A stretch of 64,000 nt of DNA from Gracilibacillus orientalis (GTDB lineage: Bacteria; Bacillota; Bacilli; Bacillales; Amphibacillaceae): assembly GCF_900114645.1 (NCBI RefSeq), contig NZ_FOTR01000009.1:1-64000 (forward strand), given 5' to 3'. Made by a program: the position numbers and the translations under genes. The notes under the pieces are model-generated. The model made no database searches. It had not been told where the DNA came from and saw only the letters and a program-made list of their open reading frames with translations. This document shows, piece by piece, positions 1 through 64,000 of the stretch (position 1 is the first letter of the stretch; each line of letters begins with the position of its first letter).

Positions 1-96
1 GATTAAGTCCATATAATTGTGTAAAAAGAAAAGTCATTATTAATTCCTCATGATACAATGTTTTCAACCACGATAAACAAAGAGGAGGAATTAATA

Positions 97-1266
97 ATGA
101 CCCAATTACATTTTAACCTAAACATGGAGGAATTAAAAGATTCCGTGATGAACTCTAATATGGAGGCAGTGGTGAAGTCCTCCATGGTTCTGATTTTGAA
201 TGAGTATATGAAAAAAGAACGGGATGCCTATTTAAAAGTAGATCATTATGAACGATCAGAAGAACGTCAAGATCAACGAAATGGCTACTATGACCGACAT
301 TATATGATGAGTGTAGGAAAAGTAAAACTGCGTGTTCCCCGTACAAGAAGTGGAGAGTTTTCTCCTAGTATTTTCGAGAAATATAAACGCGTGGACCAAG
401 CCTTTACATTAGCCATGCTAGAAATGGTCGTGAATGGTGTATCTACTCGCAAAGTAACGAACATTGTAAAAGAATTATGTGGAGAAGAAATTTCCAAGTC
501 GTTTGTTTCTTCGTTAACAGCGAAGTTAGATCCGATCGTGAAACAGTGGGCAGAACGACCGCTAAACACGATGGTCTATTGTCCATATGTATTTGTGGAT
601 GCGATGTATATTAAAGTACGTGAGCACCACAAAGTAGTATCCAAGGCGGTTTATATCGCCACAGCGATTAATGAACAAAACAAACGTGAAGTATTAGGGT
701 TAAAAGTGGATCACCAAGAAAGTTTTGAAGCTTGGCAAAGTTTCCTTCAATCCTTCGTAGCGCGTGGTTTATCTTCGCCAAAAATGATTATATCTGATGC
801 GCATCCTGGTCTTAAAAAAGCTATTGCCCAAACTTTCGTAGGTACAACATGGCAACGTTGTACCGTACACTTTAAACGCAATATTATTCACCATCTACCG
901 AAAAAAGGAAGGAAAGAGGTTATCCTAGATTTAAAACGTATCTTTCAGGCAGTGAAGCCGGAAGATGCACGCCGATTTAAAGAAGAATTCTTAAAAAAGT
1001 ACGAGGATAACACAAAACTTGAAAAAGCCAGGAAGGTGTTGGATGAAGGATTTGATGATGCCATTCAATATATGAATGAACCGGATAAATACCATCCTTT
1101 TATTCATAGTACCAATCATTTAGAACGATTAAATGAGGAAGTTCGAAGACGTGAGAGTGTCATCCGGATCTTTCCAAACACTCAATCCGCTTTTCGTCTC
1201 TTAGCTGCTTACTTAATGGAATATGCAGAAACAAAGCAACAACAAAGAGCACTTTTGAAAAATTAA
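97..1266 (+). CDS. IS256 family transposase
   Basis: A 389-residue mutator/IS256-type DDE transposase that excises and inserts the surrounding element. Visible family features are DAMYIKVR with the first catalytic Asp near residue 168, the SDAHPGL block with the second Asp near 235, the conserved WQRCTVHF motif, and a C-terminal NHLERLNEEVRRR segment that carries the catalytic Glu. The start at 97 is chosen over the ATG at 58 because AGAGGAGGAA sits 6-7 bases upstream of it. The first 13 codons of the longer frame read through this ribosome binding site. The C-terminus is complete. It is a mobile-element gene and not part of the neighbouring flagellar/fabZ region. Confidence 0.95.
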   Translation: MTQLHFNLNMEELKDSVMNSNMEAVVKSSMVLILNEYMKKERDAYLKVDHYERSEERQDQRNGYYDRHYMMSVGKVKLRVPRTRSGEFSPSIFEKYKRVDQAFTLAMLEMVVNGVSTRKVTNIVKELCGEEISKSFVSSLTAKLDPIVKQWAERPLNTMVYCPYVFVDAMYIKVREHHKVVSKAVYIATAINEQNKREVLGLKVDHQESFEAWQSFLQSFVARGLSSPKMIISDAHPGLKKAIAQTFVGTTWQRCTVHFKRNIIHHLPKKGRKEVILDLKRIFQAVKPEDARRFKEEFLKKYEDNTKLEKARKVLDEGFDDAIQYMNEPDKYHPFIHSTNHLERLNEEVRRRESVIRIFPNTQSAFRLLAAYLMEYAETKQQQRALLKN

Positions 1267-1294
1267 AAAGCACTTTGATAGCATGCCCATTTTC

Positions 1295-1326
1295 CACTGG
1301 GGGAAGGGGATCCCCTTCCCCCAGTG
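1295..1326. terminator. Perfect 32-bp palindrome after the transposase
   Basis: CACTGGGGGAAGGGGA is followed immediately by its exact complement. It is flanked by TTTTC on the left and AAAAAAT on the right, 28 bp after the transposase stop and inside the insertion sequence. The GC-rich foldback would stop transcription leaving the transposase gene or entering from outside. It lacks a long U tract on the plus strand, so it may act as an insulating hairpin instead of a classical intrinsic terminator. Confidence 0.6.
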
Positions 1327-1418
1327 AAAAAATAAATAACCGTCATATGTGGTGGAAACATTGTATTTTTACTTTTACACAAAATTAAGGACTTGACTAA
1401 ATCCTTATCCTTTCTTAT

Positions 1419-1455
1419 GAGATTTGTCAGTTATCTCAGTTTTTGTGACAAATCT
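1419..1455. repeat. Single copy of the 51-bp hairpin repeat (family A)
   Basis: GAGATTTGTCA and, 15 bases later, TGACAAATCT form a hairpin. The same arms recur as the unit of the arrays at 32.1 kb and 62.2 kb. Here there is one unit, directly beside the right end of the insertion sequence. Confidence 0.7.
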
Positions 1456-1479
1456 TTGCACCTCATCAACCTCTAAGAA

Positions 1480-1640
1480 AAGCTTAGTGCGCCCATTAGA
1501 AATGTAGCGACTTCAGAATCAACTGAGATAAAGGAATCACGGTGAGCGAGTGACGAGATGCTGACTTTCTGCCAAGAGCATAAGGGCGATTCGTGAAGTC
1601 GCCTATTTTCTGGGCGTTCGGAGCTAGACACCCGCGCAAT
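1480..1640. repeat. Dispersed repeat family B, full-length copy 1
   Basis: About 160 bp starting AAGCTTAGTGCGCCC and ending GGAGCTAGACACCCGCGC. It contains GATAAAGGAATCACGGTGAG, GCATAAGGGCG and GAAGTCGCCTA blocks. The same blocks appear in the same order at 31824-31984, as the 3' half at 32548-32626, and as the two ends only at 35480-35535. No coding potential is seen. The ends are partly self-complementary (GTGCGC / GCGC). Confidence 0.75.
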
Positions 1641-1666
1641 TTTTATACTTTCTGATATGACAAAAA

Positions 1667-1690
1667 AGAGAAGCTCAGCAAAGCTTCTCT
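1667..1690 (-). terminator. Terminator of fabZ
   Basis: Read on the minus strand, AGAGAAGCT and AGCTTCTCT form a 9-bp stem with a 6-base loop, followed by TTTTTTG. It lies 5 bases past the fabZ stop codon. Confidence 0.85.
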
Positions 1691-1695
1691 CTCCC

Positions 1696-2112
1696 TTATT
1701 TCACCGCAAATGTGATTTCCGCTTCACAAGCTAATTCTCCGTCTACTGTTGCGACGGCTTTTCCTTTACCAATCGGTCCTTTAATACGGATAATTTCGAC
1801 TTCAAGCTGAAGTTGATCTCCCGGTTTTACCTGACGCTTAAAACGACATTTGTCAATGCCAGCTAGAAAACCGATTTTACCTTTATTTTCCTCTTTACTC
1901 AAAATCGCAACGGCTCCGACCTGTGCTAATGCTTCAACAATTAACACACCAGGCATGACCGGATAATCTGGGAAATGCCCTTGAAAAAATGGTTCATTAA
2001 TCGTTACATTCTTTTTTCCGACAATTCGTTTGTCATCTTGTTCTGTGATCGCATCCACTAACAGAAATGGATAACGGTGTGGGATCGTTTCTTTAATTTG
2101 TTCAATATCCAT
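1696..2112 (-). CDS. fabZ: 3-hydroxyacyl-ACP dehydratase FabZ
   Basis: A 138-residue hot-dog-fold dehydratase of type II fatty acid synthesis. It removes water from beta-hydroxyacyl-ACP to give trans-2-enoyl-ACP in the cytoplasm. The N-terminal [11 protein letters not shown] segment and the active-site block [11 protein letters not shown] (catalytic His) followed by EALAQ (catalytic Glu) are both present, and the length is normal for the family. The start ATG at 2112 is preceded by AAAGGAG at about 8 bases. A longer in-frame reading to 2151 would cover that site. As in B. subtilis and relatives it follows the flhO-flhP block. Here a terminator-like hairpin (2349-2376) separates it from the flagellar genes, so it probably has its own promoter. 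Confidence 0.96.
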
Positions 2113-2426
2113 ATGTATGACTCCTTTCCTCACTCCACTAAAGTATATCAAAAAGCAGGAAAAAAATCATAGCTAAAAAAGATAGCCTATCTTTAGTGGT
2201 ATCTAAATAGGAGCGGTGCTACCACAATTCTTTGATAATGCAGCTTTTTCTTTGCTAAATCACCAGTTTGCATACAGAGGATAGAAAATGCTTCCCACAA
2301 AAACACAACCATTAAATGAAGCATCCACCTACACACTTTCATAAAAAACACGTAAATTCGATATTGAATTCACGTGTGAAATAACTTGTATACCTCAAAA
2401 CGGGCCCGTTAAGGAAAAATCTGTGG
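2113..2426. other. Intergenic region between the EpuA-type gene and fabZ
   Basis: No gene is visible in these 314 bases. A short perfect hairpin, AAAGATAG / CTATCTTT, lies at 2178-2194, and the terminator described separately lies at 2349-2376. A fabZ promoter is expected here but I could not assign it confidently. Confidence 0.5.
2349..2376 (-). terminator. Terminator of the flhO-flhP-epuA transcription unit
   Basis: On the minus strand CACGTGAATTC and GAATTTACGTG pair with one mismatch around a 6-base loop and are followed by TTTTTTATG. The hairpin lies about 50 bases after the EpuA-type gene. Confidence 0.8.
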
Positions 2427-2720
2427 TTATTCTTCTTTAACGAAATCGATGATATGTTGCCAGGTCCCCCATTTCAAGACGTCTAATGGGCTACCATCTC
2501 CAAGTATGCTAAAGCCTATAATGAGACCAACCATTAAAGCAAATAAACTTAACAAAACAATAATCAAAACCTTCGCCCAAATTGGAATGAGGCGACGTAC
2601 GTATTTTTTCTCTTTCTGTTTTTCATTTGCTCTTTTTGCCTTTTTGGTCTTTGTCTCAGCATTTTTTTGTTCATTTACTTTTTTGGTATTCTTATTTGTT
2701 GATTTTGTGTCCTCTGACAT
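2427..2720 (-). CDS. EpuA-type small membrane protein (often mis-named RNA polymerase beta subunit)
   Basis: A 97-residue protein. The first 40 residues are very Lys/Asn/Glu-rich and hydrophilic (KKAKRANEKQKEKK). Then follow RRLIPIWAKVLI and one strong membrane helix (about residues 45-70), and a C-terminal GDGSPLDVLKW..WQHI motif. That C-terminal motif is typical of the EpuA/DUF family found downstream of flhP in Bacillaceae. The topology is probably N-in with a short extracytoplasmic tail. Its function is unknown. Databases sometimes label such proteins as DNA-directed RNA polymerase subunit beta, which the sequence does not support. It follows flhP by 28 bp and shares its terminator, so it is likely co-transcribed with the flagellar genes. 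Confidence 0.8.
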   Translation of the reverse strand: MSEDTKSTNKNTKKVNEQKNAETKTKKAKRANEKQKEKKYVRRLIPIWAKVLIIVLLSLFALMVGLIIGFSILGDGSPLDVLKWGTWQHIIDFVKEE

Positions 2721-2748
2721 ACGGGATGACTCCTTATTAATAACTACA

Positions 2749-3579
2749 CTATCTCAACTGATTAATTAGACCACTCATTTGGTCATGCATTGAGATTGTT
2801 CGTGCATTAAATTGATATGCTCGTTGCGTTTCAATCATATCTGTAGTTTGTTTTGCCAAGTTTACATTGGAAGCCTCCAACGCACCACTTTTCATGTTGA
2901 CGTCCGCCAATCCAACCCCATTGATGACCTCGTCAAATGGATAATTTTCTAGAGATTGTTCGGATAAACGGAACAAACTATTTCCAGCAGCTTCTAACAA
3001 TCGCGGGCGTACTGCTTCAACAATTTCTAGTTGTCCTTCAACAGCTTGCACACCATTACGCGTTACATTGATCGTACCATTTTCCTCTATTTTCAGATCG
3101 TCCATATTATCATCTAATACAACCGGTTCTCCACCAGCTCCAAGCACTGGATTTCCATCAGAAGTAGCAAGCATTACCTGATCATCTTCCACTGGTGTCA
3201 AATAAAAATTCCCTGCTCTTGTATAACGGACTTCTTCTTCACCATTTTCATTAACTGCTACCTGAAAAAGATGGTTGTCTTCCAATAATGCAACATCAAG
3301 GTTACGATCCGTTACCTTTGATGATCCTTGTTCAAAATTAAAATTGGTATGACCAAGCTTAGCACCATTCCCAACTCGTAATCCATCTGGTGTTAAGCGT
3401 CCTTCTGGATTTGTCGGATCCGGCTCGGTGTTGATTTGCTGTGACAGCAAGGAAGAAAAGTTGGCATCACGGTTTTTATAGCCAGTTGTATTAACATTCG
3501 CAATATTATTACCGATATTATCTAATCGTTTTTGTAATTGCCCCATCGTTACGGCAGCTTGGAAGGTCATTCTTGTCAT
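2749..3579 (-). CDS. flhP: Flagellar hook-basal body protein FlhP (FlgG-like rod protein)
   Basis: A 276-residue axial flagellar protein of the FlgF/FlgG family. The N-terminus contains QLQKRLDNIGNNIANVNTTGYKNR, the conserved heptad and NNxANxxTxGYK signature of rod/hook subunits. The C-terminus ANVNLAKQTTDMIETQRAYQFNARTI is the matching helical terminus. Both ends pack into the rod after export through the flagellar type III apparatus. AAAGGGG lies 9 bases before the ATG. It is paired with flhO (17 bp gap) downstream of mbl, exactly as in B. subtilis, where FlhO and FlhP form the distal rod. Confidence 0.92.
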   Translation of the reverse strand: MTRMTFQAAVTMGQLQKRLDNIGNNIANVNTTGYKNRDANFSSLLSQQINTEPDPTNPEGRLTPDGLRVGNGAKLGHTNFNFEQGSSKVTDRNLDVALLEDNHLFQVAVNENGEEEVRYTRAGNFYLTPVEDDQVMLATSDGNPVLGAGGEPVVLDDNMDDLKIEENGTINVTRNGVQAVEGQLEIVEAVRPRLLEAAGNSLFRLSEQSLENYPFDEVINGVGLADVNMKSGALEASNVNLAKQTTDMIETQRAYQFNARTISMHDQMSGLINQLR

Positions 3580-3596
3580 TTAATTCTACCCCTTTA

Positions 3597-4421
3597 TCAT
3601 CCAAGTCGTGCAATTTCATTGACTGCTTTGTCTAAACTGCGATCGTATTGTTGGACTACTTTTTGGTTAGCTTCAAAACTGCGGTATGCCTGCATCATAT
3701 CTGTCATCGCTTTTGATGCGTCCACATTAGAGTTTTCTAGATGGTTTTGCTGAACATTGAATTGCAAGCCGTCTACACCTCTGGCATCCACCAATGCCTC
3801 ACCATCTGCTGCAAGTTCAAATAAATCTTGTCCGTTTTTAACTAAATTGTTAGGATTAGCACTATAAGCGATCCCAAGCGGAACTTCACCGCCGTCTAGT
3901 TGTACCATACCTTCTGGTGTCACCGTAAATGCTAAATTGTCAGTATTGACCGGATTCCCCGCATCATCTAAGACATAATAGCCATTATTAGTTGTTAAAT
4001 TCCCTTCACCATCCACAGTGAAATTACCGTTTCTCGTATAACAGTTTTCCCCTTCACCATTTTGTACAGTAAATAAAGTTAATCCTTCTTCATCCGGGGT
4101 TTCACCTTGTACTAATGCCATATCTGTTGAAATCCCTGTTTCCTGAAGACTTCCTTGTACGAAATCAGGTATCGTTTCTTGAACATATACCCCTGTGTTA
4201 ATGGCACCAATTTCAGACATTGTTGGAACAGTGCTACCTTGAGAATTGGGAATATCACGGTTTTCCATACGTTGAATTAATAACTCTGGAAATGCTTTTA
4301 GGGTTGTTTGATCTTGCTTGTATCCAGGTGTTTGTGCATTCGTTATATTATTGGACAACACTTCTTGTCTGCGTTGCTGTGCCATCATTCCATTTGTAGC
4401 AGTGTAAAAACCTCTAAGCAT
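3597..4421 (-). CDS. flhO: Flagellar hook-basal body protein FlhO (FlgF/FlgG-like rod protein)
   Basis: A 274-residue paralogue of FlhP. The N-terminal block is MLRGFYTATNGMMAQQRRQEVLSNNITNAQTPGYKQD (conserved residues SNNITNAQTPGYK), and the C-terminal block is ENSNVDASKAMTDMMQAYRSFEANQKV. It is predicted to be exported and assembled into the rod. GAGGAG is 8 bases before the ATG. It is the first gene of a flhO-flhP-epuA unit downstream of mbl. The 87-bp gap to mbl contains no clear terminator, so read-through from mbl is possible. Confidence 0.92.
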   Translation of the reverse strand: MLRGFYTATNGMMAQQRRQEVLSNNITNAQTPGYKQDQTTLKAFPELLIQRMENRDIPNSQGSTVPTMSEIGAINTGVYVQETIPDFVQGSLQETGISTDMALVQGETPDEEGLTLFTVQNGEGENCYTRNGNFTVDGEGNLTTNNGYYVLDDAGNPVNTDNLAFTVTPEGMVQLDGGEVPLGIAYSANPNNLVKNGQDLFELAADGEALVDARGVDGLQFNVQQNHLENSNVDASKAMTDMMQAYRSFEANQKVVQQYDRSLDKAVNEIARLG

Positions 4422-4508
4422 GAGTCGAACTCCTCTCCAAGTGACGCAAAGCTTTTATATATCTAGCTCTATTACGTCGCTAATTGGTCGCCATAAGCTT
4501 TTTATGTA

Positions 4509-5507
4509 TTACACAATCGAACGTTCTAATTTATCGATGTTATCTAGCATAATACCTGTCCCTTTTGCCACGCAGTTCATTGGTTCTTCCGCTAAAAGTA
4601 CAGGTACTTTCAGTTCTTCTGCCAACAACTGATCTAGACCATTCAACAGTGCACCACCACCAGTTAGAATAACACCTCTGTCGATAATATCTGCTGATAG
4701 CTCTGGTGGAGTTTTTTCTAAAACGGTCTTCGCTGATTGTACAATTAATGAAATTGATTCTCTTAGAGCTTCTTCCACTTCTTCGGAACGGATCGTAATT
4801 GTTCTCGGTAAACCAGTTACCATATCACGTCCACGGATATCGATTTCTTCGTTACGAGCACCTTGAAAAACGGTAGCTACGTTAACTTTAATATCTTCTG
4901 CAGTTCTTTCACCGATTAATAATTTATATTTACGTTTTACATGTTGAAGAATTTCACCATCGAATTTGTCACCGGCCATTTTGATCGATTGTGCCGTTAC
5001 GATATCTCCCATGGAAAGTACAGCGATATCTGTTGTTCCACCACCGATATCAACGACCATGTTTCCACTCGGTTGAAAAATATCCATTCCTGCACCGATT
5101 GCTGCTACTTTTGGTTCTTCTTCTAAATAGACTTTTTTACCGCCGGATTTTTCCGCCGCTTCTTTGATCGCCTTTTGTTCTACTTTCGTAATGTTAGTTG
5201 GGCAGCAAATTAGCATTCTCGGTTTCGATAAAAATCCTTTGACATTAATTTTATTAATAAAATATCTAAGCATCGATTCTGTGACATCAAAATCTGCGAT
5301 AACTCCATCCTTTAGTGGACGAATCGCTTCGATATTACCTGGTGTACGCCCAACCATACGTCGTGCTTCTTCACCAACTTCTAATACTTTTCCTGTATTG
5401 CGGTCCATCGCAACAACGGACGGTTCATCCAGTACAATGCCTTTGCCTTTCACATGAATAAGTACATTCGCAGTACCTAAATCTATTCCAATATCTCTTG
5501 AAAACAT
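4509..5507 (-). CDS. mbl: MreB-like actin homologue Mbl
   Basis: A 332-residue bacterial actin that forms membrane-associated filaments and directs cylindrical wall synthesis. The actin-fold nucleotide motifs are all present: IGIDLGTANVLI (phosphate 1), VVDIGGGTTDIAVLS (phosphate 2) and ILTGGGALLNGLD (adenosine). Position downstream of spoIIID and upstream of flhO-flhP separates it from MreB and MreBH, because spoIIID-mbl-flhO-flhP is the conserved B. subtilis order. AGGGAGGA precedes the ATG. The 268-bp upstream region is very AT-rich and shows no other gene. Confidence 0.96.
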   Translation of the reverse strand: MFSRDIGIDLGTANVLIHVKGKGIVLDEPSVVAMDRNTGKVLEVGEEARRMVGRTPGNIEAIRPLKDGVIADFDVTESMLRYFINKINVKGFLSKPRMLICCPTNITKVEQKAIKEAAEKSGGKKVYLEEEPKVAAIGAGMDIFQPSGNMVVDIGGGTTDIAVLSMGDIVTAQSIKMAGDKFDGEILQHVKRKYKLLIGERTAEDIKVNVATVFQGARNEEIDIRGRDMVTGLPRTITIRSEEVEEALRESISLIVQSAKTVLEKTPPELSADIIDRGVILTGGGALLNGLDQLLAEELKVPVLLAEEPMNCVAKGTGIMLDNIDKLERSIV

Positions 5508-5775
5508 GAACGTTTATCCTCCCTATTTCATTACCTTGCTTGAGATTTATGTCGGTTAATTAATGATGTTTTTGTCATCTGCTAGTTAATGTCTTTTCTA
5601 TTATGGTACATAATACCTCTAATTATATATAATATCATAAAATGATGAAGATCGTTATAGCTTTCTATAAAAAAATGTGGTTTTTTTTGGAATATATATG
5701 ATAGAAAGGTGCATCTGTTATTAGAATGGTGTCCATCTGGAGGTATATGTATGAATTAGAGAGGATATCATTGGG

Positions 5776-6066
5776 TTACTTTGTTAATAGTTCTTCTGTT
5801 TCCGGTGGTATTTTTTTACCATCAAGTTGATATTTCACTTTGGTTGCTTCTCCACCACGTAAGTGCCGAATTGCTTTATGGTGACTTAAAATGGTTTTGA
5901 CTTCGTTTGCTAGTTCGGGATGTATGTCTGGTAAGCGCTCTGTGAGATCTTTGTGTACTGTACTTTTTGAAACTCCAAATTCCTTGGCGATAATTCGAAC
6001 CGTTTTCTTCGTTTCGACAATGTACCTTCCAATCCTTAATGTTCTCTCTTTGATGTAGTCATGCAC
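5776..6066 (-). CDS. spoIIID: Stage III sporulation transcriptional regulator SpoIIID
   Basis: A 96-residue mother-cell DNA-binding regulator that activates or represses many sigma-E genes. It is almost colinear with the B. subtilis protein: MHDYIKERTLRIGRYIVETKKTVR, then the helix-turn-helix IAKEFGVSKSTVHKDLTERLP (about residues 27-47), then the basic C-terminal segment HHKAIRHLRGGEATKVKYQ. The start is GTG, with GGGAGG 8 bases upstream. A perfect 10-bp inverted repeat (6092-6101 and 6161-6170) lies in the leader. It is separated from mbl by 268 bp. Confidence 0.96.
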   Translation of the reverse strand: MHDYIKERTLRIGRYIVETKKTVRIIAKEFGVSKSTVHKDLTERLPDIHPELANEVKTILSHHKAIRHLRGGEATKVKYQLDGKKIPPETEELLTK

Positions 6067-6091
6067 ATCACTCGCCTCCCAAAAGTTGTCA

Positions 6092-6170
6092 GTCTAAGGT
6101 GTGAACAGAGACAAGTACTACCATATAAAATTATCCATAATACCTAACAACTAGCATCCTCACCTTAGAC
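6092..6170. promoter_or_regulatory. Inverted repeat upstream of spoIIID
   Basis: GTCTAAGGTG at 6092-6101 and its exact complement CACCTTAGAC at 6161-6170 flank 59 AT-rich bases immediately before the spoIIID ribosome binding site. A sigma-E promoter is expected between them, but I could not match one convincingly. The arms could be two copies of an operator in opposite orientation or a long-range RNA stem. Confidence 0.4.
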
Positions 6171-6361
6171 AAATAAAACATAATTTGTACCATCTTATTA
6201 AACAGCACATCCCAATATGACAGTAATTTTCGGGTTGGCATGCAAGTAAGAGGGGTTTTGTCCGCGCGGGATAAGGCCTTATTCAAATAATGGATTATTT
6301 TTCTTGACGAGTTATGACTTTCTGTTCATGAGATATAACCAGTTATTTTCCCGAACAGCAT

Positions 6362-6393
6362 AAAAAAGTGATGACGAGTGTCATCACTTTTTT
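6362..6393. terminator. Strong bidirectional terminator after the AimR-like receptor unit
   Basis: AAAAAAGTGATGAC and GTCATCACTTTTTT form a perfect 14-bp stem with loop GAGT, with U tracts for both directions. It closes a short transcript that holds the AimR-like receptor and the 15-codon ORF after it. Confidence 0.93.
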
Positions 6394-6397
6394 AACC

Positions 6398-6445
6398 CTA
6401 GCCAATATCACCGTAATCAGGATCAAACTTTTTTACCAACTTCAT
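6398..6445 (-). CDS. Candidate 15-residue signalling peptide, MKLVKKFDPDYGDIG
   Basis: A short frame beginning 28 bases after the receptor stop and ending 4 bases before the terminator. The ATG at 6445 has GGGAG with an 8-base gap, a textbook ribosome binding site. An earlier in-frame ATG at 6466 would give 22 residues (adding MGVGEKS) but lacks a site of its own. The peptide has a basic start and an acidic, Gly-ending tail, DPDYGDIG, and no hydrophobic export signal. RRNPP-type receptors, including AimR, usually have their peptide gene directly downstream, which is why I propose this as the cognate signal. Phage AimP precursors are longer, about 40 residues, with a secretion signal, so this would be a different, leaderless type. 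A non-translated spacer remains possible. Confidence 0.45.
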   Translation of the reverse strand: MKLVKKFDPDYGDIG

Positions 6446-6473
6446 AGACTTTTCTCCCACTCCCATATTTTCT

Positions 6474-7505
6474 TTATATTCCTAAACCTTCTGAAGCCTT
6501 AAGTGGCAATCTTGCGAAAAAGTGATCACTCCTTTTCTCCATAAAGTATTGATAAGAATATATAAAAAAATGTTGCTTTCTTGTTGCCAATCCCAAGTAA
6601 TAATGTGTAAATGGAGTTTTAATGTCTAGATGTTCTAATATGGTTTTTGCTTGTTGGAAGTTCCCTTTAGCAATTTCTAGGTGGGCTCGTTCTACGGGAT
6701 CCTTGGTGAAAACCCCATTCACTTTCCCAAAATGGGCACAAATAAATGGATACGTATAATTTTCAATATAATCTAATATTTCTTGATCGCCTAAGCAATT
6801 AGCTATGTATTTTGCTTCTTCGATATGATAGACACTAGATTCAAAATCTTCGTATATATAACTGAGGGCTAAGTCTAGGTGGAGTTGTGCTTTTTGTTTT
6901 ACATGATGTGGTATTTGCAACGCTTCATAGGCGTGCTTTCTAGCTAAAATTAACTCATTCCTCTTCCAGTAGTATTGAAATAATAAGATCTGTATTCTAA
7001 TCTGGAAGAAGGTAATAAATAGTGGGTTGTCTAGATGACGTAGATGCTTTTGTATCTTGTTTAAATAGTAACCTATTCGTTCATAGTTGTATACTTTAAT
7101 ATCTGCTTCAATATATAAAAAGTATTTTAAACACCTTAATTCAGGATGATGAACGGAAACCGATTTCGTCTGTGTCCTTATTTGATGAACAGGTTTTCCA
7201 TTTTTCAAATCTAGCATGAATTGATATAGTATCGCTAATACTCGATTTGATTCATTCATACTTTCTTTATTTACTCCTATAAAATATTGTAATTCCTGAT
7301 AGCATTGGTTAATATAAAAATATTCTAGAGCCAATCGCTTATCTAAGTCTGATTTGCTTTGAAGCAGGAAATCTTTTGTCAGTTCCAGCTGTGCCGCTTC
7401 GTCGCTATCTAAGCTGATCATTGTTAAAAATTGAGGTAGTTGCAATTGCTTTTCTGATTCAAAATAGTCGCGCATTGTCCCTATTCTTTTTTTTGTTTGT
7501 ACCAT
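6474..7505 (-). CDS. AimR-family (arbitrium-type) peptide receptor homologue
   Basis: A 343-residue, mostly alpha-helical TPR-like protein. The C-terminal third matches the layout of phage SPbeta/phi3T AimR as I recall it: ERAHLEIAKGNFQQAKTIL (AimR has EQAH..), then FTHYYLGLA (AimR HYYLKGR), then HFFARLPLKASEGLG (AimR FLIRLPLLELEKMG). Residues 25-75 (LPQFLTMI..LTKDFLLQ..RLALEYF) align with AimR from about residue 50. In phages AimR is a DNA-binding regulator switched off by a secreted hexapeptide to favour lysogeny. Here the roughly 30-40 N-terminal residues that carry the DNA-binding helices in phage AimR appear to be missing, although AAAGGAG 7-8 bases before the ATG fixes the start. No phage genes are nearby; neighbours are spoIIID and spoIIQ. 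The regulated target is unknown. Confidence 0.8.
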   Translation of the reverse strand: MVQTKKRIGTMRDYFESEKQLQLPQFLTMISLDSDEAAQLELTKDFLLQSKSDLDKRLALEYFYINQCYQELQYFIGVNKESMNESNRVLAILYQFMLDLKNGKPVHQIRTQTKSVSVHHPELRCLKYFLYIEADIKVYNYERIGYYLNKIQKHLRHLDNPLFITFFQIRIQILLFQYYWKRNELILARKHAYEALQIPHHVKQKAQLHLDLALSYIYEDFESSVYHIEEAKYIANCLGDQEILDYIENYTYPFICAHFGKVNGVFTKDPVERAHLEIAKGNFQQAKTILEHLDIKTPFTHYYLGLATRKQHFFIYSYQYFMEKRSDHFFARLPLKASEGLGI

Positions 7506-7666
7506 AATTTATCTCCTTTCACAGTTATTTATTATTTCATATTCGAGAAATTATGCAATAGGTTTTTTGATAGAATCGTTCGTCAAATAGTTATTGATAT
7601 CGACAGTATTTGAGTGATTTTCATAGCTATCAAGTAGAATATATAAGAATAGCGTTGAAAAATGAA

Positions 7667-7702
7667 AAATCTCCCTACCTTTTTCACAGGTAAGGAGATT
7701 TT
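7667..7702 (-). terminator. Terminator of spoIIQ
   Basis: On the minus strand AAAATCTCC..ACCT and AGGT..GGAGATTTT pair around a 7-base loop and end in TTTTTCATTTTTC. It starts 2 bases after the spoIIQ stop. Confidence 0.85.
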
Positions 7703-7704
7703 GT

Positions 7705-8664
7705 TTACGCATTTTCCATTGCACTTGAAGATTCTGTTTCATTTTCAGAGTTTGCATTGTCTTCTGATTCTGATGAGCTGTCTTCTGTTGAACTCTCATC
7801 TTCTACTGAACTGTCTTCTTCTACTGAACTGTCTTCTTCTGTTGAACTCTCATTTTCTGTTGAGCTATCTTCTTCCGTTGCATTGTCATTTTCCTCTGAA
7901 CCTTCGTCTTCCTTCTCTTCATCTTCTGTAGCTGGTTCCTTGTCTTCTTCCTCACCCTTATCAGGTGCTACAATCTTATTAATTGGTTGATTAATAAAAT
8001 CCTCTGGGTTGACCGGTGTTCCGTCTTTTCTTACTTCAAAATGTGTGTGAACACCATTATCTTGACCTAGTGTATTCTGCCCAGCTGTTCCGATGGTTTG
8101 ACCTTGCTTTAGCTCATTGCCCTTTTCTGCAAATACTTCGTCTAAACTAGCGTAGTACGTGGAAACGCCATGCTCATGCTCCATCTTTACTACTTTACCT
8201 AGTAATGGATCTTGCTTTACTTCTGTAACTGTTCCAGACAAAGATGCTGTTACATCAAATGCCTCATCGTCAGAAGTTGAGAGGGCAATTCCATCACTTT
8301 GGTAGTATTTGTTTTGATGTGAAATGAGCGCCTGTTCTTGTTCTTCTGCACCTGCACCATAATCATAAAATTTGGTCACGATTTCCACTTGCATGTCTTC
8401 TGAAACTGGCATCTCTAATACTTCCTGTTGTTGCATGACAGTAGTTGCGTCTTCTTCATCTTCTGCTTCTTGATCTGTTGCTAAATCATCTAGTTGATTT
8501 TCCATGTCCTCAGCTAAGTCTGGTGCTTGATTGATAGCATTTTGGTACCATAGAACTCCTGTTAAAAGTAGAGCAGCTACCGCTAAATATACAGCAGGAA
8601 AAAACCATCTTTTCTTGAAGATACGTTTCCAACTATTTTTTGAAACGTTCTTGTTTTCCTCCAT
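7705..8664 (-). CDS. spoIIQ: Forespore engulfment/channel protein SpoIIQ (degenerate M23/LytM domain)
   Basis: A 319-residue forespore membrane protein that pairs with SpoIIIAH across the septum during engulfment. A short basic cytoplasmic tail is followed by one transmembrane helix (about residues 21-42, WFFPAVYLAVAALLLTGVLW) and a LytM domain (about residues 110-225). In the domain, FDVTASLSGTVTEVKQDPLLG and GVHTHFEVRKDGTPVNPEDF are typical. The first zinc-ligand motif (HxGxD) reads SDGIA, losing both ligands, so it is probably non-catalytic, as in B. subtilis SpoIIQ. The last 80 residues are an unusual Ser/Glu/Asp-rich repeat (units like STEEDSS, SVEEDSS) ending SSSAMENA. The upstream region contains a sigma-F promoter match, and its own terminator follows. 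Confidence 0.93.
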   Translation of the reverse strand: MEENKNVSKNSWKRIFKKRWFFPAVYLAVAALLLTGVLWYQNAINQAPDLAEDMENQLDDLATDQEAEDEEDATTVMQQQEVLEMPVSEDMQVEIVTKFYDYGAGAEEQEQALISHQNKYYQSDGIALSTSDDEAFDVTASLSGTVTEVKQDPLLGKVVKMEHEHGVSTYYASLDEVFAEKGNELKQGQTIGTAGQNTLGQDNGVHTHFEVRKDGTPVNPEDFINQPINKIVAPDKGEEEDKEPATEDEEKEDEGSEENDNATEEDSSTENESSTEEDSSVEEDSSVEDESSTEDSSSESEDNANSENETESSSAMENA

Positions 8665-8684
8665 TATGCATCACCTCAGCAACC

Positions 8685-8713
8685 ATTGTGATCATAAAGA
8701 GGAAATTTTATAC
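8685..8713 (-). promoter_or_regulatory. Candidate sigma-F promoter of spoIIQ
   Basis: On the minus strand GTATA (8709-8713), a 15-base spacer and GATCACAAT (8685-8693) match the forespore sigma-F pattern GTATA-N15-GGNNANANT with one mismatch. It ends about 20 bases before the spoIIQ ATG. B. subtilis spoIIQ is sigma-F dependent, so both position and identity fit. Confidence 0.6.
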
Positions 8714-8721
8714 ATGTTTTT

Positions 8722-9780
8722 TTATTTTTTTGCTAAAAGCGTCGGCGTTGCCTTTTCTAGCGTACTCACTTGTACACCCTTGTAGTAATATTCTATGATC
8801 TCTTTATATGTTTTGCCTTCTTGCGCCATCCCGTTTGCCCCGTATTGACTCATTCCTACACCATGACCATTTCCCTTTGTTGTAAACACATAATGATCAT
8901 CCTTTTTGGTAATCGTGAAATCACTTGATGGTAGTTGAAGAAGATCCCGAATATCGCGTCCTGAGAAGGTGGTTCCGCCAATTGCTGCCGTCTCTACCCG
9001 TTTGCTTTCTGTTCTTGTCAGTTGAAAATCTTTTACTGATTCTGAGAGATTGATATCTAATTTTTCTTCCAAATCTGCTATAGTGAATATTTTTTGATCG
9101 ATAAATTTAGGAGATATTTCTTCATCCCATGGACTTTCGACAGATCGTAAATAAGGCAATTCACCTTCCCAATAATCTTCGGAGTTTTCCGTATAGCCAT
9201 TACTTGTTGAAAAAAAGGATGCAGTGATTGGTTCATTACTGTACGTAATAATCTCTCCTTGGGTCGCTGCAACTGCTTCCGTTATTTTATCGATTTTCCA
9301 ATGGTAATCACTACCCCAAATTTGTCTTAGTTCGTCTCCATTTTTATATACTTGATGTTCGATGGTGTCTTTCACATCAGCTCCACCAGTCAATTCCTTT
9401 TTATTTTCTTGCATCAGAAATCGTACGATAAAGGTTCTTGCTGCCATTGCCTGAGCTTTTAATGCTTCGATCTCAAAGTCTGCAGGCATTTCGGAGGCAA
9501 CCACATGAGTTACATACTCCTCTAATGGGATTTGTTCCACTTCACTTGTTTCCGATCGTAATACATGGACATCAAATGGAGATTCTAATGAAATGGGTGT
9601 TTCGGTTGTTGTTTTGCTAGCTGTTTCCGTTTCTACAGATGCTTGAGATGAATCATCCCCTGTAAAAGGTATAACAATAAGGGTTGGGATGATAAACATT
9701 AATGTAAGTAATGTGGAGATGACGATGATAGTTGGTAATTTCCAGTTGGTTAGTGATTGTTTATTCTGCCATCTGGCCAT
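8722..9780 (-). CDS. spoIID: Stage II sporulation protein D (peptidoglycan lytic transglycosylase)
   Basis: A 352-residue mother-cell membrane enzyme that cuts glycan strands in the septal wall during engulfment, as part of the SpoIID-SpoIIM-SpoIIP machine. An N-terminal membrane anchor lies at about residues 15-38 (LPTIIVISTLLTLMFIIPTLIVI). The SpoIID/LytB domain follows, with LEEYVTHVVASEMPADFEIEALKAQAMAARTF, the SNGYTENSEDYW region and the conserved C-terminal GHGVGMSQYGANGMA. AGAGGAGG lies before the ATG. The gene is separated from murAA by a repeat-filled 428-bp gap, and from spoIIQ by 57 bp that holds the spoIIQ promoter. Confidence 0.95.
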   Translation of the reverse strand: MARWQNKQSLTNWKLPTIIVISTLLTLMFIIPTLIVIPFTGDDSSQASVETETASKTTTETPISLESPFDVHVLRSETSEVEQIPLEEYVTHVVASEMPADFEIEALKAQAMAARTFIVRFLMQENKKELTGGADVKDTIEHQVYKNGDELRQIWGSDYHWKIDKITEAVAATQGEIITYSNEPITASFFSTSNGYTENSEDYWEGELPYLRSVESPWDEEISPKFIDQKIFTIADLEEKLDINLSESVKDFQLTRTESKRVETAAIGGTTFSGRDIRDLLQLPSSDFTITKKDDHYVFTTKGNGHGVGMSQYGANGMAQEGKTYKEIIEYYYKGVQVSTLEKATPTLLAKK

Positions 9781-9893
9781 GGATAACCTCCTCTGTGTTT
9801 CTTATGATTCTACTCTATCTTATTCATGAGAATAGGAGATTAGAACAAATAAAAGCTCAAAACGTCGATTAGAGAGTGGGCTTGGACTTTTCA

Positions 9894-10043
9894 TATAATC
9901 AGGCGTCGTGCTCTTTTTTTGATGTGTGAATCGCTTATAAATGCGTATAATCAGGAGTCATGCTCTTTTTGATGCGTGAATCTCTTATAAAAGTATATAA
10001 TCGGGATTCATGCTCTTTTTTTGATGCTGAATCGCTTAAATAG
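9894..10043. repeat. Tandem repeat, three diverged copies of 50-52 bp
   Basis: Copies start at 9894, 9946 and 9996. The shared pattern is TATAATC-GG-[GA]-TCATGCTC, a T run of 5-7, GATG..TGAATC[GT]C, then TTATAAA. Copy 1 and copy 2 differ mainly in the T-run length and a few substitutions. No coding potential is seen. The run-length differences suggest slippage. Confidence 0.75.
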
Positions 10044-10167
10044 TTTTGGCAAGCGCATGTATTCTTTTGTAACGTCTCCTAGCAATTAACAACCATCCAA
10101 ATGATAGGGGACAAATCCATAGTACGGTAGAGAAATGATTTTGTTATCTTCATTTTATCGTACAATG

Positions 10168-10207
10168 AAAAAAGAGGACTAGCTTTTATTAAAGCTGTCC
10201 TCTTTTT
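10168..10207. terminator. Terminator of murAA
   Basis: AAAAAAGAGGAC and GTCCTCTTTTT form the outer stem, and AGCTTT / AAAGCT the inner stem. The hairpin directly follows the murAA stop and is U-rich in both directions. Confidence 0.9.
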
Positions 10208-10208
10208 A

Positions 10209-11516
10209 TTATTGTACTTCTACTTGTTGTTGTACTCCGGTTATAATAGTGGTTTCTCCTTGGTTTACCCTTTCAATATCTGCTCCTAAACTAGCAAACT
10301 TCTTTGTAATATCCACATATCCTCTGTCGATATGATAGAGAGAAGTTACACGAGTATATCCTTCTGCTACCAATCCAGCTAAAATCAAGGCTGCTCCGGC
10401 ACGTAAATCAGTCGCGGCTACTTCTGCCCCCTGAAGGCTAACAGGGCCTTCTACGATGACACTACGCCCTTCTATCTTTAATTTAGCGTTCATTCTGCGG
10501 AATTCCTCGACATGCATAAAGCGATTTTCAAAAACGGTTTCAGTAATCACACCCGTACCTGATGCCTGTAACATCAATGCCATCATTTGTGATTGCATAT
10601 CTGTCGGAAATCCTGGGTGTGGTAATGTTTTGATATCAGTAGATTTTAATTTTTTGGGACCGATCACTCGGATGCCATTTTTCTCTTCATTAATTTTAAC
10701 GCCCATTTCTTCCATTTTGGAAACAAGGGCACGAACATGCTCAATCTCAGCGTTGTCTATTAAAACATTACCACCTGTAATAGCTGCTGCTACCATAAAT
10801 GTTCCTGCTTCGATACGGTCTGGAATAATCGTATGCTCTACTCCGCGAAGCTGGTCGACACCTTCGATCTTAATTGTCTCTGTGCCTGCACCTACAATTT
10901 TAGCACCCATTTTGTTTAAATAATTCGCCAAATCAACTATTTCCGGCTCTTTTGCCGTATTTTCGATAACAGTTTTTCCTTTTGCAAGTGCGGCTGCCAT
11001 CATAATGTTCTCCGTTGCACCAACACTAGGCATATCTAAATAAATCTTTGCCCCTTTTAATCTATCTCTAGTAGAGACCTCGACAAAGCCATTACCAACA
11101 TGGACTTCAGCCCCCATAGCTTCAAATCCTTTTAAATGCAGGTCTATTGGTCGTGATCCAATTGCACATCCACCAGGTAATGCTACTTTCGCATGACCAT
11201 AACGTGCTAAAAGAGGCCCTAAAACCAGGACAGATGCTCGCATTTTTCTTACATATTCAAAAGGCGCTTCCGTTAATAATGGTTTTGTAGCATCAACTGT
11301 TACAGTATTTTTTTGATAGTTAACTTCTGCATTCATATGCGTTATTACTTGATTTATTGTGTGTACATCTGCCAAAGCAGGTACTTCGTGTATAATGCTT
11401 TTCCCTTCACTTGCGATTATACTTGCGGCAATGACAGGCAGTACGGCATTTTTCGCTCCCTCAATTCTTACGGTACCATTTAACTGCCTACCACCACGTA
11501 CGATGATATTTTCCAA
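10209..11516 (-). CDS. murAA: UDP-N-acetylglucosamine 1-carboxyvinyltransferase MurAA
   Basis: A 435-residue enzyme of the first committed step of peptidoglycan synthesis. It transfers enolpyruvate from PEP to UDP-GlcNAc and is the fosfomycin target. N-terminal [12 protein letters not shown] and the active-site loop [18 protein letters not shown] with Cys117 are intact, and [15 protein letters not shown] is the conserved C-terminal block. The start is TTG, with GAGGAG 8 bases before it. Position between spoIID and ywmB-ywzB-atp is the B. subtilis murAA locus. A second paralogue (murAB) lies at 37.7 kb. Confidence 0.96.
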
Positions 11517-11551
11517 GGCTCATTCTCCTCTGTAGACCATATTCATTATTA

Positions 11552-12271
11552 TTAGTATTCATGTATTAGGATAGGTGTTCCTATAGTGACTGTTGTCCGA
11601 TCCCCTATCCGCTCTCTTACAGCGATTTGCAAATTAATTTCTTCATCATTTTGCTTCAATTTATTTTCCCATTTTGGTGTAAAGCCAGTCCATGTATTAA
11701 AATGCGGCTCTTTCGTTTCGTCGATTATTGTCATATTCAGTGTCGATTTTACAAAATCTATAAAACAAACAATATCTATAATACCATCTTTCCATGCATC
11801 AACACAAGAAAAATATTGCGCATTCTCTGTAAATAATTCATTAGTCATTGAATTAATTTTTTCTTTGTACACTTTTAGCACTGCTGGTGCTGTTTCTGTC
11901 ATGGAAATAGTATAAATAACTTGGTACTGATTTTCTTGTTCGTTTGTGCGTACTAATAAGAGAGTTTCGGTAATGTCACTGTTTTCTTGTCGGTCTGAAT
12001 CGAATTTTAGACGATTATGTTCTTCATCATTTTTTTGTATAGTAAGTTGATACCCGTTGATTTTCGAAATAAAACTATCTATATCTGAAATTTCCATTGA
12101 TTCTCTAATAGTAGTTTGCAAGTTTGATAGTTTTAGATTCTGCTCTTCCACTAGTTCTATCATATCGTCTATTTCCTTTTGATTGGCTATATTTGTTTTT
12201 GTCTCAATAAATAATTGGTCTACAAAAAACATCATTCCTACTGTCGCAAGCAATATAAATAAATACTTCAT
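11552..12271 (-). CDS. ywmB: YwmB-family secreted or membrane-anchored protein
   Basis: A 239-residue protein of unknown function. A short hydrophobic N-terminus (KYLFILLATVGMMFFVDQLF) looks like a signal peptide or anchor. The rest is a soluble extracytoplasmic domain, with MTETAPAVLKVYKEKINSMTNELFTENAQYFSCVDAW and FTPKWENKL as its recognisable YwmB-type blocks. The family lies between murAA and ywzB in Bacillaceae and is sometimes described as TATA-box-binding-like only by fold. It is 35 bp upstream of murAA and probably co-transcribed with it. Identification rests on position and general sequence character. Confidence 0.75.
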   Translation of the reverse strand: MKYLFILLATVGMMFFVDQLFIETKTNIANQKEIDDMIELVEEQNLKLSNLQTTIRESMEISDIDSFISKINGYQLTIQKNDEEHNRLKFDSDRQENSDITETLLLVRTNEQENQYQVIYTISMTETAPAVLKVYKEKINSMTNELFTENAQYFSCVDAWKDGIIDIVCFIDFVKSTLNMTIIDETKEPHFNTWTGFTPKWENKLKQNDEEINLQIAVRERIGDRTTVTIGTPILIHEY

Positions 12272-12362
12272 TTCCCCGCACTCCTTTTTTATTAGAAGTA
12301 TTGGCAGGAAATAAAGTATTCATACTCTTTTTTATTATTTTGTTATGGAAATGACCGGCGTA

Positions 12363-12596
12363 CTAAAAAAGGTAAATTATTTGTTGTGACCACTTTAAGA
12401 AGTCTAAGAAAAAATTACTCACGGTTGAACCAATGGCTATAGTGATGAAGATAACTAATATTCGTGCTTCATACACTTTATTCTTTCTAAATAATTCATC
12501 GAAATTAAGTGCTTGAAGGACTTGCCACGTAATAACAATAAAAATGAGATGGGACAACATCCCGATCAAGCCCTCTTGCCCTAAAGTTTGCATCAT
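12363..12596 (-). CDS. ywzB: DUF1146-family membrane protein YwzB
   Basis: A 77-residue protein with two predicted membrane helices (about residues 12-30, LSHLIFIVITWQVLQALNF, and 45-68, ILVIFITIAIGSTVSNFFLDFL). The WQVLQALNF..LF motif between them and the length are typical of DUF1146/YwzB, which sits between ywmB and atpC in Bacillaceae. Its function is unknown. It is probably the first gene of a ywzB-ywmB-murAA unit. GAGGGA lies a few bases upstream. Confidence 0.85.
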   Translation of the reverse strand: MMQTLGQEGLIGMLSHLIFIVITWQVLQALNFDELFRKNKVYEARILVIFITIAIGSTVSNFFLDFLKWSQQIIYLF

Positions 12597-12898
12597 ATTA
12601 TATCCCTCGTTTACTTGTTTTTTTCTATTTTAACATATCTATTGGAGATTCGCCTTTATCAGATATACTTCGATATTTCCCGGGAAATTTAGCTAAAATT
12701 TTTTATTATTAGGTCTACCGCTGTAATAGCCCCCCATTTTATTCCATATTAGAATTAGAGGCTAGTCTGAGGTATGAGAAAAGAACATAGAATAGTTAAT
12801 ATGGTGGAGATGAGTGAGTATTGATCAAAATAGATTTACTATCAACTTAAAAAAGGGCTGCACTCAACCTAAATGATTGAGGCAGCCCCTTTTCATAG
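12597..12898. other. Intergenic region between atpC and ywzB
   Basis: About 300 AT-rich bases with the atp operon terminator at the atpC end (12850-12893). I see no gene and no confident promoter for ywzB. Confidence 0.5.
12850..12893. terminator. Terminator of the ATP synthase operon
   Basis: AAAAGGGCTG and CAGCCCCTTTT with inner CTCAA / TTGAG form a long stem directly after the atpC stop, with U runs on both sides. Confidence 0.9.
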
Positions 12899-13309
<411 letters not shown>

Positions 13310-13334
13310 TTAGGCTGAAATGAAGTGGGTAAGT

Positions 13335-13353
13335 GGGACAGTTCGTCTGTCCC
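13335..13353. repeat. Short GGGACAG foldback between atpD and atpC
   Basis: GGGACAG and CTGTCCC face each other across 5 bases, extended by TGGGT / ACCCA outside. A similar GGACAAG / CTTGTCC foldback rich in GGGGACAGGGG lies at 29345-29369. It sits in an intercistronic gap of the operon and has no U run, so it is not a terminator. Confidence 0.55.
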
Positions 13354-13361
13354 CTGACCCA

Positions 13362-14777
<1,416 letters not shown>

Positions 14778-14808
14778 CTAACTAAAGATTTACTACCGTA
14801 CGATTGTA

Positions 14809-15678
<870 letters not shown>

Positions 15679-15755
15679 TCACCGCCCTTTCCTAAAAGGT
15701 TGAACGCTATTACTAACAAAATGTCGCTAACCCGACACTTTCGCTTTTTCTATCA

Positions 15756-17270
<1,515 letters not shown>

Positions 17271-17285
17271 TCACCCCTATCGTCC

Positions 17286-17828
17286 TTAATTTGCTCTCGC
17301 GATTTGTCGTTCGAGACGATCCAATTTGCCTTTGACAGAACCGTCATATACCGTGTTGCCAACTTTGACCCTGACACCACCGATAACGGATGGATCGATC
17401 TTGTTATTTATCTTCAACGTTTTTACATTCAATTTCTTGATGAACACATTTTCGATTTCCTCTTTTTCCGCATCTAATAATGCACGAACCGAATAGACAG
17501 TTGCTTCCTTCACACCTTTTGCTTTGTTAGCAAAAGTGATAAAGTGATCGACAACATCTGGAACAATCGATTCATTGTGGCGATCTACAAGTAACGAAAG
17601 TGTATGTAATACATCCTTCGAAAAGCCCGTGAACGCTTCATTAAGTAGCTGCTTTTTCTTTTCTGCTTCTACTTTTGGATGTTGTAGGAATTGAAGAAAT
17701 GCTTCATTCGTTTGGAAAACTTCTTTGACTGTTGTCAATTCTGTTTCCAGGAAATCAATTGTTTCCTTTTCTGCACCGATTTGAAAAAGAGCTTCTGCAT
17801 AACGCTTTGCTACATTCGTTTTACTCAT
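17286..17828 (-). CDS. atpH: F1Fo ATP synthase subunit delta
   Basis: A 180-residue peripheral-stalk subunit linking the b dimer to the top of F1. The N-terminus VAKRYAEALFQIG and C-terminus NNKIDPSVIGGVRVKVGNTVYDGSVKGKLDRL are family signatures. The start codon overlaps the atpF stop by 4 bases, implying translational coupling. Confidence 0.96.
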   Translation of the reverse strand: MSKTNVAKRYAEALFQIGAEKETIDFLETELTTVKEVFQTNEAFLQFLQHPKVEAEKKKQLLNEAFTGFSKDVLHTLSLLVDRHNESIVPDVVDHFITFANKAKGVKEATVYSVRALLDAEKEEIENVFIKKLNVKTLKINNKIDPSVIGGVRVKVGNTVYDGSVKGKLDRLERQIARAN

Positions 17829-18352
17829 TGCTCTTCTCCTACCTCTTTCATGTACTCACTGATCAACTGTTCTTGATCCTCTACACTAATTTCTTTTTCA
17901 ATCACCTTAGTAGCAATTTGAACAGACAATGATGCCACTTGTGCTTGAAGTGCTTCAACTGCTTTTTCTTTCTCGCGTGCGATATCTTCTTCTGCAGACT
18001 TCTTAATACGAACTGATGCTTCGTTTGCTGCTTCGATAATCGCCTTTTCCTGTTGTTGACCAGCCTTTTTCGCATCTTCAATAATTTGTTGTGCTTCCTG
18101 ACGTGTTGCTTTTAATTGTTCGTTTGCTTCATGTGATGCTTTTTCTGCATCCGTACGGTTCTTTTCAGCTGTATCAATTTCATTTGCAATATGGTTTTCA
18201 CGTTCTTCCATTTTGTTCAATAATGGACCCCACGCGTACTTTCTCAATAGCCATAGTAAAGCTAAAAAACTGACAATGGCAAACAACATATTTCCGCCCT
18301 GTAAACCGCCGATTGAAGCTTGAATGATGAGTCCATCTGTTAAAAGTTGCAC
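17825..18352 (-). CDS. atpF: F1Fo ATP synthase subunit b
   Basis: A 175-residue peripheral-stalk subunit. It has one N-terminal membrane helix (about residues 20-38, NMLFAIVSFLALLWLLRKYAWGPL) followed by a long charged amphipathic coiled coil. I chose the GTG at 18352 because GGAAGGAG lies 8 bases before it. The GTG at 18361 overlaps that site. It is coupled to atpH by a 4-base overlap and separated from atpE by 173 bp that contains a stem-loop. Confidence 0.95.
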   Translation of the reverse strand: MQLLTDGLIIQASIGGLQGGNMLFAIVSFLALLWLLRKYAWGPLLNKMEERENHIANEIDTAEKNRTDAEKASHEANEQLKATRQEAQQIIEDAKKAGQQQEKAIIEAANEASVRIKKSAEEDIAREKEKAVEALQAQVASLSVQIATKVIEKEISVEDQEQLISEYMKEVGEEQ

Positions 18353-18471
18353 AGTGTTCACTCCTTCCCACGATTAATCATCTATTTCGCTCTAACATTA
18401 CATTCTTTTTTGTGTTGCTTTTTCGCTCCGAGTTTTTCTACCCGGCGCTCTTTGCTTTTCTTTTTACAAAG

Positions 18472-18508
18472 GAATGGCGAAGGTTGTCTTAGACGAACTT
18501 CGCCATTC
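18472..18508 (-). other. Intercistronic hairpin between atpE and atpF
   Basis: GAATGGCGAAG and CTTCGCCATTC form a perfect 11-bp stem with a 15-base loop just after atpE, without a downstream U run. Such a structure can protect the upstream message. The c subunit is needed in excess over the other subunits, so stabilisation of atpE mRNA is a plausible role (inference). Confidence 0.6.
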
Positions 18509-18525
18509 TATCAGATTAAGTATGA

Positions 18526-18765
<240 letters not shown>

Positions 18766-18778
18766 TTATTTTTTTATT

Positions 18779-19893
<1,115 letters not shown>

Positions 19894-19895
19894 GG

Positions 19896-20117
19896 TTACT
19901 CGTCTCCCGTTAAATCTCGTACGTAATGAATGGTTCCGTATAAACCGGCTCCTAAACCCAAAAGTAGTCCGATCACTAATAAAAGTGGTGATGTGGATAG
20001 ATATTTGTCCATAACTTTCCCTATTAACAAGCCAATTAATGGCGCACCGACAATTTGTGACAAAATAGCACTATAAATCGCCAGACCTCGGTAAGGGCTC
20101 TTTTTTGGTGGTGACAT
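19896..20117 (-). CDS. atpZ: AtpZ/AtpI-family small membrane protein
   Basis: A 73-residue protein with two membrane helices (about residues 10-34 and 42-63, LLLVIGLLLGLGAGLYGTIHYV) separated by KVMDKYLSTS, the layout of AtpZ. In alkaliphilic Bacillus AtpZ with AtpI has been linked to Mg/Ca uptake and ATP synthase assembly. It is the first gene of the operon, with AGGAG 7 bases before the ATG and a strong promoter about 130 bp upstream. Confidence 0.85.
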   Translation of the reverse strand: MSPPKKSPYRGLAIYSAILSQIVGAPLIGLLIGKVMDKYLSTSPLLLVIGLLLGLGAGLYGTIHYVRDLTGDE

Positions 20118-20439
20118 TTACTCACTCCTATTATACAAAACGTGTCACTTATGTATGAAGGAAGAAAACCTCACATATACATGTGTTATTTTCCTCTGCA
20201 GTGATTTTGTCACAGCCCTGTAACCCTTATCATCCACACTAAATTAGCATACAATAGGGGTCATCTATTGTCAATCGATTTAACAGACAAAAACCAAAAA
20301 TAAACGGACAAGTTTCCACACTTTTTGGCAGATCCCTTTTCCCACTAGTCCTCGCGTAATATCAGTGATTTTTCGAAAATATTGTGAATATTCTTTCGAG
20401 TTTCGAAACAACTCATTTTGCCTGGGTTTGAAGGACATA
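20118..20439. other. Intergenic region upstream of the atp operon
   Basis: 322 bases with the atp promoter at 20246-20274 and a leader of roughly 120 bases. The part next to the subtilase gene (20280-20439) shows no gene and no clear terminator. Confidence 0.6.
20246..20274 (-). promoter_or_regulatory. Sigma-A promoter of the ATP synthase operon
   Basis: On the minus strand TTGACA (20269-20274), a 17-base spacer and TATGCT (20246-20251) form a near-consensus vegetative promoter about 130 bases before the atpZ start, as expected for a strongly expressed housekeeping operon. Confidence 0.85.
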
Positions 20440-22527
20440 TTACTCTATCCCTCCATCCCAAATTGTTTGGTACTGATAGGTTTTATTTTCGTTGGTTTGA
20501 ATAGTTATGTTGGCAATATATTGATCGTTTAGTTGGTTTTGCTGTTCAATCTCTCCTTCAATAACTCCAGGTTTGAGGTCTTTTCGCTCGACTAAGGTAG
20601 TGACAAATGCGAATGTTTTGGCATCGTACAGGTCTATCGTTAGTTTTTCGGCTTTTTCTACTAAATATAATTGATAGTGATATCTATCCTCAAGTGGTGT
20701 GATGGTTAATTCTAAGCCCATTGCTTTAGGTATATCATGCGCCTCTGTTAAAAACATATATGGTAGAGGGGTATCATTTAAATATAGATAGCCTTGTTTG
20801 ATCCCCTCTTCCATTTGAGCAGATCTGATTGTTGCTTTTACTTTGATTTCTTTCTTTTCGCCTGGCTGTAGGGTGAAGCTTTTCGGTAGTTGAAAACGAA
20901 TCTCTTGTTCTTGTTTTGGTAATTCAAAGGCATATTGCTTCGTTTGATTAGAGATATTTTCTACGGTAAGCTTACTTACTTTTTGCTCACTGTTATCTGT
21001 TATTTTACCGAATTCCAACAGGGACTGATGTATTAATGTATCAGTTTCTAGAGCTGCTTTCGGGTTAATTTTGCCTGCTCCTTGTTCTGTTGGCAGGAAG
21101 CTTTCAAAAGGATCTGCCGTTGTAAGAATGGCTGCTTTTAATTGAGCTGGCGTCCAATCCGGATGGGCTTCTTTTAGCAACGCCATTACCCCTGCCACGT
21201 GTGGTGCTGCCATACTTGTTCCGCTTAATGCCTGATATCCACCTGGTACGGTGCTTAGAATACTGGCACCTGGCGCAACCACTTCCGGTTTTATTGCCCA
21301 ATTAACGGTAACTGGTCCTCGTGAACTGAATTCTGTTACTGTATCTTGAATCTCTTCATAATCAATTGATAAATATCCCGGATTATCTTTTAGCCATTCT
21401 CCGTCCTTTTGGCTAATCGCTGCAACTGGAATCGAAATATTCGGATCTACTGCACCTTGAAAAACTCCTTCTTCTTCATTGTTCGCGATCAATAGTGCCG
21501 CTGCTCCCTTTTCCTCTGCTTTTAAAGCTAATTGTGCAAAAGGTATCTCACCCCGATCCATAATCAAAATCGTATCATGTGTGATTTTTTCCTGATTTTC
21601 TGTTACCTCGAGGTCACGAGGGAAATCCCAATTAGGAGAGCCTTGTAGCGGTGTCATCTCCATTTTTTTGTCATGAAATCGATCGTACAAAAAAGGCCGT
21701 TCTAACTTAGGAGTCGATGCTCCGACTGAAATGACTTGATTGGCTGTTGCAGGGGAACCGACCGTCCATAAATCAGGTCCTGTATTACCATTGGCGATAA
21801 CCACTGTGACCCCTTGCTTTGTCGCTCGATTTACTGCGACACTTGTCGGCCAATCCGGACCATTGATCGTATTCCCTAATGAAAGATTGATGATATCCAT
21901 CCCATCTTTTACTGCCTTTTCGATAGCCGCCATCACCTGTATTGATGTCCCGGTTCCGCCTGGCCCTAGTGCGCGGTAAGCATACAATTCTGCATCTGGT
22001 GCAACTCCTTTCATCTGACCGTTCGCACCTATTACACCTGCGACATGAGAGCCATGCATAGTAGGCATGCCTTGTTCGGGTATAGTTTCCATTGGTTCAT
22101 CATCAAATTCTATAAGGTCATATCCACCTTTGTAATTTGCTCGCAAATCAGGATGCGTATAATCTATTCCTGTATCAACAATTCCCACTTTGACACCTTT
22201 TCCTGTATAAGGTAGCTGCTCTGGTATTAAAAAAGGAATGCTTTCATTGATGTTTGGCTGTTTTATTTGTGTTTGATATTCTTGAACGGAATAGGTTTGT
22301 TGAAAGTTTGTTCGTCTTTTGATTTTTTCGAGGTTGTGTTGATCAGTTTTGATCGCAACGCCATTGAAGATCGTGTCATAAACAGCAAGGATCTCTACGT
22401 TAGGATGGTATGTTTCTATTTCTTCGGCGAACTCATGCGGATCATCTTCTACTTCAATAATAAAGGAGTATTCAGTTGGAACTGCACTTGCTGCAGTAAA
22501 TAAGAAAAGGGATAAGATCAATGACAC
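20440..22527 (-). CDS. Secreted subtilisin-like serine protease, Vpr type
   Basis: A 695-residue S8 peptidase. It has a short N-terminal hydrophobic signal (SLILSLFLFTAASA), an inhibitor I9-like prodomain (about 20-85) and a subtilase domain with Asp in VGIVDTGIDYTHP, His in MHGSHVAGVIGA and Ser in LSGTSMAAPHVAGVMALL. A PA (protease-associated) insertion lies between His and Ser (ALKAEEKGAAALLIANNEEEG), and a C-terminal Fn3-like domain follows. This order matches B. subtilis Vpr, a minor extracellular protease. The GTG at 22527 is preferred (AAGGAG 8 bases upstream); the GTG three codons earlier overlaps that site. The signal lacks the usual N-terminal basic residues. No cell-wall anchor is seen. 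Confidence 0.9.
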   Translation of the reverse strand: MSLILSLFLFTAASAVPTEYSFIIEVEDDPHEFAEEIETYHPNVEILAVYDTIFNGVAIKTDQHNLEKIKRRTNFQQTYSVQEYQTQIKQPNINESIPFLIPEQLPYTGKGVKVGIVDTGIDYTHPDLRANYKGGYDLIEFDDEPMETIPEQGMPTMHGSHVAGVIGANGQMKGVAPDAELYAYRALGPGGTGTSIQVMAAIEKAVKDGMDIINLSLGNTINGPDWPTSVAVNRATKQGVTVVIANGNTGPDLWTVGSPATANQVISVGASTPKLERPFLYDRFHDKKMEMTPLQGSPNWDFPRDLEVTENQEKITHDTILIMDRGEIPFAQLALKAEEKGAAALLIANNEEEGVFQGAVDPNISIPVAAISQKDGEWLKDNPGYLSIDYEEIQDTVTEFSSRGPVTVNWAIKPEVVAPGASILSTVPGGYQALSGTSMAAPHVAGVMALLKEAHPDWTPAQLKAAILTTADPFESFLPTEQGAGKINPKAALETDTLIHQSLLEFGKITDNSEQKVSKLTVENISNQTKQYAFELPKQEQEIRFQLPKSFTLQPGEKKEIKVKATIRSAQMEEGIKQGYLYLNDTPLPYMFLTEAHDIPKAMGLELTITPLEDRYHYQLYLVEKAEKLTIDLYDAKTFAFVTTLVERKDLKPGVIEGEIEQQNQLNDQYIANITIQTNENKTYQYQTIWDGGIE

Positions 22528-22628
22528 TAGAAGCACTCCTTTTTTTGTTGATAGGAGTTATTGTTTACGATTGTAAGAGAAGATATGTATGAAAAAGTTG
22601 GATGTGGCTTGCGTGGTTAACTGGCGTA

Positions 22629-22662
22629 GGTGAAAGATAATTGCTGTCTCTTATCTTTCACC
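22629..22662. terminator. Stem-loop downstream of rpiA
   Basis: GGTGAAAGATAA and TTATCTTTCACC form a perfect 12-bp stem with a 10-base loop about 35 bases after rpiA. No U run follows on the minus strand, so termination is uncertain. Confidence 0.5.
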
Positions 22663-22696
22663 AGATGGATTAGATTTTTCTCTCTGATGGCGAATT

Positions 22697-23365
22697 TTAT
22701 TTATACAAGATGTCTACACTACTATCTCTTTTTCCTACCACGATTGTATCAGCCAAATGAACAAAAAGACCATTTTCAACTACTCCAGGAATCATATTTA
22801 ATCTAGTATTCAATTTGACAGCATCATCTATCTTTTCAAAATAGCAATCGAATATATAGTTTCCATTATCTGTGACAAAAGGAGAATTATTTTTAGTACG
22901 CAATTCAGGTTTGCAACCTAATGTACTTATCTGTTTACTTGTGACTTCCCAACCAAATTGTACAATTTCAACAGGTAATGGAAATTCACCCAAATTAGGA
23001 ACGTATTTTGTTTCATCAATAACTATAATGGAACTTTTCGAAATCGATGCTACCATTTTTTCACGCAATAAAGCTCCTCCACCGCCTTTTATGAGTTCAA
23101 AATTCGGATTGACTTCATCAGCGCCATCTATCGTTAAATCTATTTGATTGATGGAAGAGAAACTTACCAACGGAATTCCTAATTCTTTTGCAAGTTTTTC
23201 AGTGCTTTTAGAAGTAGGTACCCCTTTAATATCAAGCCCTTTTTTTACCAGTTCACCTAGTTTTAAAATTGACCAATATACGGTTGAACCAGTTCCAAGA
23301 CCCAAGATCATTCCATCTTTGACAGATTCAACAGCTTTTTCTCCTGCAAGCTTTTTACCATCCAT
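22697..23365 (-). CDS. rpiA: Ribose-5-phosphate isomerase A
   Basis: A 222-residue enzyme interconverting ribose 5-phosphate and ribulose 5-phosphate. Signatures are LGLGTGSTVYWSI (phosphate loop), TIDGADEVNPNFELIKGGGGALLREKMVA (catalytic Asp, Glu and Lys) and DETKYVPNLGEFPLPVEIV. It stands alone between the subtilase and upp. The window also contains two RpiB-type isomerases (26.3 and 47.2 kb). B. subtilis relies on RpiB, so RpiA looks like an extra enzyme, and transfer is possible. Confidence 0.95.
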   Translation of the reverse strand: MDGKKLAGEKAVESVKDGMILGLGTGSTVYWSILKLGELVKKGLDIKGVPTSKSTEKLAKELGIPLVSFSSINQIDLTIDGADEVNPNFELIKGGGGALLREKMVASISKSSIIVIDETKYVPNLGEFPLPVEIVQFGWEVTSKQISTLGCKPELRTKNNSPFVTDNGNYIFDCYFEKIDDAVKLNTRLNMIPGVVENGLFVHLADTIVVGKRDSSVDILYK

Positions 23366-23456
23366 ATTAACACCTCACCTAGACATGTATTGTTACATTT
23401 ATTAAGTGGACATCTAGTTCGTTATTTCCTTAAACTCCTAAGAAATCCAACTTACA

Positions 23457-23484
23457 AAAAAGGAATGCACACCGCATTCCTTTT
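23457..23484. terminator. Terminator of upp
   Basis: AGGAATGC and GCATTCCT pair around ACACC, flanked by A and T runs, 15 bases after the upp stop. Confidence 0.88.
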
Positions 23485-23498
23485 CCATGGTATTTATT

Positions 23499-24128
23499 TT
23501 ATTTTGTTCCGAATAGGCGGTCTCCAGCATCTCCGAGACCTGGGATAATATATCCTTTTTCATTCAACTTCTCGTCTAGTGCTCCAAGATAAATATCAAC
23601 ATCAGGGTGATCTTTTTGAATGACTTCTACCCCTTCTGGTGCTGCGAGCAAGCACATTAATTTAATGTTAGTTGCTCCACGTTTTTTTAAGGAATGAATA
23701 GCATCGTTGGCAGATCCACCAGTTGCCAGCATTGGATCTACTACGATTAATTCACGCTCTTCGATATCAGAAGGTAATTTAATATAATATTCGACAGGCT
23801 TTAATGTTTCTGGATCACGATAAAGACCAACATGTCCAACTTTAGCAGCAGGAATAAGTGATAACATTCCATCTACCATACCTAATCCCGCTCTTAAAAT
23901 AGGAATAATCCCCATTTTCTTACCGCTCAATACTTTCGTTGTAGCAGTTGTGACTGGTGTTTCAATAGTTTTCTCTTCAAGTGGAAGATCTCTCGTTATT
24001 TCAAAAGCCATTAATGTCGATACTTCATCTACTAAAGCACGGAATTCCTTCGTCCCAGTATTTTTATTACGTATGTACGTCAATTTGTGCTGAATTAACG
24101 GATGATCTAAAACAAACACATTACTCAT
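23499..24128 (-). CDS. upp: Uracil phosphoribosyltransferase
   Basis: A 209-residue pyrimidine salvage enzyme that makes UMP from uracil and PRPP. The PRPP loop [13 protein letters not shown] and the C-terminal uracil-binding [17 protein letters not shown] are intact. The ATG at 24128 is chosen because [19 protein letters not shown] is the family N-terminus and GGAGAG lies upstream. The frame extends to 24176, but those residues have no homology to the family. It is downstream of glyA, as in B. subtilis. Confidence 0.96.
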
Positions 24129-24325
24129 GAGGAATACTCTCCTTTTTTTACAAATTATTATCCCAAAAAACCACAATATTCATCCTTAAAATTGTACAGA
24201 AAAACAAACAAGCATGCAAGCATATTTGAGAAAAGCATAAGGAAGAGAAAAAAGGGCTAGTACTTTTTCTTGTTATATCGGGCGCTTTTTAGCATTTATC
24301 GGGCACTTTCGCATAAGACGAAAAA

Positions 24326-24360
24326 AGCCAGACTCAATCCAAATGAGATTAAGCCTAGCT
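24326..24360 (-). terminator. Terminator of glyA
   Basis: On the minus strand AGCTAGGCTTAATC and GATTGAGTCTGGCT pair over 14 positions (three G-U) around 7 bases, followed by TTTTTTCG. It lies just past the glyA stop. Confidence 0.85.
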
Positions 24361-24367
24361 TTTTGTA

Positions 24368-25603
24368 TTATTGATATAATGGGAATTTCGCTGTTAAAGC
24401 TTCAACGCGTTCGCGAGCTTCTTTTAATGTTGCTTCGTCTTCCGGGTTTTTCAATGTTAGAGCAATGATTTTTGCTACTTCTTCCATTTCTGCTTCACCA
24501 AAGCCACGTGATGTTACTGCTGCCGTACCAATACGGATACCGCTAGTTACAAACGGACTTTCCGGATCAAAAGGAATCGTGTTTTTATTTGTGGTGATAC
24601 CTACTTCGTCCAATGCTGCTTCTGCAACTTTACCAGTTAAGTTTAATCCGCGGACATCTAATAATACCAAATGGTTGTCTGTGCCACCAGATACGGTGCG
24701 AACACCTTCTGATTCTAAAACTTCCCCGAATTTCTTTGCATTTTTAATAATATTTTGAGCGTACTCTATGAAAGATGGCTGTAATGCTTCTTTTAGTGAT
24801 ACTGCTTTTGCTGCGATCACGTGCATTAACGGACCACCTTGCATACCTGGGAATACTGTTTTATCAATTTTCTTAGCAAATTCTTCTTTACATAACACCA
24901 TACCACCACGTGGACCACGTAAAGTTTTATGCGTTGTTGTTGTGACGAAATGTGCATGTGGTACTGGATCTGAATGTAAACCTGCTGCCACAAGTCCTGC
25001 AATGTGTGCCATGTCTACCATAAGATATGCGCCCACTTCATCAGCAATTTCACGGAATTTCGCAAAATCAATCTGACGTGGATAGGCACTCGCTCCTGCT
25101 ACAATCAATTTAGGTTGTGCTTCTTTCGCCTTTGCCAATACATCCTCATAATCGATTTGTTCGGATTCCTGATCCACACCATAGTCAACAAAATCGAATA
25201 GTTTACCACTAAAGTTAACCGGACTTCCGTGTGTTAAGTGCCCTCCGTGACTTAAGTTCATTCCGAGTACCTTGTCACCTGGCTCTAAAATAGTAAAATA
25301 AACTGCCATGTTTGCCTGTGCACCAGAGTGTGGCTGAACATTGACATGCTCTGCACCGAACAGCTCTTTAGCACGATTGCGCGCTAAATCTTCTGCAACA
25401 TCAACATGCTCACATCCACCGTAGTAGCGGCGACCTGGGTAACCTTCTGCATACTTATTGGTTAATACAGAGCCTTGTGCTTCCATTACTGCCTCTGAAA
25501 CAAAGTTTTCTGAAGCAATCAACTCTATCTTATCATTTTGGCGCTTTCTTTCATCTTCCATCGCTTGAAAAATTTCTGCATCAAAATCTTTAACGTGATC
25601 CAT
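24368..25603 (-). CDS. glyA: Serine hydroxymethyltransferase
   Basis: A 411-residue PLP enzyme converting serine plus tetrahydrofolate to glycine and methylene-tetrahydrofolate, the main source of one-carbon units. The PLP Lys is in [15 protein letters not shown] (about residue 226), and the N-terminal [14 protein letters not shown] and [15 protein letters not shown] are invariant. AGGGGGAGC precedes the ATG. The leader contains two mutually exclusive hairpins (25704-25767). It lies downstream of ywlG as in B. subtilis. Confidence 0.97.
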
Positions 25604-25703
25604 TTTTGCTCCCCCTAATATTTTTTGGTAGTTTTTTTCACATTATTCGTTATTTAGTTGATCTTATTCTAAAATAACATCATTTTTCAAATAATTCTAT
25701 ACT

Positions 25704-25767
25704 TTTTCACGAATAAAAACAAGAAAATATGCACCTTTTATTCGTGAAAATAAAAAAGTGCATATTT
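25704..25767 (-). promoter_or_regulatory. Overlapping hairpins between ywlG and glyA (terminator with alternative stem)
   Basis: Hairpin 1 (25725-25767): AAATATGCAC and GTGCATATTT extended by a T/A-rich stem. On the minus strand it is followed by TTTTCTTGTTTTT, so it looks like the ywlG terminator. Hairpin 2 pairs 25736-25750 (TTTTATTCGTGAAAA) perfectly with 25704-25718 (TTTTCACGAATAAAA). Both use the segment 25736-25750, so they cannot form together, which is the layout of an attenuator/antiterminator. It could also simply be a terminator with a chance second palindrome. Confidence 0.55.
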
Positions 25768-25777
25768 AACTTATTAG

Positions 25778-26323
25778 TTATTCCGGATATACTGCTCTTG
25801 GACCACCAATTAATCTTGGTCTTGTTCGCGCATTGGTTGTTCTTGCACGACCGACGTAACGCTTTTCCATTCGAAGTGGTATTGCTACAGGTTTGAGTTG
25901 CATACCAATCATTGTTTCACCAATGTCAATGCCGGCGTCTGCTTGAATCGACTCAACCACTACCGCATCCTCTAAATGATCATAGGCGTATGCTGCCATG
26001 GATCCGCCAGCTTTACGAACCGGTCTAACCGATACTTCGTCAAGATTACGTTCACGCCTTATTTTCTTTTCTAACACGATTGCTCTATTTAAGTGTTCAC
26101 AGCATTGAAAGCATAAATGAACGCCTGTTTTTTCTTGTAAGCGGCTTAATTCCTGAAAAATCATGGCTGCTACATCTTCACTGCCTGCTGTACCGATACG
26201 TTCGCCTACTACTTCACTCGTCGAACAACCGACAACAAAGAGGTCACCTTCTGAAAGGAGTTCTAATGAAATCCACTCATCCACAATTGTCTTTAGATCT
26301 AATCCCCATTGATCCAATTTCAT
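25778..26323 (-). CDS. ywlG: YwlG family protein (TIGR01440/UPF0340)
   Basis: A 181-residue conserved protein of unknown function. Visible family blocks are VVGCSTSEVVGERIGTAGSEDVA, HLCFQCCEHLNRAIVLE and ADAGIDIGETMIGMQLKPVAIPLR. It contains a CC pair but no recognised catalytic motif. It lies between rpiB (19 bp upstream) and glyA, the same order as in B. subtilis, and is probably co-transcribed with rpiB. Confidence 0.92.
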   Translation of the reverse strand: MKLDQWGLDLKTIVDEWISLELLSEGDLFVVGCSTSEVVGERIGTAGSEDVAAMIFQELSRLQEKTGVHLCFQCCEHLNRAIVLEKKIRRERNLDEVSVRPVRKAGGSMAAYAYDHLEDAVVVESIQADAGIDIGETMIGMQLKPVAIPLRMEKRYVGRARTTNARTRPRLIGGPRAVYPE

Positions 26324-26342
26324 GGATTTGCCCCTCTCTCTT

Positions 26343-26783
26343 TTATTTATTCTCGTAATCTGTTAATTTTCCGACACGATTCGCGTGACGACCGCCCTGG
26401 AAGTCTGTACCTAACCATTCTTTAACGATTTCTCTTGCCAGACCAGCTCCAATGACACGTTCCCCCATTGTAATCATGTTCGAATCATTATGCTCGCGAG
26501 TTGCTTTTGCACTAAATACATCATGTACAAGTGCGGCACGAATCCCTTTTACTTTATTCGCTGCAATAGACATGCCAATACCAGTTCCGCAAATCAAAAT
26601 ACCACGATCAAATTCTCCACTTGCTACCCGTTCCGCTGCCGGAATTCCGTAATCCGGGTAATCAACAGAATCTGCACAATTACAGCCAATATCTTCAAAT
26701 TCAATGTTTAATTCTTCTAATAGAGATATAATTTCCTTAGATAAATGAATTCCGCCATGATCGGATGCTAAAATTACTTTCAT
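26343..26783 (-). CDS. rpiB: Ribose-5-phosphate isomerase B (YwlF type)
   Basis: A 146-residue LacAB/RpiB-family isomerase. ILASDHGGIHLSKEI, VDYPDYG, the catalytic Cys in LICGTGIGMSIAANK and HDVFSAKATREHNDSN are intact. This is the housekeeping copy (B. subtilis ywlF position), followed directly by ywlG. AAAGGAG lies upstream. Confidence 0.95.
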   Translation of the reverse strand: MKVILASDHGGIHLSKEIISLLEELNIEFEDIGCNCADSVDYPDYGIPAAERVASGEFDRGILICGTGIGMSIAANKVKGIRAALVHDVFSAKATREHNDSNMITMGERVIGAGLAREIVKEWLGTDFQGGRHANRVGKLTDYENK

Positions 26784-26817
26784 AGCAATAAATGCTCCTT
26801 TTTTGGTAATGTGTTGT

Positions 26818-28119
26818 TTAGCTTAGCTTAAATTGCTCGATCTTTATTTTCAAGTTTTGTGCTTGTTGTTCCAGCGAAACCGCCAATTCTTCTAAATTTT
26901 CGGCAAAATTTGCCTGTTCTTCAACAGTTGCACGCATTTCTTGTGCACCAGCAGATGTTTCTTCCGCAATGGCTGCAACATTTTGTGATTTCGCCTGTGT
27001 TGCTTCAATTTCTTGTAATTGATTGTCAACGAGTTGTGATATTTCTCCGATAGCGGAGGCTACCTGATGGACCGAGCTAGACATGTTATCAATAACTTTG
27101 TTTGTTTGCTCGCCATTTTTTACTTCTCCTCGTGTTTCATCAACTTGCGTGCGCATATTAACCACTACCAGTTCAACATCTTTTTGCATATCTTGAATTA
27201 AGTTAGAGATCGTTTGCACAGCGTCGGAACTTTGATCCGCTAATTTTCTCACTTCTTCGGCAACAACTGCAAACCCTTTTCCTTCTTCCCCAGCACGAGA
27301 TGCCTCAATGGATGCATTCAACGCTAAAAGGTTAGTTTGTTCACTGATATTTCCTACAAGAGAGATAACATTTTCGACTTCTTTCGCTTTCTGGGATAAT
27401 CGATTCACGTCATGAAGCGCGTGATCCTGATTATCTGCCAACTGGGTAATGCCTGTGAGTAATTGACTGATGACATCCTTGGATTCATTTAACTGCTGAA
27501 CCATCTCATTTGATTTAGTCTGTGAATCTTCTGCTTTTTGATCTACTTGCGTGGCAAGACGCGTGGAATTCTCCACCGCTTCAGCTGTTTGTTGAATAGC
27601 GTCTGACGTTTCCGCCGACCCCGTCGAAATTTGACCTATTGTGTCTTCTAAGACATTTGTTTGTTGTTTTGATGTAGATGCCGCATCTTTCATTTTATGT
27701 ACGGATTGAGACGTTTCAGTCGCATGCTGATCAATTTCTGTTAGAACTGTTTTCAAATGGTGAACCATTTTTTGAAAGGCTACCGTTAAGGCACCGATTT
27801 CGTCTTCTGTTGTTTTTGGTGATTCAATTTCCTGATTTAAGTCACCATCTGCCACTTTTGTTGCAATACTTTTCAAGCGATTAAGTGATTTCGTAATCAA
27901 TCCTGCTGCGGCAAAGGCTAAAATACCTGACCAAATAATCCCCAATAATAATGTACCGAGTACATACCATAATTCTGATATTTGAATATATGGTCGGATC
28001 AATTCTTGTAAAAAATAAATAAAAAATCCACTAGTGGTATAGGTAATAATTGCTAGTAAAGTAGTAAATACCACTAGCTTAACTCTAAGACTTACCCCTT
28101 TTTTTGTTTTTCCTTCCAT
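26818..28119 (-). CDS. Methyl-accepting chemotaxis protein without an evident sensor domain
   Basis: A 433-residue chemoreceptor. Two membrane helices lie close together (about residues 13-35 and 46-70) with only some 10 residues between them. A HAMP domain follows (about 70-122, containing [16 protein letters not shown]), then a long signalling coiled coil whose tip is [37 protein letters not shown] (hairpin for CheA/CheW). With no extracellular ligand domain, it may sense membrane state or work with other receptors. It sits between rpiB and ywlE, where B. subtilis has no chemoreceptor. Confidence 0.93.
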
Positions 28120-28148
28120 TTGACGTCCTCCTCAAGAAACATGACTTT

Positions 28149-28709
28149 TTACTTATCTTTATTCTCTATCTTTTTGACTGATAGTGCAAGATAATTATCT
28201 AATTCTTGATAAGTTTTTTGATAAGTCATGTGATTTCCGCCAAACGGATCGATAATATCAACGTTTTGAACAACTTCTTCTAATTGATTAATTTGATCTA
28301 TTAATTTTGAACTAATTTTATTACCTGCTAATTTTTCTTCTTCTAACCGTGCATATGATTCTTTTAGCTTATTCCAGGCATGTTCATACTGGGGATCAGC
28401 ATACTCTTTTAGGGTTAAGATTTTACCTGTATCTGCTGGATAACTTTGTTTCAACAGGTCTCGATGATTTTGAGTCATGGTGAGAACTAGATCTGCCCAT
28501 TTTATCAAATCTTCTGTAACAGGTTGGGACTTATGTTCACATGAGATCCCTTGCTGCTTCAATACCTCACTTGTTCCCGTTGAAGCTGGCATACCTACAC
28601 CTGCAAATATCCCGGCAGATTGAGCGTGATGATCTGACCTATGTTCAAATATCGCTTGAGCCATTGGACTGCGACATGTATTACCTGTACAAACGAACAA
28701 TATATTCAT
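28149..28709 (-). CDS. ywlE: Low-molecular-weight protein arginine phosphatase YwlE with a helical insertion
   Basis: A 186-residue LMW-phosphatase that removes phosphate from arginine residues placed by McsB, controlling CtsR and ClpCP targeting. The active loop FVCTGNTCRSPMA has Cys7, Arg13 and Thr11, the residue linked to phospho-arginine selectivity. The general acid is in DPFGG (Asp154). The family is usually about 150 residues; here about 40 charged, helical residues (about 105-150) are inserted between LKEY and DPFGG. GGAGG lies 11 bases before the ATG at 28709; the upstream ATG at 28727 precedes this site. Confidence 0.9.
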   Translation of the reverse strand: MNILFVCTGNTCRSPMAQAIFEHRSDHHAQSAGIFAGVGMPASTGTSEVLKQQGISCEHKSQPVTEDLIKWADLVLTMTQNHRDLLKQSYPADTGKILTLKEYADPQYEHAWNKLKESYARLEEEKLAGNKISSKLIDQINQLEEVVQNVDIIDPFGGNHMTYQKTYQELDNYLALSVKKIENKDK

Positions 28710-28760
28710 GTATGTGCTTGCCTCCATTTTTATGATACTACTACTTATTATATCACATTA

Positions 28761-29309
28761 TCAGATTAGCACATGCAGACCAAAACCAAAGAGAATAACT
28801 CCCCCCAACAGTTCACTGTACGTACCTAATAAATGATTGGTTCTCCGGCCAATTAGTAATGCTAGCCATGTTAATACCGTACTAAAAAGACCAAACATTA
28901 AAATAGCAAATACTGTTGCCACCCCTGAAAGGCCAAGTGATAATCCTATCGAAAAACTATCCAGACTTACACTAAAAGCAAACATGATTAAGCCAAAGCC
29001 AACTGGTGCTAATATTTGTGTATCTTTTTGCCAAAAGGTTTGAAGTATCATTTGACAACCTATCGCACATAATAATAATCCCGCAGCCAGAATAGCAATT
29101 CCTTCTATTTTATTGGATAATATGGAGCCTAACAGTAATCCAATGAAAGGCATGATCATGTGAAAAATACCAACTACAAGTCCGATCAAACATATTCGTT
29201 TCAAGCGGATTGCTTGCATACCAATTCCCAATCCAACGGAAAAGGCATCCATTCCTAACGCAAATGCCATACATATAATGGATACAACCTCTCCTATTGA
29301 TGCCACCAT
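28761..29309 (-). CDS. mntP: Manganese efflux pump MntP (YwlD)
   Basis: A 182-residue inner-membrane protein of six helices. It has the repeated MntP motifs ALGMDAFSVGLGIGMQ and SVSLDSFSIGLSLGL (acidic residues in helices 1 and 4) and exports Mn2+. The ATG at 29309 is chosen because GAAGGGGG lies about 8 bases before it. The frame extends 21 codons further across repeat-like GGGACAAGGGG sequence with no family similarity. It lies between tsaC and ywlE as in B. subtilis. No yybP-ykoY riboswitch is visible upstream. Confidence 0.92.
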   Translation of the reverse strand: MVASIGEVVSIICMAFALGMDAFSVGLGIGMQAIRLKRICLIGLVVGIFHMIMPFIGLLLGSILSNKIEGIAILAAGLLLCAIGCQMILQTFWQKDTQILAPVGFGLIMFAFSVSLDSFSIGLSLGLSGVATVFAILMFGLFSTVLTWLALLIGRRTNHLLGTYSELLGGVILFGFGLHVLI

Positions 29310-29344
29310 AAAAAAACCCCCTTCGCCCTCGAACAAAACAGGTC

Positions 29345-29369
29345 GGACAAGTCCCCTGTCCCCTTGTCC
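29345..29369. repeat. GGACAAG foldback upstream of mntP
   Basis: GGACAAG and CTTGTCC enclose a core rich in GGGGACAGGGG. It is related in style to the foldback at 13335-13353. It lies between tsaC and mntP and displaces the apparent mntP leader. Confidence 0.5.
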
Positions 29370-29392
29370 CATTCTTATGCGTAGGGATATGG

Positions 29393-30412
29393 TTATATGT
29401 TTGTATTTTGACTGTGATGGTGGGTGGCGGCTTTGGTTAATCGATTCATAATGGCTGCGCCGATTCCTTCTTGCGGATAGGTTTCAGCTAGGATGATGTC
29501 GACGTCGGTGTCATTGAAATACCTTAGTCCGTAATATAAATTGGCGGCTACCTCAGATAAATCATCATTACTACCACAGTTATAGCTGATGTCTGATCGG
29601 AGCTGATCGACTAAGGGTTTACTGGCAATGATACCAACTTTATTCCCTTCTTGTTGATAACTAGTAATTTGTTTTTGAAAATAATGTTGATCACCATCTA
29701 TTAATACAAGTGGAGCATCGGGTTCATAATGATTATATTTCATTCCCGGTGATTTTGGCTTGTTTTCTTTTAGTGATCCTGTTAGTTCGACTTTGCCAGC
29801 AACTTTCTCTATTTGCTGTTTTGTCACACCACCAGGCCTTAAAATAACCGGAATATCACCAGTTGCATCCACTACAGTTGATTCCAACCCTACTCCTGTC
29901 GCACCACCATCAATAATACCGGCAATTCTGCCATGTAAATCTTGATACACATGTTTGGCCGTTGTTGGACTCGGTTTCCCCGAAAGGTTCGCGCTTGGTG
30001 CAGCAAGTGGCAGGTTAGCATGCTCGATAAGCGCCCTACCGATTTCATGATCAGGAATTCGGATTGCCACGGTATCCAAACCAGCTGTGACAGTTTTTGC
30101 CACGGCCCCGTTACTTTTTAAAATAATCGTAAAAGGGCCAGGCATAAAATGATCGATTAACATTTGGGCCATTGTGGATATCTCAGTCACATAATATTTT
30201 ATTTGACTTGAATTATGCACATGGACAATTAATGGATTATCGGCTGGACGCCCCTTTGCTTTGAAAATCTTGGAGACAGCAGCTTCATTCGTTGCATTAG
30301 CACCTAATCCGTAAACTGTTTCCGTGGGAAAAGCCACTACTTCTTGATCGTTCAGTAATTGAGCGGCTTTGATTAATGACTCTTTGCTTGCATCAAATTT
30401 TTCTGTTTTCAT
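29393..30412 (-). CDS. tsaC: Threonylcarbamoyl-AMP synthase (Sua5/YwlC)
   Basis: A 339-residue two-domain enzyme that makes threonylcarbamoyl-AMP from threonine, bicarbonate and ATP for the t6A37 modification of ANN-decoding tRNAs. The YrdC domain (about 1-200) has VVAFPTETVYGLGANA, KAKGRPADNPLIVH and LPLAAPSANLSGKPSPT. The C-terminal Sua5 domain (about 215-330) has SPGMKYNHYEPDAPL and FNDTDVDIILAETYPQEGIGAAIMNRLTKAA. Length fits the long Sua5 type. It is in the ywlB-ywlC-ywlD-ywlE order. Confidence 0.95.
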   Translation of the reverse strand: MKTEKFDASKESLIKAAQLLNDQEVVAFPTETVYGLGANATNEAAVSKIFKAKGRPADNPLIVHVHNSSQIKYYVTEISTMAQMLIDHFMPGPFTIILKSNGAVAKTVTAGLDTVAIRIPDHEIGRALIEHANLPLAAPSANLSGKPSPTTAKHVYQDLHGRIAGIIDGGATGVGLESTVVDATGDIPVILRPGGVTKQQIEKVAGKVELTGSLKENKPKSPGMKYNHYEPDAPLVLIDGDQHYFQKQITSYQQEGNKVGIIASKPLVDQLRSDISYNCGSNDDLSEVAANLYYGLRYFNDTDVDIILAETYPQEGIGAAIMNRLTKAATHHHSQNTNI

Positions 30413-30609
30413 GTTAATCCCTCGATCTGATATATTCTAAGGTTATTATGAAGTTATCAAGAAAATTGTGCAAGCACCTTTTATTATCCACACGCTTTTC
30501 CACAACAATTACAATGAATGTGTACAAATAAGCTGTTTATCCACACACTTATTAACATAAAAGGATTTGTCAGCCGATCCACATTTAGTTACGCACAAGT
30601 TTTGCACAT

Positions 30610-31044
30610 TCACGTGAATTTTTGTGTATAACTGTCGGTTTTATCCACATTTTCCAGTTTAGTTATCCACCACGATGCTTGAAAAGATTCTTCTAAAACC
30701 TGTTCTGTCAGGTTATAGCCCAATTGTGTTAATAACTGCTCAAGAACAGCTGTTTTACTGTGGACAATTAGTGATGTGGCCCCATAGCTTTGTGTTAACT
30801 TCTCAGCTGTTTGAATAATCGTGACTGGCAGTAAAACAGGTGCATTTCTTTTCATGATTAAACTCCGTAACCAATAAGTGTGACGATCAACAGGTATAAG
30901 TGAAAAAAAAGCTGTCGGTTTTCCTTGTTTATAGATGAAATACCCATATTTCTTCATTTCTATTTCATTGAATTGCGGCACCTGTTCATCGAAAAAAGCT
31001 TCAAATTCCTTTTTCTCCAACTCTTTCGTCGGTTTTAATTGCAT
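30610..31044 (-). CDS. ywlB: YwlB-like protein, probable GNAT-fold domain
   Basis: A 144-residue protein. A central stretch (KYGYFIYKQGKPTAFFSLIPVDRHTYWLRSLIMKR) and a following helix-strand (IQTAEKLTQSYGATSLIVHSKTAVLEQLLTQLGY) resemble a GNAT acetyltransferase core, but I see no clear acetyl-CoA loop (Q/RxxGxG/A). Position between spoIIR and tsaC matches B. subtilis ywlB. AGAGGTG is 5 bases before the ATG. The 197-bp gap to tsaC contains several CCACA/TGTGGA-like short repeats and no gene. Substrate unknown. Confidence 0.65.
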   Translation of the reverse strand: MQLKPTKELEKKEFEAFFDEQVPQFNEIEMKKYGYFIYKQGKPTAFFSLIPVDRHTYWLRSLIMKRNAPVLLPVTIIQTAEKLTQSYGATSLIVHSKTAVLEQLLTQLGYNLTEQVLEESFQASWWITKLENVDKTDSYTQKFT

Positions 31045-31103
31045 CCTCTCACCTCTATCATTTCGTCTTGCTATTAATCTATGACAAAATGATAGATTTA
31101 TGA

Positions 31104-31712
31104 TTAATTAAACCATTTTAAGAAGAAAAAAGTGTATTCTACGTCCTCTTCCTCCTGTTCTTCTTCCTCTTGATCTGCTGTTTCTTGGTCTTGATTTTGA
31201 TCTTCTTCCTCATTTTCAGCCGCTTCTACTGTTGTGCCAAATGAAAAATCTAAAAAACATAACGGTGGAAAAACAACACACCACCAATTGGACCCTTCCG
31301 CTTCTCCTAATGTAATCAGGATTGCTTCATATTCACCAGCTGGATAAAGGTAGTTATCATAAAGTTTAGTTGGAAATTCTACATCTTTGCGATATGCTAC
31401 CGTATAGTCGATAGATTCTTCTACTGTATCTTTGACAATTCGATCGATATCATCGATTCGGGAAGAAATAAGTTGTCTTGCTTCGTCGATATCATCCATT
31501 TCCTCCACCCATTTTGTCACTTCTTCATTCACCGCATCCCTGACAGCATGTTTCATTTCCTGATCCTTTTCATCATCACTATTCGCTAAAATCCTTAAGC
31601 GGATCGCCTCATCAGGAATGACTTGATAGGATTGTTCATTACTTGTAACCTTTTGTGGGAAAAAACCAATAATTAAAAAAATAAGTACACTAAATAAAAT
31701 AAGTTTTCGCAT
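31104..31712 (-). CDS. spoIIR: Stage II sporulation protein R
   Basis: A 202-residue protein secreted by the forespore that triggers SpoIIGA to process pro-sigma-E. N-terminal signal (about residues 3-24, LILFSVLIFLIIGFFPQ) is followed by IPDEAIRLRILANSDDEKDQEMKHAVRDAV and WWCVVFPPLCFLD, both diagnostic. About 35 acidic residues (EEEDQNQDQETADQEEEEQEEE) are inserted before the conserved end VEYTFFFLKWF. AGGGGG precedes the ATG. It lies between ywlB and prmC, as in B. subtilis, with a repeat-rich 973-bp gap upstream. Confidence 0.94.
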   Translation of the reverse strand: MRKLILFSVLIFLIIGFFPQKVTSNEQSYQVIPDEAIRLRILANSDDEKDQEMKHAVRDAVNEEVTKWVEEMDDIDEARQLISSRIDDIDRIVKDTVEESIDYTVAYRKDVEFPTKLYDNYLYPAGEYEAILITLGEAEGSNWWCVVFPPLCFLDFSFGTTVEAAENEEEDQNQDQETADQEEEEQEEEDVEYTFFFLKWFN

Positions 31713-31823
31713 TTTTAAATCCCCCTGTAATTAGCGCTTGCTAGTCACATTGTGGACAACTACGAAAACTTTTAAACTTTTAATCTATTATTTTTTTCTA
31801 TAAGATAAAAAATGGATTTAGAA

Positions 31824-31984
31824 AAGCTCAGGAGCGCCCGCTTAAAACAAGAGAGACTGGACCGAAGCAACGGAGATAAAGGAATCACGGTGAGTAAGTG
31901 ACGCGATGATGACTTTCGCCCAAGGGCATAAGGGCGCTTTCGGGAAGTCGCCTAGTTTTTGGCGCTTGGAGCTAGACATCTCCG
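31824..31984. repeat. Dispersed repeat family B, full-length copy 2
   Basis: It shares with 1480-1640 the blocks AAGCT(T/C)AG..GCGCCC, GAGATAAAGGAATCACGGTG, GCATAAGGGCG, GAAGTCGCCTA and GGAGCTAGACA in the same order. CGGAGAT near the middle and ATCTCCG at the end can pair. Confidence 0.75.
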
Positions 31985-32123
31985 TTCCTACTCACTCTAA
32001 AAGAAATTGGGATTTTTTCGTTCAGCCTGTAGTTTCCTATGCCCATGGTGTTTATGGACTAGCAATCACAGAGACAGCAAAAACATTGCCATTTAATTCT
32101 ACAAGAACATCAGCCTTGCTCAC

Positions 32124-32350
32124 TAGATTCGTCAGTTATATCTGTTTTTGCGACAAATCTCCAACCTCTCTCTTGAGATTTGTCAGTTATATCGATTTTT
32201 GTGACAAATCTCCAACCTCTCTCTTGAGATTTGTCAGTTATATCGATTTTTGTGACAAATCTCCAACCTCTCTCTTGAGATTTGTCAGTTATATCGATTT
32301 TTGTGACAAATCTCCAACCTCTCTCTTGAGATTTGTCAGTTATATCTGTT
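32124..32350. repeat. 51-bp hairpin minisatellite array (family A)
   Basis: Exact 51-bp units start at 32175, 32226 and 32277. A diverged unit precedes them from about 32124 and a partial one follows from 32328. Each unit contains GAGATTTGTCA, a 16-base loop, then TGACAAATCTC (perfect 11-bp stem), then a spacer CAACCTCTCTCTT. Spacers are identical, so this is not a CRISPR array. Confidence 0.9.
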
Positions 32351-32547
32351 TTAAAACTCATTCTTAATAGATTTATTGTTATCTGGGTTTATTATATATT
32401 TAACATTTATTTTCGTTAACCCTGAACTCATACTGTTTCAAGCATCGATAAAATGTAATACTATTCTGCCAAGTCCATTAAATCAAAAAAATGGTCTTTC
32501 GTGAAATTACCTGGCCTATTCTAACGGAATCATGAGAAATATGAACC

Positions 32548-32626
32548 GATGATGGCTTTCGCCCAAGGGCATAAGGGCGATTCGGGAAGTCGCCTAGTTT
32601 TTGGCGCTTGGAGCTAGACATCTCCG
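32548..32626. repeat. Dispersed repeat family B, 3' half copy
   Basis: Nearly identical to the second half of the copy at 31824-31984 (GATGATG.CTTTCGCCCAAG, GCATAAGGGCG, GGAAGTCGCCTAG, GGCGCTTGGAGCTAGACA). The first half is missing. Confidence 0.75.
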
Positions 32627-32649
32627 TTTCTTACCTTATAAAAAACGGT

Positions 32650-32686
32650 ATCTGTTCATGAGATATTGAGTATCTCATGAACAGAT
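32650..32686 (-). terminator. Terminator hairpin overlapping the prmC stop
   Basis: A TCTGTTCATGAGATA arm (32651-32665) pairs perfectly with 32671-32685 around TTGAG. On the minus strand it is followed by ACCGTTTTTTATAAGG. A related CTGTTCATGAGATAT arm occurs at 6321-6336. Confidence 0.75.
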
Positions 32687-33540
32687 TATAGTATCACGCG
32701 AACAATCCGGTCCTGGCCATTAATATCTTGCAAAGCGGTCACTTTACTTTCGGGAAATTGCTGCTTGATCAACTTGCTAACAGCTTCTGCTTGTGTATGG
32801 CCAATTTCGAAAAAAAGCATGCCGTGTCTGTTTAATACTTGATCTGCCTGGTGGATAATTTCGTAATAAGCAGCTAGACCATTATTCTCTGCAAACAATG
32901 CCATTTCCGGATCATAATGTTTAACCGTTTCCGATAGACTGTCCGCTTCCTCGTAAGAAATATACGGTGGATTAGAGACGATTATGTCGACTTTTTTCCC
33001 TTCATTGATCAACGGTGCTAAGAAATTGCCCTGATAAAAGTTAATCTTCGCTTGATGTTTCTCTGCATTTTTCTCGGCGACTCTTAATGCATCATCGGAA
33101 AGGTCTGTTGCGAGCATTTCAACCTGTCTACTCTCCCACTCTTTTGCCAAACAGACCGCTATTATCCCACTACCTGTCCCTATGTCCACACAAGTAAAAT
33201 CGGATTTATCAACAGCTTCCGTCACACATTGTACGAGCTCTTCCGTTTCCGGTCTTGGAATCAGGACGTGCTGATTAACATGGAAGGTGCGACCATAAAA
33301 GTCTTCAACACCGGTTAAATGCTGAACAGGGATTTTGGTTTCAGCATGCTGTTCAATCTTTTGCTGGAAATACGCCAACTTCTCTGAAGCAATTGGCTCT
33401 TGCAAATAAATGAGCATGTCTGTTTTTGACCAATCCAATATGTGTAAAAGGAGAATTTCTGCCACTTTCGATTCACAGTTATGTTTTTGTAAAAAAGAAG
33501 AAGCCCATTTCAGGGCCCCATGTACAGTATTTGTTTGCAT
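32686..33540 (-). CDS. prmC: Release factor glutamine methyltransferase
   Basis: A 284-residue SAM-dependent enzyme that methylates the Gln of the GGQ motif in RF1/RF2. N-terminal helical domain, then VLIPRPETEELV, the SAM loop VDIGTGSGIIAVCLA and the catalytic VSNPPYISYEE (NPPY) are visible. The ATG at 33540 is used because it falls one base after the prfA stop (translational coupling). The 19 upstream codons of the open frame overlap prfA. The substrate RF1 is encoded immediately upstream. Confidence 0.95.
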   Translation of the reverse strand: MQTNTVHGALKWASSFLQKHNCESKVAEILLLHILDWSKTDMLIYLQEPIASEKLAYFQQKIEQHAETKIPVQHLTGVEDFYGRTFHVNQHVLIPRPETEELVQCVTEAVDKSDFTCVDIGTGSGIIAVCLAKEWESRQVEMLATDLSDDALRVAEKNAEKHQAKINFYQGNFLAPLINEGKKVDIIVSNPPYISYEEADSLSETVKHYDPEMALFAENNGLAAYYEIIHQADQVLNRHGMLFFEIGHTQAEAVSKLIKQQFPESKVTALQDINGQDRIVRVIL

Positions 33541-33541
33541 G

Positions 33542-34621
33542 TTATTCACCGATTTCTTCCATTTTCTTCGCTTGTTCTTCGATGATAAGTGCTTCAATTA
33601 CTTCTTCCAGTTTACCTTCCATAATTTGATCGAGCTTTTGAATGGTCAGACCAATACGGTGGTCTGTAACACGGTTTTGTGGAAAGTTATACGTTCTGAT
33701 ACGTTCTGAACGGTCACCAGAACCAACTGCAGACTTACGTGTTTGGTCGTATTCTGCTTGTGCTTCTTGTTGGATTTTATCATAAATACGAGCACGTAAC
33801 ACTTTCATCGCTTTTTCTTTGTTTTTGATTTGTGATTTTTCGTCTTGAATCGATACAACAGTTCCTGTTGGCACATGTGTTAAACGAACAGCAGACATTG
33901 TTGTATTTACCGATTGTCCACCAGGTCCACTTGATGCAAAGGTATCGACACGAATATCTTTTTCACTAATGTCGATTTCAACTTCCTCTGCTTCCGGCAT
34001 AACTACTACCGTTGCTGTCGAAGTATGAATACGTCCACCTGATTCTGTTTCCGGTACACGTTGTACACGGTGAGCACCATTTTCAAACTTTAATTTGGAA
34101 TAGGCATCGTTCCCATTAATCATGAAAACTACTTCTTTAAAGCCACCGACACCAGTTGTATTAGAGTCCATCACATCAATTTTCCAGCCTTGGGATTCAG
34201 CATAACGGGTGTACATTCTGAATAAACTCCCTGCGAAAAGGGCTGCTTCGTCCCCACCTGCTGCACCGCGGACTTCCATGATAACGTTTTTGTCATCGTT
34301 TGGATCTTTCGGTAGTAATAAAATCTTCAGACGTTCTTCCAGCTCTTCCTTTTGGTCGGAAAGCTCTGAGATTTCCATCTTTGTCATTTCACGCATTTCC
34401 TCATCAAGATCATCTTCCAGCATTACTTTGGCGTCATCTAATTGTGTAATGACGTCTTTAAATTCACGATAGACTGTAATAATATCTTGAAGATCTGATT
34501 GTTCCTTCGAAAATTCTCTTAATTTTTTCGAATCATTAATAACTTCCGGGTCACTTAATAATTCATTTAGTTTATCATAACGTGCTTCTAACGATTCTAA
34601 GCGATCTAACACGTTCTTCAC
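33542..34621 (-). CDS. prfA: Peptide chain release factor 1
   Basis: A 359-residue class I release factor for UAA and UAG. The catalytic GGQ is in [20 protein letters not shown], and the codon-recognition region [16 protein letters not shown] is of RF1 type. N-terminal coiled coil (about residues 1-100) is regular. GAGGTG lies before the ATG. It is coupled to prmC as in B. subtilis. No frameshift site is seen. Confidence 0.97.
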
Positions 34622-34681
34622 CTCTTTCTCCGATTAGCAAAAGTTCACTATGATACAGTATATTAAAAATAACGAAGACCG

Positions 34682-35293
34682 TCAAAATCTACTATGTGCT
34701 TTTAATTTACTTTTCGGATGATTTGGAACATCGTGGTGATGTCTGCATCTTGGTTCATATGCTTCTTTGGCACCAACTAAAATAACGGGATCGTCATAGG
34801 AAGCAGGACTACCATTAATTAATCGTTGGGTTCTGCTTGCCGGAGAACCACAGACAGGACATATCGCATTTAATTTTGTAACAAATTCACTGATCGCCAA
34901 AAGCTGCGGCATCGGCCCAAATGGTTCCCCGCGAAAATCTGTATCTAAGCCTGCGAGGACAACACGATGGCCTCTATCAGCTAGTTCTGAAACGACGTGG
35001 ATGATATCATCGTCAAAAAATTGTACTTCATCTATTCCGATCAGATCAATATCGTCAATAATGTCTTCTAATATGTCGACTGCTCGATCGACAGGTTTTG
35101 CTACTAATTCTGACCCGTTATGGGAAACGACACAATCATCTTTATAGCGATTATCTAGTTGTGGTTTATAGACAGCTACAGAGAGATTGCCGTATGTTGC
35201 GCGTCGTACTCTGCGAATCAATTCTTCTGATTTACCTGAAAACATGCTTCCGCATATTAGTTCAATCCAACCGGCATGCTTCATAATATGCAT
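34682..35293 (-). CDS. tdk: Thymidine kinase (type II)
   Basis: A 203-residue salvage kinase making dTMP. P-loop [17 protein letters not shown], Walker B-like [11 protein letters not shown], lasso and zinc ligands in [14 protein letters not shown] and CRHHHDVP are present. AAGGGG lies 9 bases before the ATG at 35293. A second ATG three codons later is also possible. It is located between prfA and rpmE, as in B. subtilis. Confidence 0.96.
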
Positions 35294-35479
35294 GATATGT
35301 TGCCCCTTCCAGCAGTTATTATTTCTCTATATTTAAACATTTTATCATGTTTTTCGTGAAAATATGTAAATCTTGTAGCTGATGAGTAGAAAGCAACCTG
35401 TTTCCATAATAGCACCAGCCCTAGAAATATATTAGAAAAAACTTAGTTTATAAAATGTTATTACTTCTTATAATGTAAG

Positions 35480-35535
35480 AAAAACTTAATGCGCCTGTCT
35501 GGTTTCTGAACTTTCAGAGCTAGACACCCGCGCAC
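35480..35535. repeat. Dispersed repeat family B, minimal copy with both ends
   Basis: AAAACTTAATGCGCC is followed after about 25 bases by CAGAGCTAGACACCCGCGC. These are the two ends of the element at 1480-1640 without its middle, suggesting an internally deleted (MITE-like) form. Confidence 0.6.
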
Positions 35536-35560
35536 ATTTTATTCTTTCTTGGCTGACAAT

Positions 35561-35597
35561 AAAAAACAGGCAAATTTTTGGTGCATTTGCCTGTTTC
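35561..35597. terminator. Terminator of rpmE2
   Basis: AAACAGGCAAAT and ATTTGCCTGTTT pair perfectly around 9 bases, with T/A runs on both sides, about 45 bases after the L31 gene. Confidence 0.88.
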
Positions 35598-35643
35598 AAG
35601 GATTTGTATCCTATTATATCTTCGTACAATGAAAAAATACCAA

Positions 35644-35889
35644 TTAACTAAGGTTGTATTTTTTCTTGAATCGGTCAACACGACCGCCGACTTTGTCAGC
35701 TTTTTGCTTACCAGTATAGAACGGGTGAGAAGCTGAGCTGATTTCTACACGGATTAATGGGTAAGTATTGCCATCTTCCCATTCAATTGTCTCTTCAGAT
35801 GATGTAGTAGATCCGCCTAGAAATTTGTAGTCAGAGCTTGTATCAAGAAATACAACTTTTTGGTATTCTGGATGAATTTCTTTTTTCAT
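35644..35889 (-). CDS. rpmE2: Ribosomal protein L31 type B (zinc-free)
   Basis: An 81-residue large-subunit protein. [29 protein letters not shown] (start [10 protein letters not shown]) and [24 protein letters not shown] are diagnostic. There is no Cys, so it is the C-minus type B paralogue and not the zinc-ribbon RpmE. B. subtilis keeps the zinc form at this rho-tdk locus and encodes the zinc-free form elsewhere under Zur control. The ATG at 35889 follows AAAGGAG by about 8 bases; the frame's upstream part is not conserved. Confidence 0.95.
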
Positions 35890-36021
35890 GTCTGTCCACT
35901 CCTTTTGCCCTGAATCCTTAGGAAACAGAGTTAGATTCATGCGCCGCACGCACTTTTGTCACACAAAAGAATTATAACAACCTAACGCACGGTTTGCAAG
36001 ATAATTTTATAATTTCCATCA

Positions 36022-37308
36022 TTAACTGGTTTTCTTCGTACCTTTACGCTTCATCTCTGCTTCCAGCACGGATAAAAATTCCTCATTATTTTTCGTTGAA
36101 CGTAATTTACGTAAGAAACGCTCTAAGAAATCCGGTGAATCTTGCATACTTTTTCGAATCGCCCACATTTTCTCCAGATGATTTTTGGAAACAAGCAATT
36201 CTTCTTTTCTTGTACTAGAACGTAAAACATCAATCGCAGGGAAAATACGACGTTGTGCTAAATTACGATCCAAATGTAATTCCATATTACCTGTACCTTT
36301 AAATTCTTCATAGATAACATCGTCCATACGTGAACCTGTCTCTACTAAAGCTGTGGCAAGAATAGTGAAACTTCCACCATCTTCAATATTTCTTGCGGCC
36401 CCGAAGAAGCGTTTTGGTCTATGAAAGGCAGCTGGGTCGATACCTCCGGATAATGTTCTACCACTTGGCGGGATTACAAGGTTATAAGCCCGTGCAAGTC
36501 TTGTGATACTATCCATAAGGACAACTACGTCCTTTTTTTGTTCGACAAGTCGCATCGCACGTTCCAACACTAATTCGGCTACTTTAATATGGTTTTCTGG
36601 TACTTCATCAAACGTCGAGCTAACAACATCAACGTTTTCATTAACAGAACGCTCTATATCAGTTACTTCTTCCGGACGTTCATCCACTAAGAGAATGATC
36701 AATTTAGTATTGGGATGATTTTTGGTTATACTATTAGAGATTTGCTTAAGAAGCATTGTTTTACCTGCTTTAGGTGGCGCAACAATTAAGCCACGCTGAC
36801 CATAGCCAACAGGAGTTATTAAGTCCATTATTCTTGTCGATATTAGCTTTGTATCTGTTTCTAGATTCATCAGACGATCTGGATATAACGGTGTTAAACC
36901 TGGAAAATGAACACGTTCTTTAGCTGCTTCCGGATCTTCACCATTTACGGCATCAACATGTAATAGTCCGTAATAACGCTCGTTTTCTTTTGGTGGACGT
37001 ACTTTACCAGATACTTTATCACCGTTACGTAAATCAAAACGACGAATTTGTGATGCAGAAATATAAATATCCTCTGCACTTGGCGAATAATTAATCGGAC
37101 GTAAGAAACCGAATCCTTCAGTCGGGATGATTTCTAAAACACCATCCATAAATAAATAACCGCTTTTTTCTGCTTGTGCTTTCAATATGGAAAATATTAG
37201 TTCTTTTTTTGATAATTTCGCGTAATAAGATACTTTGAATTCTTTAGCTCTAGCATAAAGATCTTTTAATGTCATTTGTTCTAGTTCTGTAATTGTTACT
37301 TCACTCAC
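36022..37308 (-). CDS. rho: Transcription termination factor Rho
   Basis: A 428-residue hexameric RNA helicase. N-terminal Rho-N helices (about 1-45), a cold-shock-like RNA-binding domain ([31 protein letters not shown]), P-loop [15 protein letters not shown], Walker [16 protein letters not shown] and the Q/R loops ([21 protein letters not shown]) are clear. The start is GTG. B. subtilis has glpX between rho and murAB; here there is a 438-bp non-coding gap. Confidence 0.97.
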
Positions 37309-37746
37309 AAAATCACCACACCTATTTTTTTATTATATATTCCATCTTCCTTTAATTTTCGAGATTAACTGTTTGTAGATTTTTTTAACGTGGGGAATCT
37401 AATCAATGTGACGAATTGATCTTTCGTTTTTTATTATAATTTGTAATATCTATCAATGGTCAATCAATATATGGAAACTCAATGGGAGCACTGAGATCGC
37501 TTGAAATCTCAAGAAGAGTATGAGATGGAAGCACCTTCATCCACAGCCTTGCAGAATGATATTGGAAGAACTCAAATACTTGGAATAAATGAGTCTATGA
37601 TATTCTTTCTATATAGTACATGGTTACAACTATATATTCAACTAATTTTTATGAAAAAGTGATTTTTTTGTAAATTAAATGTGAATTTTTTTGAAGGTGA
37701 ACAATCAGTGAATTTCAAAAGAAAAGAGAGACTTCGAGGCCTCTCT
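37309..37746. other. Intergenic region between murAB and rho, where glpX is expected
   Basis: 438 bases with stops in all frames and no recognisable remnant of a glpX gene. Only the murAB terminator hairpin (37723-37748) stands out. B. subtilis has glpX here; in this genome the glpX-type gene is at 46.2 kb. Confidence 0.55.
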
Positions 37747-37748
37747 TT
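37723..37748. terminator. Terminator overlapping the murAB stop
   Basis: AAAGAGAG and CTCTCTTT pair around ACTTCGAGGC. On the minus strand it continues TCTTTTGAAATT. Confidence 0.7.
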
Positions 37749-39033
37749 AGGAATTTTGAAATTGTTGTATTTCTTTTTCTGTCATTTCTTCCCGCCAAAC
37801 TCGAGCACCTAGTTCGACTAATTTCTCTGTTAGGTTGGCATAACCTCTATCAATGTGCTCTAATCCTGTAATTTCTGTTACTCCCTTTGCCATCAATCCG
37901 GCAACGATAAGCGATGCACCTGCTCGTAGATCACTTGCTTTTACTTTCGCACCTTCCAATAACGTAGGGCCTTGAACAATGCCAGAACTTCCTTCTACTT
38001 TAATTTGAGCATTCATTCTTCGGAGTTCATCAATATGTTTAAACCGTGCTTGATATATAGTATCTGTGACAACCCCAGTACCTTCTGCTTTTGTCAATAA
38101 TGCTGTAAAAGGTTGCTGCAAATCCGTCGGAAAACCAGGATGTACAAGGGTTTTGATATCAACACTTTTGAGTCCTGTTCCTCTATGAATGAGCAATTGC
38201 TCTTCCCCTTCTTCTATATGTACACCCATTTCTCTTAATTTAGCTAAGAGTGGTTCAAGGTGTTGTGGAATAACGTTGTCAATTAATACTTTTTCGCCTT
38301 GAGCGGCGGCCATTATTGTATAAGTACCTGCTTCAATACGATCAGGAATAATCGTATGCATACATCCACTTAACTGCTCCACACCATTAATACGAATAAC
38401 GTCCGTTCCTGCACCTTTAATTTTCGCACCCATACTGGTTAATATGGTGGCAACATCGATAATTTCTGGTTCTCTTGCCGCGTTTTCAATAACCGTACGT
38501 CCTTTTGCCTTCACAGCCGCAAGCATAATATTGATGGTTGCACCGACACTGACAACATCCAAGTAAATTCGGGCACCTTTCAGTTCTTTTGCTCGTAAAT
38601 AAATCGCCCCTTGTTCATTCGTAACGGTTGCACCAAGGGCTTCAAATCCTTTAATATGTTGATCAATTGGCCTTGGACCCAAGTAACAGCCACCAGGTAA
38701 ACCGATCACCGCTTCTTTAAAACGTCCCAGCATGGCACCCATAAAGTAATAAGAAGCTCTTAATTTTTTGACACTTCCATTCGGTAGCGGCATAGCTGTC
38801 ATTTCTGCCGGATCAACTTTAACCGTATGTCCATCACGTTCTACCTCTCCACCAATTTCCTCAAGCAAACAGCTTAATGTTTCTACATCCGAGATATCTG
38901 GTAAACCTTCAATAATTACTTGTGTATCTGCCAATATAGCTGCTGGTAATAAAGCTACCGCACTATTTTTCGCACCACTGATACGAACTTTTCCATTTAA
39001 TAAATGACCGCCCTCTACAAGCAACTTTTCCAT
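37747..39033 (-). CDS. murAB: UDP-N-acetylglucosamine 1-carboxyvinyltransferase 2 (MurAB/MurZ)
   Basis: A 428-residue second enolpyruvyl transferase of peptidoglycan synthesis. [13 protein letters not shown] and the active-site [19 protein letters not shown] (Cys116) are intact. The [10 protein letters not shown] variant against CAIGSRP in the 10-kb copy distinguishes the two. The ATG at 39033 follows GAGGG by 8 bases. The locus (rho side, fbaA side) is that of B. subtilis murAB. It ends in a hairpin that overlaps its stop. Confidence 0.95.
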
Positions 39034-39327
39034 ATATATTTCCCTCACTTTCAAGGATTCCTGTAAGCATACAGCAACATCAATATTTTAACCATAGTCT
39101 GTACTAAACTTGCCAAATTTATGTAATCAAAAATAAACTTAAAACCATTATATCTCATTTCCGAGCGATTTCAAACAGAAGATGGGTTAAAGGAACAGCA
39201 AGAGTCTTCTCACTATGCTAGCTTACTATGAATTCCGAGGGTTTTACCTTTTAAGAAAAACCAGGATAATGTACTCTAACCAAGTTAGAAATGATGAAAT
39301 GTTTTTATCTGCTACGGCAACCGCTTC

Positions 39328-39442
39328 GGCTGACCGTTTCGCTTTCCGGGGGCATGCTCTTCAGCTAACTTTGAAAAGAAAAACGCTTTTCAAAGTGGAT
39401 CTTCAGATCACGCTAATTCCCCAGGAGTCGAAACGGTCGGCC
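39328..39442. repeat. Long foldback repeat (family C), copy 1
   Basis: The ends GGCTGACCGTTTCG and CGAAACGGTCGGCC pair at 13 of 14 positions. Inside are two further stems, CTTTGAAAAG / CTTTTCAAAG (39369-39395) and GTGGATC / GATCAC, giving a multi-armed fold. The GCTTTCCGGGGGCATG..CTTCAGCT block is shared with copy 2, and CCCCAGGAGTC resembles CCCGCAGGAGTC in copy 3. Confidence 0.75.
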
Positions 39443-39582
39443 TGCGCTATTGTTATGTTCTACAACTTATTATATAGAATCATTTTTGCGTTTACTGCAT
39501 CATGTAGAAGCCTATTTTCTATCGCTATAAAGAGCCAACATATTAGCTGTCACCATAGGTGTAGAGCCTATCTTAAAGCGTA

Positions 39583-39656
39583 GGAAAAATGCGAAGACTC
39601 GCGGCGCGAGAATGCATGAGCTGAAGCCATGCCCGCGGAAAGCGAAGCATTTTTCC
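39583..39656. repeat. Long foldback repeat (family C), copy 2
   Basis: Ends GGAAAAATGC and GCATTTTTCC pair perfectly. The interior read on the minus strand, GCTTTCCGCGGGCATGGC then TTCAGCT, matches the corresponding block of copy 1. Confidence 0.7.
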
Positions 39657-39766
39657 GGAGCTGTGCCCAGCACTCTATACATTTCAAAACACTCTTTATT
39701 CATGTCGCTTCTATATGACAAAACGCTGTTATATCAAGGATTTTATACTTTCTTTAATTATAAAGA

Positions 39767-39800
39767 AAAAAGCCACACTCTTGTTTAAGAGTATGGCTTA
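39767..39800. terminator. Terminator of fbaA
   Basis: AAGCCACACTCTT and AAGAGTATGGCTT pair with two mismatches around GTTT, next to A and T runs, about 10 bases after the fbaA stop. Confidence 0.85.
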
Positions 39801-39809
39801 TAAATTAAT

Positions 39810-40664
39810 TTATGCTTTACCTGAAGAACTGAATTCGCGCATTTTTCCGATTACTGTATCTTTAATCGCGTCACGACCTGGTCCTAAGTATTTACGTGGA
39901 TCGATCATTTCTGGGTTCGCTTCTAATACTTCACGAACAACTTTTGATTGTTGGATTTGGTTTTCTGTATTTACATTGATTTTAGATGTACCATAAGAAA
40001 TTGCTTTTTGGATATCTTGAATCGGAATACCAGTTCCACCGTGAAGTACTAATGGTATACCAGCTACTGTATTGATTTCTTCCATTTCTTTAAATCCTAA
40101 GTTTGGTTCCCCTTGATAAGGACCATGTACAGAACCTAAAGCAGGTGCAAGACAGTCAATTCCAGTACGTTCCACTAGCTCTTTACATTCATTAGTATCT
40201 GCGTACATAATACCACCTTGTACGCCATCTTCATTACCACCAACGGTACCAACTTCTGCTTCAACAGACACGCCATGGAAGTGTGCAAGTTCTACTACTT
40301 TAGAAGTTTTTTCTACGTTTTCCTCAAATGGATCATGTGATGCGTCAATCATAACAGAAGTGAAACCTGCATGAATTGCTTTTGCACAAGATTCAAAGCT
40401 TGAACCATGATCTAAGTGAATTGCTACAGGTACTGTTGTACCTTGTGCTTTCATTGTTGCTTCTACCATTGCTACTACTACATTGAAACCACCCATGTAT
40501 TTTCCGGCACCTTCAGATACACCCAGAATTACTGGTGATTTTTCTTCTTCTGCTGCTTGAAGAATAGCTTGTACGTACTCTAGGTTATTAAGATTAAATT
40601 GACCTACAGCGTAACGATTTTTATTAGCTGTTTCAAGCATTTCTTTCATTGAAACTAATGGCAT
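39810..40664 (-). CDS. fbaA: Class II fructose-bisphosphate aldolase
   Basis: A 284-residue zinc aldolase of glycolysis and gluconeogenesis, cleaving fructose 1,6-bisphosphate to DHAP and [21 protein letters not shown] (zinc His and Asp), [13 protein letters not shown] and [14 protein letters not shown] are the zinc- and phosphate-binding motifs. The ATG at 40664 ([10 protein letters not shown]) follows AGGAGC; the frame's upstream 23 codons are unconserved. It lies next to spo0F and pyrG as in B. subtilis. Confidence 0.96.
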
Positions 40665-40847
40665 AATTGCTCCTCCTTTAAAGTATGTATATACAATTGA
40701 TTTAACAATCGATCTTCTTTCGAAAGATTGCACCCATTAATAGAATACCAATTCCGACAAAAAGGTGCAACAAAACAATTATCTGAAATCGCTTACCTTA
40801 CTAAATTCCCAAAAATTGCTTCAACGTGAAAGAATTTTTATAATCAT

Positions 40848-41207
40848 CTATTCCAAAATATTCTTTACCAATTCTCTAATGTCATTTAATTGAAATGGTT
40901 TGCCAATTGTTTTCGAAATGGATTTAAAATTTTGCACATCATCTTCTGCTTTTTCTGGCAAACCACTCATCATAATAGTCGGAATTACAATATTATCATT
41001 TTCCAAATTTTTAACTAACGTAGGGCCATCGATGATTGGTAACTTATAATCTAACATGATCAAATCAGGCTTATTATTCATGATTTTGTCTAATGCTTCC
41101 TTGCCATTCAAAGCCAACTCTACATTATACCCCTCTTGCTGAATCACTTCCTCTAGTAACAGTCGAATACCAATTTGATCATCAACTACTAATACTGTCT
41201 TATTCAT
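40848..41207 (-). CDS. spo0F: Sporulation phosphorelay response regulator Spo0F
   Basis: A 119-residue single-domain receiver that passes phosphate from sporulation kinases to Spo0B. VVDDQIGIRLLLEEV (acidic pocket; DDQ-GIR is typical of Spo0F), LDYKLPIIDG with the phosphorylated Asp, and GKPFQLNDI with the conserved Lys are visible. No output domain follows. AAAGGAG precedes the ATG. Position between pyrG and fbaA is the Spo0F locus. The 279-bp upstream gap should carry sigma-H/Spo0A sites; TTGTCATAA at 41263 is a weak candidate only. Confidence 0.93.
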   Translation of the reverse strand: MNKTVLVVDDQIGIRLLLEEVIQQEGYNVELALNGKEALDKIMNNKPDLIMLDYKLPIIDGPTLVKNLENDNIVIPTIMMSGLPEKAEDDVQNFKSISKTIGKPFQLNDIRELVKNILE

Positions 41208-41426
41208 GCTCTGCCAGCTCCTTTATGTTTTTCTAATTATATATATAGTTGCATGGTTCCTATTGTCATAAATTGCGAATTGGCGTCTATTTTGTAATAA
41301 GCCCTTTTCCTTATAGTTCGATATGATAAACGAAAATCCTGCATTATTCGTAGTATTTTATAAAATTCGTATTTTTTTTGGGCTGATAAGCAGCAAAATT
41401 AACCAGTTTATTAGGTAAAAAGAAAA

Positions 41427-41447
41427 CGCCATAGTAAGTACTATGAC
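41427..41447 (-). terminator. Terminator of pyrG
   Basis: On the minus strand CGTCATAGT and ACTATGGCG pair around 3-4 bases and are followed by TTTTCTTTTTACC. It lies about 40 bases after pyrG. Confidence 0.75.
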
Positions 41448-41486
41448 GATTGGTGAAATGGGGCGTAACCCTGTCTGACTCACATT

Positions 41487-43109
<1,623 letters not shown>

Positions 43110-43192
43110 TTATTCTATCTTTTGCTTAGTATTCTGATTTTATTGTAGTAGTCATACTAAGCTTGATGAAAAATTTGGTTCACTCCAATAAA

Positions 43193-43322
43193 CCGACGTC
43201 GGGGAAATATACACACTTTCCACGGGCGAACCTTGAGCCTTCTACTCCCACAAATGTCGCTTGCTATGGGGTCTTACTTAGCTCGCTTTCCCGCAGGAGT
43301 CACGCATATTCCCCCGGTTTGG
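43193..43322. repeat. Long foldback repeat (family C), copy 3
   Basis: GGGGAAATAT near the left end pairs with ATATTCCCCC near the right end (9 of 10). Inside, ACTTTCCACGGGC and CTTTCCCGCAGGAGTC resemble the GCTTTCCGCGGGC and CCCCAGGAGTC blocks of copies 1 and 2. It marks the edge of the island. Confidence 0.6.
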
Positions 43323-43369
43323 AACAGAATATCATTTAAAAAAATTAATCTTAATTGCTTCTTAAAAAT

Positions 43370-43400
43370 AAAAAGCGCTCCCCTTAAGCAGGGGAACGCT
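43370..43400. terminator. Terminator of the rpiB-glpX-tal-tkt operon
   Basis: AGCGCTCCCCT and AGGGGAACGCT pair at 10 of 11 positions around TAAGC. On the minus strand it is followed by TTTTTATTTTT. Confidence 0.88.
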
Positions 43401-43485
43401 GTGTAATTTCCATTAAATTATGGAGCCCAATAAAAATTTTACTCAGAAGCTTGTGGAAAGTCAAGTATACTTTAATATATATTTA

Positions 43486-45489
43486 TTATTTCATAATTGC
43501 CTTAAATCGATTGATTATATTTTCTACTGTAAAACCGTACTCTTTTACTACTACTTCACCTATTCCTGAAGCGCCAAATTCTTCAATACTTACTACATCT
43601 CCTTTATCACCAGCATATTTATGCCAACCTAAAGAAGAACCCATTTCAATTGCTAATCGTACTGGTAAATGATCAGGCAAAACTTCTTTCTTATAATCTT
43701 CAGGTTGTTGTTCGAATCGATCCCAAGAAGGAATGCTGATGACGGATACATAAATATTATCTTCTGCGAGGGCCTTTTGTGTCATGATTGCTAATGAAAC
43801 TTCTGAACCTGTTGCCAGCAATAACCCATCAGGTGATTTCTGAGCTTCAGAAATAGTGTAAGCACCTTTACGTACCCCTTCCTCTGCTTGTTCCCACGAT
43901 TTCGTTGACGTCGGCAGCTGTTGTCTAGTTAATACTAATGCATGTGGTCTATCTATACTCTCTATAGCCAATTGCCAAGCCGCTCTCACTTCATTTCCAT
44001 CTGCAGGACGAATAACGGAAAGGTTTGGCATAGCTCTAAGAGAAGCTAAATGTTCTACAGGCTCATGAGTCGGGCCATCTTCCCCCACCGCAATACTATC
44101 GTGAGTCAATATATAAGTAACAGGCACTTTCATTATAGCAGATGTTCTTATAGCTGAACGTAAATAGTCTGAGAATACAAAGAATGTACCACCAAATACA
44201 TATACTCCACCATGCAAAGCCATCCCATTTAATGCAGCACCCATTGCAAATTCTCTAACACCGAACCAAATATTACGTCCATCATAACTATTTGCTGAAA
44301 AATCTCGTTCATCGTTTATTTTTGTTTTATTGGAGCCGGATAAATCGGCTGAGCCTCCAATAAAATGTGGTATTTGCCGAGCAATTTCATTTAATATTTT
44401 ACCAGAAGCATCCCTAGTCGAAATAACATCAGAATAGGAGAACGTGGACAAGGACTTATTCCAATTTTCTAGCGATTGGTCATTTATAGCAAATTTTAGT
44501 TCATTTGCTAATTCAGGATAAGCCGTTTGATAGTCTTCCAATAATCGCTCCCACTTCTCCTCTTTCTTTCGTGCTTCTTCTTTCTGTAATTGATAAAATT
44601 CTTTTACTTCATTTGGTATTGTGAAAGACTCATCGTATTGCCATCTGTAATTTTCTTTCACTAACTCTATTTCTTCTTTTCCTAATGAGGCACCATGCGC
44701 TTGTGAAGTACCTCCTTTATTTGGTGAACCAAAACCTATTGTTGTTTTGACTTCGATTAATGTTGGTTTTCTTCTATTTTGTTTGGCTAATAATATTGCT
44801 TCCGTTATTTCTTCTAAATCATTGCCGTCTTCAACTTTTAGTACTTGCCAATTATACGCTTTATACCTGGTTCTAACATCTTCTGAGAAAGAACGGTCTA
44901 AATCGCCATCCAACGAAATATCATTTGAATCATAAAATACTATTAACTTTCCTAATTTTAAGTGTCCTGCTAAAGATCCAGATTCCTGTGAAACTCCTTC
45001 CATCAGATCTCCATCACCACATAGACAATACGTAAAATGATCAATTATTGAATAGCTTTGTTTGTTATATTTCGCAGCAAGGAATCGTTCAGCCATTGCC
45101 ATACCAGTTGCCATAGATATCCCCTGCCCCAACGGACCTGTTGTAGCTTCCACACCTATTGTATGACCATATTCTGGATGGCCTGGTGTTTTACTTCCCC
45201 ACTGCCTGAAATTTTTGAGTTCATCCAAAGAAAGCCCGTACCCGTAAAGGTGTAATAAGCTATAAAGCAAAGCAGATCCATGTCCTGCTGACAAGACAAA
45301 CCTATCACGATTGAACCAATTTGGATTTTTGGGGTTATGATTTAAGTGTTTAGACCACAACACATGTGCCATTGGTGCTGCCCCCATAGGCAAACCAGGA
45401 TGACCAGAATTAGCTCTTTCTATCATATCAATAGAAAGCATTCTTATTGTATTAATTGTTAACTGCTCCAAGTCATTTATTGTTTTCAT
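43486..45489 (-). CDS. tkt: Transketolase
   Basis: A 667-residue thiamin-diphosphate enzyme moving two-carbon units between sugar phosphates, including erythrose 4-phosphate plus xylulose 5-phosphate. [27 protein letters not shown], the ThDP motif [14 protein letters not shown] and the Pyr-domain block [19 protein letters not shown] are intact. It is the last gene of the operon, 16 bp after tal. Placement in the island argues for a dedicated copy used in substrate breakdown. The housekeeping transketolase would be elsewhere. Confidence 0.95.
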
Positions 45490-45505
45490 TTTATTTCACC
45501 CCTTC

Positions 45506-46150
45506 CTATTTCGGCATTTTTTCCCAGTCATCTAAAAACTTTTTGATACCTATATCTGTTAATGGATGACTCCACAATTTAGGGAATTGTGATCCTGGGA
45601 TCGTGGCAATATCTGCACCTGCAACTGCAGCATCTTGTAAGTGAATAATGTTTCGCACACTAGCCGTAATGATTTCCGTCTCATATTGATACTCTGTTAA
45701 AATTCGTTTTAAATCTTTTACTAAATCCATACCTTCTGTGCCAATATCATCAATTCTTCCAACAAAAGGACTAATATATGTTGCACCTGCTTTGGCAGCC
45801 ATTAAACCTTGAGCTGCAGAAAATATTAAAGTAACATTAGTTTTAATTCCTTCATCGGATAACCTATTCACCGCACGCAAGCCTGCTTCAGTCATCGGAA
45901 TTTTAACAACTACATTAGGAGCCCATGTAGCAATTTCTCTTGCTTCTTTCAACATATCTGCCGTTTCCAATCCAATAACTTCGGCACTGACTGGTCCATC
46001 TATCATACTACTTATTTCTTTTATTACCTCTTCAAAGTTTCTACCTTCTTTTGCAATAATAGATGGATTAGTAGTGATACCATCTACAAGCCCCAACTCA
46101 TTTACTCTTTTTATCTCTTCTATATTTGCCGTATCCAGAAAAAACTTCAT
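45506..46150 (-). CDS. tal: Transaldolase / fructose-6-phosphate aldolase family (TalC type)
   Basis: A 214-residue short transaldolase. The Schiff-base Lys is in [11 protein letters not shown], with [15 protein letters not shown] at the start and [27 protein letters not shown] near the end. It moves a dihydroxyacetone unit between fructose 6-phosphate and erythrose 4-phosphate. In B. subtilis the corresponding gene (ywjH/tal) lies between murAB and fbaA. Here that place is empty and the only copy in the window is in this operon, between glpX and tkt. Confidence 0.93.
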
Positions 46151-46220
46151 TGTTCTCCTGCTCGAATACTATAATTCTAATAATTTGAAAGTGCTTAATT
46201 ATTAGCGGAGTTAACGATTG

Positions 46221-47171
46221 TTAAGCTACGTGTGGATTGGGATGTTTACATTTCACATATCTTAACTGTTTACTTTCACCATTTAAAATTAACGAGTGCG
46301 TAGTATAGTTTGATTCAGTATCTGTTTTAATACCATCCAGTAAAATATTTTCCGTAATACCTGTTGCAGTAAATATACATTTGTCTGATTTAATTAATTC
46401 GGAATGCCTCAAGGCAATTTCAGGATTGTCTAGTCCCATCTCAACACATCTATCGTATTCTTTTCTCGATTGCGGTAATAACCTGGCCTGCATGTCGCCA
46501 TTTAAACATTTTACCGCTACAGCAGCTACCACACCTTCAGGAGCCCCACCAATCCCATAGAATAAATCTATTTCTTGATCTTCGATACAAGTAGCAATAG
46601 CATACGTGATATCACCTTCATCAAACAAATGCACCTTGGCACCCATATTTCTTATTTCTTCAATCCCTTTGTTATGACGCTCTCTTTTTTGAATTAATAC
46701 TTTAACATCTTTTATATTTTTACCATTTGCTTTTGCCACCTTATGAACATTTTCTGTTAATGAGACGTTAATATCTATTTCACCTTTCGCTTTTGGGCCA
46801 ACTACTAACTTTTCCATATACATATCCGGTGCATGTAATAATGTTCCCTTCGGCGCTGCAGCAATTACAGTAAACGCATTATCCTGACCATTCACGGTTG
46901 AAGTCGTACCTTCAATTGGATCAACAGCGATATCCACTTTTGTTCCTAAACCAGTACCTACTTTTTCTCCAATAAACAACATAGGAGCATCATCTAACTC
47001 CCCTTCACCAATAACAATTCTGCCATTAAATTTAATTTGATTAAGTGTGTTACGCATTGCATTTGTTGCAGCTCCATCAGCTTTTAATTTATCACCGCTC
47101 CCCACCCAAGGATAAGAAGCTATAGCAGCCTGTTCTGTCACCTTAAGAAAATCAAATGTTAAATTTTGCAA
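46221..47171 (-). CDS. glpX: Class II fructose-1,6-bisphosphatase (GlpX)
   Basis: A 316-residue Li+-sensitive phosphatase that converts fructose 1,6-bisphosphate to fructose 6-phosphate. WVGSGDKLKADGAATNAMR, VIGEGELDDAPM and AVDPIEGTT are the metal/phosphate motifs. The start is TTG with AGGGAG 9 bases upstream. Co-transcription with transketolase and transaldolase suggests it regenerates fructose 6-phosphate for those reactions. B. subtilis keeps glpX next to rho; here that gap is empty. Confidence 0.94.
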   Translation of the reverse strand: MQNLTFDFLKVTEQAAIASYPWVGSGDKLKADGAATNAMRNTLNQIKFNGRIVIGEGELDDAPMLFIGEKVGTGLGTKVDIAVDPIEGTTSTVNGQDNAFTVIAAAPKGTLLHAPDMYMEKLVVGPKAKGEIDINVSLTENVHKVAKANGKNIKDVKVLIQKRERHNKGIEEIRNMGAKVHLFDEGDITYAIATCIEDQEIDLFYGIGGAPEGVVAAVAVKCLNGDMQARLLPQSRKEYDRCVEMGLDNPEIALRHSELIKSDKCIFTATGITENILLDGIKTDTESNYTTHSLILNGESKQLRYVKCKHPNPHVA

Positions 47172-47208
47172 GGTATTACTCTCCCTTCTCAGTAAAAGCT
47201 ACTGAAAC

Positions 47209-47667
47209 TTATCTTGAAGATTTGGTAATAAACTCATTTTCTTTTTCTGTGATTTTGTTTACTTTTCTCTCGGATCCTCCAGTCCAGAACGAATTCATAT
47301 ATGCTGCCACAACTTTTTTTCCAACTTCCGGACCAATGATTTGCGCACCCATTGTCAGAATTTGCGCATTATTACTTAGCTGAGCTCTTTCAGCAGAATA
47401 AGTATCATGACAAAGTGCTGCACGAATACCAGGGTATTTACAAGCTGCAATAGCCACACCAATACCTGTTCCACAAATCAAAATACCTCGATCCACTTTA
47501 TTTCTATTTATATCCTCAGCAACTTGAAAAGCTACATCAGGATAATCAACCGCGTTACACGAGTAACATCCATAGTCTATGAATTCGAACTTCTCATTAA
47601 CTAGATACTTTTTTATTTCTTCCTTTAAATCAAACCCATTATGATCACTGCCAATCGCTATTTTCAT
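47209..47667 (-). CDS. RpiB/LacAB-family sugar-phosphate isomerase of the island
   Basis: A 152-residue relative of the RpiB at 26.3 kb, with IAIGSDHNGFDLKEEI, VDYPDVAFQVA, the catalytic Cys in LICGTGIGVAIAACK and CHDTYSAERAQLSNNAQ. It has SDHNG where the housekeeping copy has SDHGG, and an extended C-terminus. Family members include ribose 5-phosphate isomerase, the LacAB isomerase and erythrulose 4-phosphate isomerases of tetritol catabolism (DerI in Mycobacterium smegmatis). Island context favours the last role; this is an inference. It is the first gene of the operon, with AGGAG 10 bases before the ATG and a promoter 40-70 bases upstream. Confidence 0.85.
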   Translation of the reverse strand: MKIAIGSDHNGFDLKEEIKKYLVNEKFEFIDYGCYSCNAVDYPDVAFQVAEDINRNKVDRGILICGTGIGVAIAACKYPGIRAALCHDTYSAERAQLSNNAQILTMGAQIIGPEVGKKVVAAYMNSFWTGGSERKVNKITEKENEFITKSSR

Positions 47668-47707
47668 TTTATCGTTTCTCCTTTCGTTTATGATTATTTA
47701 TACTTTT

Positions 47708-47736
47708 ATTTTATTATATTTTTTACCATTTTTCAA
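47708..47736 (-). promoter_or_regulatory. Promoter of the rpiB-glpX-tal-tkt operon
   Basis: On the minus strand TTGAAA (47731-47736), a 17-base spacer and TAAAAT (47708-47713) make a good sigma-A match about 40 bases before the rpiB-type start. An operator-like element lies directly upstream. Confidence 0.7.
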
Positions 47737-47752
47737 TGTTATTTTTTATTTA

Positions 47753-47765
47753 TTTTCGTTTATTA
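47753..47765. promoter_or_regulatory. Partial operator next to the island rpiB promoter
   Basis: TTTTCGTTTATTA shares the core TTCGTTTATT of the full operator sites at 47860 and 57347. It lies about 17 bases upstream of the -35 hexamer of the rpiB-glpX-tal-tkt promoter. Confidence 0.5.
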
Positions 47766-47859
47766 GCGATATATTTCTTTATACATGATGTTATTATACT
47801 TATTCAGGGAAAATTGAACATTTTCCTGCAAGTGAATACAAAACGAAATTTGTTATTAA

Positions 47860-47888
47860 TTTCGTTTATTTTCATTATGTGATACAAT
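47860..47888. promoter_or_regulatory. Operator TTTCGTTTATTTTCATT with promoter of the first DeoR-type gene
   Basis: The 17-bp element at 47860-47876 recurs exactly at 57347-57363, and the following ATGTGAT is close to TTATGAT there (22 of 24 bases overall). TACAAT at 47883-47888 looks like the -10 box for the plus-strand regulator gene, so the operator would cover its -35/spacer region: autoregulation and control of the divergent operon from one site. Confidence 0.65.
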
Positions 47889-47933
47889 AATGGAAGACTC
47901 CATAACTTTAGTATTATATAAGGGGTGATGATA

Positions 47934-48704
47934 TTGGGTAAAATGTTTGCAACTGAACGAAGAAATGCTATTTCAAAGATTTTGCAAGATAAAAAAAGAG
48001 TCACTGTAAAAGATCTTTCTAAAATGTTAAACGTATCAGAAGCAACTTTAAGAAGCGACCTGTCAAACATGGAAAATAAAGGTTTGCTCACAAGAACACA
48101 CGGCGGCGCTGTTCTTGATTCTCCTATAAATGCAGAAAATACCTTTTCTGCTCGAGAAAAGAAAAATAAAGAAAGTAAAATTGCCATAGCAAATAAAGCA
48201 ATGACTTTCATCAATGATAAGGACTGCATCCTTCTAGACGCTAGCACAACCGCGTTAGAAATTGCTCGTTTATTAAAAGACCAAAACATTCGGCTGACGG
48301 TACTAACAAACGGTATTTCTGCTGCTATCGAACTGCGGGATAACCCCGCAATCACAGTAATTCTTTTAGGCGGTATGCTAAGAAATGGATCCATGGCATT
48401 AGAAGGACCTTTCGGAACAAGCATCTTAAACCAGATTCACGTCGATACTATGTTTACATCGGCTAGAGGATTTACTTTAGATGAAGGATTAACAGATTTC
48501 AGCGTATACGAAGTGGAATTAAAAAAGGCTTTAATTAGTAAAGTCGACAAAGTTGTTGCTATCATAGACCATTCAAAAATCGAGGATAACTCCATTGCAT
48601 CTTTTGCCAGTATACAAGATATCGATGTCTTTATTTCTGACCAAGATATTGATGACAAACTTAAGGAAGCTTTCCATAAAAATGGCGTCGAATTTATCGC
48701 ATAG
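47934..48704 (+). CDS. DeoR/GlpR-family transcriptional regulator (island regulator 1)
   Basis: A 256-residue sugar-phosphate-responsive repressor-type protein. The N-terminal helix-turn-helix is VTVKDLSKMLNVSEATLRSDLSNMENKGLLTRTHGGAVL (conserved LR-DL..LxRTHGGA). The C-terminal DeoRC domain (about 75-235) has LLDASTTALEIARLL, LTNGISAAIEL and VVAIIDHSKIEDNSIASFA. The TTG at 47934 is preferred (AAGGGG 8 bases before). GTG at 47925 and ATG at 47928 lie inside or too close to that site, and ATG at 47943 is another choice. It is divergent from the rpiB-glpX-tal-tkt operon. It is 45-50% similar in pattern to regulator 2 at 57.4 kb by eye. Confidence 0.9.
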   Translation: MGKMFATERRNAISKILQDKKRVTVKDLSKMLNVSEATLRSDLSNMENKGLLTRTHGGAVLDSPINAENTFSAREKKNKESKIAIANKAMTFINDKDCILLDASTTALEIARLLKDQNIRLTVLTNGISAAIELRDNPAITVILLGGMLRNGSMALEGPFGTSILNQIHVDTMFTSARGFTLDEGLTDFSVYEVELKKALISKVDKVVAIIDHSKIEDNSIASFASIQDIDVFISDQDIDDKLKEAFHKNGVEFIA

Positions 48705-48820
48705 TAGAAAATACGATAGTATCAACTATTTTTTAGTCTGTGCTTTGATACACAGGACTAGCATCCAATTAGAATAAAAAGGCATCTGAAAATTACGTCA
48801 CTGTATATATTTTTGGTAAT

Positions 48821-48860
48821 AAAAAACAGAAGGAGTAAATATATATCCCTTCTGTTTTTT
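48821..48860. terminator. Bidirectional terminator between regulator 1 and dhaL
   Basis: AAAAAACAGAAGG and CCTTCTGTTTTTT form a perfect 13-bp stem around a 14-base loop. It serves the plus-strand regulator and the minus-strand dha operon, which converge here. Confidence 0.92.
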
Positions 48861-48880
48861 ATCTTCATTTTATAGACTAT

Positions 48881-49525
48881 TTATTTTACACTAGAAAGGC
48901 TTTTTTGAAAGTATTCTATTATTAAATAGACTGAGGTTGCTCCTGGATCCTGAAATCCTTTCGAGCGATTCCCTAACCTGCTCGATCTACCTTTTTTGGA
49001 TATCATTTCTTTCGTAGATAGCATTCCCTTTTCAGCTTCCCTTAACGCGTTATCCATTGCGTGTAAAAAAGACTGACTATCTTTTTGAAGCTTTATTGAT
49101 TGCACAAAGGGATCAATTGTATCAATCATTGTCTTATCACCAACCTCTGCTTGACCGCGTTCTTTAATTCCTTCACCAAAAGCAATCCAGAATTCGAATA
49201 AGTCTTGATCCTCAAGTTCTGATTTGCCTTTTAAAACTTTGCTTCCTCTCAAAAAGCCAGTGGCATAAAGTGGTCCCACAGAAGATCCAACAGCATTGAG
49301 AAACGTTTTCGCCACTACTTTACTGATTTCTCCTCCATCCATTTCATCTTTTAATTCGTTATCTAACTTTTCCTTTACAGCTTGCCAACCAATTGACATC
49401 GTAACACCATGATCACCATCACCCAGTTTTCGATCTAAATCAGACAGGTAATCTTTTTCTTTTTCGATCATCTCTATAACATCATATAAGTATTGTTTGT
49501 ACTGATCTGTTGTGTATGCTATCAC
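48881..49525 (-). CDS. dhaL: Dihydroxyacetone/erythrulose kinase subunit DhaL
   Basis: A 214-residue nucleotide-binding subunit. LDRKLGDGDHGVTMSIGWQAV holds the Mg-ADP/ATP-binding Asp residues, and AVGSSVGPLYATGFLRG and SKGFQDPGATSVYLIIEYF are the other DhaL blocks. With DhaK it phosphorylates short ketoses. No DhaM phosphoryl-donor gene is present in the operon, so the pair may use ATP directly or draw on a distant DhaM. The GTG at 49525 is preferred (GGAGGGG 6 bases before it); the ATG at 49540 overlaps that site. It is the last gene of the operon. Confidence 0.93.
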   Translation of the reverse strand: MIAYTTDQYKQYLYDVIEMIEKEKDYLSDLDRKLGDGDHGVTMSIGWQAVKEKLDNELKDEMDGGEISKVVAKTFLNAVGSSVGPLYATGFLRGSKVLKGKSELEDQDLFEFWIAFGEGIKERGQAEVGDKTMIDTIDPFVQSIKLQKDSQSFLHAMDNALREAEKGMLSTKEMISKKGRSSRLGNRSKGFQDPGATSVYLIIEYFQKSLSSVK

Positions 49526-49543
49526 ATCATTCCCCTCCATCCC

Positions 49544-50548
49544 TTATAATTGTGCATACATTGGACAATTCGCTTCTGCATCAATCAGTTCTGTTAGTTC
49601 ATCATCTAACTTTGTGAGGGTAACAGAACATCCACCCATCTCTAATGACGTACTGTAATTTCCAACATAGGAACGATAAATTTCAATACTTTTTTCCGCC
49701 AGAATTTGTTCAACTCTCCTAAATACAATGTAAAGTTCCATTTTCGTAGTGGAGCCAAGTCCATTTACAAGGACAGCAACTTTATTACCTTTTGAAATAG
49801 TAATATCATTTAATATATCTTGAACTAACCGGTCTGCCACTCTATCGGCTTCTTGTAATTCACCTTTTTCGACACCAGGCTCGCCATGGTGACCCAGACC
49901 AATTTCCATTTCATTATTTTCTAATGTAAAACTAGGTTCATTTGTTTGTGGTAAATAACATGGACTCAATCCTACCCCCATTGTTCGAGTAACATTGTTT
50001 GTTTGTCTTGCTACTTCTGCTACCTCCTTTAAGCTGTATCCCTTTTCCGCTGCAGCACCGGCAACTTTCGTAACAAAGAACTCCCCTGCGATACCCCGTC
50101 TTTTTTCTTTCTCATTATTTGGAGCAGAGGCTACGTCATCATTTACCACAACGAATTCTATATCAATATCCTCTTCTAATTCTGCGAGTTCGGCAGCCAT
50201 TCCAAAGTTCATTAGGTCACCAGCATAGTTCCCATAGATATATACGACACCATTTCCTTTATCAATTGCTTTGGTTGCTGCTACAATTGGATCTGGGGGT
50301 GGGGAAGCAAAAATATTTCCCACAGCTACACCATCTGCCATACCTTTTCCGACATAACCCATAAAAGCAGGTTCATGCCCTGAACCTCCTCCTATCAGCA
50401 CTCCTACCTTATTTTCGCGTGTTTCACTTGCAATAACAATCGAACGTTTATTTTCGTTTAATTTTCGTACTAGTTTTGGATGTGCCTTAACATAACCATC
50501 AATCATTTCATCAACTACATCGTTTGGTATATTTATTAACTTCTTCAT
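49544..50548 (-). CDS. dhaK: Dihydroxyacetone/erythrulose kinase subunit DhaK
   Basis: A 334-residue substrate-binding subunit. GGGSGHEPAFMGYVGKGMADG forms the phosphate/substrate pocket, and the His that binds the ketone covalently is in GLGHHGEPGVEKG (about residue 217). It lacks a fused DhaL domain. The ATG at 50548 follows GGAGGGG by 7-8 bases; the longer frame begins inside the upstream hairpin. DhaK-family enzymes act on dihydroxyacetone or on L-/D-erythrulose; the neighbouring dehydrogenase favours erythrulose here (inference). Confidence 0.94.
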   Translation of the reverse strand: MKKLINIPNDVVDEMIDGYVKAHPKLVRKLNENKRSIVIASETRENKVGVLIGGGSGHEPAFMGYVGKGMADGVAVGNIFASPPPDPIVAATKAIDKGNGVVYIYGNYAGDLMNFGMAAELAELEEDIDIEFVVVNDDVASAPNNEKEKRRGIAGEFFVTKVAGAAAEKGYSLKEVAEVARQTNNVTRTMGVGLSPCYLPQTNEPSFTLENNEMEIGLGHHGEPGVEKGELQEADRVADRLVQDILNDITISKGNKVAVLVNGLGSTTKMELYIVFRRVEQILAEKSIEIYRSYVGNYSTSLEMGGCSVTLTKLDDELTELIDAEANCPMYAQL

Positions 50549-50580
50549 TTTGACACCCCTCCTAATAAATATAGACTCAG

Positions 50581-50620
50581 AAATATTTGCAGATTCTTTT
50601 AGTAGAATCTGCAAATATTT
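50581..50620 (-). other. Perfect 16-bp intercistronic hairpin between the dehydrogenase gene and dhaK
   Basis: AAATATTTGCAGATTC and GAATCTGCAAATATTT flank 8 bases. The stem begins at the base before the dehydrogenase stop codon's lower end and finishes about 30 bases before dhaK. No U tract follows (TCTGAG), so it looks like a message-stabilising or processing structure within the operon and not a terminator. Confidence 0.7.
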
Positions 50621-51706
50621 TTAAGGTACAAGCACTACTTTGAGTGAATCTTTACCGGTTTTCACCATTTCAAAGCCTTGTTCAAAATCTTCTAGTTTTA
50701 ATTGATGTGTGACGACACCTTCTGTCGGAAAATCTCCATTTGCAATTCCCTCAATAACAATAGGATAGCAATACGGTCCGAGATGTGAACCTAATACATC
50801 CAGTTCTTTACGATCTCCAATAATACTCCAGTCTATTGTAACCGGGTCCTTAAATACACTGAATTCTACAAATCTACCTAACTTTCTAATCGCAGATAAA
50901 CCTTGTTCAACCGATTTCGGATGTCCTGTAGCTTCGATATAAATATCACAACCATATCCATCTGTCATGTCTTTAATAATTTGTACTGCATCTTCTCTGG
51001 AAGGGTTAATGGTTAGATCCGCTCCAAATTTTTTAGCAAGTTCCAACCTATCATCCATTAAATCCAATACAACTAACTTTCCAGCCCCCGCCTTTTTAGC
51101 GGCTCCAGCCATACCAAGACCTAATGTACCTGCACCCGCAATTACTACCACATCTCCTATTTGAATCTGCGCTCTTTGTACAGCATGTAATGAACAAGCA
51201 TATGGTTCTATTAATATGGCTTTTTCAATAGGTAAATCCTCTGGCACTTTATAATTTATCGCTTCTTTTGTGAATTTCATATAATCTGCCATACCACCAT
51301 GGACATTATACTGAAATCCGTACAGGTCATGTTTTTCACACATCCAATATTGACCACGCTTACAAAAGCGACAGTCCCAACATGGAACTATCTGCTCGGA
51401 TATAATTCGATCACCTACTTTAAAATCTTTAACAGCATCTCCAAGTGCGACTATTCGACCAATGAATTCATGACCTGGTATTACAGGAGACTTTATATAA
51501 GCTGGTTGAAAATCGTCCCCCCAAAATGAAACCGCACCAGCATGAGCTTTTGCATCACCAGCACAAATCCCGCACGCTTCCACTTCTATAATAATTTCCT
51601 GGTCATTTTCTAGTTTTGGAGTATCTACTTCTTCCAGGCGGTAATCCCCCGGTTTATAAGCTACAATCGCTTTCATTTTATCTGGTATTGTTTGGTTGTT
51701 TGTCAT
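50621..51706 (-). CDS. Zinc-dependent alcohol dehydrogenase, probable erythritol/threitol dehydrogenase
   Basis: A 361-residue MDR-family enzyme. The catalytic zinc ligands are Cys in CGICAGDAKAH and His-Glu in IPGHEFIG. The structural zinc lobe is CWDCRFCKRGQYWMC, and the NAD-binding Rossmann loop is VIAGAGTLGLGMAG with Asp (VVLDLMDD) favouring NAD. The segments SFWGDDFQPAY, SEQIVPCWDCRFCKRGQYWMC and SHLGPYCYP closely follow what I remember of the erythritol/L-threitol dehydrogenase EltD of M. smegmatis. It would oxidise a C4 polyol to erythrulose. Its position between importer and DhaKL supports this. Sorbitol- or threonine-type dehydrogenase activity cannot be excluded. Confidence 0.8.
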   Translation of the reverse strand: MTNNQTIPDKMKAIVAYKPGDYRLEEVDTPKLENDQEIIIEVEACGICAGDAKAHAGAVSFWGDDFQPAYIKSPVIPGHEFIGRIVALGDAVKDFKVGDRIISEQIVPCWDCRFCKRGQYWMCEKHDLYGFQYNVHGGMADYMKFTKEAINYKVPEDLPIEKAILIEPYACSLHAVQRAQIQIGDVVVIAGAGTLGLGMAGAAKKAGAGKLVVLDLMDDRLELAKKFGADLTINPSREDAVQIIKDMTDGYGCDIYIEATGHPKSVEQGLSAIRKLGRFVEFSVFKDPVTIDWSIIGDRKELDVLGSHLGPYCYPIVIEGIANGDFPTEGVVTHQLKLEDFEQGFEMVKTGKDSLKVVLVP

Positions 51707-51722
51707 ATCCGTTTTCCTCCTC

Positions 51723-52853
51723 TTAAGATAATATTGCCGTTACTTTTGTATTCTCAATACGTCCACCTGTTTCAATGTCAAAGATATGAATACGATCCGT
51801 ATCAAATTTTATCTTTATATGATCACCTGTATCGAAAGGATAAATTTCTTCAGACACTATACTTAAAATGTTATCTTCTTCTATTTTTATATGAATTCTA
51901 GACTCCTCACCTAAATTCTCAAAAACCGTCACATTTGTATCGATGGAATCAGGATGATCGTCAGTTATTACTGATATATCAGTAGGTCGAATTCCAAAAT
52001 GATATTCTTTACCTTCTTGAACAAATTCCACATATTTATCAGGCACTTTAAATTGTAACTTTTCATTTTTGGAAGTGAAATAAATATTCCCATCTTTAAA
52101 TTTAGTGAAAACACTAAATATATTCATAGGCGGTTCTCCTATAAATCCAGCTACAAATTCATTCACGGGATGATTAAAAACCTCAAGCGGTGTGCCAAAT
52201 TGTTGTAATACACCGTCTTTAATAATTGCAATCCGATCTGCCAAAGCCATCGCTTCCAATTGATCGTGTGTTACGATAATGGTCGTACACTTTATTTCAT
52301 TGTGAAGATGCTTAATTTCAGTTCTCATTTTGTGTCGAACTTTTCCATCGAGGTGTGAAAGTGGTTCATCCAGCAAAAGTACTTCTGGTCTTCTTATTAA
52401 AGCTCTTGCGATATTTACTCTTTGTTTTTGACCTCCCGATAAAGCACTTGGATTCATATGCAACAAATCTTTTATGTCTAGTAAGTCTGATATTTTTTCG
52501 ACTTGTTTCTTAATTTTTTGTCTAGGTACGTTTTTAGCTCTCATGTTAAAACTAATATTTTCATAAACAGATAAAGGTGGATACATGGCATAATTTTCAA
52601 ATGCCAGCCCGATATTCCGATCCTTTGGGTGCAAATCATTTATCTTGTGATCGCCAATCCTTATATTTCCACTGGTAACACCCTCTAAACCGGCAATCAT
52701 TCTTAAAGTAGTTGATTTACCACAACCGGACGGCCCTAATAATGCAACAAACTCTCCATCATTCGTTTCAATATTTAAATCACTAACGGCATGTATTGGC
52801 TCTTTATTTTTGTAATAAGTTTTGTGTAAATTATCTAATATTAACTTTGCCAT
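51723..52853 (-). CDS. Carbohydrate ABC transporter ATPase, MalK/UgpC type (second copy)
   Basis: A 376-residue ATPase. Walker A GPSGCGKST, signature LSGGQKQRVNIARAL, Walker B VLLLDEPLSHLD, and H-loop IVTHDQLEA are all canonical. The C-terminal TOBE/regulatory domain (about 240-375) has VAGFIGEPPMN and FGIRPTDISV. It overlaps the preceding ATPase gene by 13 bases, so the two are coupled. Two different ATPases in one importer recall the glycerol transporter GlpS/GlpT arrangement. Confidence 0.93.
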   Translation of the reverse strand: MAKLILDNLHKTYYKNKEPIHAVSDLNIETNDGEFVALLGPSGCGKSTTLRMIAGLEGVTSGNIRIGDHKINDLHPKDRNIGLAFENYAMYPPLSVYENISFNMRAKNVPRQKIKKQVEKISDLLDIKDLLHMNPSALSGGQKQRVNIARALIRRPEVLLLDEPLSHLDGKVRHKMRTEIKHLHNEIKCTTIIVTHDQLEAMALADRIAIIKDGVLQQFGTPLEVFNHPVNEFVAGFIGEPPMNIFSVFTKFKDGNIYFTSKNEKLQFKVPDKYVEFVQEGKEYHFGIRPTDISVITDDHPDSIDTNVTVFENLGEESRIHIKIEEDNILSIVSEEIYPFDTGDHIKIKFDTDRIHIFDIETGGRIENTKVTAILS

Positions 52854-53977
52854 ATTACCTCTCCCTTAGCATCTTTCAGAAATTTAGAAAAAAGGTTTAT
52901 TTTCTCGGGCCCAAAGAACATCGCTTTATTGATATCTAATTCGATATACACATGCTGATCCATATCCATTTGCAAAATAGATGGTACAACTAACCTTATC
53001 TGGTTACCATTTTTTTCGACAGTCAAAACCGCCTTTGCCCCTAAAGGCTCGAAACTGTATACAGAACACTCCACACTATAATCATTTTCTTTCACGAAGC
53101 TATATTTAATATCTTTAGGTCTTATTCCTACCCTAATGGATCTTGCACTTGTATCCAATTTATTCTTTACTATATCTGGTATATCTTGTATTTTAGCTTC
53201 TTCAAAGATGGATAGCTGCTTATCGTCTGTTACAAGTGCATCGAAAAAATTAATTTCCGGTTCCCCAAAGGAACTTGCAACAAATTCGTTATGTGGATAA
53301 AAATATATATCATCGGGTGTTCCAATCTGTTCTATTTTCCCTTCATTGAGTATCGCTATTTCATCTCCTAAACTTAACGCTTCCAAATAATCGTGCGTTA
53401 CATAAATAGTTGTTGTATCTAAGTTTTTCTGCATTTCTTTAAGTTCTGCTCTCATTTGATGTCGCAATTTAGCATCCAGGTGGGTTATTGGTTCATCCAT
53501 AAGAAACACATTGGGCGTCCTAACTAATGCTCTTCCTAAGCCAACTCGTTGCCGTTGTCCATTAGATAATTCTGAAATATTTCTTTCTAACAAATGATCA
53601 ATCTTTAATATTCTAGCAACCCTTGTAACTTCTTTTTCTATGACTGCTTTTGATTCTTTGTATTTCGGGCTTTTAAGCGGCGATGCTATATTTTCAAAAA
53701 CTGTAAAGTGTGGATATAATGCATAGTCTTCAAAAACCATTGCAATGTTTCGATCTTCTGGTTCAACGTAATTAAAATATACACCATTCAAATAGAGATT
53801 TCCGTATTCCGGTAAATACAATCCTGCTATAACATTCAGCAATGTTGTTTTTCCTGCTCCAGCCGGACCAAAAATAACAAAAAACTCTTTATCTCTCACC
53901 GTTAAATTTATATTAGCCAGGGCTGTATTGTTTTTAAACTTTTTCGATATTGACTTTAAAGTAATATCTGCCACCAT
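52841..53977 (-). CDS. Carbohydrate ABC transporter ATPase, MalK type with altered signature motif
   Basis: A 378-residue ATPase. Walker A reads GPAGAGKTT, the signature LSNGQRQRVGLGRAL (Asn in place of the first Gly), Walker B VFLMDEPITHLD, and H-loop YVTHDYLEA. C-terminal TOBE domain present (FVASSFGEPEINFFD, VGIRPKDIKY). It probably pairs with the next ATPase as a heterodimer with non-equivalent ATP sites. AAAGGAGG lies before the ATG. It starts 16 bp after the second permease gene. Confidence 0.92.
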   Translation of the reverse strand: MVADITLKSISKKFKNNTALANINLTVRDKEFFVIFGPAGAGKTTLLNVIAGLYLPEYGNLYLNGVYFNYVEPEDRNIAMVFEDYALYPHFTVFENIASPLKSPKYKESKAVIEKEVTRVARILKIDHLLERNISELSNGQRQRVGLGRALVRTPNVFLMDEPITHLDAKLRHQMRAELKEMQKNLDTTTIYVTHDYLEALSLGDEIAILNEGKIEQIGTPDDIYFYPHNEFVASSFGEPEINFFDALVTDDKQLSIFEEAKIQDIPDIVKNKLDTSARSIRVGIRPKDIKYSFVKENDYSVECSVYSFEPLGAKAVLTVEKNGNQIRLVVPSILQMDMDQHVYIELDINKAMFFGPEKINLFSKFLKDAKGEVIWQS

Positions 53978-53993
53978 TTTGCCTCCTTTCGAT

Positions 53994-54809
53994 TTAACCT
54001 TTTACTGATCCCATACTCAAACCACGAACAAGGTGCTTCTGGATAGATAACGCTAATATAATAATTGGCAATGATGCTATTAATACCGCACCTGCCATTT
54101 GACCATAATGCACAGTGTCAGATGCTACATATTGCAACATGGCTACTGTTGTTGTTGTAACATCTTGCCCCGCTAATAATAACGAGAATGTAAAATTGTT
54201 CCAAACGAATATCAGCGATAACAATGCTGAGGCAACTAATCCCGGACGAATTAATGGCATAACTATTTTTATAAATACTTGCCACCATGAATAACCATCA
54301 AGTCTAGCTGCATTTTCTACTTCTACTGGAATATCCTCGAAGTAACCTCTTAGAATCCAAATTAATAAAGGCAACGACAACACTTGGAACACCCAGATTA
54401 ACCCTACATAAGTGTCATAAAGTCCTAATTCTTGGTAAAGCAAGAATAAAGGTAAAACAACTAATATCTCTGGAGCAAAACGGAAAGATAAGAATGTAAA
54501 TGCAATTCCGTCTCTCCCTTTAAAATCAAATCGAGCAAGGGCATAAGCAGCCGGTACACCTACAACTATCGATAGAGCGATCGCTCCAAAACTAACGATG
54601 ATATTATCTAAGAAATATCCTATATATTCGCCATCAGAAAATAAAGCTCGATAGTTTTCTAATGTCGGTGTGAATATAAATGTTGTATTAAACATATCGC
54701 TATCATGTTTAAAAGAAAGTATTAACAGCCACACCAACGGAAATATCGCATAGAAAGCATACAAAAGAAGTGCTATATTTTGCAGAATCGCTATCATTTT
54801 CTTTTTCAT
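53994..54809 (-). CDS. Carbohydrate ABC transporter permease, MalG type
   Basis: A 271-residue inner-membrane protein with six predicted helices. The cytoplasmic EAA loop reads VEVENAARLDGYSWWQVFIKIVMPLIRPG, which docks on the ATPases. The ATG at 54809 follows GGAG closely. The open frame extends 18 codons upstream and overlaps the previous permease. Part of the importer SBP-permease-permease-ATPase-ATPase. Confidence 0.92.
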   Translation of the reverse strand: MKKKMIAILQNIALLLYAFYAIFPLVWLLILSFKHDSDMFNTTFIFTPTLENYRALFSDGEYIGYFLDNIIVSFGAIALSIVVGVPAAYALARFDFKGRDGIAFTFLSFRFAPEILVVLPLFLLYQELGLYDTYVGLIWVFQVLSLPLLIWILRGYFEDIPVEVENAARLDGYSWWQVFIKIVMPLIRPGLVASALLSLIFVWNNFTFSLLLAGQDVTTTTVAMLQYVASDTVHYGQMAGAVLIASLPIIILALSIQKHLVRGLSMGSVKG

Positions 54810-54816
54810 ATTCTCC

Positions 54817-55746
54817 CTACTTTCCTGAAGCTTTATTTTGAGTATATGTCCAATATTTAACAATGAAATGACTTAAGAAGTATACAAATACCCATAGGAT
54901 CAGCATAAATGGTAATGATACACCTAATTCTTTATACGTAAACGCTTCGGTATAAGCTGTTAAAGGTAATGTCATTAACGTGTCACCCGGTCCACCACGA
55001 GTTAAAGCAAAGATGATATCGAACATTTGCAATGACAACATCAATCGGAACAATATCGCAATAATCAACATAGGCATGATCATTGGCAGGGTTAAATTTT
55101 TAAAAGTAAACCAAGCTGAACCACCGTCAATCATAGCCGATTCAAATGGTGCTTTGGGTAATGAACGTAGCCCGGCTAATACCAGGATCGTTACAAATGG
55201 TGTAAAAACCCAAGCATCAATGATTAGTACTGTAAATAGTGCTGTTGAAGGATCCGCCCCCCAGTTAAAGTTTGTAATCCCGAGTTGTCTTAACCAGTCA
55301 CTGTATATACCTACTGAATTATTTGTCATTAACTGCCATATAATTGTTGCGATAACTGGAGCAATAACAAGTGGGAAAATTAAAACGATACGAAGCGATC
55401 TTGATAAAAAATTCTCGCGATTTAACAGTATTGCAATCCCTATTCCCAGTAATGTTTCGATCAATGTCGCTACACCTGCATATGTTAAGGTAACGCCAAC
55501 ACTTTGCCAAAAATCTGCAGAGGTAAACATAGATATCCAATTTTCCAATCCAACAAATACGTAATCCGGATATTTGAAAGAATAATTGGTTACCGAAAAA
55601 TAAATTGCCATCGCAAACGGGATTAAGATTCCGACTGTAAGTAAAAATGCAGGACCTAAAATGATAAAAGGCCTCATTTTAATCTTTAATGGCACTTTAT
55701 TTGTCAATTGTTCTTCTTCTAGTTTTTCATATGCTTCTGTTGCCAC
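54817..55746 (-). CDS. Carbohydrate ABC transporter permease, MalF type
   Basis: A 309-residue membrane protein with about six helices. EAA-loop FESAMIDGGSAWFTFKNLTLPMIMP is present. GTG start with AAGGGGTG 8 bases before it. It follows the binding-protein gene by 60 bp and pairs with the MalG-type permease. Confidence 0.92.
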   Translation of the reverse strand: MATEAYEKLEEEQLTNKVPLKIKMRPFIILGPAFLLTVGILIPFAMAIYFSVTNYSFKYPDYVFVGLENWISMFTSADFWQSVGVTLTYAGVATLIETLLGIGIAILLNRENFLSRSLRIVLIFPLVIAPVIATIIWQLMTNNSVGIYSDWLRQLGITNFNWGADPSTALFTVLIIDAWVFTPFVTILVLAGLRSLPKAPFESAMIDGGSAWFTFKNLTLPMIMPMLIIAILFRLMLSLQMFDIIFALTRGGPGDTLMTLPLTAYTEAFTYKELGVSLPFMLILWVFVYFLSHFIVKYWTYTQNKASGK

Positions 55747-55806
55747 TTTAAATCACCCCTTGGATAACAGGGGGGAAGAAAACTCCACCCCCAACATTTT
55801 AAGAAT

Positions 55807-57225
55807 TTATTCTGCTCTTACTCTGGAAACCCTCTCCTGTATATCTTTATTTAATTCGTTCATTCGTTCCTCTGCATCTGCACCATTCACAATATCTTGC
55901 AATGCTGCTGCCCATTCAGTAGTCGTATTAAAGAATTCCGGTTGTGGTGTAAACTTAATTGTTGATCCATCAATTAACTCATTAAATGTTTCTACATAAC
56001 CTTCAATATCACCAATTCTTTCTTGATATTCGTCACTTTCAAATACAGATTCTCTAACCGGGTCTACTACATTCGCTTCTATTGCACCCCATTGCATATG
56101 TTCTTTACCAGTAAAGTACTGCATAAATAACCAGGCAGCATCTTTTTTCTCGGATGATTTATTCATAGCGATTGACCATACCCACATGTTTGTTCCCAGA
56201 TCGTCATCTTTTGTTCGAGGAGGTGTTGTAACTCCTATGTTTCCAGCTTCTGGCGCTTCCCCTGGCACATTATGAAATATTGCCCAGTTACTTGCGTCAT
56301 AAGTAAACGCTGCCTTACCTTGTGCCAAGTCGTTTGATACTTGATACCACGTATAACTTGACCAATCTGAAGGACCTGCTTCATTGACTAACTCTGCAAA
56401 CTTTTCTGTTATTTCAATTGCTTCCGTGCTATTAAGATGAGATACTAGCGATCCATCTTCTACCGTGAAATCTACAGCTCCATGATTATCAAATGATGTC
56501 ATATATCCTGGGTGAATAGTTGCCCATGACCTGGTACCACGAGTACCTACACCGTAACTACCTTCACCATTCCACCCATCCAGTTGAGCACCAACTTCTA
56601 TTAATTCTTCCATCGTTTCCGGTGGCTCTTCTAAACCAATAGATTCCAGTGCGCGTTTATTATAATGTAATAGGTTGAATTCGTATGCTAATGGTACTGT
56701 GTACAAGTTTCCTTCGCCTACCGTGTGTCCAGGAACACCATCCCAACGACCTGCATCTAAAATACCTTCATAAAAATCATCTACATCATAATCTGGAGAT
56801 GTTCTGTTCTCATCTTCAACAAACACGTCTAATTCCTGCATATAATCAGCAGTTGCATATTCCCAAACTTGATATGCACCAGTCATAAAAACATCCGGAT
56901 TACCATTTTGTGCATTTAATGAAGTCGTTAATTTATCAAAATAGTTTTCTTCTGGTGTTAGAGAGTGATTTACCGTAATTCCTGTTTTCTCCTCGAATTC
57001 CGGAATTCTTTCAATTATTGCTTCCGCATATGGATGTTGATTAAGCATAATCTCAATTTCTTCACCATCAAAGCGTTTCCAATCAAATTCGTCAAATTGT
57101 TCTAAATCAATCGTATTCGATGAGCCATCGTTATCGTTACCATTTTCTGTAGCGCTTTCATTTGAACACGCAAATAATAACATGAATGCAAGAACACTTA
57201 TGAAACCAGATATTATTTTTTTCAC
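55807..57225 (-). CDS. Extracellular sugar/polyol-binding lipoprotein
   Basis: A 472-residue family 1 solute-binding protein. The lipobox LLFAC puts lipid on Cys20, followed by a Ser/Asn/Asp-rich linker. Recognisable blocks are EEKTGITVNHSLTPEENYFDKL, NPDVFMTGAYQVWEY, KRALESIGLEEPPETMEEL, LAQGKAAFTYDASNWAIF and AINKSS-like AMNKSSEKKDAAWLFMQYFTG. GTG start after GGAGGAAAACGAA. It is the first structural gene of the ABC operon. Length (about 470) is at the upper end, as in polyol/glycerol-type binding proteins. Ligand not determinable from sequence alone. Confidence 0.92.
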   Translation of the reverse strand: MKKIISGFISVLAFMLLFACSNESATENGNDNDGSSNTIDLEQFDEFDWKRFDGEEIEIMLNQHPYAEAIIERIPEFEEKTGITVNHSLTPEENYFDKLTTSLNAQNGNPDVFMTGAYQVWEYATADYMQELDVFVEDENRTSPDYDVDDFYEGILDAGRWDGVPGHTVGEGNLYTVPLAYEFNLLHYNKRALESIGLEEPPETMEELIEVGAQLDGWNGEGSYGVGTRGTRSWATIHPGYMTSFDNHGAVDFTVEDGSLVSHLNSTEAIEITEKFAELVNEAGPSDWSSYTWYQVSNDLAQGKAAFTYDASNWAIFHNVPGEAPEAGNIGVTTPPRTKDDDLGTNMWVWSIAMNKSSEKKDAAWLFMQYFTGKEHMQWGAIEANVVDPVRESVFESDEYQERIGDIEGYVETFNELIDGSTIKFTPQPEFFNTTTEWAAALQDIVNGADAEERMNELNKDIQERVSRVRAE

Positions 57226-57305
57226 TTCGTTTTCCTCCCTAAATTTTTTAGCGGAATGTTTTATATTTATCTCTATTTGTTTTCACCTCCACCTGTTTCT
57301 CTTTC

Positions 57306-57363
57306 TTGCGTTTTATTTTACATTATTATTTTTTGTTGTCAATATGTTTCGTTTATTTTCATT
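57306..57363 (-). promoter_or_regulatory. Promoter of the importer-dehydrogenase-DhaKL operon with two operator copies
   Basis: On the minus strand TTGACA (57337-57342), a 16-base spacer and TAAAAT (57315-57320) form a strong sigma-A promoter. Operator 1 at 57347-57363 (plus strand TTTCGTTTATTTTCATT) lies just upstream of -35. Operator 2 at 57306-57324 (TTGCGTTTTATTTTACATT) covers -10 and the start site. Two sites bracketing a promoter fit DeoR-type repression. Confidence 0.7.
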
Positions 57364-57387
57364 TTATGATTTCCAAATGAAAAAATG

Positions 57388-58173
57388 TCATGTTTTTCTT
57401 TGTTTTCCTGTGACCAGCTGTATGGTGGAGTACTCATTTTTTATTTGTTCAAAAAAGCCTTGAGGTGCTTGTTCACTAGTAATTAATACATCAATTTCTT
57501 TTGTTTCCAGTGACGTAACTACTGATTTTCGATTTATTTTTGTATGATCTACAATCGCTACACACTTTTCAGCTCTTTCAGCCATAAATTTTTTCAATTG
57601 AGCCTCATGAACACTGAAATCATTCAATCCACTTTCAACTGTAAAACCGTGTGGGGATGTAAAAAAAATATCAGAATTAATTTCTGATAAAATTGTTTTT
57701 CCTAGGGAACCTTCAATTTCTGTACTTCCAGGCCTTACTAACCCTCCAATCATAATGACATTCAAGCTAGTATTTTCAGCTAGAATTTGGGCAGTGACAA
57801 GACCGTTTGTAATAACAGTTATATTCTTTTTATATACAGCTAATTGCTTTGCTAATTCTAAACAAGTAGAGCTTGCATCAATGGTTATGCAATACTTCCC
57901 CTCCATAAGTTCCATCGCTTTGTTACTAAGCAGTTTTTTCTCTGATTGATTTTGCTCTACTCTGGAACTAAATGCTAAATTTGGGTCGTATTGTTCAGGC
58001 AACATTGCTCCACCATGCGTTTTTACTAAAAAACCTTCCTCTTCTAATATTTTTAAATCATTTCGTAATGTTCCTTCTGATACACCTAACTCCATTGATG
58101 TATCTTTAACTAATAATTGTTTCCTTTCGTTTAATATTTGTATAATTTTTTTTCTTCGACTAGGTGCTAACAT
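57388..58173 (-). CDS. DeoR/GlpR-family transcriptional regulator (island regulator 2)
   Basis: A 261-residue regulator. Helix-turn-helix LVKDTSMELGVSEGTLRNDLKILEEEGFLVKTHGGAML, then the DeoRC effector domain with ITIDASSTCLELAKQL, VITNGLVTAQIL, VRPGSTEIEGSLG and CVAIVDHTKINRKSVVT. It is clearly a paralogue of regulator 1 (same SVHEAQLKK / SVYEVELKK segment). It precedes the importer operon by 162 bp and has its own promoter. The effector is probably a phosphorylated intermediate of the pathway (family knowledge). Confidence 0.92.
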   Translation of the reverse strand: MLAPSRRKKIIQILNERKQLLVKDTSMELGVSEGTLRNDLKILEEEGFLVKTHGGAMLPEQYDPNLAFSSRVEQNQSEKKLLSNKAMELMEGKYCITIDASSTCLELAKQLAVYKKNITVITNGLVTAQILAENTSLNVIMIGGLVRPGSTEIEGSLGKTILSEINSDIFFTSPHGFTVESGLNDFSVHEAQLKKFMAERAEKCVAIVDHTKINRKSVVTSLETKEIDVLITSEQAPQGFFEQIKNEYSTIQLVTGKQRKT

Positions 58174-58227
58174 TTTTTCACTCCTTTTTGCATAAACTAA
58201 TATCTATTAATTATTTTTGGTGTATAT

Positions 58228-58293
58228 TTTTGTTTATTGTTGATTTTCATTATTTATGTTGCTATTATAATCATATTAATTAATATTTGTAAA
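58228..58293 (-). promoter_or_regulatory. Promoter and operator-like sequence of island regulator 2
   Basis: On the minus strand TTTACA (58288-58293), an 18-base spacer and TATAAT (58264-58269). Downstream, 58228-58251 reads on the plus strand TTTTTGTTTATT..TGATTTTCATT, close to the operator TTTCGTTTATTTTCATT, which suggests autoregulation. Confidence 0.6.
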
Positions 58294-58554
58294 GAAAGTG
58301 AAGTAATTTGTTAGAGGAACTCGAAAGTCTATTTTATATTCAGGTTATTAGAAGGAAAGAACAAATCGTTTTATCTTTTTCTGTTACTGGTCCATTTAAT
58401 AAAAGCGATTACCTCATACAAGAGTCAATAATATTATGGCAATAAGTCTGTCCGTTTGTATCAATAACCACCTAACAAAATCTATTTAATATGACATAAA
58501 GTGTCAACATTAAGGGTTACACTAGAGATACTAAAAAATGGGAGGCAGATGTAA

Positions 58555-59374
58555 ATGAAATCTTTAAGGAGACAAATAGCTTTGGTAGCTGGTGGAGCAG
58601 GACGTGGTATTGCTATGGAATTAGGGGCTAGCAGGAGCTACTGTCTATATCACTGGTCGCACTACGCGAAATGAAACGGGCGCCCTGAAACTATTGAGGA
58701 AACAGCAGAATTAGTAAATGATTTAGGTGGAATCGGAATTGCTGTTCAAGTTGATCATCTGGTACATAAACAAGTGCAGTCGTTAATTGAAAGAATTGAG
58801 AAAGAACATGGAAGATTAGATATACTGGTAAATGATATTTGGGGAAGTGAATATTTGATGAAATGGGATACACCAGTTTGGCAGCATTCTTTAGAAAAAG
58901 GCTTAAGAATGTTACATTCGGCTATTGATACCCATATCATAACAAGTCATTATGCACTTCCTCTATTGATAAAAAATAAGGGAGGATTAGTTGTCGAAAT
59001 GACAGACGGTACAGAAGAATATAATAACAATAACTAGCTTCACCTTATGAATGTACTGCTATTTCAGTTACACCAGACTGAATGCGCTCGGAAATAATGC
59101 TTGAAGAATTTGGAGTTACCGCAGAAAACTGGATGGATGCAACAAAGTTAGAACCCCATTTCGTTATTTCTGAAACACCACGCTTTACCGAGCAGTTACT
59201 TCAGTAGCAAAAGACCTTAATAAAAAATCGTTTGAATGGATATTCACTATCAAGTATAAATTAGCAAAAATGTATAACTTCTTTGATGTCGATGGATTTC
59301 AGTCAGATTGTTGGAGATATTTAGTTGAAGTTCAAGAGGATGGTAAATCTGCCAATGCAGAAGATTATCGATAA
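58555..59374 (+). pseudogene. Decayed short-chain dehydrogenase/reductase gene
   Basis: The first ATG has GGGAGG upstream and starts an SDR fold (ALVAGGAGRGIAMELG). A frameshift follows around 58625-58690 (YITGRTTR). A clean stretch runs 58774-59037 (RIEKEHGRLDILVNDIWGSEYLMKWDTPVW). Then come a stop and a deletion of about 25-30 codons where the catalytic YxxxK should be, a TGA in place of the Trp codon of TPxWMRSE (near 59080), and another frame disruption before the recognisable end KMYNFFDVDG..SCWRYLVEVQEDGKSANAEDYR-type. With the catalytic region gone it cannot be an active enzyme. A GTGTCAAC..GTTACAC palindrome at 58501-58522 may be the relic operator. Confidence 0.85.
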
Positions 59375-59423
59375 GTGAAGTACCTAAAATGGTAATTGAG
59401 GAATTAACATTATCCCATTGTTG

Positions 59424-59464
59424 ATAATTTTAATTCCCTTGGAATCCAAGGGAATTAAAATTAT
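59424..59464. terminator. Perfect 19-bp hairpin after the dehydrogenase pseudogene
   Basis: ATAATTTTAATTCCCTTGG and its exact complement flank AAT. It lies 50 bases after the pseudogene end and continues into TTTTC. This was the terminator of the former gene, and it is still intact although the gene is not. Confidence 0.75.
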
Positions 59465-59551
59465 TTTCAAACACAAGCTCCTATGATTCACCTAACCTTA
59501 GGACTTCCAAACGATTTAGTCTTGAAAAAGACTACACTGAAAAAAACATTC

Positions 59552-59591
59552 CTGCATTTCTATAATACATTGTCCTAGTATTAAAATGCAG
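59552..59591 (-). terminator. Terminator of rpoE
   Basis: On the minus strand CTGCATTT and AAATGCAG pair around a 24-base loop and are followed by GAATGTTTTTTT. It begins 13 bases after rpoE. Confidence 0.75.
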
Positions 59592-59603
59592 TGGATAAGT
59601 AAA

Positions 59604-60113
59604 TTACTTATCCTCTTTTGTTTTGAAATCCTCATCTACTTCTTCTTCTTCGAGGTCATCATCATCAAAGTCAAAGTCATCATCGACGATATCAGCTGAT
59701 TCCTCATCATCGAATCCAGTACCAACAATTGTTTCATCAAGATCTTCCGTTTCATCCACTGATTCTACGGGAGCTTTTTTCTTTTTAGGTTTAGCTTTAG
59801 CTTTAGCTTTTTTCTTTTTCTTCTTTTTCGGTACAGGGGTGACATCTTCCTCAATCTCTTCCACCGGATACCATCTTTTTAATCCCCACATATTAGAACC
59901 TTTTGTCATGAAACGTCCATCAATATTTAAATCAGTATAAAATTGCGAGATCCCTGCATCTTTTTCCGCTTCAGATAAACCTTTTAATTTAGCGACACGT
60001 TCAAAGATATCACGGAAATCCTTTGCTTTGTTTTCTTCGTCTAAAATTAACGTCGCGATATCAATCATTGCCATTTCATCTATACTATCTTTTGTTAGGT
60101 TCTTTAAACTCAC
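59604..60113 (-). CDS. rpoE: RNA polymerase delta subunit
   Basis: A 169-residue accessory subunit that speeds recycling of RNA polymerase and raises sensitivity to initiating nucleotide. The folded N-terminal HARE-HTH domain (about 1-90) has MAMIDIATLILDEENKAKDFRDIF and ISQFYTDLNIDGRFMTKGSNMWGLKRWYPVEEIEE. A Lys/Ala-rich linker (PKKKKKKKAKAKAKPKKKKA) precedes a very acidic disordered tail. The GTG start follows AAAGGAG by 9 bases. B. subtilis has rpoE next to pyrG; here the carbohydrate island separates them. Confidence 0.95.
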   Translation of the reverse strand: MSLKNLTKDSIDEMAMIDIATLILDEENKAKDFRDIFERVAKLKGLSEAEKDAGISQFYTDLNIDGRFMTKGSNMWGLKRWYPVEEIEEDVTPVPKKKKKKKAKAKAKPKKKKAPVESVDETEDLDETIVGTGFDDEESADIVDDDFDFDDDDLEEEEVDEDFKTKEDK

Positions 60114-60229
60114 GGTCTAGCACTCCTTTTTTTCTTCTAATCTATATGTAAGCAAATTCACTGACTAGTTAAGTTCTACCATCATATTATATGGCTTTGT
60201 TAATTGAATTGCAACAATCTTTAAGTAAG

Positions 60230-60817
60230 CTATTTTAAAATAAAAGTTACCAGTTTTTCAACTTTTTCTTCTGTTAGATCTCCAGAATTATCAAAAATGT
60301 CGATATTTTCCTTCGGGATATCCCAGTTGACGGTTGGAACGAAATCCACTCTTGTTTCATATGAATCCCAATTCTCCAGCTTCCATGTATCCCGTTCTGT
60401 ACCACGATCTGCAATTCGTTTTCGTTGTTGCTCGATATCCTCAAGTGTAACGACTACTACTTTTACATCTACTTCTTCTTTCGTTTTACCACTGTCTGCG
60501 ATCACTTTTTCGATCCAATCTTTATTTTTTAATTCTGTTGTAAATGGTGAAATCATAAAAACATTTTGTCCAACCCGTAAGTTTTCAATACATATATCTT
60601 TCGTAGTATCGTATTCTAAGTCACGAAGATTTTCTTTATAAAATTGGGAATCACGATCTTTTGGATCTAGATCTTTCATTTCAAGAAAACGTTCCACGAA
60701 ACGTCCGCCAACTGTATCACGATCAAGAAAGGCACACGGTATATGTTCTGAAATTTTCTCCGCTACAGTTGTTTTACCTGTTCCTGCCACACCTACAAAA
60801 AACACTAATTTTTGCAC
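60230..60817 (-). CDS. P-loop nucleotide kinase-like ATPase of unknown substrate
   Basis: A 195-residue protein. Walker A GVAGTGKTTVAEKI (residues 9-16), LDRDTVGGRFVERFL, a hydrophobic strand VKVVVVTLEDIEQQRKRIADRGTERDTWKLENWDSY with an Arg-rich lid, and NIDIFDNSG near the end. This is the layout of small AAA_33/gluconate-kinase-like or shikimate-kinase-like enzymes. GTG start with GAGGTG upstream. It stands between rpoE and a divergent cardiolipin synthase-like gene. I cannot assign a substrate. Confidence 0.75.
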   Translation of the reverse strand: MQKLVFFVGVAGTGKTTVAEKISEHIPCAFLDRDTVGGRFVERFLEMKDLDPKDRDSQFYKENLRDLEYDTTKDICIENLRVGQNVFMISPFTTELKNKDWIEKVIADSGKTKEEVDVKVVVVTLEDIEQQRKRIADRGTERDTWKLENWDSYETRVDFVPTVNWDIPKENIDIFDNSGDLTEEKVEKLVTFILK

Positions 60818-60949
60818 GATTTACACCTCTTTTATTTATCTGTTCTTTTTATATATTAACTTATTATTAACAATAACGCATCCATTATGTTGCTTATGAT
60901 TCTACCCTTTTTTGGGTATAGTAACAAGAGAGAAATGAGGGAAAAACAC

Positions 60950-62089
60950 ATGCTATGGATCATCATCTTGTTTATTCTATTATTGATTATTGATTTTCAA
61001 CTTGGCCGTTTTCTTGTTTCAAAGCGTAACAAAAGTCAAAGTTGGCGGACAACTACCGAAGAAGTGGAGATGTTTGCTGACGGCAATCCCTTGTTTGAAG
61101 CAATGCTTTCCGATATTGAGAAAGCAAAAGAATCGATCGATATCCAATTTTTTATTATTCGTAATGATCGCATTAGTAATCAGTTTTATACCCTGCTCGC
61201 CCGAAAGCATGCAGAAGGTGTACAAGTTAGGTTATTAGCCGATTGGGTCGGTAGTTTTAAATTTCGCAAAAAATGGCTTAATCAAAAATTTTTTATGGAC
61301 AAAATGAATCCACCACGTTTCCCTTTTTTCTACCATTTCCAACAACGCAGTCATCGTAAAGTACTTGTGATTGATCAGAAGATTAGTTATTTTGGTGGCT
61401 TTAATTTAGGTAATGAATATGTTGGCAAGGATGTTAAGTTGGGAAGATGGCGTGATTATCATTATCGAATGGTTGGAAAAATTGGAGAAGTGATGCAGGA
61501 AAGCTTTACTAATGATTGGGGAATAGCGAATAATAGACCCATTCCTCAAATTGGAGATATAAGGGTATTAGCGACAGAAGGGGATGTATTGGAAAAAGAG
61601 ATGCTAGATTATATCAAGAAAGCAAAAGAATCGATTGAAATCGGCTCCCCTTATTTTATACCAACCCAGAAACTTGCACAGGCTCTTTTGGATGCACTGG
61701 CAAAAGATGTCGACGTGACGATTATGATTCCGGATAAATCCGATCATGTTGTAGCTAAAGCTGCAGCTCTCCCTTATTTGAGGAAATTGAAGGAACATGG
61801 AGCAACTATTTATCTGTATGTGGATGGTTTTTTTCATGCTAAAGTTTTATTTTTTGATCGAAAAATCTGTGATACAGGCACAGCCAATTTCGATCGCAGA
61901 AGCCTTCAACTAAATCAGGAATTAAACCTGTTCGTCGGTCATGAACACCCTATCTACAAGAAAACACGCAAAACCTTTGATACCGACATTAGCACATGCA
62001 AAAAAATGACAGACACCTGGCTCAATCACCAACCACTATACATTAGAATACTTTCATGGATCAGCATCCCCTTCCGCATCTTTTTATGA
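60950..62089 (+). CDS. Cardiolipin synthase-like phospholipase D family protein (YwiE type)
   Basis: A 379-residue membrane-anchored PLD protein. One N-terminal helix (LWIIILFILLLIIDFQLG) is followed by two HKD motifs, HRKVLVIDQKISYFGGFNLGNEY (about residues 140-160) and HAKVLFFDRKICDTGTANFDRRS (about 300-322). Cardiolipin synthases join two phosphatidylglycerols. With a single N-terminal helix and a shorter length than ClsA it resembles minor synthase YwiE, which lies near argS in B. subtilis. The ATG at 60950 follows GAGGG by 8 bases; earlier in-frame ATGs lack a site. Confidence 0.88.
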   Translation: MLWIIILFILLLIIDFQLGRFLVSKRNKSQSWRTTTEEVEMFADGNPLFEAMLSDIEKAKESIDIQFFIIRNDRISNQFYTLLARKHAEGVQVRLLADWVGSFKFRKKWLNQKFFMDKMNPPRFPFFYHFQQRSHRKVLVIDQKISYFGGFNLGNEYVGKDVKLGRWRDYHYRMVGKIGEVMQESFTNDWGIANNRPIPQIGDIRVLATEGDVLEKEMLDYIKKAKESIEIGSPYFIPTQKLAQALLDALAKDVDVTIMIPDKSDHVVAKAAALPYLRKLKEHGATIYLYVDGFFHAKVLFFDRKICDTGTANFDRRSLQLNQELNLFVGHEHPIYKKTRKTFDTDISTCKKMTDTWLNHQPLYIRILSWISIPFRIFL

Positions 62090-62208
62090 TGGGGTTGAGG
62101 ATTGAGAGATTCCATCTGCGGCAATCCAGCTTTGCGGAAAAAGCCTTCGCAATGTTTTTCTATCCGCAGTGCGTGACTTATGATTTGTCTTTGAATTTAA
62201 AATAATTA

Positions 62209-62455
62209 ACAAATCTTCCTTGAGTAAGTTGATAATTGTCAGATATATCCATATAACTTACAAATCTTCCTTCAATGTGCTTAGATTTGTCTGTTATATC
62301 AAGATAACTTACAAATCTCCCTTCAGTGTGCCGAGATTTGTCTGTTATATCAAGATAACTTACAAATCTCCCTTCAGTGTGCCGAGATTTGTCTGTTATA
62401 TCAAGATAACTTACAAATCTTCCTTCAGTGAGCCGAAATTTGTCATTAAAATTGG
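62209..62455. repeat. 51-bp hairpin minisatellite array (family A), five units
   Basis: Units start at 62209, 62260, 62311, 62362 and 62413. The middle three are nearly identical and the outer two diverged. Each contains GAGATTTGTCTGTTATATC and ACAAATCTC arms that pair over 8-9 bp. Compared with the array at 32.1 kb, the unit length (51 bp), the arms and GTTATATC are conserved, but the loop's second half and the spacer differ. It lies between convergent cls-like and argS genes. Minus-strand frames across it encode an apparent 17-residue peptide repeat, which I regard as a by-product. Confidence 0.9.
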
Positions 62456-62460
62456 GATAT

Positions 62461-62514
62461 AAAAAAAGGGCTACCATAAGTTATTTGCTAGAACTTATGG
62501 GACAGCCCTTTTTT
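62461..62514. terminator. Terminator of argS
   Basis: AAAAAAAGGGCT and AGCCCTTTTTT with an inner CCATAAGTT / AACTTATGG stem form a long hairpin overlapping the argS stop, U-rich in both directions. Confidence 0.92.
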
Positions 62515-64000
62515 ACATACTTGTTGGTGCCTGGACACCGATTAGTTTCATTCCGTTGGCTAGAGTAATGCGAACTGCTTGCATTAACGCTAGTCTTGCC
62601 TTTGTTGCATCGAGGTCGTCTTCGTTAATTACTTTTTCAGCATTGTAGAAGCTGTGTAAGTTTGCTGCTAGGTCAAAAATGTATTGTGTAATGCGATGTG
62701 GTGTGCGGTTTTCCGCTGCATCAGCAACCACTTGGGTAAACTCGCCTAGCTTTTTCAATAAGTCTTCTGCTTTCTCTGATTGTAAGATGCTTGCATTATA
62801 ATCTGTATAATCGATTCCTTTTTCATCTGCTTGCTTCAACATCGTACAAATACGTGCGTGCGCATACTGTACATAGTAAACCGGATTGTCATTCGACTGG
62901 GATTTCGCTAAGTCCATATCAAAGTCTAAATGAGAGTCTGCTGAACGCATGACGAAGAAATAACGCATGGCATCAATACCGACTTCCTCCATTAGTTCAC
63001 GTAAGGTTACTGCTTTACCGGTACGCTTGCTCATCTTCACCCTTTCACCATTTTCGAAAAGGTTGACCATTTGAATAATTTCGACTCCTAGCGTATCGGC
63101 ATCATAACCTAAAGCCTGGATAGCCGCATGCATTCTTGGAATATAGCCGTGGTGATCTGCACCCCAAATATTTATTAATTTATCAAAACCGCGATCAAGT
63201 TTATTTTTATGATAAGCAATATCTGGTGATAAATAGGTATAAGAACCGTCTTGTTTGATTAGCACACGATCTTTATCATCTCCGAAGTCCGTCGTGCGGA
63301 ACCATGTTGCTCCATCTTGTTCATAGATATAACCTTTTTCTTTTAGTAATTCAATGGCCGGAACAATTTTGTGCTCTTCATATAATGACGTTTCCGAGAA
63401 CCAATTATCGAACGTTACACGGAATTGCGCTAAATCTTTTGCGAGTTTATCTAATTCGATTTTTAACCCATATTCACGGAAAAAGGATTGCTGCTCTTCT
63501 TCTGTTTTCTCCAGCAATGCTTCCCCATGTTCCTTTACCAACGTTTCACCGATGCCAATAATATCGGCGCCATGATAACCGTCTTCCGGCATTGGAAAGT
63601 CTTTCCCAAGTGCTTGCATATAACGTGCTTGTACAGATAAAGCAAGGTTGTTAATTTGATTACCGGCGTCATTAATGTAATATTCACGTTGCACTTCATA
63701 ACCCGCTTTATCTAAAATGTTACATAAGGCATCACCGACTGAAGCACCACGAGCATGACCTAAGTGCAGGTCCCCTGTTGGGTTAGCTGAAACGAACTCG
63801 ACTTGAACTTTTTCAGCCTTACCAGTGTTTGAAGCTCCGTACGCTTCATCTTGTTCTAAAATAGTTGGAATTAAATTCGATAAGTATTGATTGTCCATAA
63901 AAAAGTTGATAAAACCCGGGCCTGCGATATCAACACTTTTAATCGAAGCTTTCGATTTATCCAATTGCGCAACTATATCTTCAGCAATTTGACGCGGTGC
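62513..64000 (-). CDS. argS: Arginyl-tRNA synthetase (N-terminal part beyond the window)
   Basis: A class I synthetase that charges tRNA-Arg. 495 residues are present; the frame stays open to the window edge ([12 protein letters not shown] upstream of the first listed start codon), and about 60 N-terminal residues are missing. Visible: [18 protein letters not shown] (HIGH-type motif HLGH), the Arg-binding [10 protein letters not shown] segment, [13 protein letters not shown] (KMSKS-type) and the DALR anticodon-binding domain ending [11 protein letters not shown]. Not truncated by mutation. It lies near rpoE as in B. subtilis. Confidence 0.96.

Follow-up and report, generated by a model that had tools for sequence, protein, structure and literature searches.

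Receptors of the RRNPPA class combine a TPR fold with a paired short peptide gene, and the locus described here, on the chromosome of the salt-loving spore former Gracilibacillus orientalis, resembles them in both respects, its ligand binding being putative as judged from the sequence and a predicted model. With the AimR-AimP-AimX system of the SPbeta-group phages it shares the profile, the fold, the position of the peptide gene right after the receptor, and the core residues of the pocket. It differs from that system in the lack of a complete HTH, the location at a chromosomal spore locus, the DP-type peptide without leader in Gracilibacillus, the loss of the backbone-anchoring Asn and Thr residues, and, as far as could be seen, in not being encoded by a phage or other mobile element. 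Rap-Phr is similar in being a TPR peptide sensor without HTH, tied to the control of sporulation and with the cognate peptide gene beside many receptors (described in part in the accessible text of PMC9765709). The leaderless communication peptides of the SIP-RopB type likewise come from a very short ORF beside an RRNPPA receptor and carry no secretion leader; here, unlike SIP-RopB, the receptor is AimR-like without a complete HTH, and the ORF exceeds the 8-residue tail in length.

Published accounts of chromosomal AimR and of DPG peptides already exist: chromosomal AimR-type receptors are represented by the so-called eavesdroppers and by RRNPPA subfamilies 08 and 21 (PMC9765709, PMC12700828). 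In the portions of these papers available to us, the DPG motif is described as common in the peptides of AimR and of subfamily 08, and subfamily 21 as chromosomal in Alkalihalobacilli; an overlap of the clade described below with subfamily 21 is possible. Rap is said to be the only RRNPPA subfamily without HTH in the available text of PMC9765709, and one further HTH-less subfamily, of Anoxybacter, is given in that of PMC12700828. Within the titles and partial texts returned by our literature search, nothing was found on the spoIIQ-spoIIID site, on HTH loss in AimR, on leaderless AimR peptides or on 0A boxes; no paper combined AimR with spoIIQ, and most of those retrieved for AimR with Spo0A or AimR with leaderless were, by their titles, on other systems.

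We propose that the locus specifies a Spo0A-linked peptide switch of Rap-like, non-DNA-binding mode, built on the AimR fold and belonging to the bacterial chromosome, and we assign to this reading a rough probability of 0.55. The features on which the proposal is based are listed in Table 1, in which the window means the whole 64,000-nucleotide stretch of DNA that was analysed.

Table 1. Features of the receptor-peptide locus and its surroundings (positions in the window unless stated otherwise)
Feature	Position	Strand	Basis
spoIIID, downstream neighbour	5776..6066	-	PF12116, 5.6e-39
Intrinsic terminator of receptor-peptide unit	6362..6393	-	-20.5 kcal/mol, z -5.9
Leaderless peptide ORF MKLVKKFDPDYGDIG, 15 codons	6398..6445, stop included	-	between receptor stop and terminator
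Conserved octapeptide DPDYGDIG, presumed active ligand	6401..6424	-	codon conservation, single genome copy
AimR-family receptor without complete HTH (receptor or paralogue A), 343 aa	6474..7505	-	profile, sequence, predicted fold
Ribosome-binding site AGGAG of receptor A	7513..7517	-	
Sigma-A-like promoter TTGCAT-16-AATAAT, TG before -10	7531..7558	-	conserved in genus
TTTGACGAACGATT, carries Spo0A-box core TGNCGAA at -80	7574..7587	-	
TGTCGATA, further 0A-like box, imperfect, lying 20 bp upstream of the core-bearing one	7598..7605	-	genus alignment by eye
spoIIQ, upstream neighbour	7705..8664	-	Pfam, M23 peptidase
Second AimR-like receptor (paralogue B)	contig 64651-65673 (L003:4643-5677)		PF22871, 202.7 bits

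The initial annotation had placed a 343-residue ORF at 6474-7505 and had ascribed to it the C-terminal architecture of AimR. The coordinates proved exact, on the minus strand, and the architecture was borne out by the AimR profiles of Pfam (PF22871; 197 bits, 4.4e-58, cut-off 26.7) and NCBIfam (NF038310; 142 bits, cut-off 70), by phrog_1728 (134 bits), and by the AimR chains of PDB that were matched in a sequence search. At the level of sequence, the AimR assignment of receptor A is well beyond chance. The AlphaFold model, which covers the window protein alone, gave a pLDDT of 93.6, and in the structure search with this model 16 AimR chains ranked ahead of the first Rap chain, the Rap rows beginning at model residue 49 or later. 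The Pfam list consisted of AimR and a sub-threshold TPR_MalT only, the Rap N-terminal domain PF18801 being absent. Thus in the comparison by structure and profile that had been advised, AimR came ahead of Rap and no other TPR family scored better. No match was obtained at E <= 1e-3 in the viral structure library BFVD, a result to which we give no weight. Receptor A is accordingly modelled as an AimR-type TPR superhelix. Among the best 80 of 99 related loci, a listing from which the window's own record is possibly left out, the eleven closest were all from Gracilibacillus, with 51-85% identity.

The position of the receptor between spoIIQ and spoIIID was confirmed, by PF12116 for the latter and by the M23 domain and position for the former, whose name rests on its place beside a spoIID-like ORF identified by eye. 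The spoIIQ gene has its own terminator at 7666-7702; the next gene recognised downstream of the receptor-peptide unit is spoIIID, followed by mbl and then by flagellar-type genes, the flagellar names being given by eye. Rfam scanning of 5000-9000 at gathering thresholds detected nothing. The Pfam scan near the receptor included six other proteins of the window, one of which, a Mutator-type transposase (PF00872) at 58-1266 on the plus strand, is the sole mobile gene noticed near the receptor.

Matches to profile PF22871 above its cut-off were obtained for 125 of the 159 family genomes and for 80 out of 397 drawn from the order. A part of these matches, 162 distinct receptor ORFs, was sorted by location: 111 at spoIIQ/spoIIID (site A), 32 at speB/ywiB (site B, including two pieces of one broken gene), and 19 elsewhere. 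The survey of conservation suggested with the initial annotation thus found 111 of 162 receptor ORFs adjoining spoIIQ or spoIIID. A relative at the spoIIQ-spoIIID site is present in most sampled genera of the family, and both sites are occupied in another family of the order (f36). On an IQ-TREE tree of 93 rows, which is quick, unrooted and with long branches, all the sampled site-A and site-B receptors belonged to a single clade of 66 rows (SH-aLRT 99), separate from phi3T AimR. Two f36 site-A receptors were grouped with site-B types and not with site A of the family; label A needs 4 changes, and site A was therefore not simply inherited as one. At one site (L108, genome G102) an apparent tandem duplication was noted, with two equal-scoring AimR-like genes and, ahead of spoIIID, another match to spoIIQ.

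AimR is best known from phages, and the family name by itself would suggest a domesticated prophage arbitrium system or a prophage remnant. Such an origin appears highly improbable from the distribution of the receptor, as one site is shared by many genera of the family and the pair of sites recurs in a second family. The 66-row clade apart from phi3T AimR also speaks against it, in a tree that, being unrooted, is compatible with a host-to-phage as well as a phage-to-host direction at depth. In agreement with the claim that the surroundings are free of phage genes, none was noticed in the ORF translations of 1-16000, read by eye.

Receptor A is short at the N-terminus. Its residue 38 aligns with residue 62 of SPbeta AimR, corresponding to 24 residues fewer; the reading frame is closed upstream, and the stop-to-stop frame holds 61 residues ahead of the E61 column, against 83-112 in the rows labelled as HTH. 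The N-terminal 20 residues of the model were of low confidence (block pLDDT 46 and 66). For several AimR entries, VIA-align superposes the first residue of the model on chain residue 13-14, and therefore this stub still covers part of the HTH region. As far as can be judged from the sequence and the model, the N-terminus falls some 24 residues short of what the DNA-binding HTH of AimR would need. The short form recurs at the spoIIQ/spoIIID site across the bacterial family. Stop-to-stop frames of at least 83 residues ahead of E61 were found for 4 of 34 rows at site A and 4 of 19 at site B, so that the absence of an HTH from these rows is based on the sequence and the chosen start and not on the length of the frame. 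The HTH labels on the tree were assigned by hand from the N-terminal sequences, and the label needs 4 changes, indicating that loss of the HTH within AimR probably happened more than once.

Other arrangements of AimR-like genes were observed in the course of this comparison. A further set of AimR-like genes (L260, L261, L262 and L265), from another family within the order, has only 47 residues ahead of the E61 column, apparently a separate loss of the HTH; downstream of some of them lie leadered ORFs whose tails are SPRIQS-like. Seven tandem AimR-like genes with an HTH-looking N-terminal region lie at 1942-10483 of L048 (genome G029); a leadered propeptide bearing repeats of a PLGGG-like tail comes after the last of the seven, and no such ORF after the others as listed. 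On plasmid pDMB05-1 of Bacillus velezensis (L247, 694-3107), a 320-aa AimR with no space for an HTH lies near an integrase and adjoins separate HTH genes and an AimP-family gene ending in GFGRGA, apparently a split arbitrium system.

The TPR protein might regulate DNA still, by means of an HTH partner supplied in trans such as SpoIIID. This small HTH protein is encoded next to the receptor at most site-A loci, and the 320-aa AimR of the B. velezensis plasmid stands beside separate HTH genes. Adjacency alone is, however, a weak argument, spoIIID has a known role of its own, and the recognised neighbours at site B, speE, speB, ywiB and argS, do not code for HTH proteins; we thus consider a partner of this kind unlikely.

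The initial annotation had interpreted the gene as a host-borne arbitrium-like receptor with its own terminator. The AimR family, the chromosomal spore locus and the terminator, which was found by folding energy and is absent from the pattern-scan list, all hold; the DNA-binding part is truncated, and a peptide ORF between the stop codon of the receptor and the terminator had been overlooked. An in-frame ATG at 6466, upstream of the start of MKLVKKFDPDYGDIG, would extend the product of this ORF to 22 aa. For 17 Gracilibacillus copies, the last 8 codons gave pS 0.70, pN 0.047 and pN/pS 0.066, and the 7 codons ahead of them pN/pS 0.916, the values being summed over sequence pairs and hence not independent. 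From this codon comparison, the octapeptide is under strong purifying selection. The DNA pattern of the octapeptide was detected as exactly one copy in each of the 17 Gracilibacillus genomes, with 0 control matches; no second, leadered copy was found elsewhere in these genomes with the pattern used.

Downstream of the receptor, an ORF with a DP tail was detected in 78 of the 111 site-A rows (77 without L081, which is probably false), leaving 33 rows without it (34 counting L081). The corresponding figures were 0/32 for site B and 8/19 for receptors elsewhere. The motif was set after the peptides had been seen, and the controls were scored with the same motif, giving 127 of 5550 mononucleotide shuffles (2.3%) and 0 of 111 reverse strands. 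The consensus of the tail is DP-(D/E/G)-(aromatic/Leu)-G-(D/E)-hydrophobic. Judged solely by a hydropathy threshold, a hydrophobic leader is lacking in 16/16 peptide ORFs at site A of Gracilibacillus, and is carried by 61 rows of other genera (60 by script, L067 via a later start). The best reading of these sequences is that the peptide signal lost its leader in Gracilibacillus.

An ORF of 15 codons only, located directly before a terminator, could represent a transcript leader or attenuator element without any ligand. We give little credence to this interpretation, since the constraint is limited to the last 8 codons and operates at protein level, and the stem-loop sequences 3' of the ORF differ between species. 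Moreover, the tail follows a hydrophobic leader in other genera and is present in 2 to 5 repeats in some, the form of a pheromone precursor, and the peptide ORF survives without the receptor in genome G007, described below.

Paralogue B, 31% identical to receptor A, is located 651 bp past the window end, between genes named by eye that we take to be speE and speB before it and ywiB and argS after it. It is also short at the N-terminus, and no DP-tail ORF follows it. This speB/ywiB site is likewise occupied in several further genera and in a second family. In the Gracilibacillus genome G007, the single PF22871 match is paralogue B, and none was obtained at the spoIIQ-spoIIID site (L245, reverse strand about 700-1260), which retains the promoter, the 0A-like box, the peptide ORF and the terminator. 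Searching G007 by tblastn with 12 receptors revealed no remnant of receptor A, the lowest E being 0.15 among the matches listed for the first four queries; on this ground, and with paralogue B as the sole PF22871 match, receptor A is taken as absent or decayed past recognition. Since promoter and peptide were kept without receptor A, the DPDYGDIG peptide probably serves also paralogue B beside speB-ywiB.

In the available part of PMC9765709, chromosomal AimR is interpreted as an eavesdropper, i.e., a host receptor without a signal of its own that listens to phage arbitrium peptides, and chromosomal AimR outside prophages is mostly without a detected propeptide. Paralogue B and the 33 of 111 site-A rows without a peptide ORF would agree with this proposal. 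For the present locus we judge it very unlikely. Site A of Gracilibacillus has its own conserved peptide ORF, which is invisible to a secretion filter because it is leaderless, and the DP tail does not resemble those arbitrium peptides that are given in the accessible part of PMC6458997. Nor was a source among viruses apparent: the IMG/VR search for receptor relatives, seeded by pattern and limited to proteins with two short conserved stretches in common, returned none, and the matches in phage records were 9, all of phi3T-like AimR with 27% identity over 51% of the query. The plasmid search gave one relative.

Of the 26 published positions contacting the peptide in SPbeta AimR, 25 were mapped onto receptor A. 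The SPbeta contacts F276, E300, D360, F362, L363 and L366 fall on invariant or nearly invariant columns; F254, E272 and F329 of receptor A are invariant in 65 rows, and D327, F330 and L333 nearly so. The mean entropy was 1.55 for the contact columns versus 1.89 for all 310 mapped columns (permutation P 0.04), the contacts being, taken together, somewhat more conserved. The backbone anchors N202, T236 and N239 of SPbeta, together with N206, correspond to the unlike residues Q177, D211, L214 and K181, and the mode of peptide binding is therefore uncertain. Among 140 rows of at least 300 aa, the core of the pocket was nearly the same in receptors with a peptide (77), without one (33), and at site B (30). 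An exception is position 330, where 21 of the 30 site-B rows have Tyr; all 30 carry Trp180 and Lys181. Covariation between receptor and peptide was also considered: where position 4 of the peptide is Tyr, Phe or His, the receptor has Trp180 in 47/49 and Lys181 in 41/49 cases, and where it is Leu or Met, Trp180 is lacking in 19/23. The raw counts are strong, but with only 3-5 independent pairs the pairing may reflect ancestry, and it was not counted as evidence.

The core of the B. subtilis 0A box is the 7-bp TGTCGAA, according to the accessible text of PMC3485338. The extended form of the box upstream of receptor A, TTTGNCGAACGATT, has its sole copy in the 4.6 Mb genome at this promoter. Within 200 nt upstream of the receptor, TGNCGAA was present in 16/16 Gracilibacillus and 75/95 other site-A loci (91/111 together), and in 7/30 at site B; the controls gave 5-7% of mononucleotide shuffles and 8/48, 26/285 and 12/90 stretches inside genes, and the window as a whole holds 35 copies versus 31 expected. 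The Gracilibacillus receptors have TGACGAA as the core, including the window copy, with TGGCGAA in one; in most other genera it is TGTCGAA. Of the promoters used as positive controls in Gracilibacillus, the core was detected for spo0A in 16/16 scanned (of 17 loci, the split gene of L308 being left out), for spoIIAA in 7/17 and for spoIIGA in 0/17. Because of this mixed result, the box argues well, though not decisively, for control by Spo0A. The assignment of the sigma-A-like promoter is based on its conservation, as the sigma-70 scan was no better than for shuffles and the site was unlisted.

In the Spo0A-linked switch that we favour, Spo0A~P would control the receptor-peptide unit. A ligand consisting of the octapeptide or of a closely similar trimmed form would bind on the concave TPR surface in the manner of arbitrium peptides in AimR, and would reshape the superhelix so as to alter its hold on a partner protein, not on DNA, by analogy with Rap-Phr, in which Rap dephosphorylates Spo0F~P or blocks a response regulator. 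The outcome may be a feedback on sporulation or the stationary-phase programme, in genomes mostly without Rap. The Rap N-domain PF18801, a short profile that can miss members, was detected in 13 of the 159 family genomes (12 over the cut-off) and in 0/17 of Gracilibacillus; Rap is also missing from genomes without the receptor, for instance G041. Synteny with spore genes does not equal function.

In most genera, the hydrophobic Sec-type leader would make the peptide a secreted pheromone. With the leader gone, the Gracilibacillus peptide would be either a private ligand or exported by a non-Sec route, and we hold these two readings to be about equal. As a private intracellular ligand it would form a cell-autonomous timer, made together with the receptor and accumulating after Spo0A activation. 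Alternatively, it might, like leaderless communication peptides, be exported independently of Sec and imported again, with quorum sensing retained in Gracilibacillus. Export and re-import of such peptides in streptococci is described in the available part of PMC10518010 and makes this second course possible, if tentative; the streptococcal peptides act, however, on RopB-type receptors, and the N-terminal 7 codons of the Gracilibacillus peptide are unconserved (pN/pS 0.92) and so give no sign of an export signal. Paralogue B, without a peptide of its own, probably would answer to the same octapeptide. A far wider scheme can be drawn, in which a secreted pheromone became a private intracellular ligand by loss of its leader with the octapeptide almost unchanged, two AimR-fold receptors without DNA binding replaced Rap-Phr in sporulation timing under Spo0A control, and AimR is mainly a family of bacterial sporulation sensors with phage arbitrium as one branch; this scheme we regard as doubtful.

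The spore cluster of a mostly Rap-less family thus contains relatives of AimR that lack a full HTH and of which many have a peptide of their own and, upstream, a Spo0A-box core, a finding which suggests that bacteria use the AimR receptor family for their own purposes. Three questions become open to test: the role of AimR before, or apart from, its use by phages, the way in which RRNPPA receptors pass from acting on DNA to acting on proteins, and the possibility that a pheromone turns into an internal signal. For the last of these, the leader loss in Gracilibacillus and genome G007, with its peptide and promoter but no neighbouring receptor, are natural experiments.
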